DNA of 47,137 nucleotides from a virus: positions 1 to 47,137 of the IMG/VR virus record IMGVR_UViG_3300031141_000009, one strand, 5' to 3'. Below are positions 1 to 47,137 of the stretch, piece after piece; the first letter of the stretch is position 1; every line of letters begins with the position of its first letter. A program made the position numbers and the translations under genes. The notes under the pieces were generated by a model. It searched no databases. It was not told where the DNA came from and saw only the letters and a list, made by a program, of their open reading frames with translations.

Positions 1-618
1 GCATTTACATGTTAAATCGCATAGCATATCGTTTATTATATTGTGAATGTTTACATATTTACTGGCTGGCATACTATTTGATACTGATTCATTTACACCA
101 GCTGGATGCATAAATGCTCCATGTGTTGATGGATTGGATACGAAATCCCAACAAACTAATTCAAAATCGTCTTGTACTTCAACAGTTCCATTTTCTCTAA
201 TTTCTTTAACCGATCCTAACCCACGTGATGATATACCTAGCTTGATTCCAGCTTTAAGGAGTTCCTTCAATATGTTTCCAGATGGCGTTCCAAGTATTTC
301 TACCTCTCCAACAACATCATCGCCTTTCCACCATACCTTTCTAATATTGTGCGATACATTAGATAGATTGACAACACTTGATTCTGGATGATCTAATTCA
401 CCTAATGCTCTATTTTCAGCGATAAATGTATCTGAATACTTTGTCACCTCGCGCATTAATATTTCTCTAGGATAAACTCGACCGTTTTGGTTTTTTGCAC
501 CTGAACGTTGTAATACGCCAGTTACTATTACTCTACCGTTATTATTTTTTTCTGATTCAGATATTAATTCTGGACTGATTTCGAATAGACTATAGTCTAC
601 TAAAAGCTGCTTTGACAT
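1..618 (-). CDS. 21: Prohead core protease, T4 gp21-like (3' end outside window)
   Basis: This is the maturation protease that sits in the prohead core and cleaves scaffold, capsid and internal proteins at (I/L)-x-E sites before DNA packaging. All 206 visible codons are open to the window edge, so the C-terminus is missing. Hallmarks of the T4 gp21 (U9/S80) family are visible: NGRVYPREIL near residue 45, GELDHPESS near 73 with the catalytic-type histidine, NVSHNIRKVWWKGDDVVGEV, LGTPSGNILKELLKAG, and GISSRGLGSV near 130 with the nucleophile-type serine, then DFVSNPSTHGAF. The start overlaps the stop of the upstream core-type gene as TAATG and has a strong AGGAG about 7 bases before it. The order portal, core proteins, protease matches T4 genes 20-67-68-21, and the scaffold and major capsid genes would be expected just beyond the left edge. 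The family call is confident. Confidence 0.95.
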   Translation of the reverse strand, partial: MSKQLLVDYSLFEISPELISESEKNNNGRVIVTGVLQRSGAKNQNGRVYPREILMREVTKYSDTFIAENRALGELDHPESSVVNLSNVSHNIRKVWWKGDDVVGEVEILGTPSGNILKELLKAGIKLGISSRGLGSVKEIRENGTVEVQDDFELVCWDFVSNPSTHGAFMHPAGVNESVSNSMPASKYVNIHNIINDMLCDLTCKC

Positions 619-1043
619 TAAAATCTCCTAAGTTTTTCAGATATTCGTAACATTTTTTCTGATACTTTGCTAAGATTAGCTTTAGTGCTCTTCCAATATG
701 TGTTTGAATCCACTCCAGCTTCTTGTTTTAGCTTTGAGTTTTGATTAACGATTTGTTCAATATAAAATAGTTTACTGTTGATCTCTTTAATTGATCTATT
801 GACCTTTTGCTGTTGCGATGATGTATCGTCACGCTTATAGTCTCTATATGTAGCTTCGCCTAAATGCATTTCCTTAGACAGTGCCATAAATGAAGATTCA
901 GTTTTACGTTTTGTTTTTTTCTTAAACGCCTTTGGAGTGTTGAATGCTTCTCCACCACCAGTTGCGTTTTCTTCGTCGATGTCCATGTCTTCGTTGCTCT
1001 GTGCATCTTCAAACATTTCGTCTAAATCATCAGCTAATGACAT
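618..1043 (-). CDS. Probable prohead core/scaffold-type protein
   Basis: A 141-residue protein of unrecognised family. The N-terminal third is very acidic (LADDLDEMFEDAQ, then NEDMDIDEEN), followed by a Lys-rich stretch (FKKKTKRKTE) and a helical, probably coiled-coil C-terminal half rich in Lys, Gln and Ser. No enzyme motif or membrane segment is seen. It lies between a portal-side gene and the protease, the place of the small prohead core proteins gp67/gp68 in T4, and its charge pattern fits a core component. It overlaps the upstream gene by 14 bases and the protease start by one base (TAATG), which suggests translational coupling. The function is inferred from position and composition only. 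Confidence 0.75.
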   Translation of the reverse strand: MSLADDLDEMFEDAQSNEDMDIDEENATGGGEAFNTPKAFKKKTKRKTESSFMALSKEMHLGEATYRDYKRDDTSSQQQKVNRSIKEINSKLFYIEQIVNQNSKLKQEAGVDSNTYWKSTKANLSKVSEKMLRISEKLRRF

Positions 1044-1866
1044 TGTTCAATTCTCCAATTAGATCGTAAGCGCGCATAACTGATATAATATACTTATCTT
1101 TTAGCGTCTTTACGTTTTTGATTTCAGTCAATTGAGCACATACTTCAGAAAGTTTAATCTGAACAATATCATCGTCTATCTTATTAGATAGTTTGCTTAT
1201 TGTTCGGACTGTCTTATTTATTTCAACATGTAAGTATTGCTTTAATGTGTCGGTATTCGATATATTGTTTATATATTCACGAAGTAATGACTTTTGATCG
1301 GTTGACAAATTACCGCCCCATTTCTCATTGAATTTCTCAATAAGTATTCTATATGAAAGCAGACGAATGTCTTTGTCTTGCTCCTGATATAGTGAGTGAG
1401 CTTCACTAATTTGTGTCTTGGATCTATTTGTGATTGTTTCAACCAAGTTGTATCGATATCGTATCTTCTTAGATGGAGTCGTTCCCTCGAATAGACAGTA
1501 TATTGATGCATTGTTTGCGTAATTTGTTATTTTTTGACTGAAGAATGCTTCGATTGAATAATGCTTTCGAATTTCCTTTATTAAATTATATTTCTGCCTG
1601 CGTATTGACGACATGTTTAGTCGAGATTGTTCCAATATCACTGCGTCTATAAATTTATTTGCCTTTGTGTCGGTATTGAATTTTTCACGTAACAGCGTTT
1701 GATATAATCCCAACTCGCGTGTTAACGATGTGTTTTTCTTGAAAAATTCCCTAATGACTCCGGTTGCAGGAGAATTATCAATTCCCTGTAAAGTGTCATT
1801 GGTCACTTGACGAACAAGCAATTCGAATATTATTCCGGTATTTTTGTATTTTGAATGTTTAGCCAT
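1030..1866 (-). CDS. Head-assembly-type protein between portal and protease
   Basis: A 278-residue, mostly alpha-helical protein beginning MAKHSKYKNTGIIFELLVRQ. That opening is one I recall from T4-like marine phages, where it is usually unnamed or called a prohead core protein. There are no catalytic motifs, signal peptide or membrane segments. Its position between the portal and the protease matches T4 core genes 67/68, so a role in head assembly is inferred. Residues 149-156 read SKTQISEA, an (I/L)-x-E|A site of the type cut by gp21 proteases, and the same octapeptide occurs in the zinc-ribbon protein encoded at 6577-7152. The start has AGGA about 9 bases upstream, and a GATATTTATA motif lies 25 bases before the start codon. 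Confidence 0.8.
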   Translation of the reverse strand: MAKHSKYKNTGIIFELLVRQVTNDTLQGIDNSPATGVIREFFKKNTSLTRELGLYQTLLREKFNTDTKANKFIDAVILEQSRLNMSSIRRQKYNLIKEIRKHYSIEAFFSQKITNYANNASIYCLFEGTTPSKKIRYRYNLVETITNRSKTQISEAHSLYQEQDKDIRLLSYRILIEKFNEKWGGNLSTDQKSLLREYINNISNTDTLKQYLHVEINKTVRTISKLSNKIDDDIVQIKLSEVCAQLTEIKNVKTLKDKYIISVMRAYDLIGELNNVIS

Positions 1867-1882
1867 TTCTGTGTCCTAACAC

Positions 1883-1915
1883 TTAGTTTAATATAAATAT
1901 CAATTTATAAACTAA
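1883..1915. promoter_or_regulatory. AT-rich imperfect palindrome with TATAAATATCAA motif
   Basis: This sits in the short gap after the portal stop codon (1912-1914), which overlaps it. The arms 1883-1898 and 1903-1915 pair as TTTATAAACTAA against its complement with a three-base bulge around the loop ATCA. The plus-strand text TATAAATATCAA (1892-1903) reads TTGATATTTATA in the coding direction and ends 25 bases before the start at 1866. It is one of seven related motifs at gene boundaries, and a promoter for the core genes and protease is the simplest guess. There is no GC stem or T-run, so a classical terminator is unlikely. Confidence 0.45.
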
Positions 1916-3804
1916 ATTCCATCTTCAATTATGTTATTCTCATTCAATAATGATGATTTGTCAACTTTATGCATTGTTTTAAATAGGTTCTTAACCATTG
2001 CCTGCTTATCTTCACTGGTCATTCTTCTATTGTTTTTGTTATTTTTCAACTTACGGTTTCTACTTCTATCTTCCTTACCAATTGTGTCTCTACCTCTAGC
2101 TGCTTTTTGTGAACCATAGTGAACAGGTTCCTTTGGACGGCCTGCGCCTGGCTTATTTTCAGATACGTCATCTGCATCATCAGATTCTTTGTCATAGAAG
2201 TCAACTGGTTGGGCTGGTTCTTCTTCAGCATTCGAATCCTGATTATATGCCTGACCATCTTGATCAACTTGCTGAGACATTGCACCCTGTTGAAGTGCCC
2301 AGTCTGTTGCAACTGCTTCACCAGATTCAGCTGGATCATTACCACTTTCCAATTCATTATGTCTAAACAATCGTTTTCTGTCTGATAATACTTTGGCTTG
2401 TTCTTTTGCAAGATCAGCGTCATTTAATCCAAATACATTTTCATATATCCAATCTTCAGATAGCATTTTTAGATCTTTAATGCTTGATGCCAAATTAACC
2501 TTGGAATCCCATAGTTCGAGTTTTTCTTGTTCGTGTATTGTTGATGCACTAGTCAATGATAAACTAAAGTCTACAAGTTCTTGTTCTGTGAATCCCTGTG
2601 AGTATAAATGAACCATTGCAATTTTAGTTAATTCTGATACAAATATGCGTTGTACACGTTCTATTGTTCTAGCAAATCTAACGTCTTGTGCAGCTAGTGT
2701 TGCCTTATCACCAACGCCTTCTTCGTATCCTAAAAATGCCTTAGGTATCTTTAATGCTGCGAACATTCTATGCTTAAGATATTCAATGTCATCTATACCA
2801 GTCCAATCCATTCCGCTCATTGTGTCTATTTCTGTTCCAGATTGACCACCTCTAACCGGTAAATAAACGTCCTCTAACATGTTTTGCATATTAAATTTCA
2901 AGTTGTATTGTCCAGTTTGTGGATCTAGATACGGAGTTTTCTTCATATTTTGCATAACTCTCTGCATATATGTGTCTACTTCAGCTGGTGGAATATTACC
3001 AATATCAATTTTATAAATACGTTTTTCTGGGGCTCTCATGATTCTGTGGATCATCATTGCATCTTCCATTAACGTTAATTGCTTAAATACTTTCCTAGCT
3101 GGTTCAACCATTGATTTACCGTATGGTAGGAAATTCATATCATTCAATAGTCTAAAGTGAGCTATTTCATAATTATTATATTCTTTCTTTGTTGCAGCAA
3201 TACCACCAGCTAATTGTCCTGCCATAGTTGGATCATGGGTGAATTTTACCTCTTCCTCATTATCTGGATTGGTACCTTCTTCTCTGAACATTTCATATGA
3301 CGACAGTGGTGTAACATTGGTGACACCTAATGTTTCAGTTATGTCCATCTTTAAATATAGATCACCATATTTGCACATGTTTCTTATCCATGGCCATATA
3401 TTAAATTCAATGTTTAGTACATCATAAAATAGATTGTTTAATACACGTTCAACCTTTTCATTACTAGATGTTATGGTAAGTACATCACCATATTCATTTT
3501 TCAATGTTGATTCGTCTGCGTATACATCCAATGCTGAAGATATAATTGAATCTTCATCCATTATTTCGTAGTCAGTATATAGGTTCAATCTTAGTGTGTG
3601 GAAATTGGCTTGTTGATTATATCCAACTGCCTTTGATGACTGATATATTCTATTATATCTATCGATCATTCTATTTGTTGATAGCTTCGTGTTTGACTGT
3701 GCCTTGTGCACATCAGCAACTTTTAGTCCATTTTCGGTTTTCCGAATAATGGTACCAGTTGAAAATAATGTTGTTAGACGTCCAAAAAATGTCTTATCTG
3801 TCAT
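1912..3804 (-). CDS. 20: Portal vertex protein, T4 gp20-like
   Basis: The portal is the dodecameric ring at the head vertex through which DNA enters and leaves and on which the prohead is initiated. The 630-residue length and conserved text support this: YNRIYQSSKAVGYNQQ, LYTDYEIMDEDSIISSALD, VYADESTLKNEYGDVL, then WPWIRNMCKYGDLYLKMDI and the core region with IMRAPEKRIYKIDIGNIPP and GMDWTGIDDIEYLKHRMFAALKIPKAFLG. These are typical of gp20 homologues in T4-like marine phages. The C-terminal 130 residues are acidic to low-complexity and then basic (rich in Asp/Glu, then Arg/Lys/Asn). The start has AAAGGA about 9 bases upstream. It lies 11 bases after the terminase stop; in T4 the sheath and tube genes lie between the two, and here they do not. 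Confidence 0.95.
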   Translation of the reverse strand: MTDKTFFGRLTTLFSTGTIIRKTENGLKVADVHKAQSNTKLSTNRMIDRYNRIYQSSKAVGYNQQANFHTLRLNLYTDYEIMDEDSIISSALDVYADESTLKNEYGDVLTITSSNEKVERVLNNLFYDVLNIEFNIWPWIRNMCKYGDLYLKMDITETLGVTNVTPLSSYEMFREEGTNPDNEEEVKFTHDPTMAGQLAGGIAATKKEYNNYEIAHFRLLNDMNFLPYGKSMVEPARKVFKQLTLMEDAMMIHRIMRAPEKRIYKIDIGNIPPAEVDTYMQRVMQNMKKTPYLDPQTGQYNLKFNMQNMLEDVYLPVRGGQSGTEIDTMSGMDWTGIDDIEYLKHRMFAALKIPKAFLGYEEGVGDKATLAAQDVRFARTIERVQRIFVSELTKIAMVHLYSQGFTEQELVDFSLSLTSASTIHEQEKLELWDSKVNLASSIKDLKMLSEDWIYENVFGLNDADLAKEQAKVLSDRKRLFRHNELESGNDPAESGEAVATDWALQQGAMSQQVDQDGQAYNQDSNAEEEPAQPVDFYDKESDDADDVSENKPGAGRPKEPVHYGSQKAARGRDTIGKEDRSRNRKLKNNKNNRRMTSEDKQAMVKNLFKTMHKVDKSSLLNENNIIEDGI

Positions 3805-3815
3805 TGTCTATTCCT

Positions 3816-5390
3816 TTATATTAACCATGTTAAATCTTCTTCTGTATCGCCAGTCTGCATTTTCCATGGATTATTTGCTAAGGTGTTATTGCTATTATAA
3901 GCGCCTTGTGCCGTTCCCATGTTATTCAATGCAAGTTTGTTCAATGCTAAACCTTCGCCGTATAACTTTAATGCGTGATCCCTAACATACATTCCAATTG
4001 AAAATGCCATTGTTAAATCGTCATTATATCCACGTTGCGCTTCAGCTCTATGGCCTAACCATATGAATACAAACAGTTCCTCAATCAATCGCTTTGACCT
4101 TACAATACATGTTTTTTCTCTAAAATAAATATCAAGTTTCGATATCAAAAGTGGTCGGGTCCTAGAAGATGTAGTAAATCCAGGTGTCATATTTTCCCTA
4201 TTCTTGAGGTCATATCCTTTACTTAACTGTGTTGCTGCATCGTGAACTCCTTCGTGCTTATACGTATAATATAAGTTACGATAATTTCTATCAACGGCTG
4301 GTTGAATGGCTGCCCATCCAATGTTTGCGTTCTCAATCACAAGTAGCGCTTCATTGTATTCAGTTGCAACATTTACAAGCATGTTACCAAACTCTTTTGT
4401 GTTGATCTGTCCTCGATATTCTGCAACCTGAGTCATTGTAGATGTTTCCAATACATGGAACGTGGAGTAATCTGAGCTATCCCCTCGTGCAACATCGGCT
4501 ACTACCATATATGTCTTATTGTAATCCACATACTCCCAGATCCAATATTCTTGCTCCATCCCACGTTTTTCTATTGGTTCCTGCACCATGTTATCCATGT
4601 ACCATTGTAATAGATCTCCTGGAATAACAGTGTTACCAGATGATATGAAGTCACAATCGCATTCCTGCGCTGCCATTTTCTTACCAAGTAGAGAATCTTG
4701 CTTATCTCGCCAATCTTGATGTCGATCAGGATGTCTAGACCAGTGTAATCTAACTGGAAAGAATTCTCCAACCTGTTGTTCTGCGTCTACCCATGTTTTA
4801 TGAAATACGTTACCTGTTCCGTTTGGTGTAGATAGCATAATAGCTCTACCACCAGTTGCTAATGTTTGCTGTGCTGATGTCCATATCTCAGGTAGTTTAT
4901 CAATAAATGCTGCTTCATCGATTACCAGTAATGATAGCGCTTCAGATCTTGCTGCATCTGGTGCACTCGATACGGCTTTAATATGTGATCCATTCTTGAA
5001 CCTAAGTGATAGTCTATTGTCTTCGGATGTTCCAACTCTAAGCCAGGTTGGCAACAAATCATGCATTACCCTTACCTTCGTTACTAAATTTTTTGCTGTT
5101 TCTTGCTTTATTGCAATAACTAATACGTTGAAATCCTCTCTAAATACCATTGACCACAATGAATATCCCGCAGTAAGTGTTGATATGCCGAGTTGTCTAG
5201 ATTTTAGAATTATTGTATAGTTGTTTTCATTGAAACTATCCAGTAAATCCTCTTGGAAGTCGTATAAATTGAATTTTATCTTTCCACGTGTTGGATGCTG
5301 GATGAAACAATATTTCTTCATGAAATATATTGGATCCTTCGAGCAACGTAGATATTCTTCTGCTAATGCCTGTTTTACTGATTTTGCCAT
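3816..5390 (-). CDS. 17: Large terminase subunit, T4 gp17-like
   Basis: This is the packaging motor ATPase and headful nuclease that docks on the portal. In the N-terminal ATPase domain, Walker A is SRQLGIST at residues 64-71 (the T4-type SRQxGxxT form), Walker B plus catalytic Glu is LLVIDEA at 154-160, and a coupling-type motif LSTPNG is at 186-191. In the C-terminal RNase H-like nuclease the three acidic clusters are VVADVARGDSSDYS (Asp299), LLVIENANIG (Glu353) and GYNDDLTMAF (Asp457/458). The 524-residue length is a little short of T4's 610. All key residues are present, so the enzyme should be active. No small terminase (gp16) was recognised nearby. A GATATTTATA motif lies 40 bases upstream, inside the end of the preceding gene. 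Confidence 0.96.
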   Translation of the reverse strand: MAKSVKQALAEEYLRCSKDPIYFMKKYCFIQHPTRGKIKFNLYDFQEDLLDSFNENNYTIILKSRQLGISTLTAGYSLWSMVFREDFNVLVIAIKQETAKNLVTKVRVMHDLLPTWLRVGTSEDNRLSLRFKNGSHIKAVSSAPDAARSEALSLLVIDEAAFIDKLPEIWTSAQQTLATGGRAIMLSTPNGTGNVFHKTWVDAEQQVGEFFPVRLHWSRHPDRHQDWRDKQDSLLGKKMAAQECDCDFISSGNTVIPGDLLQWYMDNMVQEPIEKRGMEQEYWIWEYVDYNKTYMVVADVARGDSSDYSTFHVLETSTMTQVAEYRGQINTKEFGNMLVNVATEYNEALLVIENANIGWAAIQPAVDRNYRNLYYTYKHEGVHDAATQLSKGYDLKNRENMTPGFTTSSRTRPLLISKLDIYFREKTCIVRSKRLIEELFVFIWLGHRAEAQRGYNDDLTMAFSIGMYVRDHALKLYGEGLALNKLALNNMGTAQGAYNSNNTLANNPWKMQTGDTEEDLTWLI

Positions 5391-5397
5391 AATGTGC

Positions 5398-5778
5398 CTA
5401 CTTTGGTAATGAATAGTCTATTGATCTAACTATAAATATCGTTGTGAATGATCCAACAACAAACCCGACCCATGGCTTATTGTACCATTTATCTATCTGA
5501 TTCAGTCTGTCATTGTATATGCTTATCTGGTCTAGATATAATTGTATTTCTTGGTTTTTGAAGCCGATTATCGTGCTATCATGCATTGATAACTGATTAT
5601 AATGGGATATCTGAGTGCGCAATAGGATGATCAACCTATCATTGATTGAATCCTGCTCAACCAATACATCCATAGCTGATATTATGTTGTCGATTTCGAT
5701 TTGTGGAATGCGGAGTGTGTCTTGTGCAGTTGCAACTATTGGCATCATAGCCAATAACACAATCAATATACATCGCAT
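5398..5778 (-). CDS. Exported coiled-coil protein with C-terminal membrane segment
   Basis: A 126-residue protein of unrecognised family with a clear architecture. Residues 1-19 look like a Sec signal peptide (basic start, hydrophobic core, then VATAQD as a cleavage-type site). Residues 25-95 are helical and polar with regularly spaced Ile/Leu, probably a coiled coil. Residues 100-118 (PWVGFVVGSFTTIFIV) form a membrane segment before a short tail. This suggests a periplasmic stalk anchored at its C-terminus. It is the last of four consecutive small membrane proteins just upstream of the terminase and overlaps the 95-residue membrane protein as TAATG. A spanin-like or envelope role is possible; no lipobox is present, so a classical Rz1 is excluded. 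I recall similar proteins in Bacteroidota phages but cannot verify this. Confidence 0.8.
   Translation of the reverse strand: MRCILIVLLAMMPIVATAQDTLRIPQIEIDNIISAMDVLVEQDSINDRLIILLRTQISHYNQLSMHDSTIIGFKNQEIQLYLDQISIYNDRLNQIDKWYNKPWVGFVVGSFTTIFIVRSIDYSLPK
5431..5440 (-). promoter_or_regulatory. Candidate promoter motif before terminase (GATATTTATA)
   Basis: In the coding direction the sequence reads ACGATATTTATAG and ends 40 bases before the terminase start codon. It matches the ten-base core found at other gene boundaries in this window. Unlike most of those, it lies within a coding region (the end of the 126-residue membrane protein), so chance occurrence is more likely here. Confidence 0.35.
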
Positions 5779-6065
5779 TATTTTTTACTATATTTTGTTT
5801 TAAATGATTTTGCAGTTTTTCTAGCTGATGCAGTTGACTGCTTTGATTTTGATATATTAGCTATGTCGGCTTCCGCTTTCTTTATTTTGAACTTTGCAGC
5901 TTTTTTCTTCTCAGTAGTATACTTGACCTTATTATGTACATCGTGAATAGTGTTAACATTCTTGTCAAGTCGTTTTTTTGTATCGTTCTGCTTCTTTGTT
6001 CGTATTATCATTAGTCCAATGCAAAAACCTATTGCTGATGCTAATATTGTATATAATCGTTTCAT
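5778..6065 (-). CDS. Small N-anchored, Lys-rich membrane protein
   Basis: 95 residues. A hydrophobic segment near residues 4-21 (LYTILASAIGFCIGLMII) is followed by a strongly basic helical region rich in Lys, Ala and Thr to the end (KKQNDTKKRLDKN, EKKKAAKFKIKKAEAD, SKQSTASARKTAKSFKTK). The family is not recognised. A membrane-anchored basic coiled coil could bind nucleic acid or acidic lipids on the cytoplasmic side, or act as an inner-membrane spanin-like partner of the next gene if oriented outward; the basic tail favours a cytoplasmic location. It starts four bases after the 43-codon membrane gene, whose last codons supply its GGAG ribosome binding site, and its stop overlaps the next start as TAATG. 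The four genes look translationally linked. Confidence 0.75.
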   Translation of the reverse strand: MKRLYTILASAIGFCIGLMIIRTKKQNDTKKRLDKNVNTIHDVHNKVKYTTEKKKAAKFKIKKAEADIANISKSKQSTASARKTAKSFKTKYSKK

Positions 6066-6069
6066 GTAA

Positions 6070-6201
6070 CTATCTCCGTTTATTTTTGTTTGCCGTATTT
6101 AGTTGGCGGTATAACCAATTTTTGATTGTATGTTTTTCGTGGAATAACACATATAATATCCCACCAACTACAATTGATATTATATAACAATGTAATTCCA
6201 T
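6070..6201 (-). CDS. 43-residue single-span membrane protein
   Basis: A small ORF read directly from the sequence: ATG at 6201, TAG at 6070-6072. The product starts MELHCYIISIVVGGILYVLF, a single hydrophobic span at residues 5-20, followed by a basic tail (HEKHTIKNWLYRQLNTANKNKRR, ending in Lys/Arg). It starts one base after the stop of the 121-residue gene and ends five bases before the next gene, filling the gap exactly, and its terminal CGGAGATAG carries the ribosome binding site of that next gene. The tight fit and plausible topology support a real gene, although its own ribosome binding site is weak. Size and topology would suit a small holin-like or regulatory membrane peptide; this is inference. 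Confidence 0.65.
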   Translation of the reverse strand: MELHCYIISIVVGGILYVLFHEKHTIKNWLYRQLNTANKNKRR

Positions 6202-6202
6202 G

Positions 6203-6568
6203 TTAATAGAATAGCATCTTTATAATTAAACCAATTATAGCAGAATATATTATCCACAGCGCTCTACTTACGGAATTTTTCCATGTTAGTACGCTTTCCA
6301 GCTTCACAAGCTGCTTGTCATAGTCAGACTGCTTATCGTCGGCTTCATATCTAAAGTCCGTATTTTTGTTCACCTTAACAACTATTCCGTTTTCTGGATC
6401 GAGTATCTTTAGTTTTATATCAGATATATCAGATTTCATATCCAGCTGATGTTGCTGCATGTCAACCAATGCTTTTTCTATTCTAACAATATTGCCATTT
6501 GGTAGATTCTGGCGTAATTGTGATAGTTCAGCTATCATATCTTCTATTAATTCTTTTTGTGTTGCCAT
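6203..6568 (-). CDS. Coiled-coil protein with C-terminal membrane anchor
   Basis: 121 residues. The first 95 are helical and charged with coiled-coil periodicity (EDMIAELSQLRQNL, RIEKALVDMQQHQLDMKSDI), and include LDPENGIVVKVNKNTDFRYE, a conserved-looking stretch I recall from marine phage proteins of this shape. A C-terminal membrane segment follows (residues 103-120, LWIIYSAIIGLIIKML). No signal peptide is present, so it is probably tail-anchored with the coiled coil in the cytoplasm. It resembles, in architecture only, haemolysin XhlA-like phage proteins that work with holins. It is the first of the four-gene membrane cassette, 8 bases after the zinc-ribbon gene. Confidence 0.8.
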   Translation of the reverse strand: MATQKELIEDMIAELSQLRQNLPNGNIVRIEKALVDMQQHQLDMKSDISDIKLKILDPENGIVVKVNKNTDFRYEADDKQSDYDKQLVKLESVLTWKNSVSRALWIIYSAIIGLIIKMLFY

Positions 6569-6576
6569 GTTAAGTT

Positions 6577-7152
6577 TTACCCAGTTATATTAGTCAGTTT
6601 TAATTTTTCGTTTTCAATGTATACATCAAATTCAGCTAGCAATTCGTCGTCGGATTTTCCACCTGACCAATCTTCAATGTCTCCAGCTTCTGATATTTGC
6701 GTCTTTGATCCACGTGTTTCTAGCCAGTCTTTAAATTCTGCCCTAGACTTGTGTAGCCATCCTTCAAAATTTCTATTTATTTGACTGTTTTGCCATGCAT
6801 CATATGTGCCATTTGATCGCATTTCCATTTCAGCATCAGTTTGACAGTGCAGACAATGTTTAAATCGCTTATACATGTATTTGTGCTGATCAGCTAGCAT
6901 TCTACTGTCGCATTTTGGACAATGTAATGGTATCTTTGCCATTGCTCTAGCCTTATCCAATTTTGTAACGGTCTGTTTTATTCCGTTTTTGATTGTCCAA
7001 GTTTTACCATTGTTTTCCCAAACGTCACCTTCAATGTGTTTAGCCATTGATTCTTTGGTGTAGCCTGATCTAATTTGAGTTTTGTTAGTGTAGTCGCCTG
7101 TCACTAAATTTCTCATTCGTTGTACTTTGCTTTTTGATATATGCTTCTTCAT
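6577..7152 (-). CDS. Zinc-ribbon protein of unknown role
   Basis: 191 residues if started at the Met codon at 7152. A longer frame opens at 7206 but would overlap the upstream gene by 47 bases. The 7152 start gives MKKHISKSKVQRMRNLVTGD, a basic opening familiar from T4-like marine phages, with AGAG upstream. Cys78-Pro-Lys-Cys81 and Cys100-Leu-His-Cys103 form a four-cysteine zinc ribbon, suggesting nucleic-acid or protein binding. The N-terminal 70 residues are basic and the C-terminal 35 acidic. Residues 149-156 read SKTQISEA, identical to a peptide in the head-assembly-type protein encoded at 1030-1866 and fitting a prohead-protease cleavage site. The gene follows the nucleotidyltransferase-ligase gene by 7 bases. 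Function unknown. Confidence 0.8.
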   Translation of the reverse strand: MKKHISKSKVQRMRNLVTGDYTNKTQIRSGYTKESMAKHIEGDVWENNGKTWTIKNGIKQTVTKLDKARAMAKIPLHCPKCDSRMLADQHKYMYKRFKHCLHCQTDAEMEMRSNGTYDAWQNSQINRNFEGWLHKSRAEFKDWLETRGSKTQISEAGDIEDWSGGKSDDELLAEFDVYIENEKLKLTNITG

Positions 7153-7159
7153 TGTAACT

Positions 7160-9439
7160 CTATTTATTATATTTAAACAATCCCAATATTTGATTGATCG
7201 GAGCAAATGCGCCTGTTAATTTATATGTGTTGTTTTTATATACGAAGACTATTCCTTCGTTTGAAACTATTTTATCCATACCACCAAGTGATTGTAGTCG
7301 TTCTAATTCTAATTTTAACTTGGCTATTTGTACATCATCGCCTTTTTTCATAATATCAGCTATTGCTGATTTTAATTCCTTTTGCATATCTCTTGCTGCC
7401 GAACGAGGATCTACGGCTAATACCGATTGCATATTGTATAATACCTCGGCACCCAATCCTAAGAATATCTCTTCGAATTTTCTATTGTTGTTCTTAGCTA
7501 TTTTTTTATGATCTTTTTTATCAATCTGTTTAGCCCAAGCAATTAACTTTTCATCTACCAATGTTTTCTTGTCTAGTCTAAACGATTTTTCACCAAAGGC
7601 CCATCGTTTAGTCAATCCCATTAATTTGTCTTTGTCAAGTGTTTCGGGTGCATTTTCATTAATAAATTTTGTCCACCAACGCTGATGATATTCTGCTAAA
7701 CCGTCGCTATCTTTGAGACCAAATTCTGATTGTAGTTTAGTTATCATGCCATAGTATTTAGATTGCGAAACTTTGAAACTCTTTGATTGAGGTAACACGG
7801 TGATAGGTGGTCCCTTTATTGTATATTTATCTTGCACATGTCCGTTTATATCTTCTATCATTTTAGCTAGTTTACCAGCAGCAGGTTGATTGCCTGATGT
7901 AGGATTACCTGACATGTCATATGTGGTTGTATTGTGGAATATAAGTAAAGCTTGACCATACGGAATAACATTTGTACTTCCTGGCCATATTACTTCTAGG
8001 TTCATGAATGTTTCACCATCAGCAAAGATTGATATTCTTTGTTTTTTCGATAACTTGCCTAATGCCGTTTCTAGATCCTTCATTGCAAAATTAAAACCAT
8101 CGGATAATTCTCCTCTACCTGCCATCCAAGATTTAACTCCAGATAAATTCATTGCATTTTCACCCTTATCTTTTAAGTGTCCTTTATTTCTAGCTGCAAT
8201 GAGTCCTCCTTTTTCTTTCCAAGATATAGCTAATGCTTGTCCATCTGTCTTTTCACGTGTTAATTTGAGCTGACCTTTAAGTGCGTCTTTTACAATTTTT
8301 TTGAGATCTGAAAATGTTAGATTCATCTTTATATCGAATGGATGATTCATATGACCCCAAGCTCCGCCTTCTAATAGTAGCCCTTCGGTTAAAGCTTCTC
8401 CTGGTTTCTGCTTCTTCATTGGTTCTTGCTTGGAAGATGATATAGATGCGTCTGCATCCATAAAGCTTAAGAATTCGTATCCAGCAACGGTCGCTATATG
8501 CTTAGACCATTTTGTCCATCTGGTATATGCAACTCTTCCTTTTTTATCTTTAAGTAGATTTGTTCCACCATATTCGCCTGGTACACCTATTGGAAAATAA
8601 GATACAGCTCCTGTTGGTCCTCCTGAGAAATCCTTTTTGAATTCTGTATCATGTTGAAAGAATTCGTCTTCTCCACTTATATAATTAAGTACTTCCCAAC
8701 CTAAATCTCTTGCGGATTTTTTGCCGAATTTCTTCCAAGATTTCTGATTTCCCCAATATCCCCTAGGTCCATCGTCAACAGAATCTCCCATGTGGGTTGC
8801 GTTTTCCTTAAGTAAATCTGGAATGCTAAAATGGGTGCAGAATCTTTCGACTAAATCCTTTGCGTCGATTAACTTAGATGTTATTAAATCATATGCAGCT
8901 TGGTCAAATTTTCCATATATTTTTTTAAAATTTTTCTTACGTTTAATTGGATCTAGATCTGATAACATGTTTCTAACATCTGTTCCACTTAATGTAGATA
9001 ATCTAGGTAATCCATAAACATATCCAGCATCAACATGTCCCTGCGTCATGTCTGCATTGTAGGGTGAGTAATACTTACCACCTAGTCTTCCTGCGTCTTT
9101 TTGTCCTACTGCTGTAATGTACCGTGTATCTTTGTTGAACTTAGATAATATCTCCTTTGGATTGTATGGATTTTTAACTTCTACAATTCTAGTGGAATTT
9201 ATACCGAACATTTTAGATATTATACTTTGCTTTTCTTTAAAGTTCATTGGAGATTTTGGCATTTGAACTTTGTTAGATGTACATATATAAACGTTATTCT
9301 TTCCAAATTTGTCTACTAAATGTTTGTAGTTCTTATAATGCCCAGAATGAAACGGTTGGAATCTGCCTGCATATACTACAACAAGCTCATCTTTACTTTC
9401 ATTGATAAACGATTCAGCTATCCAATTACCTAATTTCAT
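7160..9439 (-). CDS. NadM-like nucleotidyltransferase fused to KxDG ligase-like domain
   Basis: A 759-residue fusion. Residues 17-200 are a HIGH-type nucleotidyltransferase: VVYAGRFQPFHSGHY with HSGH at 31-34 and the closing STLSGTDVRNM at 148-158, the pattern of archaeal-type NMN adenylyltransferases (NadM) and related enzymes. Residues 210-335 are unassigned. Residues 360-745 carry motifs of the covalent nucleotidyltransferase (RNA/DNA ligase) superfamily: KTDG at 397-400 with the candidate nucleotide-binding Lys397, AARNKGH at 415-421, GETFMNLEVI at 475-484, EGIVFVY at 728-734 and YKLTG at 739-743. I recall this C-terminal part from phages as an unnamed (DUF6267-type) family. The first residues, MKLGNWIAES, resemble a capsid-targeting peptide (IAE|S), and LTE|G and LLE|G occur at 350-358 between the domains. 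The start overlaps the kinase gene stop by four bases (ATGA). Substrates are unknown. Confidence 0.88.
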   Translation of the reverse strand: MKLGNWIAESFINESKDELVVVYAGRFQPFHSGHYKNYKHLVDKFGKNNVYICTSNKVQMPKSPMNFKEKQSIISKMFGINSTRIVEVKNPYNPKEILSKFNKDTRYITAVGQKDAGRLGGKYYSPYNADMTQGHVDAGYVYGLPRLSTLSGTDVRNMLSDLDPIKRKKNFKKIYGKFDQAAYDLITSKLIDAKDLVERFCTHFSIPDLLKENATHMGDSVDDGPRGYWGNQKSWKKFGKKSARDLGWEVLNYISGEDEFFQHDTEFKKDFSGGPTGAVSYFPIGVPGEYGGTNLLKDKKGRVAYTRWTKWSKHIATVAGYEFLSFMDADASISSSKQEPMKKQKPGEALTEGLLLEGGAWGHMNHPFDIKMNLTFSDLKKIVKDALKGQLKLTREKTDGQALAISWKEKGGLIAARNKGHLKDKGENAMNLSGVKSWMAGRGELSDGFNFAMKDLETALGKLSKKQRISIFADGETFMNLEVIWPGSTNVIPYGQALLIFHNTTTYDMSGNPTSGNQPAAGKLAKMIEDINGHVQDKYTIKGPPITVLPQSKSFKVSQSKYYGMITKLQSEFGLKDSDGLAEYHQRWWTKFINENAPETLDKDKLMGLTKRWAFGEKSFRLDKKTLVDEKLIAWAKQIDKKDHKKIAKNNNRKFEEIFLGLGAEVLYNMQSVLAVDPRSAARDMQKELKSAIADIMKKGDDVQIAKLKLELERLQSLGGMDKIVSNEGIVFVYKNNTYKLTGAFAPINQILGLFKYNK

Positions 9440-10140
9440 TTTGTGTTCCTTAATTCTAGTTCAGCGTCTATCCAACTCTGTGCTATTTTATTTTGTATTG
9501 GGCGACGAACAAATTTAGACGCTGTTTGCTTGATTGATTTTGAGAAGTCAGCTTTAACTGAATTGTCTATGCTAATGAAGTTTTTGTCACCAAATAATGT
9601 TTTATATTTTTTTAGATTTGCTTGGCATTCTTTCCATGATCTGTTTACCAATTCTACTGGTACCCGTCTTGGTCTAGATTCGTTTCTAGATAATGCAACT
9701 TCTAGTGTGGTATTTATGAATGTCATATAACAGTCGTAGCCTTGCTTTTTCAACATTTTTACCTGGGCAGCGATCTTATTGTAGTCTTTACCTGTACCGT
9801 CTATCAATAAGCCAAGTTTGCCATTCAAATAATGCTTGAGTCTAGAACTAGTTATTGATTTTGCTGATTTGCGTATTTGTTGGGATTTGGCATATTCTTT
9901 AGCACTTAATTTTGTCATATCAAGGTCAATATTATGTTTTGCCATGATTAGCTCAAATGCTGAGTCTGAATTTACTCCCTTTAGTCCGTCGCTTGATACG
10001 GTTGGAGTTGATTCCGGCATACCGAATAATGAATTTGCTGCGAAGGATTTGCCTGAGCCTGGACCACCTGACATAAAAACTGCCTTAAATATTCCTGGAT
10101 CATATGTGCCTTCATTCAATAAATCTATCATCTTTATCAT
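9436..10140 (-). CDS. P-loop kinase, zeta-toxin/polynucleotide-kinase type
   Basis: A 234-residue P-loop protein. Walker A is GGPGSGKS at residues 25-32, NSDSAFE follows near 57, a Walker B-like GLLIDGTGKD lies near 110, and an Arg-rich lid (SRNESRPRRVP) near 152-162. The arrangement fits the zeta-toxin/polynucleotide-kinase-like group, which phosphorylates nucleotides, sugars or nucleic-acid 5' ends; the substrate cannot be read from sequence. It is translationally coupled (ATGA) to the nucleotidyltransferase-ligase gene, so the two probably act together, possibly in end healing and sealing. The opening MIKMIDLLNEGTYDPG resembles a capsid-targeting peptide with LNE|G. A GATATTTATA motif ends only four bases before the first ATG; a second Met codon lies three codons later. 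Neither start has a good Shine-Dalgarno. Confidence 0.85.
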   Translation of the reverse strand: MIKMIDLLNEGTYDPGIFKAVFMSGGPGSGKSFAANSLFGMPESTPTVSSDGLKGVNSDSAFELIMAKHNIDLDMTKLSAKEYAKSQQIRKSAKSITSSRLKHYLNGKLGLLIDGTGKDYNKIAAQVKMLKKQGYDCYMTFINTTLEVALSRNESRPRRVPVELVNRSWKECQANLKKYKTLFGDKNFISIDNSVKADFSKSIKQTASKFVRRPIQNKIAQSWIDAELELRNTK

Positions 10141-10144
10141 ATAA

Positions 10145-10156
10145 TATAAATATCAA
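10145..10156 (-). promoter_or_regulatory. Candidate promoter motif before kinase (TTGATATTTATA)
   Basis: This is a perfect copy of the recurrent motif, in the 47-base gap between the small zinc-finger gene and the kinase gene. It ends four bases before the first ATG, so if it is a promoter the transcript would be nearly leaderless, or start inside the gene. The rest of the gap shows no terminator. Confidence 0.4.
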
Positions 10157-10187
10157 TGTAATAGTTTAATGTATCAGCTATGTGAAC

Positions 10188-10391
10188 CTATATGTAATCG
10201 GATTGGTCCGTGAAGTGGCCATTTGTACAATAATACACATCAGAGAATTCACCTATTTCTGAATCTGTTAGATTGTGATCATCTATGATTTTTATCAATG
10301 TGTCGTCAGTTCGTATAAGTCTATAATCTGACTCTGTGCATATGTACTTAGCACTTATTATATTATTAGCATTACATTCTATGCAATCCAT
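10188..10391 (-). CDS. Small Cys-rich (zinc-finger-like) protein
   Basis: 67 residues, unrecognised. Cys3-Ile-Glu-Cys6, Cys18, Cys55 and His59 could bind one zinc ion; the rest is acidic (IIDDHNLTDSEIGEFSDVYY). The start is well supported: GGAGG stands a few bases upstream, formed by the last codons of the MAM-domain gene, and the two genes are separated by a single base. It is the last gene of the fibre region. It may be a small regulator or a virion accessory protein; nothing more can be said. Confidence 0.7.
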   Translation of the reverse strand: MDCIECNANNIISAKYICTESDYRLIRTDDTLIKIIDDHNLTDSEIGEFSDVYYCTNGHFTDQSDYI

Positions 10392-10392
10392 A

Positions 10393-11208
10393 TTAACCTC
10401 CAGTAATTGTTATGTTGTCTAGACATATATCGCCCTTATATGTTGTTCCAGATTTTGCGAAGAACCATACGTATACGCCAGCTGCATTGCCTGCAATATT
10501 GTTCAAGTCAATTTCAGCTTTTCTCCAATATCCTTGTGTAGATGTACTGGTATGTCCTGAAGTCTGCTGCTGGCCTGTTATCCGATCTGATGTCGTGGTA
10601 GCTGTCCCAGTGTTATTTGTCCAATGTAATATGTCACATCCGCCACCAGTATCAGAAGTAAATCCAAATCCAGAATAAGATTCTACGGAACTATCTGCGC
10701 TGGTTGCACTATCTGTAATTGCTACACCCAATGATCCTATATTCGCACCATACATATGATACCAGAATTCCAACTTTAAGGTGCTATTTGCTGCGGCCGA
10801 AGATAGGTCTATCTCAGGAGTTCGCAATACAAATCGCTTATTATATTGGCCAGATGTTTCAGTATATATATATTTACTGGCAGCAGTTGTTGCTCCAGTT
10901 GTTAGTGATTCGTTCATACCGTATTTAGGCCCAGTATTAGATGACGGAGTTGTTCCACCTTCAATATCCCATTTCCGAGTTGAAGTCGTTGAACCATAGA
11001 TTGTCGCAGCAATATTATTCAACCAACCTGTTGGTGATACTCCATAGCCTTCGGATATGGCATTAAAGTTTTCCGATAGTAACGTTGCGCTTGATGCAGC
11101 TGGAATTGCTATTGCCGTCATATAGTATATGGAAGCTTTTGCTACACCAGATACTTTTGCAATAGTAGATATAGGGACGGCTGATACTTTCGCTATAAAC
11201 GCTGGCAT
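10393..11208 (-). CDS. MAM-domain adhesin-like virion protein
   Basis: 271 residues. The N-terminus contains imperfect repeats of IAKVS/AKVSGVAKAS (residues 4-26), a type of short repeat seen in phage structural proteins. From residue 45 to the end the protein resembles a MAM domain: the hallmark FWYHMYGANIGSLGVAI lies at 148-164, preceded by ENFNAISEGYG, NTGPKYGMNES and LRTPEIDLSS and followed by YWRKAEIDLNNIAG and a closing GDICLDNITITG. MAM domains are beta-sandwich adhesion modules of animal surface proteins, also frequent in secreted proteins of marine Bacteroidota. Here it probably binds surface glycans or proteins, or decorates the virion. It overlaps the upstream fibre gene by one base (TAATG). 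The domain call is good; the binding partner is unknown. Confidence 0.8.
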   Translation of the reverse strand: MPAFIAKVSAVPISTIAKVSGVAKASIYYMTAIAIPAASSATLLSENFNAISEGYGVSPTGWLNNIAATIYGSTTSTRKWDIEGGTTPSSNTGPKYGMNESLTTGATTAASKYIYTETSGQYNKRFVLRTPEIDLSSAAANSTLKLEFWYHMYGANIGSLGVAITDSATSADSSVESYSGFGFTSDTGGGCDILHWTNNTGTATTTSDRITGQQQTSGHTSTSTQGYWRKAEIDLNNIAGNAAGVYVWFFAKSGTTYKGDICLDNITITGG

Positions 11209-12989
11209 TATGCTATCTCAATCCAAGTGTTATCAGGGCTAAAATATATTGGTGCAGTTGTACCTGTGCTATAACCAATTATTCTAACGACATCCCCGGT
11301 TGCAGTTGGTTTAGTTTTTGATAGTCCACCGGCTGTTGTGCTTAAGTATATAGGGACTCCGGGTTCGCCAGCTGGATTTGACGTTGGATGGATGAGACCG
11401 CTAACCAGCATACCATCAGCTAATGCACTTGTTCCTACGGCCATTCCTAACATTGTTGTTCCATAGTTGACTGTTGCTGATGCAGCATGCCATGTGCCAG
11501 AACCCTTTAGATAGTATATTCCGCCAGCTACTGTTGAACCAGTTGCGGTGTATATCACATTTCCTTGTGCGGGTCGATATGTTGCGTGCAGTGAAGTTGG
11601 AAGTAACACAGTTTGATCAACATCTAGGTTATTACCAATAATTGTGTCAGTGAATACTGCAAGGTCATTAAACGTTGCACGACCATTGAAAGTTGACCTC
11701 CCTTCAGTAGTAACATCACCATTATTATTTATCGTCATTCGGACTGTATTATCTGTGCCAAACTGAATATCATTTGTTGTACTACCACTAATACCTATCA
11801 ATAATGCGTTGGCAGTTGTACCAGAATATGGTAAATCATTTGGAGCATCACCAGCGTCACCAACATGGCCAATATAACTACCAATTCCACCACCATCTTG
11901 ACTAAGTTTTATATATGAATTCTTGGATTCATCATCATTATTTGGATCAGCTGCTATTGTTAATGATGCATTGCCGGTTGTTGTTGATACCACCAAGTTA
12001 CCAGCTATTGTTTGATTTCCACTAGCTAATGCTGTTGCAGTTCCAGCGTTACCAGTAATCGACGTTTGATCGCCTGTATTTGTTCCACTTAAATTTGAAC
12101 CAGCTAATGTACCACTTGCACTTACGTGGCCAGAAGCTGTTACGTCACCATTCATAGTTATCGGATTTGCAGATTTACCTATCCGTATTGGCGTATTATT
12201 TTCATAACCTAAAGTCATAGCGGCAGCAGTATACATCCCAACTGGATGACCCTCAGAATAAAATCTGTCGGCAGATATATCGCCACTTGCACTTACATGA
12301 CCAGAAGCTGTTATATCGCTTAACGAATTTATGCCGCCATACACTTTTAAACCTAGTCCTGCACTACTAGATATTATAGTTTCATTATCAGGTATCAGTG
12401 ATAGGTCTTGATTTGCATATATTTCTAAGTCATCTGGCGTATCCGAATTAACCCCTATGTATGAGTTGGATGATCCTTCATGAAAAAGGACTCTATTGCT
12501 ATTCATATTGAAATTGGACAATACATCTATTGTTGCTACTGGCGAATATATCTTTGGATTAGTAGAAGTCCATGTACTACCACCCCTAAGTTCTATTCCC
12601 CTAGCTGATGGTCCTACGAATAACGAACCTGTGTTGAGACTGTCTCCAATAGATAATCCCTTAAGGACTATTGAATCTAAAGAATGCACAACGCCACTCG
12701 CGCTTATATTGCCAGAGGCTGTTATATTTCCAGTAAACGTATGCTCGTCTGATACTGAATCTCCGAATGCTGTAGATCCTGAGCTAAATGAAGTTGTCAT
12801 GTGTGTTACTGATGATGATATAATATAGTTTTCTGCTGTCAATGTTTCGACTGCAAAATTACTAGATACGCTCGAACCAGAACCATAGTATAACTTACCA
12901 GAATCTAAGTTTATTGCTAACTCGCCTTCTTCTAAGCTTGATGGAACGGAATTACCAGTTCCCCTTTTTATTCGTATTGTCTGTGACAT
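11208..12989 (-). CDS. Fibre-like structural protein with SASG modules
   Basis: 593 residues. The N-terminus (IRIKRGTGNSVPSSLEEGELAIN, then GKLYYGSG) is the module that opens many phage tail-fibre and tropism-determinant proteins. The middle is a repetitive, glycine/serine-rich beta-structured shaft with repeated ITASGHVSASG-type units near residues 86, 224 and 281. The last 120 residues form a distinct non-repetitive domain (YRPAQGNVIYTATGSTV to the C-terminus) that could be a trimerising or receptor-contacting tip. No S74 chaperone is present. The ribosome binding site AAGGAAA stands about 9 bases before the start and a TTGATATTTATA motif 16 bases before it. It is downstream of the 1261-residue fibre and coupled to the MAM gene. 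Exact virion location is unknown. Confidence 0.8.
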   Translation of the reverse strand: MSQTIRIKRGTGNSVPSSLEEGELAINLDSGKLYYGSGSSVSSNFAVETLTAENYIISSSVTHMTTSFSSGSTAFGDSVSDEHTFTGNITASGNISASGVVHSLDSIVLKGLSIGDSLNTGSLFVGPSARGIELRGGSTWTSTNPKIYSPVATIDVLSNFNMNSNRVLFHEGSSNSYIGVNSDTPDDLEIYANQDLSLIPDNETIISSSAGLGLKVYGGINSLSDITASGHVSASGDISADRFYSEGHPVGMYTAAAMTLGYENNTPIRIGKSANPITMNGDVTASGHVSASGTLAGSNLSGTNTGDQTSITGNAGTATALASGNQTIAGNLVVSTTTGNASLTIAADPNNDDESKNSYIKLSQDGGGIGSYIGHVGDAGDAPNDLPYSGTTANALLIGISGSTTNDIQFGTDNTVRMTINNNGDVTTEGRSTFNGRATFNDLAVFTDTIIGNNLDVDQTVLLPTSLHATYRPAQGNVIYTATGSTVAGGIYYLKGSGTWHAASATVNYGTTMLGMAVGTSALADGMLVSGLIHPTSNPAGEPGVPIYLSTTAGGLSKTKPTATGDVVRIIGYSTGTTAPIYFSPDNTWIEIA

Positions 12990-13128
12990 ATTGTGTTTCC
13001 TTATGTATAAATATCAACGTTATTAGAATGTTCCACCATCTATTGTGCCATCCATGTCAGTCAAGCTACCAATGTAACTAGTTGCCGTTATTGTTCCACT
13101 TGCGCTTACGTTACCAGACGCTGTTATA
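12112..13128 (-). repeat. Dispersed 35-base coding repeats (ITASGxxSASG)
   Basis: Four near-identical blocks lie at 12112-12148, 12283-12317, 12693-12730 and 13096-13128. Each reads on the plus strand as CCACTTGCACTTAC, a few variable bases, then CCAGAAGCTGTTA, and each encodes VTASGHVSASG or a close variant. Three are in the 593-residue fibre and one is near the end of the 1261-residue fibre. Weaker versions occur elsewhere in the fibre region. They could serve as homology for exchange of fibre segments. Confidence 0.8.
13006..13017 (-). promoter_or_regulatory. Candidate promoter motif between fibre genes (TTGATATTTATA)
   Basis: This is a perfect copy of the recurrent motif in the 33-base gap between two fibre genes, followed after two bases by an AAGGAA ribosome binding site and the start at 12989. 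The gap is unusual, since most genes in this region abut or overlap. A phage late promoter is the likely role; no experimental support is available here. Confidence 0.5.
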
Positions 13129-16100
13129 TGTGTATCTACCTTTAAATTGCCGTATACTCTAGTCTCCATACTTTCACTGACGGAGAATAGTCGATTACCG
13201 TAACCAACTGCGCCACTATTACTTTCAATCACAAACTTAGCTGCGGGCTTTTGATCATCTGCATCCAATAATATTGCGAAACTTCCAGACCCCTTCTGCG
13301 TTATTGACCCCATTACTTCGTCTGGATCAGATAGTACTGCTGATTCTGCCCTAAGTATAGTTGATCTACTACCAGCTGTAGCATTAACAGCTACGAATCC
13401 CTGAGTCTGAGTTCCTATTTGTACAGATGAGGCTGCGCCAAATGCACCCATGTTGACTTCTTTTACTCTAATTTTTTTGTAATCACTACCTGATATAAAT
13501 TGTACGTCGCCACTTGTATTATCAATACCCATTCTAGCATGCTCTACTGCATCGGATCCTGAATCATCGGCTGATGCACTATAGAATATAATTGAACCAG
13601 TTGAAACGTGAATGTGTCTAAATGGGAATCGCTTGCTACCCAATGAATGGTATTCTGGTCTATCCGGAATCACATCTCCACCAACTATTGTTGCTCCATT
13701 CCTAACGTATAATGAATAATGAGCTTCACCGGGTCCCTTGAAGAACGTCTCAAGCTTACCATCATTATACGTTTGCTTTTCAGATCCAGATATACCAATT
13801 ATTGCAGGTCCAGACTTCAAATTACCCTCTATTGCATGGTTATCAGTTGTTGCATTTCCGAACGAAGTGTTACCAGTTGATGTTATGGTTGCAAAAGTTG
13901 CATTTGTGTTGGTTGTTGCCTTTGTATTGATATTTGTTTGCAATATTGAGCTAGATGCATTTAATTGTGCGTTAGTGGAATAGGCTGTTAAGTCTTGATC
14001 TCCACTATTATGCCCTATTATATTGGATGCGCTGATATGTCCGCTTGCACTAACCGTTGTTACATTTGTTATTGCATTACTTGCCATATCTAAAGTCTGC
14101 GTTGCAGTATGGTCGCCTAGATCATCTGCTCCAGCGATAGCCGTTGAAAGAGAAGCCGAAACATCAGCAAATCCACCTAAAGAGAATGTGCTAGTTACTT
14201 CTAAGCTACCAGTTATAACTGCATCTCCAGTATATGGAAAACCTGCGCCTGATCCTCCAGTGATTCCCTGATATGCAGATGCGCTTAGTGTACCTGCTAT
14301 TTCGAAGTCGCCTATCAATTTTAGTGGTGATGTTATTGTTTGTATTGCACCAGCAGAACTCAAAGAGAATTTATCCGGATCTATATAATTGTACGTTAGA
14401 GGGTAGTATGTTACCAATCCCCTAGAGGCGTTACGATCTTCCTTCACATATGTACCAGCGAACTGTTTTTTCGGATAATAGACATCGTAAGTAGCATTAT
14501 TTGATTGTGAAGGGTAGTTTTGGAACCAGACAGTATCTCCTGATGATGATACTACATATTTTACGCCATATACACTGTGTGATGCATAAGTTGTATTTAT
14601 ATGGCTGCCGGACGGCTCACGATTATCCAAGTCAAGATAGCCAGCTAAATTGATAAAGCCCGATGATGATGGGGACGTTATGGAACCGGATATTAGACTT
14701 ACTGTGCCAGAATTTGTATGTACAGGATCGTCATAATAGTCCTTCAGATATGTTGGTGTCATTAAATCATACATATCTAACATAGGCCAATTATGAGCCT
14801 GTTTCTGTGATGCGACAGAATCTGCATATTGTATAAATGGGATATCAGAGGAATAGACAAAATCTGTAAATCCACTATTATCATGCATCATAGCTTTTAG
14901 TGTTTCAATAGTAGTGGTATGGTTAGGATCATTGGCAAACTTACCTTGATGGTGACTCCCAGCTTGCCATAGATCATTCTGTATGACCATTTCTCCAAAC
15001 TTCAAGATTGATCGGTTCGTTGGATTCAGTTGACCTAATTCGCCATTTACCAACACAGTATCTTTACCATATGGCAGTCCACTAGCTGTAACATCGTTTA
15101 AACAGATAGATGCCTTGGAGTTCATACTTTTATCATATACGAAGAATGGGATATCTCCAAAACCAGGGGACTGTGTGTTATCAAATCCGACGTCTACCGT
15201 TGTACCGAATCCCAGTGCTCCCATGTATGACGATTTCATACCAAATATACTCCAAGAATTGAGGAAGAGGACGCCATCCGAATTATGGCAATTTTCCGGA
15301 TAGTATAGGTTTTGTGTTTGAGTTGAGCCTCCGGTAAAATGGTCACTGACGAATGTATGTGCGGGAATTTCCTGTAGATTTGATCCAGTGGAAGATCCGT
15401 AATACTTTATGGAATGATCTGCGTATGGATAACCTGCATATACCTGTTCTACTTGCAATCTATAATCTGAATCTATAGGGTATACTGATGCAGATACGTG
15501 TTGATAGCATTTGCTCGTATTTATTAATTGTCGTAAACCATCTGCTATTTCAAACTTGGTTTTATTAGTTATATCAAACTCTATACGGGAATTTGTGTCT
15601 CCAGCATACCACGCTCGTTGGACTTTTGTATTTTGTTGATCAGGCAGAATTTGATTTACAGCACGAACGTTGAACGGGATATTACCATTGGCTCCATCAG
15701 TATATTGTAGATTTAGATAATTGGAAGATGTTTCAGTTGCATGGTAATCCCATTTATCGGCTATGGAATGTTCGAAATAGTGATGTCCAGTCAGATCAGA
15801 TGATTCAAAATTTGATGATGTAAAGCCAATACTAAATCCAAAACCCAGTGGCATATGGATAACGGGTATTAATAGTTGGTTGTCGGCGCCATCTGTATAT
15901 GGTGCACCATTTGCGTCTGAGTCATTGTTTATTAATATGGATGATGAATTTCTGAAGTCGTGTCTTGCAAAATCATGATTATAATATGCTCTTTTGTATG
16001 GGGATAAACTACCGACGCCAATTGCAGCTGTTTGGGCCCCAATAGTAATTACACTAGAATCTGCGTCGAATGATAGATTTGTTTCGGTAGTCGAATCAAT

Positions 16101-16808
16101 AGCAGTAATTCCTCCGCCACCTGATGAAGCTGCGCCAGTTGCTCCTATATATCTATATCCAACTATCCACAGCGGCTTGGCATAGCCACTCATATCTGGT
16201 CCATCTCCATTACTCTGGTCGCCACAATACATTATTCCCTGATAGTAATCGAACGCTGCTCCTCCGAAATTCTTACCAGTCTGCGTTCTACCACCGTATG
16301 GTATAGCATTCGAACTAGGTCCATTTGTCGATGTATCGTTTTCATATACAACCGCAGCATATCCTGGTCCAAACTTAGTTGGATTTAACCAATTCTTGAA
16401 CCGGCTATCGGAATATTCAGCAACTTCGCCGGCTTGAACATCACCAGTATTAGCCTGGCTAGCTGATATGAATGCAACATATGTTTGGCCATTGCCGTCC
16501 ATATCAGTTAGTGGCATAGTTATTTTTTCAAAATTTGGATCAGTACCTATACCAGTTGCCGATACAAATGCACCATCGTCCCATATTTCAGCAGTTGTTG
16601 CAAATGTTCCATCCCAAGTGCGACTTGTTGCAAATTCTGGCGCTACTGATGCATATTCAATGTCGCCAACGTCAGATAATAGTTCAGCTGAGTATATCTG
16701 GTGACTAGCTTCTAAGTCTTCACCTGATATTGGTCCTGGTCCAGTGTGTAGCTTTCCAAAAGCATGTTTAAATGACGCTTTACGTTGGTCGGTTGTATTG
16801 AATGCCAT
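13023..16808 (-). CDS. Large tail-fibre-like protein ending in IDGGTF
   Basis: 1261 residues. The N-terminus (NTTDQRKASFKHAFGKLHTG) looks like a virion-docking segment. Residues 60-870 hold large non-repetitive stretches rich in aromatic residues and Asn/Gly, with no catalytic motif recognised. The last third is a repetitive SASG-type shaft (ITNVTTVSASGHISASN, HITASGNVSASGTITA) ending in DGTIDGGTF. The same C-terminal hexapeptide type ends the 206-residue protein encoded at 25569-26189. Residues 1040-1160 include FKGPGEAHYSLYVRNGATIVGG and RPEYHSLGSKRFPFRHIHVS, a layout recalling phage fibre knobs. The start has GGAG about 6 bases upstream, two bases after the 63-residue gene. Probably a receptor-binding or side fibre; the receptor is unknown. 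Confidence 0.8.
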   Translation of the reverse strand: MAFNTTDQRKASFKHAFGKLHTGPGPISGEDLEASHQIYSAELLSDVGDIEYASVAPEFATSRTWDGTFATTAEIWDDGAFVSATGIGTDPNFEKITMPLTDMDGNGQTYVAFISASQANTGDVQAGEVAEYSDSRFKNWLNPTKFGPGYAAVVYENDTSTNGPSSNAIPYGGRTQTGKNFGGAAFDYYQGIMYCGDQSNGDGPDMSGYAKPLWIVGYRYIGATGAASSGGGGITAIDSTTETNLSFDADSSVITIGAQTAAIGVGSLSPYKRAYYNHDFARHDFRNSSSILINNDSDANGAPYTDGADNQLLIPVIHMPLGFGFSIGFTSSNFESSDLTGHHYFEHSIADKWDYHATETSSNYLNLQYTDGANGNIPFNVRAVNQILPDQQNTKVQRAWYAGDTNSRIEFDITNKTKFEIADGLRQLINTSKCYQHVSASVYPIDSDYRLQVEQVYAGYPYADHSIKYYGSSTGSNLQEIPAHTFVSDHFTGGSTQTQNLYYPENCHNSDGVLFLNSWSIFGMKSSYMGALGFGTTVDVGFDNTQSPGFGDIPFFVYDKSMNSKASICLNDVTASGLPYGKDTVLVNGELGQLNPTNRSILKFGEMVIQNDLWQAGSHHQGKFANDPNHTTTIETLKAMMHDNSGFTDFVYSSDIPFIQYADSVASQKQAHNWPMLDMYDLMTPTYLKDYYDDPVHTNSGTVSLISGSITSPSSSGFINLAGYLDLDNREPSGSHINTTYASHSVYGVKYVVSSSGDTVWFQNYPSQSNNATYDVYYPKKQFAGTYVKEDRNASRGLVTYYPLTYNYIDPDKFSLSSAGAIQTITSPLKLIGDFEIAGTLSASAYQGITGGSGAGFPYTGDAVITGSLEVTSTFSLGGFADVSASLSTAIAGADDLGDHTATQTLDMASNAITNVTTVSASGHISASNIIGHNSGDQDLTAYSTNAQLNASSSILQTNINTKATTNTNATFATITSTGNTSFGNATTDNHAIEGNLKSGPAIIGISGSEKQTYNDGKLETFFKGPGEAHYSLYVRNGATIVGGDVIPDRPEYHSLGSKRFPFRHIHVSTGSIIFYSASADDSGSDAVEHARMGIDNTSGDVQFISGSDYKKIRVKEVNMGAFGAASSVQIGTQTQGFVAVNATAGSRSTILRAESAVLSDPDEVMGSITQKGSGSFAILLDADDQKPAAKFVIESNSGAVGYGNRLFSVSESMETRVYGNLKVDTHITASGNVSASGTITATSYIGSLTDMDGTIDGGTF

Positions 16809-16810
16809 AA

Positions 16811-17002
16811 CTAGTCTCCGCTATTGTATTTTGATGATATTTCAGTTAATCTTCGCATAAAATTAGATGTTTCTGATACACTCAAATTGCGTTCAAGAAA
16901 AACTGATTCAGATGGGAGTTCACCAGCTGAAAGCTTATATTTTAGGGTACATGATTTGTCAGCATGTACAACGACATTAAATAGTTCATATGTGTCTATC
17001 AT
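16811..17002 (-). CDS. Small protein between two giant fibre genes
   Basis: 63 residues, unrecognised, with no membrane segment or cysteine cluster beyond a single Cys. It starts two bases after the stop of the 2011-residue gene with a strong AAAGGAG ribosome binding site formed by that gene's last codons, and ends two bases before the next start. The product (MIDTYELFNVVVHADKSCTL to the C-terminal SSKYNSGD) looks like a small alpha/beta protein. Position suggests a fibre assembly helper or a minor virion part, by analogy with fibre-adjacent chaperones; this is inference. Confidence 0.7.
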   Translation of the reverse strand: MIDTYELFNVVVHADKSCTLKYKLSAGELPSESVFLERNLSVSETSNFMRRLTEISSKYNSGD

Positions 17003-17004
17003 AA

Positions 17005-20000
17005 CTACTCCTTTTCCATTGTTATATATGTTATGTTATGGTTTGATTCGGTTGCGTCAGCAGCTAATCGTATTTCAAGCAATACAATTGAGTCGGTATA
17101 ATATACTGCGTAGTTTTTTGTGCTCCACAGTATAGCTACGGACGTTGATGTTGCCTGTGCGTGGCCAACAGGATAGAATGCTGCTGTCGATAAGTCTACC
17201 CAATTTTCAACAGATGGGGCAGTAGATAGACCGGTACCAGCTGTCACAACAGACCAGTTTGTTCCAGATTTAGTTGGTAACTGACTATTAGTTGAATTGA
17301 TTGCGCCTGGCAGTCTTGCTCTAATTCGAATTTTTCGCGAATTGAAGTGTACGCTATCGCCATCGGCTATTGGCTGATCAGCCCATATATCCTCAGACGT
17401 TATGGGATCATTTGGATCACATCCAATATGTAGTTTAATAACCTTGTGTTGGGTGGAAGATATATTTTGGACATTGATTGCTCTATAATAGAATCTGTCG
17501 CCAACTGAATTTGTATAGTCCGGAGCATTTGGATTAATTCCAGACGAATAGTCCTGTGTTGGGTATGTTAGCTGTCCAGATGTATTCTGCTGTAGGTCAT
17601 CTGTTGTTGATATATCGACAGTTGAATCGTATGCACAATTGGCAGCTGTTGTCCAATATGCATAATTTCCGGCACCAAGGTGATCACTAAATGACGATGT
17701 CTGGGATTTAGCGAGTCTGAATTCTTCGCTGTAGAAGTTTTCAGTTGTGGTTGATGAGGGCGAATGTGATCCGTTATCTACATATCTACCAATGATTGGT
17801 GTAATTGTTTCCGAACCACCTCCATCATTGAATACAACTGTTGCAGATCTATTTGTGCCGGTTGTATTTGTTCCAGTAAATTGCGCTAGATATGATAGGT
17901 TTGCTGTATCTGAAACAGTCGGTATATCATTTGTGCTATTTGACCATGTTAATCCGTCATTGTGCGTTAGGTATCTACTGTAATCAGTATATGACCCATT
18001 TACATATATCTTGAGTCCAGTTTCTGTGTCAATTGTTCCAAATCTGCCAGATGTTACATTATATGTTTCGTTAGCTACACCAGTAATATATCCCGAATAT
18101 GATATTTCGAATGGTACATCTGGTATAAAGTAGTCTACGCCGGATAGCGACATGGTTGGAGAAGTGCTATTATATTCATTCCATGTGAACGCATTTGTTG
18201 CTGGCTGATTTATTGTAACAGTATGATCGCCATCATCGTAATACCATCCATATACTGCAGATGTCTGCGTTACTCCTCCAATAGTTCGCTCTAGATACAG
18301 CTCATTGTATCCGGGGACATATTTTGATGTTATAGCTATTGTTGGTGAATAATGCTGGTAACCGACTGGATATAATTCAGTTCCATCATATACTGGTTGA
18401 CTTATATTATTATGTACGCCACGTGTAATGGACAATACTCCACTTGTTTGAACCGCTTGAGTTGTTGCCTTAAGCGAATCATTGAATGTCGCATTTAGAT
18501 CAATTGATGATACTTCAGCTGAGTTGATGTATAGTTTAATTGATCCAGACTCAGCATAATCATATAATTTACCAGGCATTGTCAACGTTATGCCATAATT
18601 TGTGCCAGCTGTCTTCAATATATTTGATACACTATCACCAGGTAAATCGCCAGATTTATATGTCCAAGTTGATTCGGACGGTAGTTGCGCTGTTTGTAAT
18701 GATATGTTGTCAGTAAACGATTCACCATGTATTGATGTTGGTTTGTTTGGTAATATATTAATAACCTGTGTTACAACTTCTTGTTCACTATCATTTACAA
18801 TATTTGAATCAATCGTTGCAGTTATATTATATGAAGCAATGTTGTTGTTATTGGATATATCTGATATATCTATATACGCTATTGTCTTGCCTGATCCTAG
18901 CGTTACGATGTCAGATCCACCATTGTGTGTCCATACTACGTCATAGTTTGAAGCATTCATAGTATCGTATGACGAGGTAGTCATTGGGTCAGCAACAATT
19001 GTAGTATGTAGTTCGACATTGGTTATTACATCAGAATGCCCAGACGAAATATAGTCATCTAACATGACAATTCCTGCACTAGCTGAATAGTGTGCAATAT
19101 TTGGCGTAAGTGATGCATCTATTTCAGAATTGTCTGCAGCTTGAACTGTTACTGTCGCAGACGATATTGTTTCTGATATGTTAGTCCCATTTGTAATTGA
19201 ATCATGTGAGGTAAACACTGGAACGAATGTGTTTCCAGATAAAACAAATTCAAACGGGATCCAGCTTGATGTAAATGTGGTATTCCATCTACCTGCATCC
19301 ATTGATTCTGTTTGCACTGTTGATCTATTGATAGTATACGTTGTGCCATCGTAGGAGTAAACTGTTGACTCGGTATGTGGGCCGAACGGCTCTATTCGAT
19401 TGACCATAAATTGAGTTCGAACCAATTGGTCTTGTGCAATCTGAGTTGTTCCTGTAATTGCAACAAGTTGAGTTGTTGTTAATCCATGTAATAATTTTGA
19501 TGTTCTAGTTGTTGTTGCTATATTTGAACCAGACGTATTCTGTTCAACCATCGATTGTGCAGTTATAATTGTATCAGCTATTGGTGCCATGATTAACTCA
19601 GCAGTTGTTGCAGAGAAATTATTAGTTATATTTGTGCCGTATAGTATTGTTGATATTGTATGTGTTCCAGCAACAAAGGTTGACTCTTGCCAGCTTGATG
19701 TGTATGATGTAACCAAGCTTATGTTTGCGTCATATGCCGATACTGGAGTTGGGTTAGATGAATTGGACAGAGAGATTGTTGTCAAATTTGTATTGCCATT
19801 TCTAAACAATGATGACATTGCATTATGCGTTGGACCAAACGGCTCAGTCACAGTTGCAGTCAATCGATATCTAATTACTGACTCGTCCAAGTGTGCTTGC
19901 ACATAGTTGGTCAACCCTTGTAATGTCGCAACGTCTGTTTCCAATAGTGAAGAATTATATCCATACATAACTTGTGCGGATCTACTTGAACCGCCAGTAT

Positions 20001-23000
20001 CTGATAGATAATTTGATGTCTCAACTTCTACAATTGGATTGGTTATCAATGTTTTCTGCAACGATAGCATTGTTAACGTAGCAGGCGTTATAGATGGGGA
20101 ACCAGATATTGTTGTCCCACTAGTTATATTTGCAGACAATGTATGTGAGTTTGCATTAAATGCAGAATCATTCCAACTTGATGTGTATGTCGATACCAAT
20201 CTGCCGCTCACATATTCAGATGTTGCCGCTGATGCAGTTGCCAATGTTAATGATGCGATGTTAGAAGAATTGTCTGTAAACTGTATACTAGTTGTATTTG
20301 CCTTTGGACCAAACGGCTCAGTTGTTGTTGATGTTATTCTATATTGTATTATAGCTTCATCTAGGTGCTGAGCCTGGTAATATGGCATAGCAATTAGTGT
20401 GTCTTCTTCTGTGGTTAACAGTGATGCATTGAATCCGTATAGTATTCTAGCTGTTCTAGTTGCTGCGCCAATTCCGGATCCATAACTTGTTGCTTCAACT
20501 TCAACAGTAGAATCAGTTATTTCCAATTCGTCGTGCGCTGACATTGTTAATGCTGCAGATGCTATTGCTACCACTGCATTACTTAGGTTGTTACCAGATA
20601 GATCTGATGATATTGTTCGAGAGCCGACATTGAAAGTTGATTCTTGCCAGCTAGATGTGTAAGTGGTTACACGTTGATCTGTTCCATCATATATTGAGGA
20701 AGCTGTTCCATCAAACGTATCCTTGTTGACAGATATTGATACTAAGTTCGAACTATCGTCGGTAAATTGTGACGTTATGTAATCATGCTTTGGTCCAAAT
20801 GGCTCAGTGATTTTACTCTTCAATCTATATCTAACTACTGCTTCGTCCTTGTGTATTTGCGCATAATTTGGCTCAGCGTACAAACTGGTAAGTCCAGATT
20901 CCAGTATAGATGAACCATAACCATACATTAGTTTGGCTGTTCTATCCGATCCACCATTGCCTGATAGATACGATGTTGTCTCAACTTCAACGATTGATTC
21001 ATTAATAACCGTTGCGTTTACTGATAGTACTGATATCGTTGCTGGTGATATTACGCCTACGTTTATTCCAGTGTTTTGCGCAGCTGTTGTTATGTTTGCA
21101 GTTATTGTATGGTTTCCAGCTACAAATACTGATTCTGTCCAACTAGATGTGTAATGTACAACAAGTTTATCCGATTCATATGTTGGGGATGTACCCGATG
21201 CTACGTGTGAGCTAGTCTTATTTAATATAATAGTTTCTATGGTATTGCCAGCATCCGTAAATTCAACCGTTGTGTCCATGTGTGAAGGACCCTTAGGCTC
21301 AGTGATTGTTGCCGATATCCTATACCTAACAACAGACTCATCCTTATGTTCTTGCTTGAAGTTGTCGTGGGCTTCTAGTGCTGAAATGTCTGATGGCTGA
21401 AGTGTTCCATTATATCCGTATAGTATTCTAGCTGTTCGGCTGGATGTTGGACTATCCGAAAGATATGCCGATTCCAGTTCAATATTTATGTTTGATACTT
21501 CGATGTCCTCAATTGGATTAACAATTACCTGTACAACATTTGATGGTGTTGCGTGGTGGTGATTATGGGTACCATGTCGTACCCCATCATCTAGGTTATT
21601 TATGTCGGTTACACCTGAAACTGTTCCAATATTATGTGTTCCAGTTTGTAGTGGTATATTAACAAAATCATCTAGACCAATTACAGCTGTTGTTCCAAAC
21701 GCATTTCCAAATTCTGTTGCAATTGCGTTAGATCCAATGATTTTATATATTCCAACTGTATCTGCGTGCGTATATATTGTTGACGTGCCGTCATCTAGTA
21801 TTTTTATTTCAGTGTCATGTCCAGCTACAGCTGTATATCCATTTGGTTCAGTTATTGTTGCTCCAACCTTCAATCTAACTAGCGATGACGTATATCTATT
21901 TGCTAAACTTGACGTTGTGGTTGCAGTTGTATAATTATCGTACATCATGTCGACGTTAATTGTTTCAACTTCATTACCAGTATATGCGTCTTCATTCAAT
22001 GATAACGTTATGTTTGATATGCTAGCCGTAGCCGGGGGAGTTATTGCAACATTTACAGCCAAACTGCCGGTACCATTCGGGTTGTCATCAAACACTTCAA
22101 CAGTATATTCATTTACATATGTTGCAGTATCATTTGATATTATATTATTAGATGTGTCAATTGTATTGTATGCTGATACAGACATAGTTACATGTAATTG
22201 GTCAGACGTTAGTGAATTATATGATAATCCTGGTGCCTGTGTTTCATATGTTATTTGTGTTGTATTTTCTGTGTCATTGTTATGGTCTATGGTTGACGAA
22301 AATCGATGTTGATTTGACGATACATGTTGATCACTTGTCATAAACGCATTGATACCACGTAGGAAATCAGATGTTGCCTCATCTGCGGTTATGTTTAAAT
22401 CAGATGTTGTTGAAAAGTCAAGTACAACTGATCCAGTTATTTCATCGTGATTTATTATTATCGGCAACGCTGATGTTAAATTGACGACTGGGTCAACATT
22501 GATGAAGCCGTATATTGTTATTGATGTAAATAGATTCTTAGCAATACCGATAGCTGTATCTGCTGCATACACCATATATCTATGTGTACCTGGAGCTAGA
22601 TCATTTTCGTATGGATCTACACCAGTGAGGTCGGGCACAGTTGCACCATCGGATCCAGTATAATATGATTGCGCTCCGACTTGTAATCGAGTGAATCCAT
22701 TTTCAATTAGCTTATAGAATGCATAATAGTTTGGTGCAAAATTGTCAGATGAAGTTGTATGTATTTCAATGTCTGATTTACTTGCCGTCTGTTGACCAGA
22801 AACAAGTTGTACATATGTATCTATTGACTGTGGAGGGTCTAAGTCTAATGCCGATTGTTTTCCAGTGTAGAAGTCTTGTTCAAATATACCAGTAAGGCCA
22901 GATCCATCCCCAATAAACGTTGTAGCGTTTATATCGCCGTCAACATTTAACGAGCTTGAAATAATTAAACCCGTTTTGAATTCTGCTGCGCTTCCAGATT

Positions 23001-23040
23001 GTATCCATGCGCTACTTGTAAATATGTGTGTTCCTGCCAT
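17005..23040 (-). CDS. Giant 2011-residue virion protein with tandem modules
   Basis: The largest gene in the window. Residues 1-55 (HIFTSSAWIQSGSAAEF, then FIGDGSGLTGI) are a fibre-type N-terminal module paralogous to the start of the 146-residue protein just upstream. Residues 340-1300 contain about five good and one degraded tandem modules of roughly 160 residues, each with V-E-V-E near the start, a TAR(I/L)(L/M)YGY motif, YRhxxxxTEPFGP and a YTSSWxES block followed by a Thr/Ser-rich strand region. This suggests a chain of Ig-like beta-sandwiches. The remaining 700 residues are non-repetitive, with aromatic and Asn-rich stretches and a C-terminal domain (FNSRKIRIRARLPGAINSTN to ESNHNITYITMEKE). 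No signal peptide, membrane segment or catalytic motif is seen. It is probably a long fibre or adhesin; it overlaps the upstream stop as TAATG. Confidence 0.8.
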   Translation of the reverse strand: MAGTHIFTSSAWIQSGSAAEFKTGLIISSSLNVDGDINATTFIGDGSGLTGIFEQDFYTGKQSALDLDPPQSIDTYVQLVSGQQTASKSDIEIHTTSSDNFAPNYYAFYKLIENGFTRLQVGAQSYYTGSDGATVPDLTGVDPYENDLAPGTHRYMVYAADTAIGIAKNLFTSITIYGFINVDPVVNLTSALPIIINHDEITGSVVLDFSTTSDLNITADEATSDFLRGINAFMTSDQHVSSNQHRFSSTIDHNNDTENTTQITYETQAPGLSYNSLTSDQLHVTMSVSAYNTIDTSNNIISNDTATYVNEYTVEVFDDNPNGTGSLAVNVAITPPATASISNITLSLNEDAYTGNEVETINVDMMYDNYTTATTTSSLANRYTSSLVRLKVGATITEPNGYTAVAGHDTEIKILDDGTSTIYTHADTVGIYKIIGSNAIATEFGNAFGTTAVIGLDDFVNIPLQTGTHNIGTVSGVTDINNLDDGVRHGTHNHHHATPSNVVQVIVNPIEDIEVSNINIELESAYLSDSPTSSRTARILYGYNGTLQPSDISALEAHDNFKQEHKDESVVRYRISATITEPKGPSHMDTTVEFTDAGNTIETIILNKTSSHVASGTSPTYESDKLVVHYTSSWTESVFVAGNHTITANITTAAQNTGINVGVISPATISVLSVNATVINESIVEVETTSYLSGNGGSDRTAKLMYGYGSSILESGLTSLYAEPNYAQIHKDEAVVRYRLKSKITEPFGPKHDYITSQFTDDSSNLVSISVNKDTFDGTASSIYDGTDQRVTTYTSSWQESTFNVGSRTISSDLSGNNLSNAVVAIASAALTMSAHDELEITDSTVEVEATSYGSGIGAATRTARILYGFNASLLTTEEDTLIAMPYYQAQHLDEAIIQYRITSTTTEPFGPKANTTSIQFTDNSSNIASLTLATASAATSEYVSGRLVSTYTSSWNDSAFNANSHTLSANITSGTTISGSPSITPATLTMLSLQKTLITNPIVEVETSNYLSDTGGSSRSAQVMYGYNSSLLETDVATLQGLTNYVQAHLDESVIRYRLTATVTEPFGPTHNAMSSLFRNGNTNLTTISLSNSSNPTPVSAYDANISLVTSYTSSWQESTFVAGTHTISTILYGTNITNNFSATTAELIMAPIADTIITAQSMVEQNTSGSNIATTTRTSKLLHGLTTTQLVAITGTTQIAQDQLVRTQFMVNRIEPFGPHTESTVYSYDGTTYTINRSTVQTESMDAGRWNTTFTSSWIPFEFVLSGNTFVPVFTSHDSITNGTNISETISSATVTVQAADNSEIDASLTPNIAHYSASAGIVMLDDYISSGHSDVITNVELHTTIVADPMTTSSYDTMNASNYDVVWTHNGGSDIVTLGSGKTIAYIDISDISNNNNIASYNITATIDSNIVNDSEQEVVTQVINILPNKPTSIHGESFTDNISLQTAQLPSESTWTYKSGDLPGDSVSNILKTAGTNYGITLTMPGKLYDYAESGSIKLYINSAEVSSIDLNATFNDSLKATTQAVQTSGVLSITRGVHNNISQPVYDGTELYPVGYQHYSPTIAITSKYVPGYNELYLERTIGGVTQTSAVYGWYYDDGDHTVTINQPATNAFTWNEYNSTSPTMSLSGVDYFIPDVPFEISYSGYITGVANETYNVTSGRFGTIDTETGLKIYVNGSYTDYSRYLTHNDGLTWSNSTNDIPTVSDTANLSYLAQFTGTNTTGTNRSATVVFNDGGGSETITPIIGRYVDNGSHSPSSTTTENFYSEEFRLAKSQTSSFSDHLGAGNYAYWTTAANCAYDSTVDISTTDDLQQNTSGQLTYPTQDYSSGINPNAPDYTNSVGDRFYYRAINVQNISSTQHKVIKLHIGCDPNDPITSEDIWADQPIADGDSVHFNSRKIRIRARLPGAINSTNSQLPTKSGTNWSVVTAGTGLSTAPSVENWVDLSTAAFYPVGHAQATSTSVAILWSTKNYAVYYTDSIVLLEIRLAADATESNHNITYITMEKE
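19140..21510 (-). repeat. Tandem ~480-base modules inside the 2011-residue gene
   Basis: Five successive modules are recognisable by the coding motif for an ILYGY-type strand at plus-strand positions near 21416, 20921, 20436, 19962 and 19484, and by TEPFGP-type motifs near 21291, 20796, 20309, 19831 and 19382. Spacing is about 450-495 bases (roughly 160 residues). A sixth, degraded TEPNG copy lies near 21840. The modules have diverged in sequence, so they are old duplications rather than a recent expansion. Confidence 0.8.
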
Positions 23041-23480
23041 TATTTTACAACCGTTGTGCCAACAACCCTAGTCTTAAGTGAGCTAGTGTTAACTGCTATT
23101 AATAAATATCTATTTACACCATTTTCTGCATTTGTATCAATACAATTATCATTTAGAATTAACCCATTTTGATATATTGTGTAGTTATTTGGATCAACCT
23201 CCGACCAACCATTTGATTTGTCCGATAGGAATGTATAGTGGTCGTATGCAACTTCTGCCGATGCTGATAAGTGTATGTCTGATCCTATTAGTTCACCGCC
23301 AAAAGATATATCAGATGTTCCCTGATTTGAGAATCCAGTTAGTGAACTACCGTTACCAATGAATGATCCAGATAACGTTCCATTGAAATCAACGGATCCT
23401 GTTACAATTACACCACTTATAAATTGTGCTGCTACACCTGCATGCTTAAATGAGCCTGAATATTCGAATCGACCAGGCAT
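23040..23480 (-). CDS. Short fibre-module protein, paralogue of the giant protein's N-terminus
   Basis: 146 residues. The opening (RFEYSGSFKHAGVAAQFISG, then SFIGNGSSLTGF) follows the same plan as the first 55 residues of the next, 2011-residue protein (AWIQSGSAAEFKTG, then FIGDGSGLTGI). The remainder (YDHYTFLSDKSNGWSEVDPN, YQNGLILNDNCIDT) also parallels that protein's next section, which has YAFYKLIENGFTRLQVG and NDLAPGTHRYMVYAAD. It therefore looks like a stand-alone version of the docking head of the giant protein and may form a mixed or alternative base. TAATG overlaps link it to both neighbours. No enzyme motif is present. Confidence 0.75.
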   Translation of the reverse strand: MPGRFEYSGSFKHAGVAAQFISGVIVTGSVDFNGTLSGSFIGNGSSLTGFSNQGTSDISFGGELIGSDIHLSASAEVAYDHYTFLSDKSNGWSEVDPNNYTIYQNGLILNDNCIDTNAENGVNRYLLIAVNTSSLKTRVVGTTVVK

Positions 23481-24652
23481 TACATTTTCCTAATCATTGC
23501 ATTAACTAATCCACCATCGGATGATTCCAATGCTTGTGCTATTACTCTACCATGTAGATTAACCTGTGACAATTCGTCTGGAGAAATAGCTTTACCATGT
23601 CCAATCACGTCACTGGTTATAATAAAATCACCAATGTTTATGCTGCCGTCGATTAGTATTGGTTCTGCTCCCATTACAATTGGGTAATCTGCCTTTGCGT
23701 TTGATACTCCCATTACTAATGGGTCAGCCAAAGAATTACATGGAATTAAGCCTGTGATACTATGTACTAATATTGTTCCGATAGGCAAATGTTGAATATC
23801 TTTTGTTTCTAGGTTTATTTCGTGTATACCGCCGAAGTATGTATTTTGTGCGTATAGATCTTTCCATTTCTTATCAGATGCTCCTAGATTATTTGATATG
23901 TCTGCAGATGGTAGCAATGTGCCGATACTACTTGTATCAATACTGACTGGAGCATCCTTCCATGATATTGCACTTGCTGAATATGTTAGTATTTGGTCAT
24001 CAGCTGCAGCAGCAAATGTTGGGACTAGATTATCTTCAACATTAATATCATTGATATATAGACTATTTGAAACGTAGACGCTACCAGTGAATTCATGCTT
24101 ATCGGTTATTGCATTTCCCCAGTTATGGGAGCCAGTATGTGATTGTATAATTGTATCAGAAAATGTTACACCTGCAAATATTAGTGTACCCTTGAGTTGA
24201 GCTGATCCGGTTACTCGTAAATCCGTTGCATATATTGTTGAAGCCGATATATGCGTTGAGGCGGTTAATGATGTTATACTAACGTTACCAGTTGATTCAG
24301 ACACATAGTTTTCAGTTGAATGATCTCCCCAACTATATGCACTGTCCCATTCGTTGGATCCAGTTGAATTTCCACGTTTTATTGGTTGAGCTAGATGTAA
24401 ACTACCTGTAAACTGGTGCGTATCATCACCATCATCACCAAATTTTGTTGATCCACTTGCAAATATCTCAGTTGATGACCCAGATATAACCAGTCGGTCT
24501 ACCTTAAGTTCTCCAACTATTCTAACATCTTCGCCTGATATATGTATTGGTAGGGATGATCCAGTTCCGTCGAGTAATTGACCGTCGCCAACTTGGACTA
24601 GTCGCGGATACGTATCCTGTATACTTGAGCCTGATAGATTAAATTGGGACAT
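23480..24652 (-). CDS. Fibre-like protein with distinct C-terminal domain
   Basis: 390 residues. The N-terminal region (DTYPRLVQVGDGQLLDGTG, then HISGEDVRIVGELKVDRLV) leads into a repetitive shaft with SASTIYA, GSAQLKGTL and TGSHNWGNAITDKHEFTGS units. From about residue 250 the sequence changes to a non-repetitive domain: NNLGASDKKWKDLYAQNTYF, DIQHLPIGTILVHS, ADYPIVMGAEPILIDGSI, NIGDFIITSDVIGHGKAI and GRVIAQALESSDG. The last part resembles the C-terminal domains of bacterial and phage fibre proteins in which an IGD...ITS...G.A...IG.AL pattern recurs, in some cases linked to autocleavage or chaperoning; whether it self-cleaves here cannot be judged. The start has AGGTAG upstream. Confidence 0.78.
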   Translation of the reverse strand: MSQFNLSGSSIQDTYPRLVQVGDGQLLDGTGSSLPIHISGEDVRIVGELKVDRLVISGSSTEIFASGSTKFGDDGDDTHQFTGSLHLAQPIKRGNSTGSNEWDSAYSWGDHSTENYVSESTGNVSITSLTASTHISASTIYATDLRVTGSAQLKGTLIFAGVTFSDTIIQSHTGSHNWGNAITDKHEFTGSVYVSNSLYINDINVEDNLVPTFAAAADDQILTYSASAISWKDAPVSIDTSSIGTLLPSADISNNLGASDKKWKDLYAQNTYFGGIHEINLETKDIQHLPIGTILVHSITGLIPCNSLADPLVMGVSNAKADYPIVMGAEPILIDGSINIGDFIITSDVIGHGKAISPDELSQVNLHGRVIAQALESSDGGLVNAMIRKM

Positions 24653-24666
24653 AACTACCTATTATT

Positions 24667-25248
24667 TTACTTTCGTTTGTCTAGTACTTTCAATAGTTTT
24701 GATATAACTGGCTGTCTTTGCTCTTCAGTAACAGTATTATCTGATATGTATTCTGCTACTATGTTATTCAGTTTGTCTTTTTTGACGTGTAAATTGCTGA
24801 TGTTTATATTTTCTTTTATCAATATCTTCATTATGTTGACGATGTGCTGCTTCTCAGAAACTGTTGGAATATCTGATTCAGTTTGCGATTTGATTATTAC
24901 AGTTGAAGTTGTTTGATTCTCTGTAATCGTTTCACCAGATTGTGATACAACTTCAGCTTGAACAGTCTTCGATGTTTTAACGGTAAATTCACTTTCCCAT
25001 GGAGTGAAGAATGTATCTTCTGCAATTACTTCTAAACGAATTGCGCCAGACGTATCTTCGTCCATTAATCCACGTAATCGTCTTACTGGTATTTTTACAT
25101 TTCCGCTTTCATCAATTTTACCATTGAATAATAACGAGAAGTTTTCAGCTTCCACGACTAATCTAGCTTTTGATTTCTTGAGAGAAGCTCCCTCAATTTT
25201 TATCTTTGCTTCGAAGTTTTCAAGTTTATCAGTGAATAATTTGTACAT
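24667..25248 (-). CDS. Conserved phage protein of unknown function in the fibre region
   Basis: 193 residues. Residues 1-100 (MYKLFTDKLENFEAKIKIEG, KARLVVEAENFSLLFNGKID, KIPVRRLRGLMDED, LEVIAEDTFFTPWESEF) are a beta-rich domain I recall as widespread but unnamed in T4-like marine phages. Residues 100-130 are a Thr/Gln-rich linker and 130-193 a helical domain (HIVNIMKILIKENINISNLH, EQRQPVISKLLKVLDKRK). No catalytic motif is seen. It overlaps the upstream 105-residue gene by 20 bases. Neither is fibre-like, though both lie in the middle of the fibre cluster, so an assembly or structural role is a guess. Confidence 0.75.
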   Translation of the reverse strand: MYKLFTDKLENFEAKIKIEGASLKKSKARLVVEAENFSLLFNGKIDESGNVKIPVRRLRGLMDEDTSGAIRLEVIAEDTFFTPWESEFTVKTSKTVQAEVVSQSGETITENQTTSTVIIKSQTESDIPTVSEKQHIVNIMKILIKENINISNLHVKKDKLNNIVAEYISDNTVTEEQRQPVISKLLKVLDKRK

Positions 25249-25546
25249 TTTTCTTAATTTCCTCTATTATGAGTTTTACATCTTCAACGTATACATGGAT
25301 ATTTGATATTTCCTTTGATTCGTCATATACCTGTATGTCATTGATATGCATTATTAGTCGAATTAACTTTGCTTTATCAGCTTGTTTAAGCTTATCTAGT
25401 TTTCGTCGCTTTGATGAGCTAGCATTTATTGTTGATAGATCGAGTACGACGTCTTCGATTATTTCTCGGACGTCATGCCATAAGTATGAGTTTTCATCCC
25501 ATATTATATTGGCATTATCCCATGTTATTTTATCACCGAATCTCAT
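25229..25546 (-). CDS. Small conserved phage protein of unknown function
   Basis: 105 residues, opening MRFGDKITWDNANIIWDENS, a phrase I recall from small unnamed proteins in marine T4-like phages. The rest is charged and helical (SSKRRKLDKLKQADKAKLIR, DVKLIIEEIKKNVQ). No motif assigns a function. A GATATTTATA motif ends one base before the start codon, so the usual ribosome binding site is absent; the transcript might be leaderless, or the start might lie elsewhere, although the opening peptide looks conserved. It overlaps the next gene by 20 bases. Confidence 0.72.
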   Translation of the reverse strand: MRFGDKITWDNANIIWDENSYLWHDVREIIEDVVLDLSTINASSSKRRKLDKLKQADKAKLIRLIMHINDIQVYDESKEISNIHVYVEDVKLIIEEIKKNVQIIH

Positions 25547-25547
25547 A

Positions 25548-25558
25548 TATAAATATCA
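25548..25558 (-). promoter_or_regulatory. Candidate promoter motif (TGATATTTATA)
   Basis: This copy lies in the 22-base gap between the 206-residue fibre-like gene and the 105-residue gene. The gap parallels the one at 12990-13022: in both, a gene ending in an IDGG(T/S)F C-terminus is followed within about 10 bases by this motif and then a new gene. The motif is immediately next to the ATG at 25546. Confidence 0.42.
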
Positions 25559-25568
25559 CACATATTAA

Positions 25569-26189
25569 TTAAAATGATCCACCATCAATTGGACCAATGA
25601 ATGCAGAAGCAGATAATTCGCCTGCAGCTGTTATCTTTGCAACTTCTCTTGGTGGATTTGCCTTATTGGCTGAATCAGTTGTTAGAAATATGATGTCTCC
25701 AGCTGTGCCGGTTACGTCTGCATGGGTACAAACTGAATATATTGCTGCAGATGCACCAGGGTCACCAGCTTCATTTTCATCCATCCATTTGATGCCACCC
25801 ATATTGTCGTTTACGGCCGCCTTCTGACTCATTTTATCATACGATATTTCTATGATTGATCCAGTATCAGGAGTTCGTTTTTTGGTTTTAAATTCACCAG
25901 ATATTTCAAAATCTTTAGTTGGATTTTTAGTGTTTATGCCAATCTTTCCAGATGACGAATAGTAAAATGGGACACGATCAGCTAATCCACCGAACGATGC
26001 AGATGGTATTCTGAATTCTATATTTTTTGATTCGGATCCCTCTAGTCCCCATGTACCCATTACAACAGCTGTACTTTCATCGATCATGGTTGTCATTGAT
26101 CCGGATGGCCCAGCTACTTCAATTGACTGGCTCACAGTAATTGACGTTGAACCACTCGTGAATTCTATGTTATTGCTTATTGATGCCAT
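25569..26189 (-). CDS. Fibre-like protein ending in IDGGSF
   Basis: 206 residues. The N-terminal part (NNIEFTSGSTSITVSQSIEV) is beta-rich, followed by YYSSSGKIGINTKNPTKDFE, a KIGInT-NP phrase common just before the knobs of phage fibres, and by DKMSQKAAVNDNMGGIKWMD and GTAGDIIFLTTDSANK, which resemble fibre-tip modules. It ends GELSASAFIGPIDGGSF, matching the C-terminal type of the 1261-residue fibre. It overlaps the preceding S74-fibre gene by 20 bases. It may be a small fibre or tip subunit that assembles with the 1217-residue fibre. Confidence 0.76.
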   Translation of the reverse strand: MASISNNIEFTSGSTSITVSQSIEVAGPSGSMTTMIDESTAVVMGTWGLEGSESKNIEFRIPSASFGGLADRVPFYYSSSGKIGINTKNPTKDFEISGEFKTKKRTPDTGSIIEISYDKMSQKAAVNDNMGGIKWMDENEAGDPGASAAIYSVCTHADVTGTAGDIIFLTTDSANKANPPREVAKITAAGELSASAFIGPIDGGSF

Positions 26190-29100
26190 TGAACATCTCC
26201 GTTAATTCTAATATTTGTTGTTTCATATTGGCTATTTCTAGTTGTTGATCCTGTACACTTTTTACAAGAATAGGGATTAAGCCATCCCTATTTATAAACC
26301 ATCTATCCGGATTTGATGTGTCTACTAATTCCGGTAATACTTTATTCAATTCTTGGGCTATGAATCCAGTTTCTTTTTTGCCATCAGACTTCCATTCAAA
26401 ATCTCGGACGTTTATAGCCAATAGATCAGCCAAGGTTTTGTTGGTGTCAATTATGCTTTTCTTAAGACGAACATCAGATGATTCATATACCTTTATACCA
26501 TTACCATCTGGTCGCGCATAACCAGATTCTCCATTTGGTCCATGATAGCTTATAAATCTACCAGTTGAAGTTGTATTGTCAGTTTCCAACTTTAAGACTC
26601 TAGCATCAGTTGTTGAACTATGTTTCAAATGCGCAGTATAATTACCTGCTGAAGACGTTATAAACATTCCACCTTCATCGCCACCATCATTATATAATTT
26701 ACCTTTACCGAAGAATGAATATGAATAGCCAGAATATGCAGATGCATCAGCAATTATTGCAATTGCATTATTCTGACCCAATGTACCTGTATATGTAGTT
26801 GCTTCGGCTTTGAAGATTGCCCCAATTTTTGTACCACCAGCGTAACATACGCCACCAGCATTGCATCGAGAGCTTAATGAATTTGCAGAGGCTACAACAT
26901 CGTATGTAGACCAGGTTGAATCTAGAGTGCCCTCAGATACTCCAACATATAGACCCAAATCCTGTGATGTTGAACCTCCAGAATTTGATTGCTTTATATA
27001 TGCTACAGCATCATTTGTTCCTAGTGCAGCTGTCCGATTGATTTGTAGAACCCCGTCTTCGATTTTGATACCGGGATTCGTTCCGTCTACATTGTCATCA
27101 ATTGTTAATATTGGGGATGTGGTAGTACCATAGAATTTTAGGTTTGAATTTTGGCCGTCTATGATGAGACCTTGTGTCGACGTTCCAACATTACTACCGC
27201 CAAACGTTATCTTCTCGCCATTCAGATCCATTTCCGTACCAGTAGTAGTTGTCCAGTTGTTTGATTTGACCTTACCTGAAGATATATTATCTCCAGATAT
27301 TCTCGTAGATCCGCCGCCAGATTGAAATTCCGATATTCTAATGTAATCTATATTGGTTGTTGAGACCGAACCTGTTTTGTAATTTGTAATAATCAAAGGG
27401 GATATGTATTCAACATTATTATGGAGGGTCGTTGGATTAGTTATAGTTGGAGCTGATGCACCATTATCAGACGAAGACCTACCTTTGAAATATCCCTTGT
27501 ATATTGTCCAATCTGTATTACCAATATCTTCAGCACTCAATGCAACATAATGTTGACTATAAGTACCGTTTGAACCATTGATATTTACATAGGTTGAACC
27601 ATCCAAGGCATACCCATTTATCCCAACATAAGCTCGAGCAGTAGAACCAATCTTAGTAGCTTTAAGTCTAATTTCGATTTCATATAATGATGCTGGATTC
27701 AATGGTATTAACTGGTTGCTTATCATCCAGGTTCTAGTATTTGTAGTAGTACCATCACCAAGTTTTAGCGATCTAGACCCCTTTATATGACCCTCATCTG
27801 TTTTGAAGGTACGGGGTGCAGTCTCACCAGTAGGAATATACCAACCTTCACCGGAGCCATCGGTCTTAGGATTATTTACTGATGATGTCATATCGGACAT
27901 AGCGGCATATGTTGAGAAGTCTTCATAGAATATTGTATTGAAGCCGTTTGACTCGCCAGCAAGAGATAGCATATTCGTAGATGCATTCCAGGATAATCCA
28001 GCGGAGGTGTTTGTTCCACCAAGATAAAAGTCTCCAGAGGAAGACATATATGTATCCCATCCACTTCCACTATAATAACCTAAATTATTGGCGCCAAGGA
28101 ATAAACCCTTTCCGGATGGAGTTGGAGAAAAATCGATCAAACCTGCTGATGTATTTGGTATTAATTCTGCATTTGAATCAGCGACTGCTTGTGCTGCTGC
28201 GGCTGCATTTGCAGCTGTTGTTGCATTGGCACCAACTGTTGAAGTTAATGTAGATGTTGCATTTGCAGCTGTTGTTGCATTGGCACCAACTGTTGAAGTT
28301 AATGTAGATGTTGCATTTGCAGCTGTTGTTGCATTGGCACCAACTGTTGAAGTTAATGTAGATGTTGCATTTGCAGCTGTTGTTGCATTGGCAGTTATGC
28401 CCATAACATCATTAGTGTCAGTGAATGCCTCTATTGTTATAGCGCCTTTAACGACCAATTGTGTTCCATTCCAAGAAAATTTATCAGCTAAGCTAAAGTT
28501 TCCAGTGTTATCAACATAGAATGCCGTGTCAGCATCACTATGTGTGCCATCTCCAATATACAGTTTGTCTGATTCTATGTCAACGCCACCAATTCTACCC
28601 GATGTTGCTGTTATTTTTCCAGTTAAGAATACATTTTCGGAGTATAATCCATATCCAGGATCAGTTAAGCTACCAATACCACTAAGATCACCTAGTCTAG
28701 CTTTTACTTCTACATCATTGACTCCAGAACCAGTTCGTTCTATTATATCAATATACGGTGTACTGTTGTCACCAGGATCAGCATTGAGATGTATATAACC
28801 ACTTTGTGTTACTTGACCAGGATTAGTTGTATTGTCATATAGACCTGCCGAAATTAATACTTGACCGTCAGTTACAGATGGGATATATGGACCTCCACCA
28901 ATTCGTCTAACCATATCTAATGATATAGGATCAGCCGATATTGTGTCGATCTGCATTATCTCCTCTACAAAACCAGTTGACGATGTTGCTTTAGCTCTAA
29001 CATATTCACCAACTACCCATCCGCCAGTATTTGCAACTGTAAATGAGTGTGTTGGATTACCAGTTCCGTCGAAGTCCAAATTACTACCAGTAAATGTTGT

Positions 29101-29823
29101 CGCATTAGCAATCATTACTTGCCCACCTACTGCAGATATCGTGTCTTTTTCGAATACAGTCGTTCCAAGTGTACCACGTACCTTAACATTGGCAAATTCA
29201 GCTTCAGTGCCATCTATCTTCCAACCAGTTTGATTAGAAATATAATCCTTAGTCTTTATTTCACCAGATGAATCTATTACCAAATTAGAACTCGATAACG
29301 ATGTTGCATTAATTGACCATCCAGATATGGACGAATTACCCGGGGACAAATTAACAGCATATGTTCCGGCGCCATCACCTACGAATTTTGCATCACCTGA
29401 ACTAGATATGTATGCTGTTGCATTGTTTGCGTCTTTTCCGGCTGGCACAAATAATTGATTAGCAGATAAATCAGCGTTTATAACTGTTCCTGCACCAATA
29501 ATTAAGCTGTTGTTCAATGGATCAAGATGGAATAGTGAGGAAGATATTTCAATATTACCATCTGATCCAGATATGTATTGCGTATTCGCTGTTCCAACGA
29601 AGAACTTCTTAGCTCTAATATCCAATTCTGCACCTGCTGCTGATGCATCAAATTTCAAATATGAGTCTGATCCGGCGACTAATTCCATTCCAACGCCATT
29701 GTATAAACTACCTGATAATTCTTGTGATCCAGACCAAAGCATCCATCCTGAAGGTCCTGTTCCATCTGATGCTGAGTCAAATCCCTTATAGTCTATTGTT
29801 TTTATATTAGCCTGATTAGCCAT
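26170..29823 (-). CDS. Tail fibre with C-terminal S74 intramolecular chaperone
   Basis: 1217 residues. The shaft is repetitive and beta-rich, with an Ala/Thr/Asn-rich insert of three full 18-residue repeats (ANATTAANATSTLTSTVG) near residues 485-540. The C-terminal 100 residues are a peptidase S74-type chaperone: SSDVRLKKSIIDTNKTLADL with the conserved Ser-Asp before RLKK, then VRDFEWKSDGKKETGFIAQE and a coiled-coil tail (VQDQQLEIANMKQQILELTE). S74 domains trimerise fibre knobs and then cleave themselves off just before the SD. A central section (AAMSDMTSSVNNPKTDGSGE, then YEIEIRLKATKIGSTARAYV, KGYFKGRSSSDNG) looks like a carbohydrate-binding beta-sandwich. Likely a receptor-binding long fibre. 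It shares a TAATG overlap with the 657-residue gene. Confidence 0.88.
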   Translation of the reverse strand: MANQANIKTIDYKGFDSASDGTGPSGWMLWSGSQELSGSLYNGVGMELVAGSDSYLKFDASAAGAELDIRAKKFFVGTANTQYISGSDGNIEISSSLFHLDPLNNSLIIGAGTVINADLSANQLFVPAGKDANNATAYISSSGDAKFVGDGAGTYAVNLSPGNSSISGWSINATSLSSSNLVIDSSGEIKTKDYISNQTGWKIDGTEAEFANVKVRGTLGTTVFEKDTISAVGGQVMIANATTFTGSNLDFDGTGNPTHSFTVANTGGWVVGEYVRAKATSSTGFVEEIMQIDTISADPISLDMVRRIGGGPYIPSVTDGQVLISAGLYDNTTNPGQVTQSGYIHLNADPGDNSTPYIDIIERTGSGVNDVEVKARLGDLSGIGSLTDPGYGLYSENVFLTGKITATSGRIGGVDIESDKLYIGDGTHSDADTAFYVDNTGNFSLADKFSWNGTQLVVKGAITIEAFTDTNDVMGITANATTAANATSTLTSTVGANATTAANATSTLTSTVGANATTAANATSTLTSTVGANATTAANAAAAAQAVADSNAELIPNTSAGLIDFSPTPSGKGLFLGANNLGYYSGSGWDTYMSSSGDFYLGGTNTSAGLSWNASTNMLSLAGESNGFNTIFYEDFSTYAAMSDMTSSVNNPKTDGSGEGWYIPTGETAPRTFKTDEGHIKGSRSLKLGDGTTTNTRTWMISNQLIPLNPASLYEIEIRLKATKIGSTARAYVGINGYALDGSTYVNINGSNGTYSQHYVALSAEDIGNTDWTIYKGYFKGRSSSDNGASAPTITNPTTLHNNVEYISPLIITNYKTGSVSTTNIDYIRISEFQSGGGSTRISGDNISSGKVKSNNWTTTTGTEMDLNGEKITFGGSNVGTSTQGLIIDGQNSNLKFYGTTTSPILTIDDNVDGTNPGIKIEDGVLQINRTAALGTNDAVAYIKQSNSGGSTSQDLGLYVGVSEGTLDSTWSTYDVVASANSLSSRCNAGGVCYAGGTKIGAIFKAEATTYTGTLGQNNAIAIIADASAYSGYSYSFFGKGKLYNDGGDEGGMFITSSAGNYTAHLKHSSTTDARVLKLETDNTTSTGRFISYHGPNGESGYARPDGNGIKVYESSDVRLKKSIIDTNKTLADLLAINVRDFEWKSDGKKETGFIAQELNKVLPELVDTSNPDRWFINRDGLIPILVKSVQDQQLEIANMKQQILELTEMFNGINKQ
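28205..28393 (-). repeat. 54-base tandem coding repeat, 3.5 copies
   Basis: Three exact copies of a 54-base unit start at 28205, 28259 and 28313, followed by an exact 27-base half copy from 28367. Each unit encodes 18 residues (ANATTAANATSTLTSTVG). The copies are identical at the DNA level, so this is a recent or homogenised expansion that probably changes the length of a flexible or coiled shaft section. Confidence 0.95.
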
Positions 29824-31796
29824 TAAGATACTCCTCTAAGTACTATTCCGTTTCCAATCACAAGTGATCCAATTATATGATTGTTTGCACCGTTTATATA
29901 TGTATTTGGTCCTGCGAAGTTTATGTCGCGAACTATATGTGAATATTCAGCCAGTTGTTCATTTGCATTGTAAAAATCAAACTTAAAGTCGAGTTGTGCG
30001 TCTTGTTGCTGCGTATTTAATTGTACGTCTACAAATGTATGATTCGGCGTGAAGCCAGTTTCAGACGTAGACGTTAGTGATATATCCGATATCCACCATT
30101 TACCATGTGATATTTTGAATACTGGTACAATTGATCCATCGCTATCGGCTGTGAATTCAAATCCCAGCATTTCATCAACTGTTATCGGATTAGTTATCTG
30201 TGGAGGACTAGTTGTTGGCGATTGCGGAGAAGTTGCTTGGGAACGAGATTGGCCAGTTGATGATAGCATACGCGTTGGAAAAGCTCCATTTGTCGTTGAA
30301 GCAAAATATTGCATCTTGCCAGTCGGTACTGGACTAGTTGATGGCGGTGATATCTTTCCAATATATTTTCCTAGTTCAGGTATCTGTGAAGTTACACCTG
30401 ATCCAGACAAATAGAACTTAACCAATGGATGAACAAGACCATTTGGACTGTCATTAACTGATATACTTTTAGCCCTAAACGATAAATAATATGTGTTGCC
30501 TTTATATATTTGTATTGGTTTTGTGCCATTAAATCTAGTGTAAGCTGATGATCTTGGCGTAGCATTCAATAGCAATTCTGTTCCAGACAATTCAACTGCA
30601 TCTACCAATTCAACGTCACTAACTGCTGTTGTTGGACTTCCAACTACACCTACCATAGACGATTCCCAGTACGATGTTAATACGTCTGAATTAACAAACT
30701 TGCCTGTTGGCTTTCTATGGAATATGTTGGATGAATCTATCAATAATTCACGTGACTCTACTATGTCATCTGATACCGGATTCCAGTCTGTCTCGCTATT
30801 CAGTTTCATATATGTTTTTATCTTGTGTACGTCTCCAACCATTGGATCCATGTTTGCAACTATTATGCTTGCATATGAAATTTGATTTTCAGCTACAGTT
30901 GTATATGCATCTGGAATCTGCATGTATGATATTTGGAATGATGTGAATGCAAACGTAATTGGATAAACAGTTGTTTGCAGTGGTCCACCATAATTCATGG
31001 TTGAATTTCGACTGATGTTTGGATTTGCAATTGTTACATCTACTGAATAATGTGGGGAAATCTTGATTGTGGTAGAATTTATAACGTCAACAATTGTTGC
31101 ATTGAATGATGGTGGAGTGCTAGGAGTTAGGTAGCCATCGACTAATTCAGTAGATGGAGTAATTGATATAGATCCGCCTATCATGTCAGATGTTAGTGTT
31201 GCTCCAACAAAGTTCAGTTGCGACTGATTATTTGATAATTTTGAATATGTACCTGTTCCAGTTGAATATGTTGCAGCAGATGCTGTTCCTATTGCATACG
31301 ACTGAGATAATTGACTTCGAACAGATTCATTAATATGTACTCTTGGGTTTTCATTGAATAGTATTGGAGTTATATTTGCTTGCGTTGGATCAACATATAA
31401 TTGTTTTTTCCAGCGTACATTTTGTTTACCTTTCCAGTTGTCAGATACATCGCGACCGTTTGGACGTTTTGCTGCTGTTCCAATGATAGTTAGTGTTGCA
31501 GGGCCAGCTGGAGTCTCTGGATAAACATATATTGCAACGAGTCTTCTATCCAATCCATCCTTGTAATTTAATACTTCATGGTAAATAACTTGACCTATAG
31601 CATCAGTTATTTCAACCGATATTTCAGTATTTATTTCAAGTAATGAACTGTTTCCAGTTAATTTGAATTGATTTTTGCCGGAGGTAAGAGTTTGGGGTAT
31701 ATCAGAGACGTTAAAATATTCAGAATGAACTGATTGATCTGTTACAAGTACGGGTAATTCGGCTAAACCCTTATATGCATTTCTTTTTCTAATCAT
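29823..31796 (-). CDS. Structural protein, first gene of the fibre region
   Basis: 657 residues. The N-terminal 130 residues (IRKRNAYKGLAELPVLVTDQ, VHSEYFNVSDIPQTLTSGKN, GLDRRLVAIYVYPETPAGPA) belong to an unnamed family I recall from marine T4-like phages, placed next to tail-fibre genes. The middle has beta-rich domains; a Ser/Thr/Pro/Gln-rich linker (SRSQATSPQSPTTSPPQITN) lies near residue 510, followed by a domain with HGKWWISDISLTSTSETGF, FDFYNANEQLAEYSH and an NTYINGANNHIIGSLVIGNG ending. It may connect fibres to the baseplate. A TATAAATATACAA motif and a weak hairpin (31817-31831) lie in its 61-base leader, and GGAG precedes the start. Confidence 0.78.
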   Translation of the reverse strand: MIRKRNAYKGLAELPVLVTDQSVHSEYFNVSDIPQTLTSGKNQFKLTGNSSLLEINTEISVEITDAIGQVIYHEVLNYKDGLDRRLVAIYVYPETPAGPATLTIIGTAAKRPNGRDVSDNWKGKQNVRWKKQLYVDPTQANITPILFNENPRVHINESVRSQLSQSYAIGTASAATYSTGTGTYSKLSNNQSQLNFVGATLTSDMIGGSISITPSTELVDGYLTPSTPPSFNATIVDVINSTTIKISPHYSVDVTIANPNISRNSTMNYGGPLQTTVYPITFAFTSFQISYMQIPDAYTTVAENQISYASIIVANMDPMVGDVHKIKTYMKLNSETDWNPVSDDIVESRELLIDSSNIFHRKPTGKFVNSDVLTSYWESSMVGVVGSPTTAVSDVELVDAVELSGTELLLNATPRSSAYTRFNGTKPIQIYKGNTYYLSFRAKSISVNDSPNGLVHPLVKFYLSGSGVTSQIPELGKYIGKISPPSTSPVPTGKMQYFASTTNGAFPTRMLSSTGQSRSQATSPQSPTTSPPQITNPITVDEMLGFEFTADSDGSIVPVFKISHGKWWISDISLTSTSETGFTPNHTFVDVQLNTQQQDAQLDFKFDFYNANEQLAEYSHIVRDINFAGPNTYINGANNHIIGSLVIGNGIVLRGVS

Positions 31797-31816
31797 TGTG
31801 TCTCCAATATACCTAC

Positions 31817-31831
31817 CCTAATCTACTTAGG
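31817..31831 (-). other. Weak 5-bp hairpin in the leader of the fibre region
   Basis: CCTAA-TCTAC-TTAGG forms a perfect five-base stem with a five-base loop, between the candidate promoter motif and the start codon of the 657-residue gene. No T-run follows, so it does not look like a terminator. It could protect or pause the transcript, or be chance. Confidence 0.25.
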
Positions 31832-31839
31832 ATATCGTA

Positions 31840-31852
31840 TATAAATATACAA
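31840..31852 (-). promoter_or_regulatory. Candidate promoter motif before fibre region (TTGTATATTTATA)
   Basis: A variant of the recurrent motif, in the 61-base gap between the recombination nuclease gene and the fibre region. It ends 43 bases before the start at 31796, a comfortable promoter distance. The position at the switch from DNA-metabolism genes to virion genes fits a late promoter. Confidence 0.45.
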
Positions 31853-31857
31853 CATAC

Positions 31858-34800
31858 TTAATATTGTACTAGACTCGTTGAATCTGTTACGTCTATTTCA
31901 ATTAAACTGTCAACCATATCCTTCATGATGTCAATATGTGACACAATCATTAGAAAGTCGAATTCAGTCTTGAGATAACCAAATAATAATTCAAGTGAGC
32001 TGATGTTGGTTGAATCTAGGTTACCGAATCCTTCATCAATAATTAGGAAGTTCGGACGTGGTAAGTTAGATACCTTAATCAATGCAACTCTAATTGCTAA
32101 TGAGCTTATAAACTTTTCCATACCCGAAGTCATTTCAAGTGGCCACATATTGTCGTCGTATTTTATGTAGCTCAATATGTCCTTACCGTCAACGTCAAAA
32201 CGTATCTCAAAATCAACTATTTGCGAAAGTGTATTGTTTACTTCCTCTTCAATGTATGGTAATGTTTCTGCAATAATTTCATATGGAATTCCATCGCGTC
32301 TAATTGCATCTAAATAATATTCGTATGACTTGAGTTTCAATTCTAATTCATGTGCATCACCAATTATTGTCTGAATTGATTCAATTGTTTGTTTTGCCAT
32401 GGATACACTACTGAATGCATTACGTAATACTATGTTTTGGGACGATATTCTACCCTTGATCGATGATCTATTTGATTCTAGGCTAGACAGTTCCAGGTTT
32501 ATAGATATATTATGCTTTATTGCAGCTTCATTTTGGTAATATATAACAATACTTGCATCAACATCAGTTAAATTTCTATTTGATTCAAGTAATGCATTTC
32601 TACGTCGTTCCAATTTTGTAACAACTTCTGACTCATATCGAATATATTTTGATTGGTCATTTGTTAGTGTGCTATACGCACGAATATCATCCGATATTTT
32701 GGCTGCACCTTGTAGCAATTTGTCAGAGTCCGATTTAGCTGCCAATAACGATGCCACGACCAGTTTATCGTCTAATAATTCAATTTTTGCATCTTCAGCT
32801 GATTTAACAAAGTCGTTGTTGCAACAGTATTCGCAGTTTGGATCATATTCATGCTTTGCTAACTTTGATATTGATGTTAATTTATTTTGTACGTTTACCT
32901 TGATTATGCCAATCTTTTGCTGAATCTGTCTGTTATTTGACTGTTCAGTTTGCATTGTTGCATGTTGCGTGTTCAATTGAACTATGTCATATGATAACAT
33001 CTCTGTTGCCAGTTCGTCCAACTTTAGTTTATTTGTTTCCATATACGCCGAATATTTTTCCAGCTTATCTGTATGATCAACGATATCTGATGCGACATTG
33101 CTTCTAGTTAATTGCATAGCAGCCAAGTCTGTTGATACTGATACATGCTTTAGTTCCGCAGATTTATCCTTTATTGATAATTCGGCAGCGTCTAAATCTT
33201 CAGTTAATTTAGCTTGTTGTGCAGATAACGTGTCGTATGCTATTACATGTTCATCCAACAAGTATTCTGCGTCAATTAATTTTTGCGCATAATCTACATT
33301 CTTAAAATTTCGCAGTAATGTTTGTACAGACTTTATTTCGTCATTGGCTAATCTAAATAATTCCTCGAAAACAAATATGTCTAAAAACTTAGACAATAGA
33401 TTTTTCTTTTCCGGTTGAGGTTTATCAATGAATCCAGTATTGTTATTTTGCATTGACATTGCTGTTAGTACAAAATCCTCATATATTCCCAAATATCCAG
33501 TTATGTTTCTATCTGTATATCTACGTTGTTCACCATTAAGTGATAGTTTTTCACCGGATTCATCGATCATCCAAAAGTCAACATCAACTCGAACCGATTT
33601 ACCATCCTTGTTTCGTTTTCCCCTACGTTCAACAAAATAATCTACACCGTCTATTTCAAAGTTTAATTTGCTATTGAATGTATCTAATCTATTATTCATT
33701 ACATTTGCAGCAGAGAATGTTCTAGAGCATTTATTGAATAAGCAGAACATTAGCGCATCAAATATTGCAGATTTACCAGCATGGTTAGGGGCAAATATTC
33801 CAATCACATCGTTCGCCTTAGAAAAGTCAATTTTATTGTTTGGCCCATAGCTGAACATGTTGTCGAATTCAAACGTTTTGGGTTTCCAATTGATTCCCCT
33901 TGATACATCGGCGTCAAGTAATCGTTTATTCAATTCCCTGTTTATGTTCTTAATTCTACGCATTGTCTCATCATCTGGATTATGATTTGTTCTAATATAA
34001 TCATCCAACAATTGATTCTGATATGAAACGTCACGAATATCCCTAACAATCTTTCTAGTTTTCTTATTTTGTGCATCCAATCTATCGTTTCTAATTATAA
34101 CGATGTCAGTTGTTTTGCAGCTAGTTTTAATTGTTTTAGTTAATTCCTTTATTTGAGCTTGAGTTGTATTTGTTGTACGCAATCTAACCCGGGGATACTT
34201 TGGTATATCTGATATATTGGGAAGTACACCATCAGCTATATCAATAGTATAATATCCGTAATTATTTGTGAAGTCTACAAATTCGACAGTCCTAGATTTA
34301 ACATCCCATATGCCACATCCATGGTTTTCAAATGCTTCACCAAAATTTTGTTGCAATGTTGAGCCAATCTGTAGTATCGTTTTTGCTTCGTCGTAAAATT
34401 GTCGCTTATGAATATCTCCCAACATTGACATGTCATATCCATCAAACATTGTTACGGGCAAATTGTCATTACTAACAACATATCCCTTATCAGTAGTCGA
34501 CTTATCAACTGCACCATGAAATAATGCTATCTTTGTTTCGGCGTCAAATGAGTCCGATTTAATAAATGTAGCAGGATCATCAAATATTCCAAATACTGTG
34601 AAGTGCACATTTGCTATATGATATACACCTGAATCCTTTAGGTAGTGCAAGTTTGGATGATTTAGCGCTGAAATTATTGGCGTTAATGAGTCCAACCTAG
34701 TTGAATTATTTAGATTTGCATCATGATTACCAGTTATAACAATAGTATGTCGTCTATCTGCTAAATTAGTAAAGAATTCAGACGTTAGTTCAATTAACTC

Positions 34801-35004
34801 TGGTGATATGTCAGTTTTACTATGTACAATATCTCCGCCTACATAGACAATAGCGTTTTTAGGAAGGCGATCGATCTCGTCATATAGTTGTTTGAATACA
34901 GCACGGTATTCCGCATGTCGCTGATAGTTTCGAATATGGATATCAGCCACGTGTAATATTTTGTCAATTTCATTAAATCCTACGTCTATTTTATTAAAAT
35001 CCAA
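31858..35004 (-). CDS. 47/46: Fused Mre11-Rad50 recombination nuclease (T4 gp47+gp46)
   Basis: A single 1048-residue protein combines both subunits of the SbcCD/Mre11-Rad50 complex, which processes DNA ends for recombination-dependent replication. Residues 15-235 are the phosphoesterase: VADIHI (Asp21, His23), GGDIV (57-58), TGNHDAN (92-95), FHG (163) and LGDIHKR (196-200). Residues 376-1048 are the Rad50-type ATPase: P-loop APNHAGKS at 405-412, coiled-coil arms, a zinc hook CEYC at 724-727 at the apex, signature SGMEKF at 960-965, Walker B FLIIDE at 986-991, D-loop GNLD and H-loop VSH. In T4 these are two genes. The first glycine of the P-loop (GxxxxGKS) is Ala405. It overlaps the primase gene by 11 bases and is probably coregulated with it. 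Confidence 0.95.
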   Translation of the reverse strand: MDFNKIDVGFNEIDKILHVADIHIRNYQRHAEYRAVFKQLYDEIDRLPKNAIVYVGGDIVHSKTDISPELIELTSEFFTNLADRRHTIVITGNHDANLNNSTRLDSLTPIISALNHPNLHYLKDSGVYHIANVHFTVFGIFDDPATFIKSDSFDAETKIALFHGAVDKSTTDKGYVVSNDNLPVTMFDGYDMSMLGDIHKRQFYDEAKTILQIGSTLQQNFGEAFENHGCGIWDVKSRTVEFVDFTNNYGYYTIDIADGVLPNISDIPKYPRVRLRTTNTTQAQIKELTKTIKTSCKTTDIVIIRNDRLDAQNKKTRKIVRDIRDVSYQNQLLDDYIRTNHNPDDETMRRIKNINRELNKRLLDADVSRGINWKPKTFEFDNMFSYGPNNKIDFSKANDVIGIFAPNHAGKSAIFDALMFCLFNKCSRTFSAANVMNNRLDTFNSKLNFEIDGVDYFVERRGKRNKDGKSVRVDVDFWMIDESGEKLSLNGEQRRYTDRNITGYLGIYEDFVLTAMSMQNNNTGFIDKPQPEKKNLLSKFLDIFVFEELFRLANDEIKSVQTLLRNFKNVDYAQKLIDAEYLLDEHVIAYDTLSAQQAKLTEDLDAAELSIKDKSAELKHVSVSTDLAAMQLTRSNVASDIVDHTDKLEKYSAYMETNKLKLDELATEMLSYDIVQLNTQHATMQTEQSNNRQIQQKIGIIKVNVQNKLTSISKLAKHEYDPNCEYCCNNDFVKSAEDAKIELLDDKLVVASLLAAKSDSDKLLQGAAKISDDIRAYSTLTNDQSKYIRYESEVVTKLERRRNALLESNRNLTDVDASIVIYYQNEAAIKHNISINLELSSLESNRSSIKGRISSQNIVLRNAFSSVSMAKQTIESIQTIIGDAHELELKLKSYEYYLDAIRRDGIPYEIIAETLPYIEEEVNNTLSQIVDFEIRFDVDGKDILSYIKYDDNMWPLEMTSGMEKFISSLAIRVALIKVSNLPRPNFLIIDEGFGNLDSTNISSLELLFGYLKTEFDFLMIVSHIDIMKDMVDSLIEIDVTDSTSLVQY

Positions 35005-35899
35005 ATCGCATCTCCACTATTTTTGTTAAATCCAATGATTCAGATTTATTAATTATTTCTTTCATTTTATCAAGTCCAATATCACTTGGATCAGTGTCGT
35101 TTGGCAGTTCAATTAAATGTACGTCCACATCTAATCCTAGTAGATATTCGGATAGTCTCAGAGCTTCTTTCATAGCATCCTTATCTAATATTACATTAAT
35201 CCGCCTTACCTTTTTGTCATTAATCTGTTGCTTGAGTTTTGGCGATAAAAACTTCCCAAACAATGGTATCGTATTTTCACCTATTGCAAATGCATCAAAA
35301 ACGCCTTCACATAGGTTTATGTCTTCTTTCCAGTTTATCAACATGTCGAATCCAATTATGTCTTTAGATACTTTTGGATTTTTGTGCTTGTATGCGACTT
35401 CATAGTACGATCTACCAACGAAGTAGTTTAATATTCCGTTAGCATCGTAACTTGGCACAATAATATATCCTGCATAATACCCAGATTCACAATATCCAAT
35501 ATTATGTCGTAATACGTCGACCTTAGATAATCCCCTATTGCGTAAATATGCCATTGCATTTTTGTATTCTGGACTATATCGGTTACCGTTGATCATTGGT
35601 ATGAACTCATATGGTAATACACATATCGTCGATAGTTTATCGGTTTCAACCGTTTGCTTCGGTGTGAGCAAGTTCAGCTCAGCAATCTTACTACCAGCTC
35701 CAACTGCCTTGAATATCCGGTGTATTCCAACACCCTTTATTCCACATACCCAACAGTGCCACCGATAGTTATTCAAATTGATGTTGAACTTCTTTTTTGG
35801 ATGGGAGCAGTAAGGGCATGCAAAGGCTATTTCATTTTTGCTGATCTTTGCAATACCGAGTACTGCCTGCAGAAGATGAATTAGCCTTTGTTTTTTCAT
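34994..35899 (-). CDS. DNA primase, T4 gp61-like (zinc finger plus TOPRIM)
   Basis: A 301-residue primase that makes RNA primers for lagging-strand synthesis. The N-terminal zinc-binding domain has Cys28-Pro-Tyr-Cys31 and Cys49-Trp-Val-Cys52 within a DnaG-like arrangement. The catalytic TOPRIM domain shows NLCEGVFDAFA with Glu198 and VILDKDAMKEAL with Asp239 and Asp241. The middle (FVGRSYYEVAYKHKNPK) matches the DnaG core phrase. The length fits gp61-type primases without a helicase-binding C-terminal domain; no helicase gene is in the window. The start is preceded by a T-run and TTATATTTAAACATATG with no clear Shine-Dalgarno. It is coupled to the Mre11-Rad50 gene. Confidence 0.93.
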   Translation of the reverse strand: MKKQRLIHLLQAVLGIAKISKNEIAFACPYCSHPKKKFNINLNNYRWHCWVCGIKGVGIHRIFKAVGAGSKIAELNLLTPKQTVETDKLSTICVLPYEFIPMINGNRYSPEYKNAMAYLRNRGLSKVDVLRHNIGYCESGYYAGYIIVPSYDANGILNYFVGRSYYEVAYKHKNPKVSKDIIGFDMLINWKEDINLCEGVFDAFAIGENTIPLFGKFLSPKLKQQINDKKVRRINVILDKDAMKEALRLSEYLLGLDVDVHLIELPNDTDPSDIGLDKMKEIINKSESLDLTKIVEMRFGF

Positions 35900-35927
35900 A
35901 TGTTTAAATATAAGAAAAAAAGTTGAA

Positions 35928-36371
35928 TTATGAAAATTTTATGGTGCTTATTTTCTCGAATGTTTGTTCTGTTAATCTAACTCTGGCGAAGCGCCTAGGG
36001 CCTATGCAATCATTGTAAAAATCTGATTTTGCTGAAACATGGAATCGGTGGTGGATGTTTTCCTCAAGATAGTTTACCTGTCCCTTTGTTTCACCAAGTA
36101 TCAATATCTCAAATGTGAAGTTGGATTTACCGAGTTTAGCTATATCTGAATTCAGTAGCTTGGATGATCCAGTGTATTCTCGCCAATTTGAATCCTTTCT
36201 AATAACCTTTCTGCGAGTTTTGCCTGGTACCTTTATTCGTCGAGTTGTACCAAAGTATTTTCTACCGACGTATTTTTTTCCAGTTTGATTGTTTGTTATT
36301 AAGTAAACAAAACCAAACATGTCTTCTGGGGTTTCACTCAGAATTGACCCATTATATAACCAATGTGACAT
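35928..36371 (-). CDS. GIY-YIG family endonuclease
   Basis: 147 residues. The GIY-YIG pattern is seen as FVYLIT at 21-26 (GIY position) and KKYVGRKYFG at 32-41 (YIG plus the following Arg), with a basic loop (RIKVPGKTRRKVIRK) and a helix carrying YLEENIHHRF at 101-110, whose Glu103/104 would hold the metal. A closing YNDCIGPRR follows. Such stand-alone enzymes in T4-like phages are often homing endonucleases (Seg-like) or repair nucleases; this compact form without an obvious DNA-binding tail is common in marine relatives. It starts 8 bases after the LamG gene with TAGGAG upstream and lies directly before the primase, at a border between tail and DNA-metabolism genes. Confidence 0.85.
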   Translation of the reverse strand: MSHWLYNGSILSETPEDMFGFVYLITNNQTGKKYVGRKYFGTTRRIKVPGKTRRKVIRKDSNWREYTGSSKLLNSDIAKLGKSNFTFEILILGETKGQVNYLEENIHHRFHVSAKSDFYNDCIGPRRFARVRLTEQTFEKISTIKFS

Positions 36372-36379
36372 ATTGTCTC

Positions 36380-38035
36380 CTAATTTGTATCGAATCTGAT
36401 CATGAATGATATATCATAATCGTCTGGCTTCTTAATTGGTTGAGCCATTTTACCTATTGCACATAGATCACCAGAATCATTATATAGCCCAACCGATGTG
36501 ATATATGGTGAGAACTCCGATTGTGTTACATGTGATCGCAAATCTTCGCTGTTTATATCGTATTTGTCACGCAATGTTATGTTATATGAACTATTATATT
36601 CACCATCTAACACGTTGCATACATACATATGTTCAGTTACATTATGAGATCCCTTGAATGATAATTCATCGTATGCAGATGAACTATGGTAAATATCCTT
36701 TCCACCAACCAATGGCGTTGTTATTGTTGCAATACCATGCTCGTACATTATATTTCCAACCCTATTTGTGTTGTTTACAGATGAATAGTTTGAAGTACGT
36801 TCAGCCGATGTTAGCGATCTATCGAAGAATTTAACTTCATCTATTTCGCCAGTGAATGGATACGCTATGTTTTCTCCGGTCCAGCCATCGTCTATTGAAT
36901 AATGCTTAAATCCACATCGTCTACCTCCAACGTGGATTGGTATGTCATTGGATGTTGTTACGCCAATTGCAGTATCGGTTGCCGTTACTGGTGTGCCATT
37001 GTCAATATATAGTTCAATTGTTGATCCATTTTTCTGAACTAGGCAATGGTGAAGTGTAGAATCATTATATGTTGCTGCTGAAAATATTTGCATTAAGCCT
37101 GATCCAGACTTGCTTTCACGTTTAAATATGATTTTTCCATCTGCATTAGATCGGTCGTTTGCAATAGATATATCGAATGGAATATGATTTCCAGTAAAAC
37201 CAGCCTTTGATAACATTGAATTAACGTATACATTTGATAGTGCTCGTTCTCCACTTGGCGTTGGACGTCCAATGTAGCTTCGGGTCGACGACTGAGCTGT
37301 TGGAGCCTTAAACCAAAATGATATTGCAAAATCATCATCAAATGAGATATCAGCTGATCCATCAATTCGTATTACGCTATTCGTTGATTCTTGTGACGAT
37401 ATTGTTCCGTGGAACTTTGCAGCCTTTCCCCATTTCCCATCAACAAACTGTATGTTTTGAGCTGCTGATGATAATTGTAGTTGGCCTTCAGTTTTCAGTG
37501 TAGTTGTTACAGATGTTTGATTAAATCTATACCCTTCCCATAAACCGAGATGTAGCGTTGTATGCTCATTTGATATATAATCATTTGTGTCGGTTGAGTC
37601 GTATAGATTACCGAATCCGTCATCCAATATCACAACTGATCCAGATGTTAGCTTGAATGATTTTGCATGCAGCTTGTCACCAAATATCTGTCTTGGAATG
37701 GATATGACTGTTACCTTGCTTGAATATTCACGTATTTGCTTGTTTGGATTCTCATTACAGTATACATCGTATCTATTGTCGTTTCCTGCATAATACAGCT
37801 TGTCAATCGATGCATGGATCAATCGCTTGTATTGGCCATTTGATGTGGTTGCATATGTAGTTGCTGATTCAATTGGATGATCTGATATATTGAAGTCGCC
37901 TATTGCATATTCTCCATCGTATGTAATTACACCAAGATCAGTGGCATTAGCCAAGGTTACGTTCCACTGTTTATGTGCAGTGTAAGGCGTAACCTTTATA
38001 TTATCCTTATTTAGATCCTTAAATACTAAGCCCAT
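36380..38035 (-). CDS. Tail structural protein with LamG-type lectin domain
   Basis: 551 residues. The N-terminal 190 residues are a beta-rich structural region. Residues 198-415 form a LamG/concanavalin A-like domain: WGKAAKFHGTISS at its start, then FDDDFAISFWFKAP, LHHCLVQKNGSTIELYIDNG and GEIDEVKFFDRSLTSAE, the classical end of such domains in secreted and phage proteins. The final section (PYITSVGLYNDSGDLCAIGK, then AQPIKKPDDYDISFMIRFD) is a paralogue of the end of the 358-residue protein just upstream. LamG domains bind glycans or proteins, so a surface-contact role is likely. GGAG precedes the start. Confidence 0.83.
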   Translation of the reverse strand: MGLVFKDLNKDNIKVTPYTAHKQWNVTLANATDLGVITYDGEYAIGDFNISDHPIESATTYATTSNGQYKRLIHASIDKLYYAGNDNRYDVYCNENPNKQIREYSSKVTVISIPRQIFGDKLHAKSFKLTSGSVVILDDGFGNLYDSTDTNDYISNEHTTLHLGLWEGYRFNQTSVTTTLKTEGQLQLSSAAQNIQFVDGKWGKAAKFHGTISSQESTNSVIRIDGSADISFDDDFAISFWFKAPTAQSSTRSYIGRPTPSGERALSNVYVNSMLSKAGFTGNHIPFDISIANDRSNADGKIIFKRESKSGSGLMQIFSAATYNDSTLHHCLVQKNGSTIELYIDNGTPVTATDTAIGVTTSNDIPIHVGGRRCGFKHYSIDDGWTGENIAYPFTGEIDEVKFFDRSLTSAERTSNYSSVNNTNRVGNIMYEHGIATITTPLVGGKDIYHSSSAYDELSFKGSHNVTEHMYVCNVLDGEYNSSYNITLRDKYDINSEDLRSHVTQSEFSPYITSVGLYNDSGDLCAIGKMAQPIKKPDDYDISFMIRFDTN

Positions 38036-38051
38036 TAAAACTCCTTAATAT

Positions 38052-39128
38052 TTAGTAATCTAATTTTACGCGGATAGTTGCTTCTCTTGTGAAGTTTTTA
38101 AGTAGTGGCTTAGACAGTTTTGCAACTGCAACTAATTCATTTTCGTCACTATATAATCCAACAGTTGTTATATATGTTTGTGGATCATTTATCATTTCAA
38201 CATGCTTTAAGTTTCCTGATCCTGTTACAAATGTATTGTTGTTTGTAAAATTGTATTCAGAATTTTTAACTCTAATAAAGTAATGCGTTGATGAAATATC
38301 CTCTTCAGCGCGAGCTTTAAATGACGATAATGCAGTAATCATATTTGTTTTCATGGCTGCGTCTACGTCTAATACTGGAGCTGGAAAGTATCCGTTTAAT
38401 CCGCTTGTATCATCCATCTTATCAACACTTAATGCAATTATACCTAATTCTGGATAGAATAATCCATATTCAGTGTGTTGTGGAGATGACGCAATAGTTG
38501 TACCAGATCCAGATACAACTGAATATACTTTCTTGCCATTTTTAGCCATTGCTGGAACAGTTGAACTGTTATCGATTAAGCTAATTGTGTCTGCACCATT
38601 TTCTAGGTCAATATCCCAATTTCCCTTATTTGCTTTTTCCTTGTATCTAGCTCGATTGAACGTGATGAACATCATGTCAGTTTCATCGTCGCCATCTATT
38701 GTAAACTTATCGTCACCTGGTTCCAATAATAGATTTGCAAACTGAGTGTATATTGCTTTAGCTGGAGACATACTAGCATCACTTGCACCTGAACTGGTTA
38801 CAGCACCTGCGCCATCGATGTTTCCATATGCTATACTAAATTGTGGAGTAGCAGTAGCGTCAGTTGCTGGGTCAGTTGAGTATACCTCAAATTGGTATTT
38901 TCCACCTGCGGATGCAACTTGATCTGATGATGTATAGAATGAGGTTAGTGTTGAATCGGCGTCATTTGTAAACATTGCTGATGTTATACCTTTTGCAACG
39001 TCGGATTCAACAACATCGTCTTCATTAAAGTTTTGAAATACTCGCATGTTAATTCCACGCTTTGCCTTTCTAAGTCTACGTGAAACTAATGCTTGTTTGT
39101 CTATTCCGGATCTAAATCTATTTGCCAT
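38052..39128 (-). CDS. Tail/baseplate structural protein
   Basis: 358 residues. It opens with a basic stretch (MANRFRSGIDKQALVSRRLR KAKRG), then a beta-rich body with FYTSSDQVASAGGKYQFEVY, MMFITFNRARYKEKANKGNW and HTEYGLFYPELGIIALSVDK. It ends TYITTVGLYSDENELVAVAK plus LSKPLLKNFTREATIRVKLD, the same C-terminal module as the LamG protein that follows. The family is one I recall from T4-like marine phage tails without a named function. It starts 9 bases after the 216-residue gene with TAGGACAC upstream. A virion structural role is inferred from context and from the shared module. Confidence 0.78.
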   Translation of the reverse strand: MANRFRSGIDKQALVSRRLRKAKRGINMRVFQNFNEDDVVESDVAKGITSAMFTNDADSTLTSFYTSSDQVASAGGKYQFEVYSTDPATDATATPQFSIAYGNIDGAGAVTSSGASDASMSPAKAIYTQFANLLLEPGDDKFTIDGDDETDMMFITFNRARYKEKANKGNWDIDLENGADTISLIDNSSTVPAMAKNGKKVYSVVSGSGTTIASSPQHTEYGLFYPELGIIALSVDKMDDTSGLNGYFPAPVLDVDAAMKTNMITALSSFKARAEEDISSTHYFIRVKNSEYNFTNNNTFVTGSGNLKHVEMINDPQTYITTVGLYSDENELVAVAKLSKPLLKNFTREATIRVKLDY

Positions 39129-39137
39129 CTTTGTGTC

Positions 39138-39788
39138 CTATAGTCCCTTTGTTATAATATCAATTGTTGGATCTTTTTTGATTGTTAGTGGAATAGTTAT
39201 AGTTCCACCAGTTTCATTTCCAATAATTGTTATAGTTGTGCTAGCATCAGCTGTTACTGATTTAGCTGTGATGTTAAATTTTGTACCAACAATTGATACA
39301 GAGTTTGCTGCGTTATCGCCAATTGCTGAATATGTTGTGGCATTTTCTACTTCTCCACCAGGTGCAACTGATATTGTTGCCATATTTGCGTTTGATAGTA
39401 TACATGTATAACCTAATGATCGGTTACCGTTTGATACATTTGAAGTCGACGGATGTATTACACTAACTAAACCTGGACGGTTTAATGTGATAGATGATAC
39501 ACCAGCTTCTACTAATGGAAGCTTAACTGTATTTTTCGGTAGAGATATTAGTTTAGATCGCATCATTTGATTTTCATCAGCAAATGCTTCTAATATCGGC
39601 ATATTTTCAATTGCCTCACCGTAATAATTTGTACCTAGAGAATGGTTTGGATCCCATAGTCTATAATCGATTTCGTCGTCACCTAATGCAAACTTTGTTA
39701 TTTCAAGTGCGCCTTCAGATAAAAGTTGACGTCCTTTTTTTGTTAAAATTGCATCAACTGTTAGTGTTGTGTTGTCTAAATATCCCAT
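39138..39788 (-). CDS. Conserved tail structural protein
   Basis: 216 residues, opening GYLDNTTLTVDAILTKKGRQ and continuing LEITKFALGDDEIDYRLWDP, NYYGEAIENMPILEAFADEN and LPKNTVKLPLVEA, a well-conserved unnamed family of marine myovirus tails in my recollection. The C-terminal 100 residues are Thr/Ser/Ile-rich beta strands, including a possible Ig-like fold (NITAKSVTADASTTITIIGN). No enzymatic motif is present. It is the first gene after a 42-base gap carrying the recurrent TATTTAT-type motif, and a TAGGACA ribosome binding site precedes the start. Confidence 0.78.
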   Translation of the reverse strand: MGYLDNTTLTVDAILTKKGRQLLSEGALEITKFALGDDEIDYRLWDPNHSLGTNYYGEAIENMPILEAFADENQMMRSKLISLPKNTVKLPLVEAGVSSITLNRPGLVSVIHPSTSNVSNGNRSLGYTCILSNANMATISVAPGGEVENATTYSAIGDNAANSVSIVGTKFNITAKSVTADASTTITIIGNETGGTITIPLTIKKDPTIDIITKGL

Positions 39789-39814
39789 TTTAATGTCCTA
39801 TCTTGTGAATTCTT

Positions 39815-39830
39815 TATAATAAATATATGG
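39815..39830 (-). promoter_or_regulatory. Candidate promoter motif before tail genes (ATATATTTATTATA)
   Basis: The least perfect copy of the recurrent motif, reading CCATATATTTATTATA in the coding direction. It lies in the 42-base gap after the 1149-residue gene and ends 26 bases before the start at 39788. Its position in one of the few gaps of the tail block is the main support. Confidence 0.35.
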
Positions 39831-42800
39831 TTAAACTATTTTTATGTCTCCGCTGTGTGATGTATTATCAGTTATGAGCTTATTTGGATTCGTTTCAAAT
39901 ACTTCCACAACTGGTTTACCATCAACAGTGTCCGGACTGTCAATATTAAAATCGTCACTAGTCATTTTGCAGCCTTCAACAATTAGGTTGTTCATGCCGG
40001 TAAAATCAGTTTGCAATTGAGCAGCATGAGTCAAGCCGTTTGACTGATATTTGCTATTATTGCGTGAATTGCTTGCGTTTTGCATTAGTCCATCAGTGTC
40101 ACATTTTATGACATTTAGATTGAGTTTAGCAGGAACATACGACGTCCAATGCTTATGTGTTGCTGCGCCAGCTGCGTCATATAATTGTGTACCTACCGCA
40201 TTTGGCATATTTCCAACTATTCCATCTTCAACCACGTTGATTTTGCATTGGTGATGCATATCTTCATATGATATTACCGGCTCAGTTACGATTTTTGGAC
40301 GTTCTAACATTGTCTGTTTAACAACTAGTCCAACAATTTTATTTGCTCGAGCAGGTAACATACTTTCTATTTGTTTGAACAATGCAGTATTGAAATACTT
40401 GACCATTCTCATGAATGCCCATATATTTTGTTTACCATTGTACTTTTTAAAATATGCGTTTCTAAATTGGGCTAACCCAGTATATTCTGATTTATGATTA
40501 TCTCTAGGGTCTCCAACTATGTCGTCGATCGATAACCCACCGAATTGTAATGATATATCTGCATCTAATTCAGCTTGTGGAGAGAATCCAACAAATAATA
40601 AATTTGAATCAATTGGATTATTCATTCCAGAACTAACCTCTACACTTTCATTTGGATGTAGGTCGCCAACTGCAACATTATCTTCTACTCTAATTTTGTT
40701 TGCTAAGCCTCGCATACCAATTGAATTTGGTACTGGAGTAAAATAATCTTCTTCGTTGTATGTCCAAGCAAACGTTCCATTTATGGTTGCTGTTCTAGTC
40801 GTTGATTGATTTGGATGCGAAGATGAAATATTTGCAACTGTTACATCTGGACGATTTGTGTCTGCTCCCATTGGTAATCTAAATAATAGATTGTCATATG
40901 ATCCAGTATATGAATTACCAAGTATACTAACTGGAGCCTTTGTGTGCACATCAATTACATCATCAGATAATTCATTATCCCATAATCTAACTTCCTGCAT
41001 ATGTCCATTAAAAAAGCCAACTACATTATTTGTATCATTGTACTTTGCTGCCGATGATGATTTTCCAATATCAAAATATTCTATGCCGCCATCAGTCCAT
41101 CCATATGGTGTAAGTGGAGCTGGTACAGATGATTTTGCAGCATGCGTTATTCTGGATCCAGCATGATCTGGCGATTTTTGACAGGCTAATGAAATATTTC
41201 CAGTTATATCGTCACGTTTGACTGAAACGTTCCACCAATCATTATCATATATTGGTAATCTTGCTAGTGACGTTGACGCATACGTTATAACCGTTGGTGA
41301 GGTTGTTTTGGTTACAGCTGTTGAATACTTAACTATACCGTATTGTCCAGATGATTCTGGCTCAATCCATAGTGATGATGCTGGAATTCCAGCAATGTTA
41401 TATGATGTTGCACATAATGACATTGTTGCAATAGTATTTGTTTTAAATCTTAATTCAATTGTGTTTATTGGTGTAGTATTGTAATTATTGTCCCAATCTG
41501 TTCGTAAATATGAATCGGTACCATTGAATTTCAACATGTATCCGGCTTGAAGTATTTCATTGTTACTGCCAATGGATGAATCAATTGGATCTGGACCACC
41601 GAATTCCTGTATTTTTAGTATTGTGGATGGTATACCGTAGCATGACATTAACGCTTTTACGCCTCTAGCCGTTCCCTTTGTCTTTAGTAAGTATGGTAAG
41701 TTATTAAGTATTCTTGACCATGGTTCCGCCTCTATGTCTTGTATTGACATTGTTTCACCAGTAACGGTTTTTATTGTTGCTCCATTTGGATATTCAGCCG
41801 ATGATGTTTCAACAGTGTTTGTTCCAGTTTTGTTTGTACCTAAATAATATGACCATATGTTTGATAAATCTAAACCAGATTCTGGCTTCCAGCCGAATGA
41901 AGATAGCACGTCAAATAATAGATCCTTTGATAGTCCAACATTAACGTCCTCATCTTTACTGTGTATGTTTTTCAAATGATCAACATGATTATATACTTCA
42001 TCAAAATGCTGTGAGACCATGTCAACAAATAATACGTATCCATTATTTCCACTGTCCAATTTTATATGCAATGGAATTGTACTTCTAAGTGAATTATCAT
42101 TTGCTAAATCATAATCTGCCGCAATTGCCATTTGATTATCAAACCAATCCGTTGATGCAACGTCTAATGTGCTAGCAACTGTATACGGTTTAGTTTGAGT
42201 AGTCTTTGGCCATGTCGTATCTGGATGTGTGCCATATGTATCAGTATATTCTGATGCGGAGTTAAAGTACATATGTTGCTCATAGCCATCAAATGTTCCA
42301 ACTAATTTTGCTATTTTGTCATCCATATCAGTCTTAACTGCAATGTAATAGCTTGATCCAGTTGCTGATGACGTTATGTTTGATTTTGTCGATTTGTATG
42401 ATTCTATTAACTGTAGCTTATATTTGAAGTTACGTAATCGTTCTTCAGCTGAACTGAAGTGGACAAAGTTTTCATATGATGAATAATCTATATTAAGTGT
42501 TGCACCTAAACTACCACTAAATACCTTGTCGACTACTCTACTATTTGTTTCAACATCTGCTGAAAGTATGTCATTCCACGATGATAATGCAGTTGGTTTT
42601 CCAATTTCCCTATTTACATCAAGGGTTAGATTTGGGCCTCTAAGTATATTAAAATCTTCTGGTGCAGATGGATCGTCTAATTGTATTGTGAATTGTATTT
42701 CAAATGGATTGATTATATCGTCAAATAATTGAACAGTATCTCCAGCCTTAATACTTCTAGGTAAATCGTCTGCTACCTTAACAATAATTGTTGATTCATT

Positions 42801-43280
42801 ATTGTGCGTATCTTCAGTCCAATTGATTAATCTAATTGTTCCAGCTTTATCATGAACTAGACGTAATGTTTTATATCCGTCATCATCTTTATCACGTATA
42901 CCAACCAACGCTGCATCATCTGTCCAGCCATCCAATCTAAGTTCAGTTTTGTTTCTAGATATTTCATCAACTCTAACGTCAACATTTGGATATATCGGAT
43001 TGCGCAAGATTGATGTTTGTATGCGATAAAATCCAGATACAAATCCAAGTGTATTAACCAATATATCATAATAATCAATATTAATTGATCCACCCAATAT
43101 TTCAATATTGTCGATCGCAGGTATAGTCACATTTTCAATGAAATTTTCACCAGAATATATGTCCAGATGTAGAACATCATTTTGATCCAATTCAAATTGT
43201 GATATTGAATTTTCAGTCGATGCTAGCTTTGATTCCAAATCTACATTGAAATAATCTATGTCATTAATTAGTTCTGCCAT
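39831..43280 (-). CDS. Large baseplate/tail protein with LamG-like insert
   Basis: 1149 residues. The N-terminal 240 residues are a beta-rich platform (HLDIYSGENFIENVTIPAID, YRIQTSILRNPIYPNVDVRV). Residues 510-560 contain PWSRILNNLPYLLKTKGTAR plus GVKALMSCYGIPSTILKIQE, a conserved phrase in large baseplate proteins of T4-like marine phages. Residues 580-802 form a LamG-like lectin insert (YMLKFNGTDSYLRTDW, then WWNVSVKRDDITGNISLACQ, FFNGHMQEVRLWDNELSDD). The C-terminal section has FMRMVKYFNTALFKQIESML, PARANKIVGLVVKQTMLERP. Its size and its place two genes after the gp6 homologue suggest the role of T4 gp7 (1032 residues), but I see no direct homology. TAATG overlap with the 408-residue gene. 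Confidence 0.82.
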   Translation of the reverse strand: MAELINDIDYFNVDLESKLASTENSISQFELDQNDVLHLDIYSGENFIENVTIPAIDNIEILGGSINIDYYDILVNTLGFVSGFYRIQTSILRNPIYPNVDVRVDEISRNKTELRLDGWTDDAALVGIRDKDDDGYKTLRLVHDKAGTIRLINWTEDTHNNESTIIVKVADDLPRSIKAGDTVQLFDDIINPFEIQFTIQLDDPSAPEDFNILRGPNLTLDVNREIGKPTALSSWNDILSADVETNSRVVDKVFSGSLGATLNIDYSSYENFVHFSSAEERLRNFKYKLQLIESYKSTKSNITSSATGSSYYIAVKTDMDDKIAKLVGTFDGYEQHMYFNSASEYTDTYGTHPDTTWPKTTQTKPYTVASTLDVASTDWFDNQMAIAADYDLANDNSLRSTIPLHIKLDSGNNGYVLFVDMVSQHFDEVYNHVDHLKNIHSKDEDVNVGLSKDLLFDVLSSFGWKPESGLDLSNIWSYYLGTNKTGTNTVETSSAEYPNGATIKTVTGETMSIQDIEAEPWSRILNNLPYLLKTKGTARGVKALMSCYGIPSTILKIQEFGGPDPIDSSIGSNNEILQAGYMLKFNGTDSYLRTDWDNNYNTTPINTIELRFKTNTIATMSLCATSYNIAGIPASSLWIEPESSGQYGIVKYSTAVTKTTSPTVITYASTSLARLPIYDNDWWNVSVKRDDITGNISLACQKSPDHAGSRITHAAKSSVPAPLTPYGWTDGGIEYFDIGKSSSAAKYNDTNNVVGFFNGHMQEVRLWDNELSDDVIDVHTKAPVSILGNSYTGSYDNLLFRLPMGADTNRPDVTVANISSSHPNQSTTRTATINGTFAWTYNEEDYFTPVPNSIGMRGLANKIRVEDNVAVGDLHPNESVEVSSGMNNPIDSNLLFVGFSPQAELDADISLQFGGLSIDDIVGDPRDNHKSEYTGLAQFRNAYFKKYNGKQNIWAFMRMVKYFNTALFKQIESMLPARANKIVGLVVKQTMLERPKIVTEPVISYEDMHHQCKINVVEDGIVGNMPNAVGTQLYDAAGAATHKHWTSYVPAKLNLNVIKCDTDGLMQNASNSRNNSKYQSNGLTHAAQLQTDFTGMNNLIVEGCKMTSDDFNIDSPDTVDGKPVVEVFETNPNKLITDNTSHSGDIKIV

Positions 43281-44506
43281 TATGAGCTCGTGTATGGAAT
43301 AGTTATGTTATTAATCGTTTTATATGATATATTCGGATCAGACGGTACCTGTATATCGTATATCCTATGGTAGGTTCGTGTATGCTTCTTCCTAAATGGC
43401 CAAGCGCCAGAGTAAAACTTATATTTGTATCTAAATTCAAATTTAGTAGTTGAATTTCCTGGTGCCGACCAAGTTATATCGGTTGGTTCATCATGGAATC
43501 GATATGCTCTATGACTATTTGATTTTCCAGCAAATACGCTACTAGCCTTTACCCAATTACCACTGTCTACTCTATATTGTGCCTCATAAACCCATCTTGA
43601 ATCAGATGGATCCTTCTTGAATTTGGATTTTGCAGAATGACCTGATCCATATGAGTTGAATGTTATGCCTTTTACAGTTATATCTCGATTCGCTGTCATT
43701 GGATCATAGTGTTTTGACCATGGGGTAGTTGATTTAGCCATGAACTTTGAATTATCAAATGCATTCCAATATCCATCTCTAGCACGCTTAGTATGTACTC
43801 CATCGTATCGTACATCATCAGCTACTAAGAATTTCAGAGTTTCACTAATGCTACCAAATTCATTTGATACAGTGCATACTAATGTTTTATATGTTGTTAC
43901 TTCGCTATGTTTAGGTCCCTGTGATTCGGCATTATTTAGCATGAACTGCGGGGAGGTGGATACAATGTTTCCATCTAATTTCCATTCCCACGTTAGTCCA
44001 TCTAATACTGGTTCATTGTTCTTATCAATGTAATTTACTACACTATGTGGTAGGAATAATGCGTGTTCATCTGTTGCATATAAGAATACTGGATTTACTG
44101 GGTTCGCATATTTGCCACTTGACGCTATTCCGGCTGGCGTAAATGCATCATGTCCGCCCCATTTATCTGATACGTTTGTTCCATCTACAGTTATCCAGTG
44201 CCAGTTTGTAGCAGTTATAGCTAATGACATTGGAGGTTTTCTTGATGCAAGAGGTCCTTCGGTAACAAGTTGCCATATCTTAGTGTCTATAAACTTTTCA
44301 ACCGTCTCAGTTGTAAATGATGACCTAATTATTGGTACATTTACAACATTAACATGATCCGGACTATCACTAATTATGACAACTGTATCAAGTATGGTTG
44401 TCAGATTGCTATTATCAGTTGTTGGCATATCAACCATTGTTTGGTATGAATGTTCCTTTGACTCAACTAGCCTATCTGCAGTTGGAGCGTTGTCATTTTG
44501 TTTCAA
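43280..44506 (-). CDS. Tail protein with Ig-like domain
   Basis: 408 residues, unrecognised as a whole. Residues 165-235 resemble an immunoglobulin-like/PKD sandwich: LTWEWKLDGNIVSTSPQFML, then the C-terminal strand pattern YKTLVCTVSNEFGSISETLK with the Cys and V-S-N-x-x-G motif of I-set domains. The final 130 residues are rich in aromatic and basic residues (FEFRYKYKFYSGAWPFRKKH). No catalytic motif. Ig-like domains are common on tail and capsid surfaces and bind weakly to host surface glycans. It is coupled to the following 1149-residue gene by TAATG and starts two bases after the 342-residue gene ends, with GGTATAA upstream. Confidence 0.78.
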   Translation of the reverse strand: MKQNDNAPTADRLVESKEHSYQTMVDMPTTDNSNLTTILDTVVIISDSPDHVNVVNVPIIRSSFTTETVEKFIDTKIWQLVTEGPLASRKPPMSLAITATNWHWITVDGTNVSDKWGGHDAFTPAGIASSGKYANPVNPVFLYATDEHALFLPHSVVNYIDKNNEPVLDGLTWEWKLDGNIVSTSPQFMLNNAESQGPKHSEVTTYKTLVCTVSNEFGSISETLKFLVADDVRYDGVHTKRARDGYWNAFDNSKFMAKSTTPWSKHYDPMTANRDITVKGITFNSYGSGHSAKSKFKKDPSDSRWVYEAQYRVDSGNWVKASSVFAGKSNSHRAYRFHDEPTDITWSAPGNSTTKFEFRYKYKFYSGAWPFRKKHTRTYHRIYDIQVPSDPNISYKTINNITIPYTSS

Positions 44507-44508
44507 TA

Positions 44509-45537
44509 TTATACCACCTTAAATGTGTGCACATTTTCAAAATATTCAACTTGACCAACAAATGAACGATCATTCACCATTATTGATATGCTATATTCTC
44601 TATTCTTAAGTAACGTATCAGTCCATAGATCAAAGTTTGATCCATCTGTTGCATCACAACTTATTTTTGTTCCAATTGTTGAGTAGTCCCAAACGATTGT
44701 ATTTGCAACCGTGTCGGTTACACAATAATATGCTGTTTCTGGTAGAACATTGGCTAGTTCAACCTTTGCAGATGTACTATATGATTTGACCGGTCTAACA
44801 TCAATTGGATTAATATATAATTTAGTACGTTCACCTTGATTGTATGTTGACTTTGCATCATATACTGACATTACAATATTTTTTGATGCCAATACTGATC
44901 CAGATCCGGTTGCATATGTTGAATCATCCCATTCCAAATTTAGTTTTGGACGATATATTGTGTGGGTTTCATTTGAAAAATAACTAATTGATCCATATGA
45001 TTTTGAGCTAGCCTCTTGACCGTGACGGTATGCGACTAAACTAATGTCGTTTGATCCAGAATGCATATTATATGCGCCAATTACATTAGATGATATGTCG
45101 GTTGAGTCTGTTACAAGCTTCGGTATGTCGACAAAATTAAGTGCTTCAGGATTTCCAGCTGTCCATGCTCCCAATGCATCGTCGCTATATGCCCAAGAAG
45201 CACCATCTTCAGATGGAGGATTATGTATTGTTTTTCCAGTACCCATTGTCCAATCTTTATATGCTGCCTCGATTGGGGCTAGTCTAACATTATAGTCATT
45301 AATTATACCAGACACATTTGCCGTGAATAGTTTCAACGTTGCAACAGTTGGAATAGCCGATTCAGATTTGAATGTTGCTATGTCAAAATTTAATAATATT
45401 CTGGAGTTGTTTATACCATTTATTTCTGGTGTTTTAACATGCTTTGTTAGCTCCAGAATTTCGTCAATTCCAGCATTCAGCTTATTGCTATGCTGATAAA
45501 TTGTTGTATCTTTATATGGGTATACTGTATATATCAT
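44509..45537 (-). CDS. Baseplate-region structural protein
   Basis: 342 residues, opening MIYTVYPYKDTTIYQHSNKL and then GIDEILELTKHV, RILLNFDIATFKS. This is the DNRLRE-like arrangement of a jelly-roll module seen in secreted and phage structural proteins, and I recall it beside gp6 homologues in marine T4-like phages. Middle: AAYKDWTMGTGKTIHNPPSE DGASW, RPKLNLEWDDSTY. C-terminal: YSISIMVNDRSFVGQVEYFE. Its size (T4 gp8 is 334 residues) and position directly after the gp6 homologue would suit gp8, but no clear homology is visible. It starts seven bases after the gp6-like stop. Confidence 0.78.
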   Translation of the reverse strand: MIYTVYPYKDTTIYQHSNKLNAGIDEILELTKHVKTPEINGINNSRILLNFDIATFKSESAIPTVATLKLFTANVSGIINDYNVRLAPIEAAYKDWTMGTGKTIHNPPSEDGASWAYSDDALGAWTAGNPEALNFVDIPKLVTDSTDISSNVIGAYNMHSGSNDISLVAYRHGQEASSKSYGSISYFSNETHTIYRPKLNLEWDDSTYATGSGSVLASKNIVMSVYDAKSTYNQGERTKLYINPIDVRPVKSYSTSAKVELANVLPETAYYCVTDTVANTIVWDYSTIGTKISCDATDGSNFDLWTDTLLKNREYSISIMVNDRSFVGQVEYFENVHTFKVV

Positions 45538-45544
45538 GTTTGTC

Positions 45545-47137
45545 CTAGTACGTTACTACTTCGCCTTTAATATCAACATCAGGGTATTTCACCTCAAATA
45601 CAGCTGGGTCGATTGATGGATAAATAATGCCATTTTGATTTGCTGCATTTAGATCATATTTGTTTCCAGAATAACCATCGCTGGTTTTCCATTTATTTGT
45701 AATGTCAACTCCCATTACCGATTGTACACCATCAACGCTAGCCAATAATAAGATTAGGTCCTTTGTGATAATTGGTTGGTTGAATTGCATTTTGTCGATT
45801 GATAGTTTTTTCTTTAATGCACCAATGCATTTTAATATTACTGACTTTGAATTTCTACCTGGTAGGACAACGATACTAAAGTTTATCCCAATGTTTATAA
45901 TATATCCATTCTTAATATTCACAGAATCGGTCATCATTCTATATTGTGATAGGTATGTTTTGAGATTATTTTTGGTCGTCGAATTCAAATTTGTTAATTG
46001 CTTATTTGCATTAAATCCTAATACATACATGTTCATTGCTAATGGATTCTGCATCTCTTTATTTGTTGACTTGTCGATAACAGTATCACTTGTTATGCAT
46101 ACCTTTGAGATTGATCCAAATTTAGGTGGCATAGAATATGCTCTAATGATATAATCATCCCTTGTTACGGCTCGTTGCTGTGTAGCAAAGTATGCTAATG
46201 AATTGTTGCGAATCTCTTCAATAGTTTCAGCTGATTTTCCACCAGTTGCAGGATGTGGATTCGATACTGCGATTGAATCTGCTACCTCTGTTTTTAGTGC
46301 AGTAGTTAATCCATCAACTTTATATGTAATAACCTTACCATCTGCAATAGTTGTTAGTTCATCAGAATTTACATTTCCTGATAAGCCGTATCCTGTTGTA
46401 TAGTTTATTGTTAGTGTTGTATTTGCAGGTACTTGTCCATATGTATTAGTATGCAAGAAGTTCGATGGGTCAAATGCTTGGTCAAATTTATTAGTTGTAC
46501 CATGTAATCCGATTCCAACGTTACTTGGACTTGGTATAATCTCAATGTCTGGATCTGATGATATTCCAGCTCCAAATTGTAGTTCTAGTTTATTCTTTGG
46601 TGTAACATTTGTTATAAATCTACGTGTTGTTTTACGCAGGCTCATTATGTATGGAGTTGCCTGCGATTGTTCTGATAATTCTGGATCAAATGCTGGGCTA
46701 TTTACATTTTCATCAAACAATGTATCTTGGGCTAAATATGGTACTTCATACCAGATATTGCCAGATGAATCAACCACACTGTCAATTCCAATTATATTGA
46801 CATCGTCAATTAGTATCTTATTATATTTTTTTGCATCGGCTATAACAACAGATTTAACCTTTGCTTCTCCACTTTGTGCATTAACTCGTTTTTTGAGCAA
46901 ATAGTACGTTGGCTGTCCAGCTTCGTCTAATTTAGATATTGTTATTTCTGTCTTATTTGTTTGTGATTCAGATGCAAAGTCCAAACTATCTAGTGTGGTA
47001 AATCGCTGTCCTCTTATTCCAGTAACAACCAATCCTGCTTCAAGTATTCCAGCATAGTTTAGGTCTGGCAATGAATCAGCTCCGATACCAGTTGCAGGGA
47101 CTTCCATATATATGTCTAATGATACAATAGAGGCTGC
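45545..47137 (-). CDS. 6: Baseplate wedge protein, T4 gp6-like (5' end outside window)
   Basis: A gp6-type (Baseplate J-related) wedge protein that builds the ring of the contractile-tail baseplate. The frame remains open to the right edge, with AASIVSLDIY upstream of the first internal Met at 47107, so the N-terminus is missing and 530 codons plus the stop are visible. Supporting text typical of gp6 in T4-like marine phages: LVVTGIRGQRFTTLDSLDFA, YYLLKKRVNAQSGEAKVKSV, IWYEVPYLAQDTLFDENVNS, SLRKTTRRFITNVTPKNKLE, LQFGAGISSDPD, HTNTYGQVPANTTLTINY, then the J-domain-like RNNSLAYFATQQRAVTRDDY and late LLLASVDGVQSVMGVDI. It is the first gene of the tail block here. Confidence 0.92.
   Translation of the reverse strand, partial: AASIVSLDIYMEVPATGIGADSLPDLNYAGILEAGLVVTGIRGQRFTTLDSLDFASESQTNKTEITISKLDEAGQPTYYLLKKRVNAQSGEAKVKSVVIADAKKYNKILIDDVNIIGIDSVVDSSGNIWYEVPYLAQDTLFDENVNSPAFDPELSEQSQATPYIMSLRKTTRRFITNVTPKNKLELQFGAGISSDPDIEIIPSPSNVGIGLHGTTNKFDQAFDPSNFLHTNTYGQVPANTTLTINYTTGYGLSGNVNSDELTTIADGKVITYKVDGLTTALKTEVADSIAVSNPHPATGGKSAETIEEIRNNSLAYFATQQRAVTRDDYIIRAYSMPPKFGSISKVCITSDTVIDKSTNKEMQNPLAMNMYVLGFNANKQLTNLNSTTKNNLKTYLSQYRMMTDSVNIKNGYIINIGINFSIVVLPGRNSKSVILKCIGALKKKLSIDKMQFNQPIITKDLILLLASVDGVQSVMGVDITNKWKTSDGYSGNKYDLNAANQNGIIYPSIDPAVFEVKYPDVDIKGEVVTY

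Follow-up and report, generated by a model that had tools for sequence, protein, structure and literature searches.

The 47,137-nt stretch of viral DNA analysed here (IMG/VR record IMGVR_UViG_3300031141_000009; hereafter the window) comes from a T4-like marine or aquatic phage and carries, in a packaging region anchored by the large terminase gene, a P-loop kinase gene coupled by a 4-nt ATGA overlap to a gene for a single polypeptide joining an adenylyltransferase to a ligase-like domain (Table 1). Both open reading frames and their overlap were found as the first-pass annotation had described them. The fusion gene is adjoined by a gene for a Zn-ribbon-like protein, given here from a putative start within an open reading frame listed from a TTG (6577-7206); across 93 loci of the fusion, a Zn-ribbon-like homologue occurs in 79 and a terminase lies nearby in 85. 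The same phage also encodes an ATP-dependent DNA ligase elsewhere, in record G001 (G001:7211-8494).

Table 1. Features of the locus, in window coordinates.
Feature	Coordinates	Strand	Basis
P-loop kinase gene, 234 aa, polynucleotide-kinase / PSTK / zeta-like	9436..10140	-	ORF; Pfam; AF2; VIA-align
Capsid-targeting-like N-terminal peptide of kinase, MIKMIDLLNE/G (inferred)	10111..10140	-	[IL]xE
Walker A P-loop GGPGSGKS, kinase residues 25-32	10045..10068	-	nearly invariant in kinase-family alignment
Fused adenylyltransferase / ligase-like protein, 759 aa	7160..9439	-	ORF; junction sequence; full-length relatives
Capsid-targeting-like N-terminal peptide of fused protein, MKLGNWIAE/SFINE (inferred)	9398..9439	-	[IL]xE
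NMNAT/PPAT-type HxGH adenylyltransferase domain, residues 17-194	8858..9391	-	PF01467; VIA-align
Middle region, residues 195-350, with conserved VDDGP motif	8390..8857	-	aligns in relatives
Ligase-like covalent nucleotidyltransferase domain, residues 355-759	7163..8377	-	invariant motifs; weak RNA ligase fold matches; motif I register with T4 Rnl2
Codon of Lys397, predicted motif I nucleophile	8249..8251	-	K.DG 49/49
Codon of Glu728, motif IV	7256..7258	-	EG[ILV].F 49/49
Codon of Lys740, only motif V lysine	7220..7222	-	K.TG 49/49, K.K 0/49
Zn-ribbon-like protein gene (putative start)	6577..7170	-	
Large terminase gene	3816..5390	-	PF03237 5.6e-11

The kinase has the P-loop, general-base Asp and lid Arg of the P-loop kinase fold: in the family alignment the P-loop and D59 are nearly invariant, and R156 and R158 are invariant. 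Its Pfam matches are AAA_33 (3.6e-10) and Zeta_toxin (2.6e-10). With the AF2 model (pLDDT 82.9), VIA-align gave the polynucleotide kinase (Pnk) of Clostridium thermocellum as the best match (Z 15.7, rmsd 2.7, 165 aligned), together with O-phosphoseryl-tRNA(Sec) kinase (PSTK; Z 15.1), zeta (Z 12.9) and Pnkp1, a subunit from an RNA-repair complex of solved structure (Z 12.4). Foldseek placed zeta toxin at rank 1, yet a zeta identity is not preferred, because VIA-align ranks Pnk and PSTK higher and no antitoxin-like partner of the kinase was seen. NadR kinase was not among the kinase fold matches listed, a listing that is no proof of absence. Pnk and zeta kinases carry an acceptor-site Arg (R38 in T4 Pnk) three residues past the catalytic Asp; at this D+3 position no scored kinase member has Arg, the residue being F, L, K, Y or I.

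The N-terminal domain of the fused protein matches PF01467 above the cut-off (E 7.7e-5) and adopts an NMNAT/PPAT-type fold (VIA-align Z 12.9, rmsd 3.0), with HSGH at residues 31-34 and SGTDVR at 151-156, in agreement with the NadM-like assignment made from the letters of the window. An SxTxxR-type motif is kept in 81 of 82 fused homologues, in which the signature reads HxGH in 59, GxHH in 20 and neither in 3. Conservation of both Lys397 and the HSGH residues had been anticipated; this holds for the lysine (49 of 49 homologues), whereas the first catalytic His is not conserved, since GxHH replaces HxGH in those 20 proteins. The middle region is modelled with low confidence (pLDDT mostly below 60), and at one locus (L109) a copy of it is fused to a kinase.

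The ligase-like domain displays KTDG (residues 397-400), AARNKG (415-420), NLEVI (480-484), EGIVF (728-732) and YKLTG (739-743). In a 10-sequence alignment K397, D399, G400, R417, N418, E482, N490, E728, G729, K740, T742 and G743 are invariant, the invariant acid of motif III being E482 and not E476. Over 49 dereplicated homologues, the ARN of motif Ia and the EG of motif IV are universal and the motif III pattern occurs in 43. These motifs do not arise by chance, because they are invariant in the alignment and because motifs I, Ia and IV and K.TG are present in 49/49. The claim that all ligase-superfamily motifs are present was nevertheless too strong: motifs I, Ia and IV and the first lysine of motif V are there, but the classical KxK is found in none of the 49, the second lysine being replaced by Thr (K-x-T-G) in every member. 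A large helical insert separates motifs III and IV, and no NAD-ligase Ia domain was recognised.

Structure comparison, proposed at the outset for all three domains, gave clear matches for the kinase and the adenylyltransferase and weak ones for the C-terminal domain. The only ligase-type entries in the top 50 PDB fold matches by Foldseek are RNA ligases, namely an archaeal Rnl (5d1o; E 4.2e-3, prob 0.75) and a fungal tRNA ligase (8rbj; E 4.9e-3, prob 0.96), and viral RNA ligases match the domain in BFVD. Motif I falls in register with that of T4 Rnl2 (P 0.0047; 0.064 for a control comparison of a DNA ligase with Rnl2, which are true homologues). No significant sequence match to any solved ligase was obtained, a PDB sequence search (hmmsearch) with the C-terminal and DUF6267 profiles returned chance matches only and no ligase, PF09414 is touched by only 2 of 36 members (best E 0.0077), and the NAD-dependent DNA ligase family is touched by one (E 0.038). 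An hhalign match between kinase and ligase was disregarded, being due to fused proteins inside the kinase alignment.

By its motifs, the domain appears closer to RLIG1-type RNA ligases (C12orf29; human, Yasminevirus) than to T4 Rnl2. RLIG1, with E174, H195, E240, K253 and one motif V lysine reported, ligates RNA (PMC11494293). The common pattern consists of KxDG, the Arg of Ia, the Glu of III, a His IIIa about 20 residues further on (E482-H502, 20 versus about 21), the Glu of IV, and a motif V Lys 12-13 residues past it (E728-K740, 12 versus 13). In contrast to RLIG1, the III-IV segment here is longer, with extra helices (246 versus 66 residues), and an adenylyltransferase is fused; a sequence match between the two is undetectable.

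The first-pass annotation regarded the combination of genes as unusual. On the contrary, over 550 IMG/VR stretches match the fusion, which is common among uncultured phages of aquatic origin, and cyanophages and pelagiphages have a three-gene counterpart (see below). Co-occurrence with the kinase, which was to be surveyed, holds for 16 of 58 testable loci (fused in 7, adjacent in 9), with no adjacent kinase in the other 42, and some long records contain no member of this family anywhere; the adenylyltransferase fusion is constant and the kinase optional. Counts of a 'K-L-N' architecture were left unused as probable scoring artefacts. In several relatives a tRNA nucleotidyltransferase (phrog_2244 1.2e-60; PF01743 3e-31) or a pol-beta domain is inserted. 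No 3'-end phosphatase was identified, and RtcB as an alternative ligase was set aside, as it had no match in 17 records.

Three points were missed by the first-pass annotation: the RLIG1-like pattern, the link to DUF6267 and N-terminal peptides resembling capsid-targeting signals. In T4-type packaged internal proteins this peptide is 10-19 residues long and ends in [IL]xE, and the genome encodes a gp21-type protease; here it was scored as an [IL]xE occurring by about residue 20. Such a peptide is present in 34 of 37 family kinases and 47 of 51 fusion proteins (92%), versus 202 of 732 other ORFs (28%), and a stricter motif was found in 8 of 169 ORFs of the same phage (shuffle mean 0.76). A gp21-type prohead protease is encoded in 13 of 14 records, including G001 (PF03420). 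In the parallel set, DUF6267 (38%) and its nucleotidyltransferase (29%) are hardly or not enriched over the 28% background, and T4 Pnkp and the T4 RNA ligases have no such peptide. Mass spectrometry has detected NMNAT-like proteins in virions of cyanophages (PMC10665884, PMC9602691). Judging from these peptides, the kinase and fusion proteins are probably packaged in the head and ejected with the DNA.

It is plausible, with a probability of about 0.45, that the two genes encode a module which heals and seals RNA ends and which probably leaves the virion together with the phage DNA. The kinase would phosphorylate a 5'-OH end, and the C-terminal RLIG1/Rnl-type ligase would be charged with AMP at Lys397 and then seal the RNA, most likely a tRNA or other RNA cleaved by host defence nucleases. 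The adenylyltransferase could contribute an accessory nucleotide transfer, either activating ends or making or recycling a supply of adenylate or NAD. If both proteins enter with the DNA by virtue of their T4-like capsid-targeting peptides, repair could start at once. The end-healing option of the first-pass annotation is favoured by the nearness of the kinase to Pnk and tRNA(Sec) kinase folds, by C-terminal matches that are mainly RNA ligases, and by the CCA-adding or pol-beta nucleotidyltransferases fused into relatives. Weighing against it are the second motif V lysine missing throughout, the weak RNA ligase fold matches (E about 4e-3), the scant sequence-profile matches, the kinase's lack of the Pnk/zeta acceptor Arg and its absence next to the fusion at most loci, the lack of any member of this family in some long records, the missing phosphatase and the near lack of peptide enrichment in the DUF6267 set. 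The sequence observation of the first-pass annotation is confirmed and its interpretation partly supported. Relative to T4 Pnkp (PseT) and Rnl1/Rnl2, the module likewise pairs a 5'-kinase-type fold with a Lys-nucleotidyltransferase bearing motifs I/Ia/IV in a T4-like phage, but its kinase lacks the acceptor Arg and a phosphatase domain, its ligase has just one motif V Lys and carries the helical insert and NMNAT-like fusion, and its proteins bear apparent capsid-targeting peptides.

The other option put forward at the outset, an NAD-linked role, would have the kinase turn nicotinamide riboside into NMN, the NMNAT domain convert this to NAD+ and the ligase-like domain use or sense NAD+, in a NadR-like salvage or anti-depletion pathway. 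The N-terminal domain, clearly of NMNAT/PPAT fold, suits it and shares the GRFQPFHxGH signature of NadM/NMNAT and NadR; NadR likewise pairs a HIGH nucleotidyltransferase with a P-loop kinase (PMC7824862, PMC9503650), and virion NMNAT-like proteins have been read in this way in the literature. However, NadV has been reported alongside every phage NadM, and here NadV (NAPRTase, PF04095) is missing from 13 of 14 records, which may be fragments, among them the 147-kb one from this phage; this makes NAD salvage less likely. No Nudix domain is present, a ligase-like domain, in which no NAD-ligase Ia domain was recognised, is fused to it, the first His is lost in 20 homologues and is Thr in the parallel trio, the listed kinase folds hold no NadR kinase, and the fused CCA-adding enzymes are left without a reason. 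We therefore consider this role unlikely. A domain that does not ligate and instead caps RNA with AMP (or an NAD-derived group) or AMPylates a host protein, using a donor prepared by the other two enzymes, would also fit the missing second lysine of motif V, the large helical insert and the constancy of the adenylyltransferase beside an optional kinase. This too seems improbable: RLIG1, with its single reported motif V Lys, still ligates RNA, and the fused tRNA nucleotidyltransferases favour RNA ends. Least credible is repair of DNA, in which the module would heal or seal breaks or ends of the phage genome after ejection; proximity to terminase, putative co-packaging with DNA and the action of Pnk-type kinases on DNA are in its favour, but the phage already encodes a separate ATP-dependent DNA ligase, which led a DNA-ligase role to be set aside, and most fold and profile matches point to RNA ligases, with a single member touching the NAD-dependent DNA ligase family.

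A parallel to the proposed RNA-repair module is seen in cyanophages and pelagiphages, in which a trio of DUF6267 (PF19782), the same kinase family and a related nucleotidyltransferase occupies 42 of 42 testable loci, with the kinase in 26, versus 0 matches in the other phage DNA searched (452 kb). These counts come from a strict nucleotidyltransferase profile with a motif check; an iterated profile drifted into a neighbouring small domain and was dropped. DUF6267 is a family of 'unknown function' present in hundreds of sequenced cyanophages and missing from all 14 records bearing the fusion. Its profile gave no hmmscan match to the C-terminal domain and non-significant hhalign values (E 0.23 and 0.1); HxxH, KxDG, an acid, NxIxY, His, EG and a single Lys nevertheless follow in the same order, at similar spacing (III-IV 246 versus 248, IV-V 14 versus 12), suggesting at most a remote relation. 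Unlike in the fusion, the nucleotidyltransferase is mostly of TxGH type and, at the loci examined, is encoded by its own gene, with a reverse-order fusion in phrog_455.

One could speculate, as a possibility we hold only tentatively, that DUF6267 and the C-terminal domain form one RLIG1-like RNA ligase superfamily which, with the kinase and NMNAT-like enzyme, makes up a head-packaged RNA-repair kit common in marine T4-like phages. Such a kit would pre-empt tRNA-cutting host defences ahead of any phage gene expression, and RNA repair by ejected proteins would be a pre-emptive counter-defence, not an induced one as in T4. T4-like phages that infect cyanobacteria and SAR11 abound in the sea, and tying the functionally unassigned DUF6267 set, carried by hundreds of their genomes, to the fusion would name its catalytic residues. 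Phage polyvalent proteins combine many shuffled enzymatic domains and are predicted to be injected (PMC5512222); the long relatives of the fusion, with many shuffled enzymatic domains of their own, are similar in general plan.

The positions and the ATGA coupling that the first-pass annotation assigned to the kinase and fused-protein genes are borne out by the ORFs and the junction sequence. The window corresponds to a virus record of 47 kb, and both proteins are 100% identical to those encoded by G001, a longer IMG/VR record (147,286 bp; locus L003) that we used as the fuller genome for this phage.

Features of the window
Feature	Position	Strand	Remark
T4-type large terminase	3816-5390		
Zn-ribbon-like protein	6577-7170	minus	In 79/93 fused-protein loci; constancy as neighbour nearly terminase-like
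Fused protein gene	7160-9439	minus	Overlaps kinase gene by ATGA
Kinase gene	9436-10140	minus	
PF00629 MAM-domain protein	10393-11208	minus	E 1.1e-12; directly upstream of kinase gene, amid tail-fibre-like genes

The kinase matches AAA_33 and Zeta_toxin in Pfam, and the best structural match of its AF2 model (pLDDT 82.9) is a bacterial polynucleotide kinase (Z 15.7, 165 residues, rmsd 2.7), followed by O-phosphoseryl-tRNA(Sec) kinase (Z 15.1), zeta toxin (Z 12.9), T4 Pnk (Z 12.5) and Pnkp1 of the Pnkp1-Rnl-Hen1 complex (Z 12.4); Foldseek ranking by E-value places zeta first. A second P-loop kinase-like protein, of ~195 aa, with a T4-like targeting peptide and the start MKxFRDFIFE..GGPGSGK, occurs among loci L004-L198.

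Residues 17-194 of the fused protein form an NMNAT/PPAT-type adenylyltransferase by structure comparison (Z 12.9). Residues 195-350 are poorly modelled, and residues 355-759 give a good model over most of their length with weak structural matches, those of ligase type being RNA ligases (archaeal Rnl 5d1o, fungal tRNA ligase 8rbj); BFVD matches include viral RNA ligases. The full ligase motif set proposed earlier holds in part: K.DG, ARN, N[VIL][IV].Y, EG[ILV].F and K.TG (motifs I, Ia and IV among them) are present in all 49 dereplicated homologues, none of which has the classical second motif V lysine. In hhalign, motif I falls in register with that of T4 Rnl2 (EKTDGQ / EKIHGT; P 0.0047, against P 0.064 for two true ligase families compared as a control). 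The published RLIG1 residues K73, D75, R89, E174, H195 (IIIa), E240 and K253 (PMC11494293) correspond to K397, D399, R417, E482, H502, E728 and K740, with similar III-IIIa (20 vs 21 in RLIG1) and IV-V (12 vs 13) spacings and a much greater III-IV spacing owing to a helical insert. On this correspondence, we label the region ligase-like, its motif pattern being of RLIG1 type; assignment to any named ligase family is unproved.

Relatives of the fused protein are encoded by >550 IMG/VR stretches; in the annotated phage collection, the matches are Microcystis phage Mel-JY01 and two huge phages. A terminase is present in 85/93 fused-protein loci. Among the 58 loci scorable for kinase linkage (enough upstream sequence, or kinase fused), the kinase is fused in seven, adjacent in nine and absent nearby in 42, although two genomes of the last kind (G006, G007) encode it elsewhere. 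Thus, the module centres on the adenylyltransferase-ligase fusion, which the kinase often accompanies. Domains of tRNA nucleotidyltransferase (phrog_2244, E 1.2e-60; PF01743) or pol-beta type are inserted in some relatives, and one relative (L105) has the reversed order, ligase-NT. Giant relatives (L102:2002-7209, 1735 aa; L104:835-6558, 1907 aa) hold poly(A) polymerase/CCA-adding domains in the same polypeptide, the former also an HD domain. A small domain (VGDTxLxGRFKNKKVxVKxIGxDExGMPTINGKKV) recurs in multidomain proteins of L005, L051, L059, L063 and L104. The fused protein is also encoded on contigs SHWS01000026 and SHWS01000037 (L103, L105), which are assigned to a Pelagibacteraceae MAG but probably derive from a phage and were placed in the bin of its host.

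A parallel arrangement is found in Pelagibacter phage HTVC008M, where DUF6267, a small protein (AGE60462, L016:8477-8989; it has a diverged form of the small recurrent domain), the same kinase and a nucleotidyltransferase are consecutive. A T/HxGH nucleotidyltransferase follows DUF6267 in 42/42 loci that have ≥3.5 kb of downstream sequence, the kinase lying between them in 26; neither was found in 110 control loci (452 kb). DUF6267 was found in 0/14 records carrying the fusion (positive control, 6/6), and the ligase-like profile matched nothing in six DUF6267 phages and T4. Both share the motif order HxxH, KxDG, acid, NxIxY, EG, K, with close median III-IV (246 in DUF6267, 248 in the ligase-like domain) and IV-V (14 and 12) spacings; their profile-profile comparison was not significant. 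Remote homology, though unproved, is likely, the alternative being that one functionally replaces the other. None of the publications listed by the literature searches that covered DUF6267 uses that name.

The activity best predicted from these components is RNA end repair, which would unite the Pnk/PSTK-like kinase, the RLIG1-like ligase domain and the CCA-adding enzymes fused in relatives, the role of the adenylyltransferase domain being the weakest step. NAD salvage fits in part: it agrees with the combination of kinase and NMNAT but not with the absence of NadV from 13/14 records. RNA repair by phages is already known (PMC7824862).

At the N-terminus of both kinase and fused protein lies a short amphipathic peptide with [IL]xE at its end, a feature of T4 propeptides (PMC9026906); T4 Alt (MELITELFDE) is of the same type. 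Such N-termini occur in 34/37 kinases and 47/51 fused proteins vs 202/732 other ORFs, counts that are not independent, the sequences being related. A stricter motif fits 8/169 ORFs of G001 vs 0.76 in shuffles (maximum 6, 500 shuffles) and 3/839 internal methionines. It is not fully specific, as UvsX-like proteins fit too. Unrelated G001 proteins begin alike (MIKLRNILNE, MIKLTNIIAE, MKLKTILSE, MKLKKILSE), and a gp21-type protease is encoded in 13/14 records. In several cyanophages, NMNAT-like cytidylyltransferases have been detected in the virion, with contamination considered possible by the authors. Several unrelated small genes at G001 12703-16117 and 20784-21092 (L110, L111) share the targeting-like N-terminus, making their products candidate ejected internal proteins.
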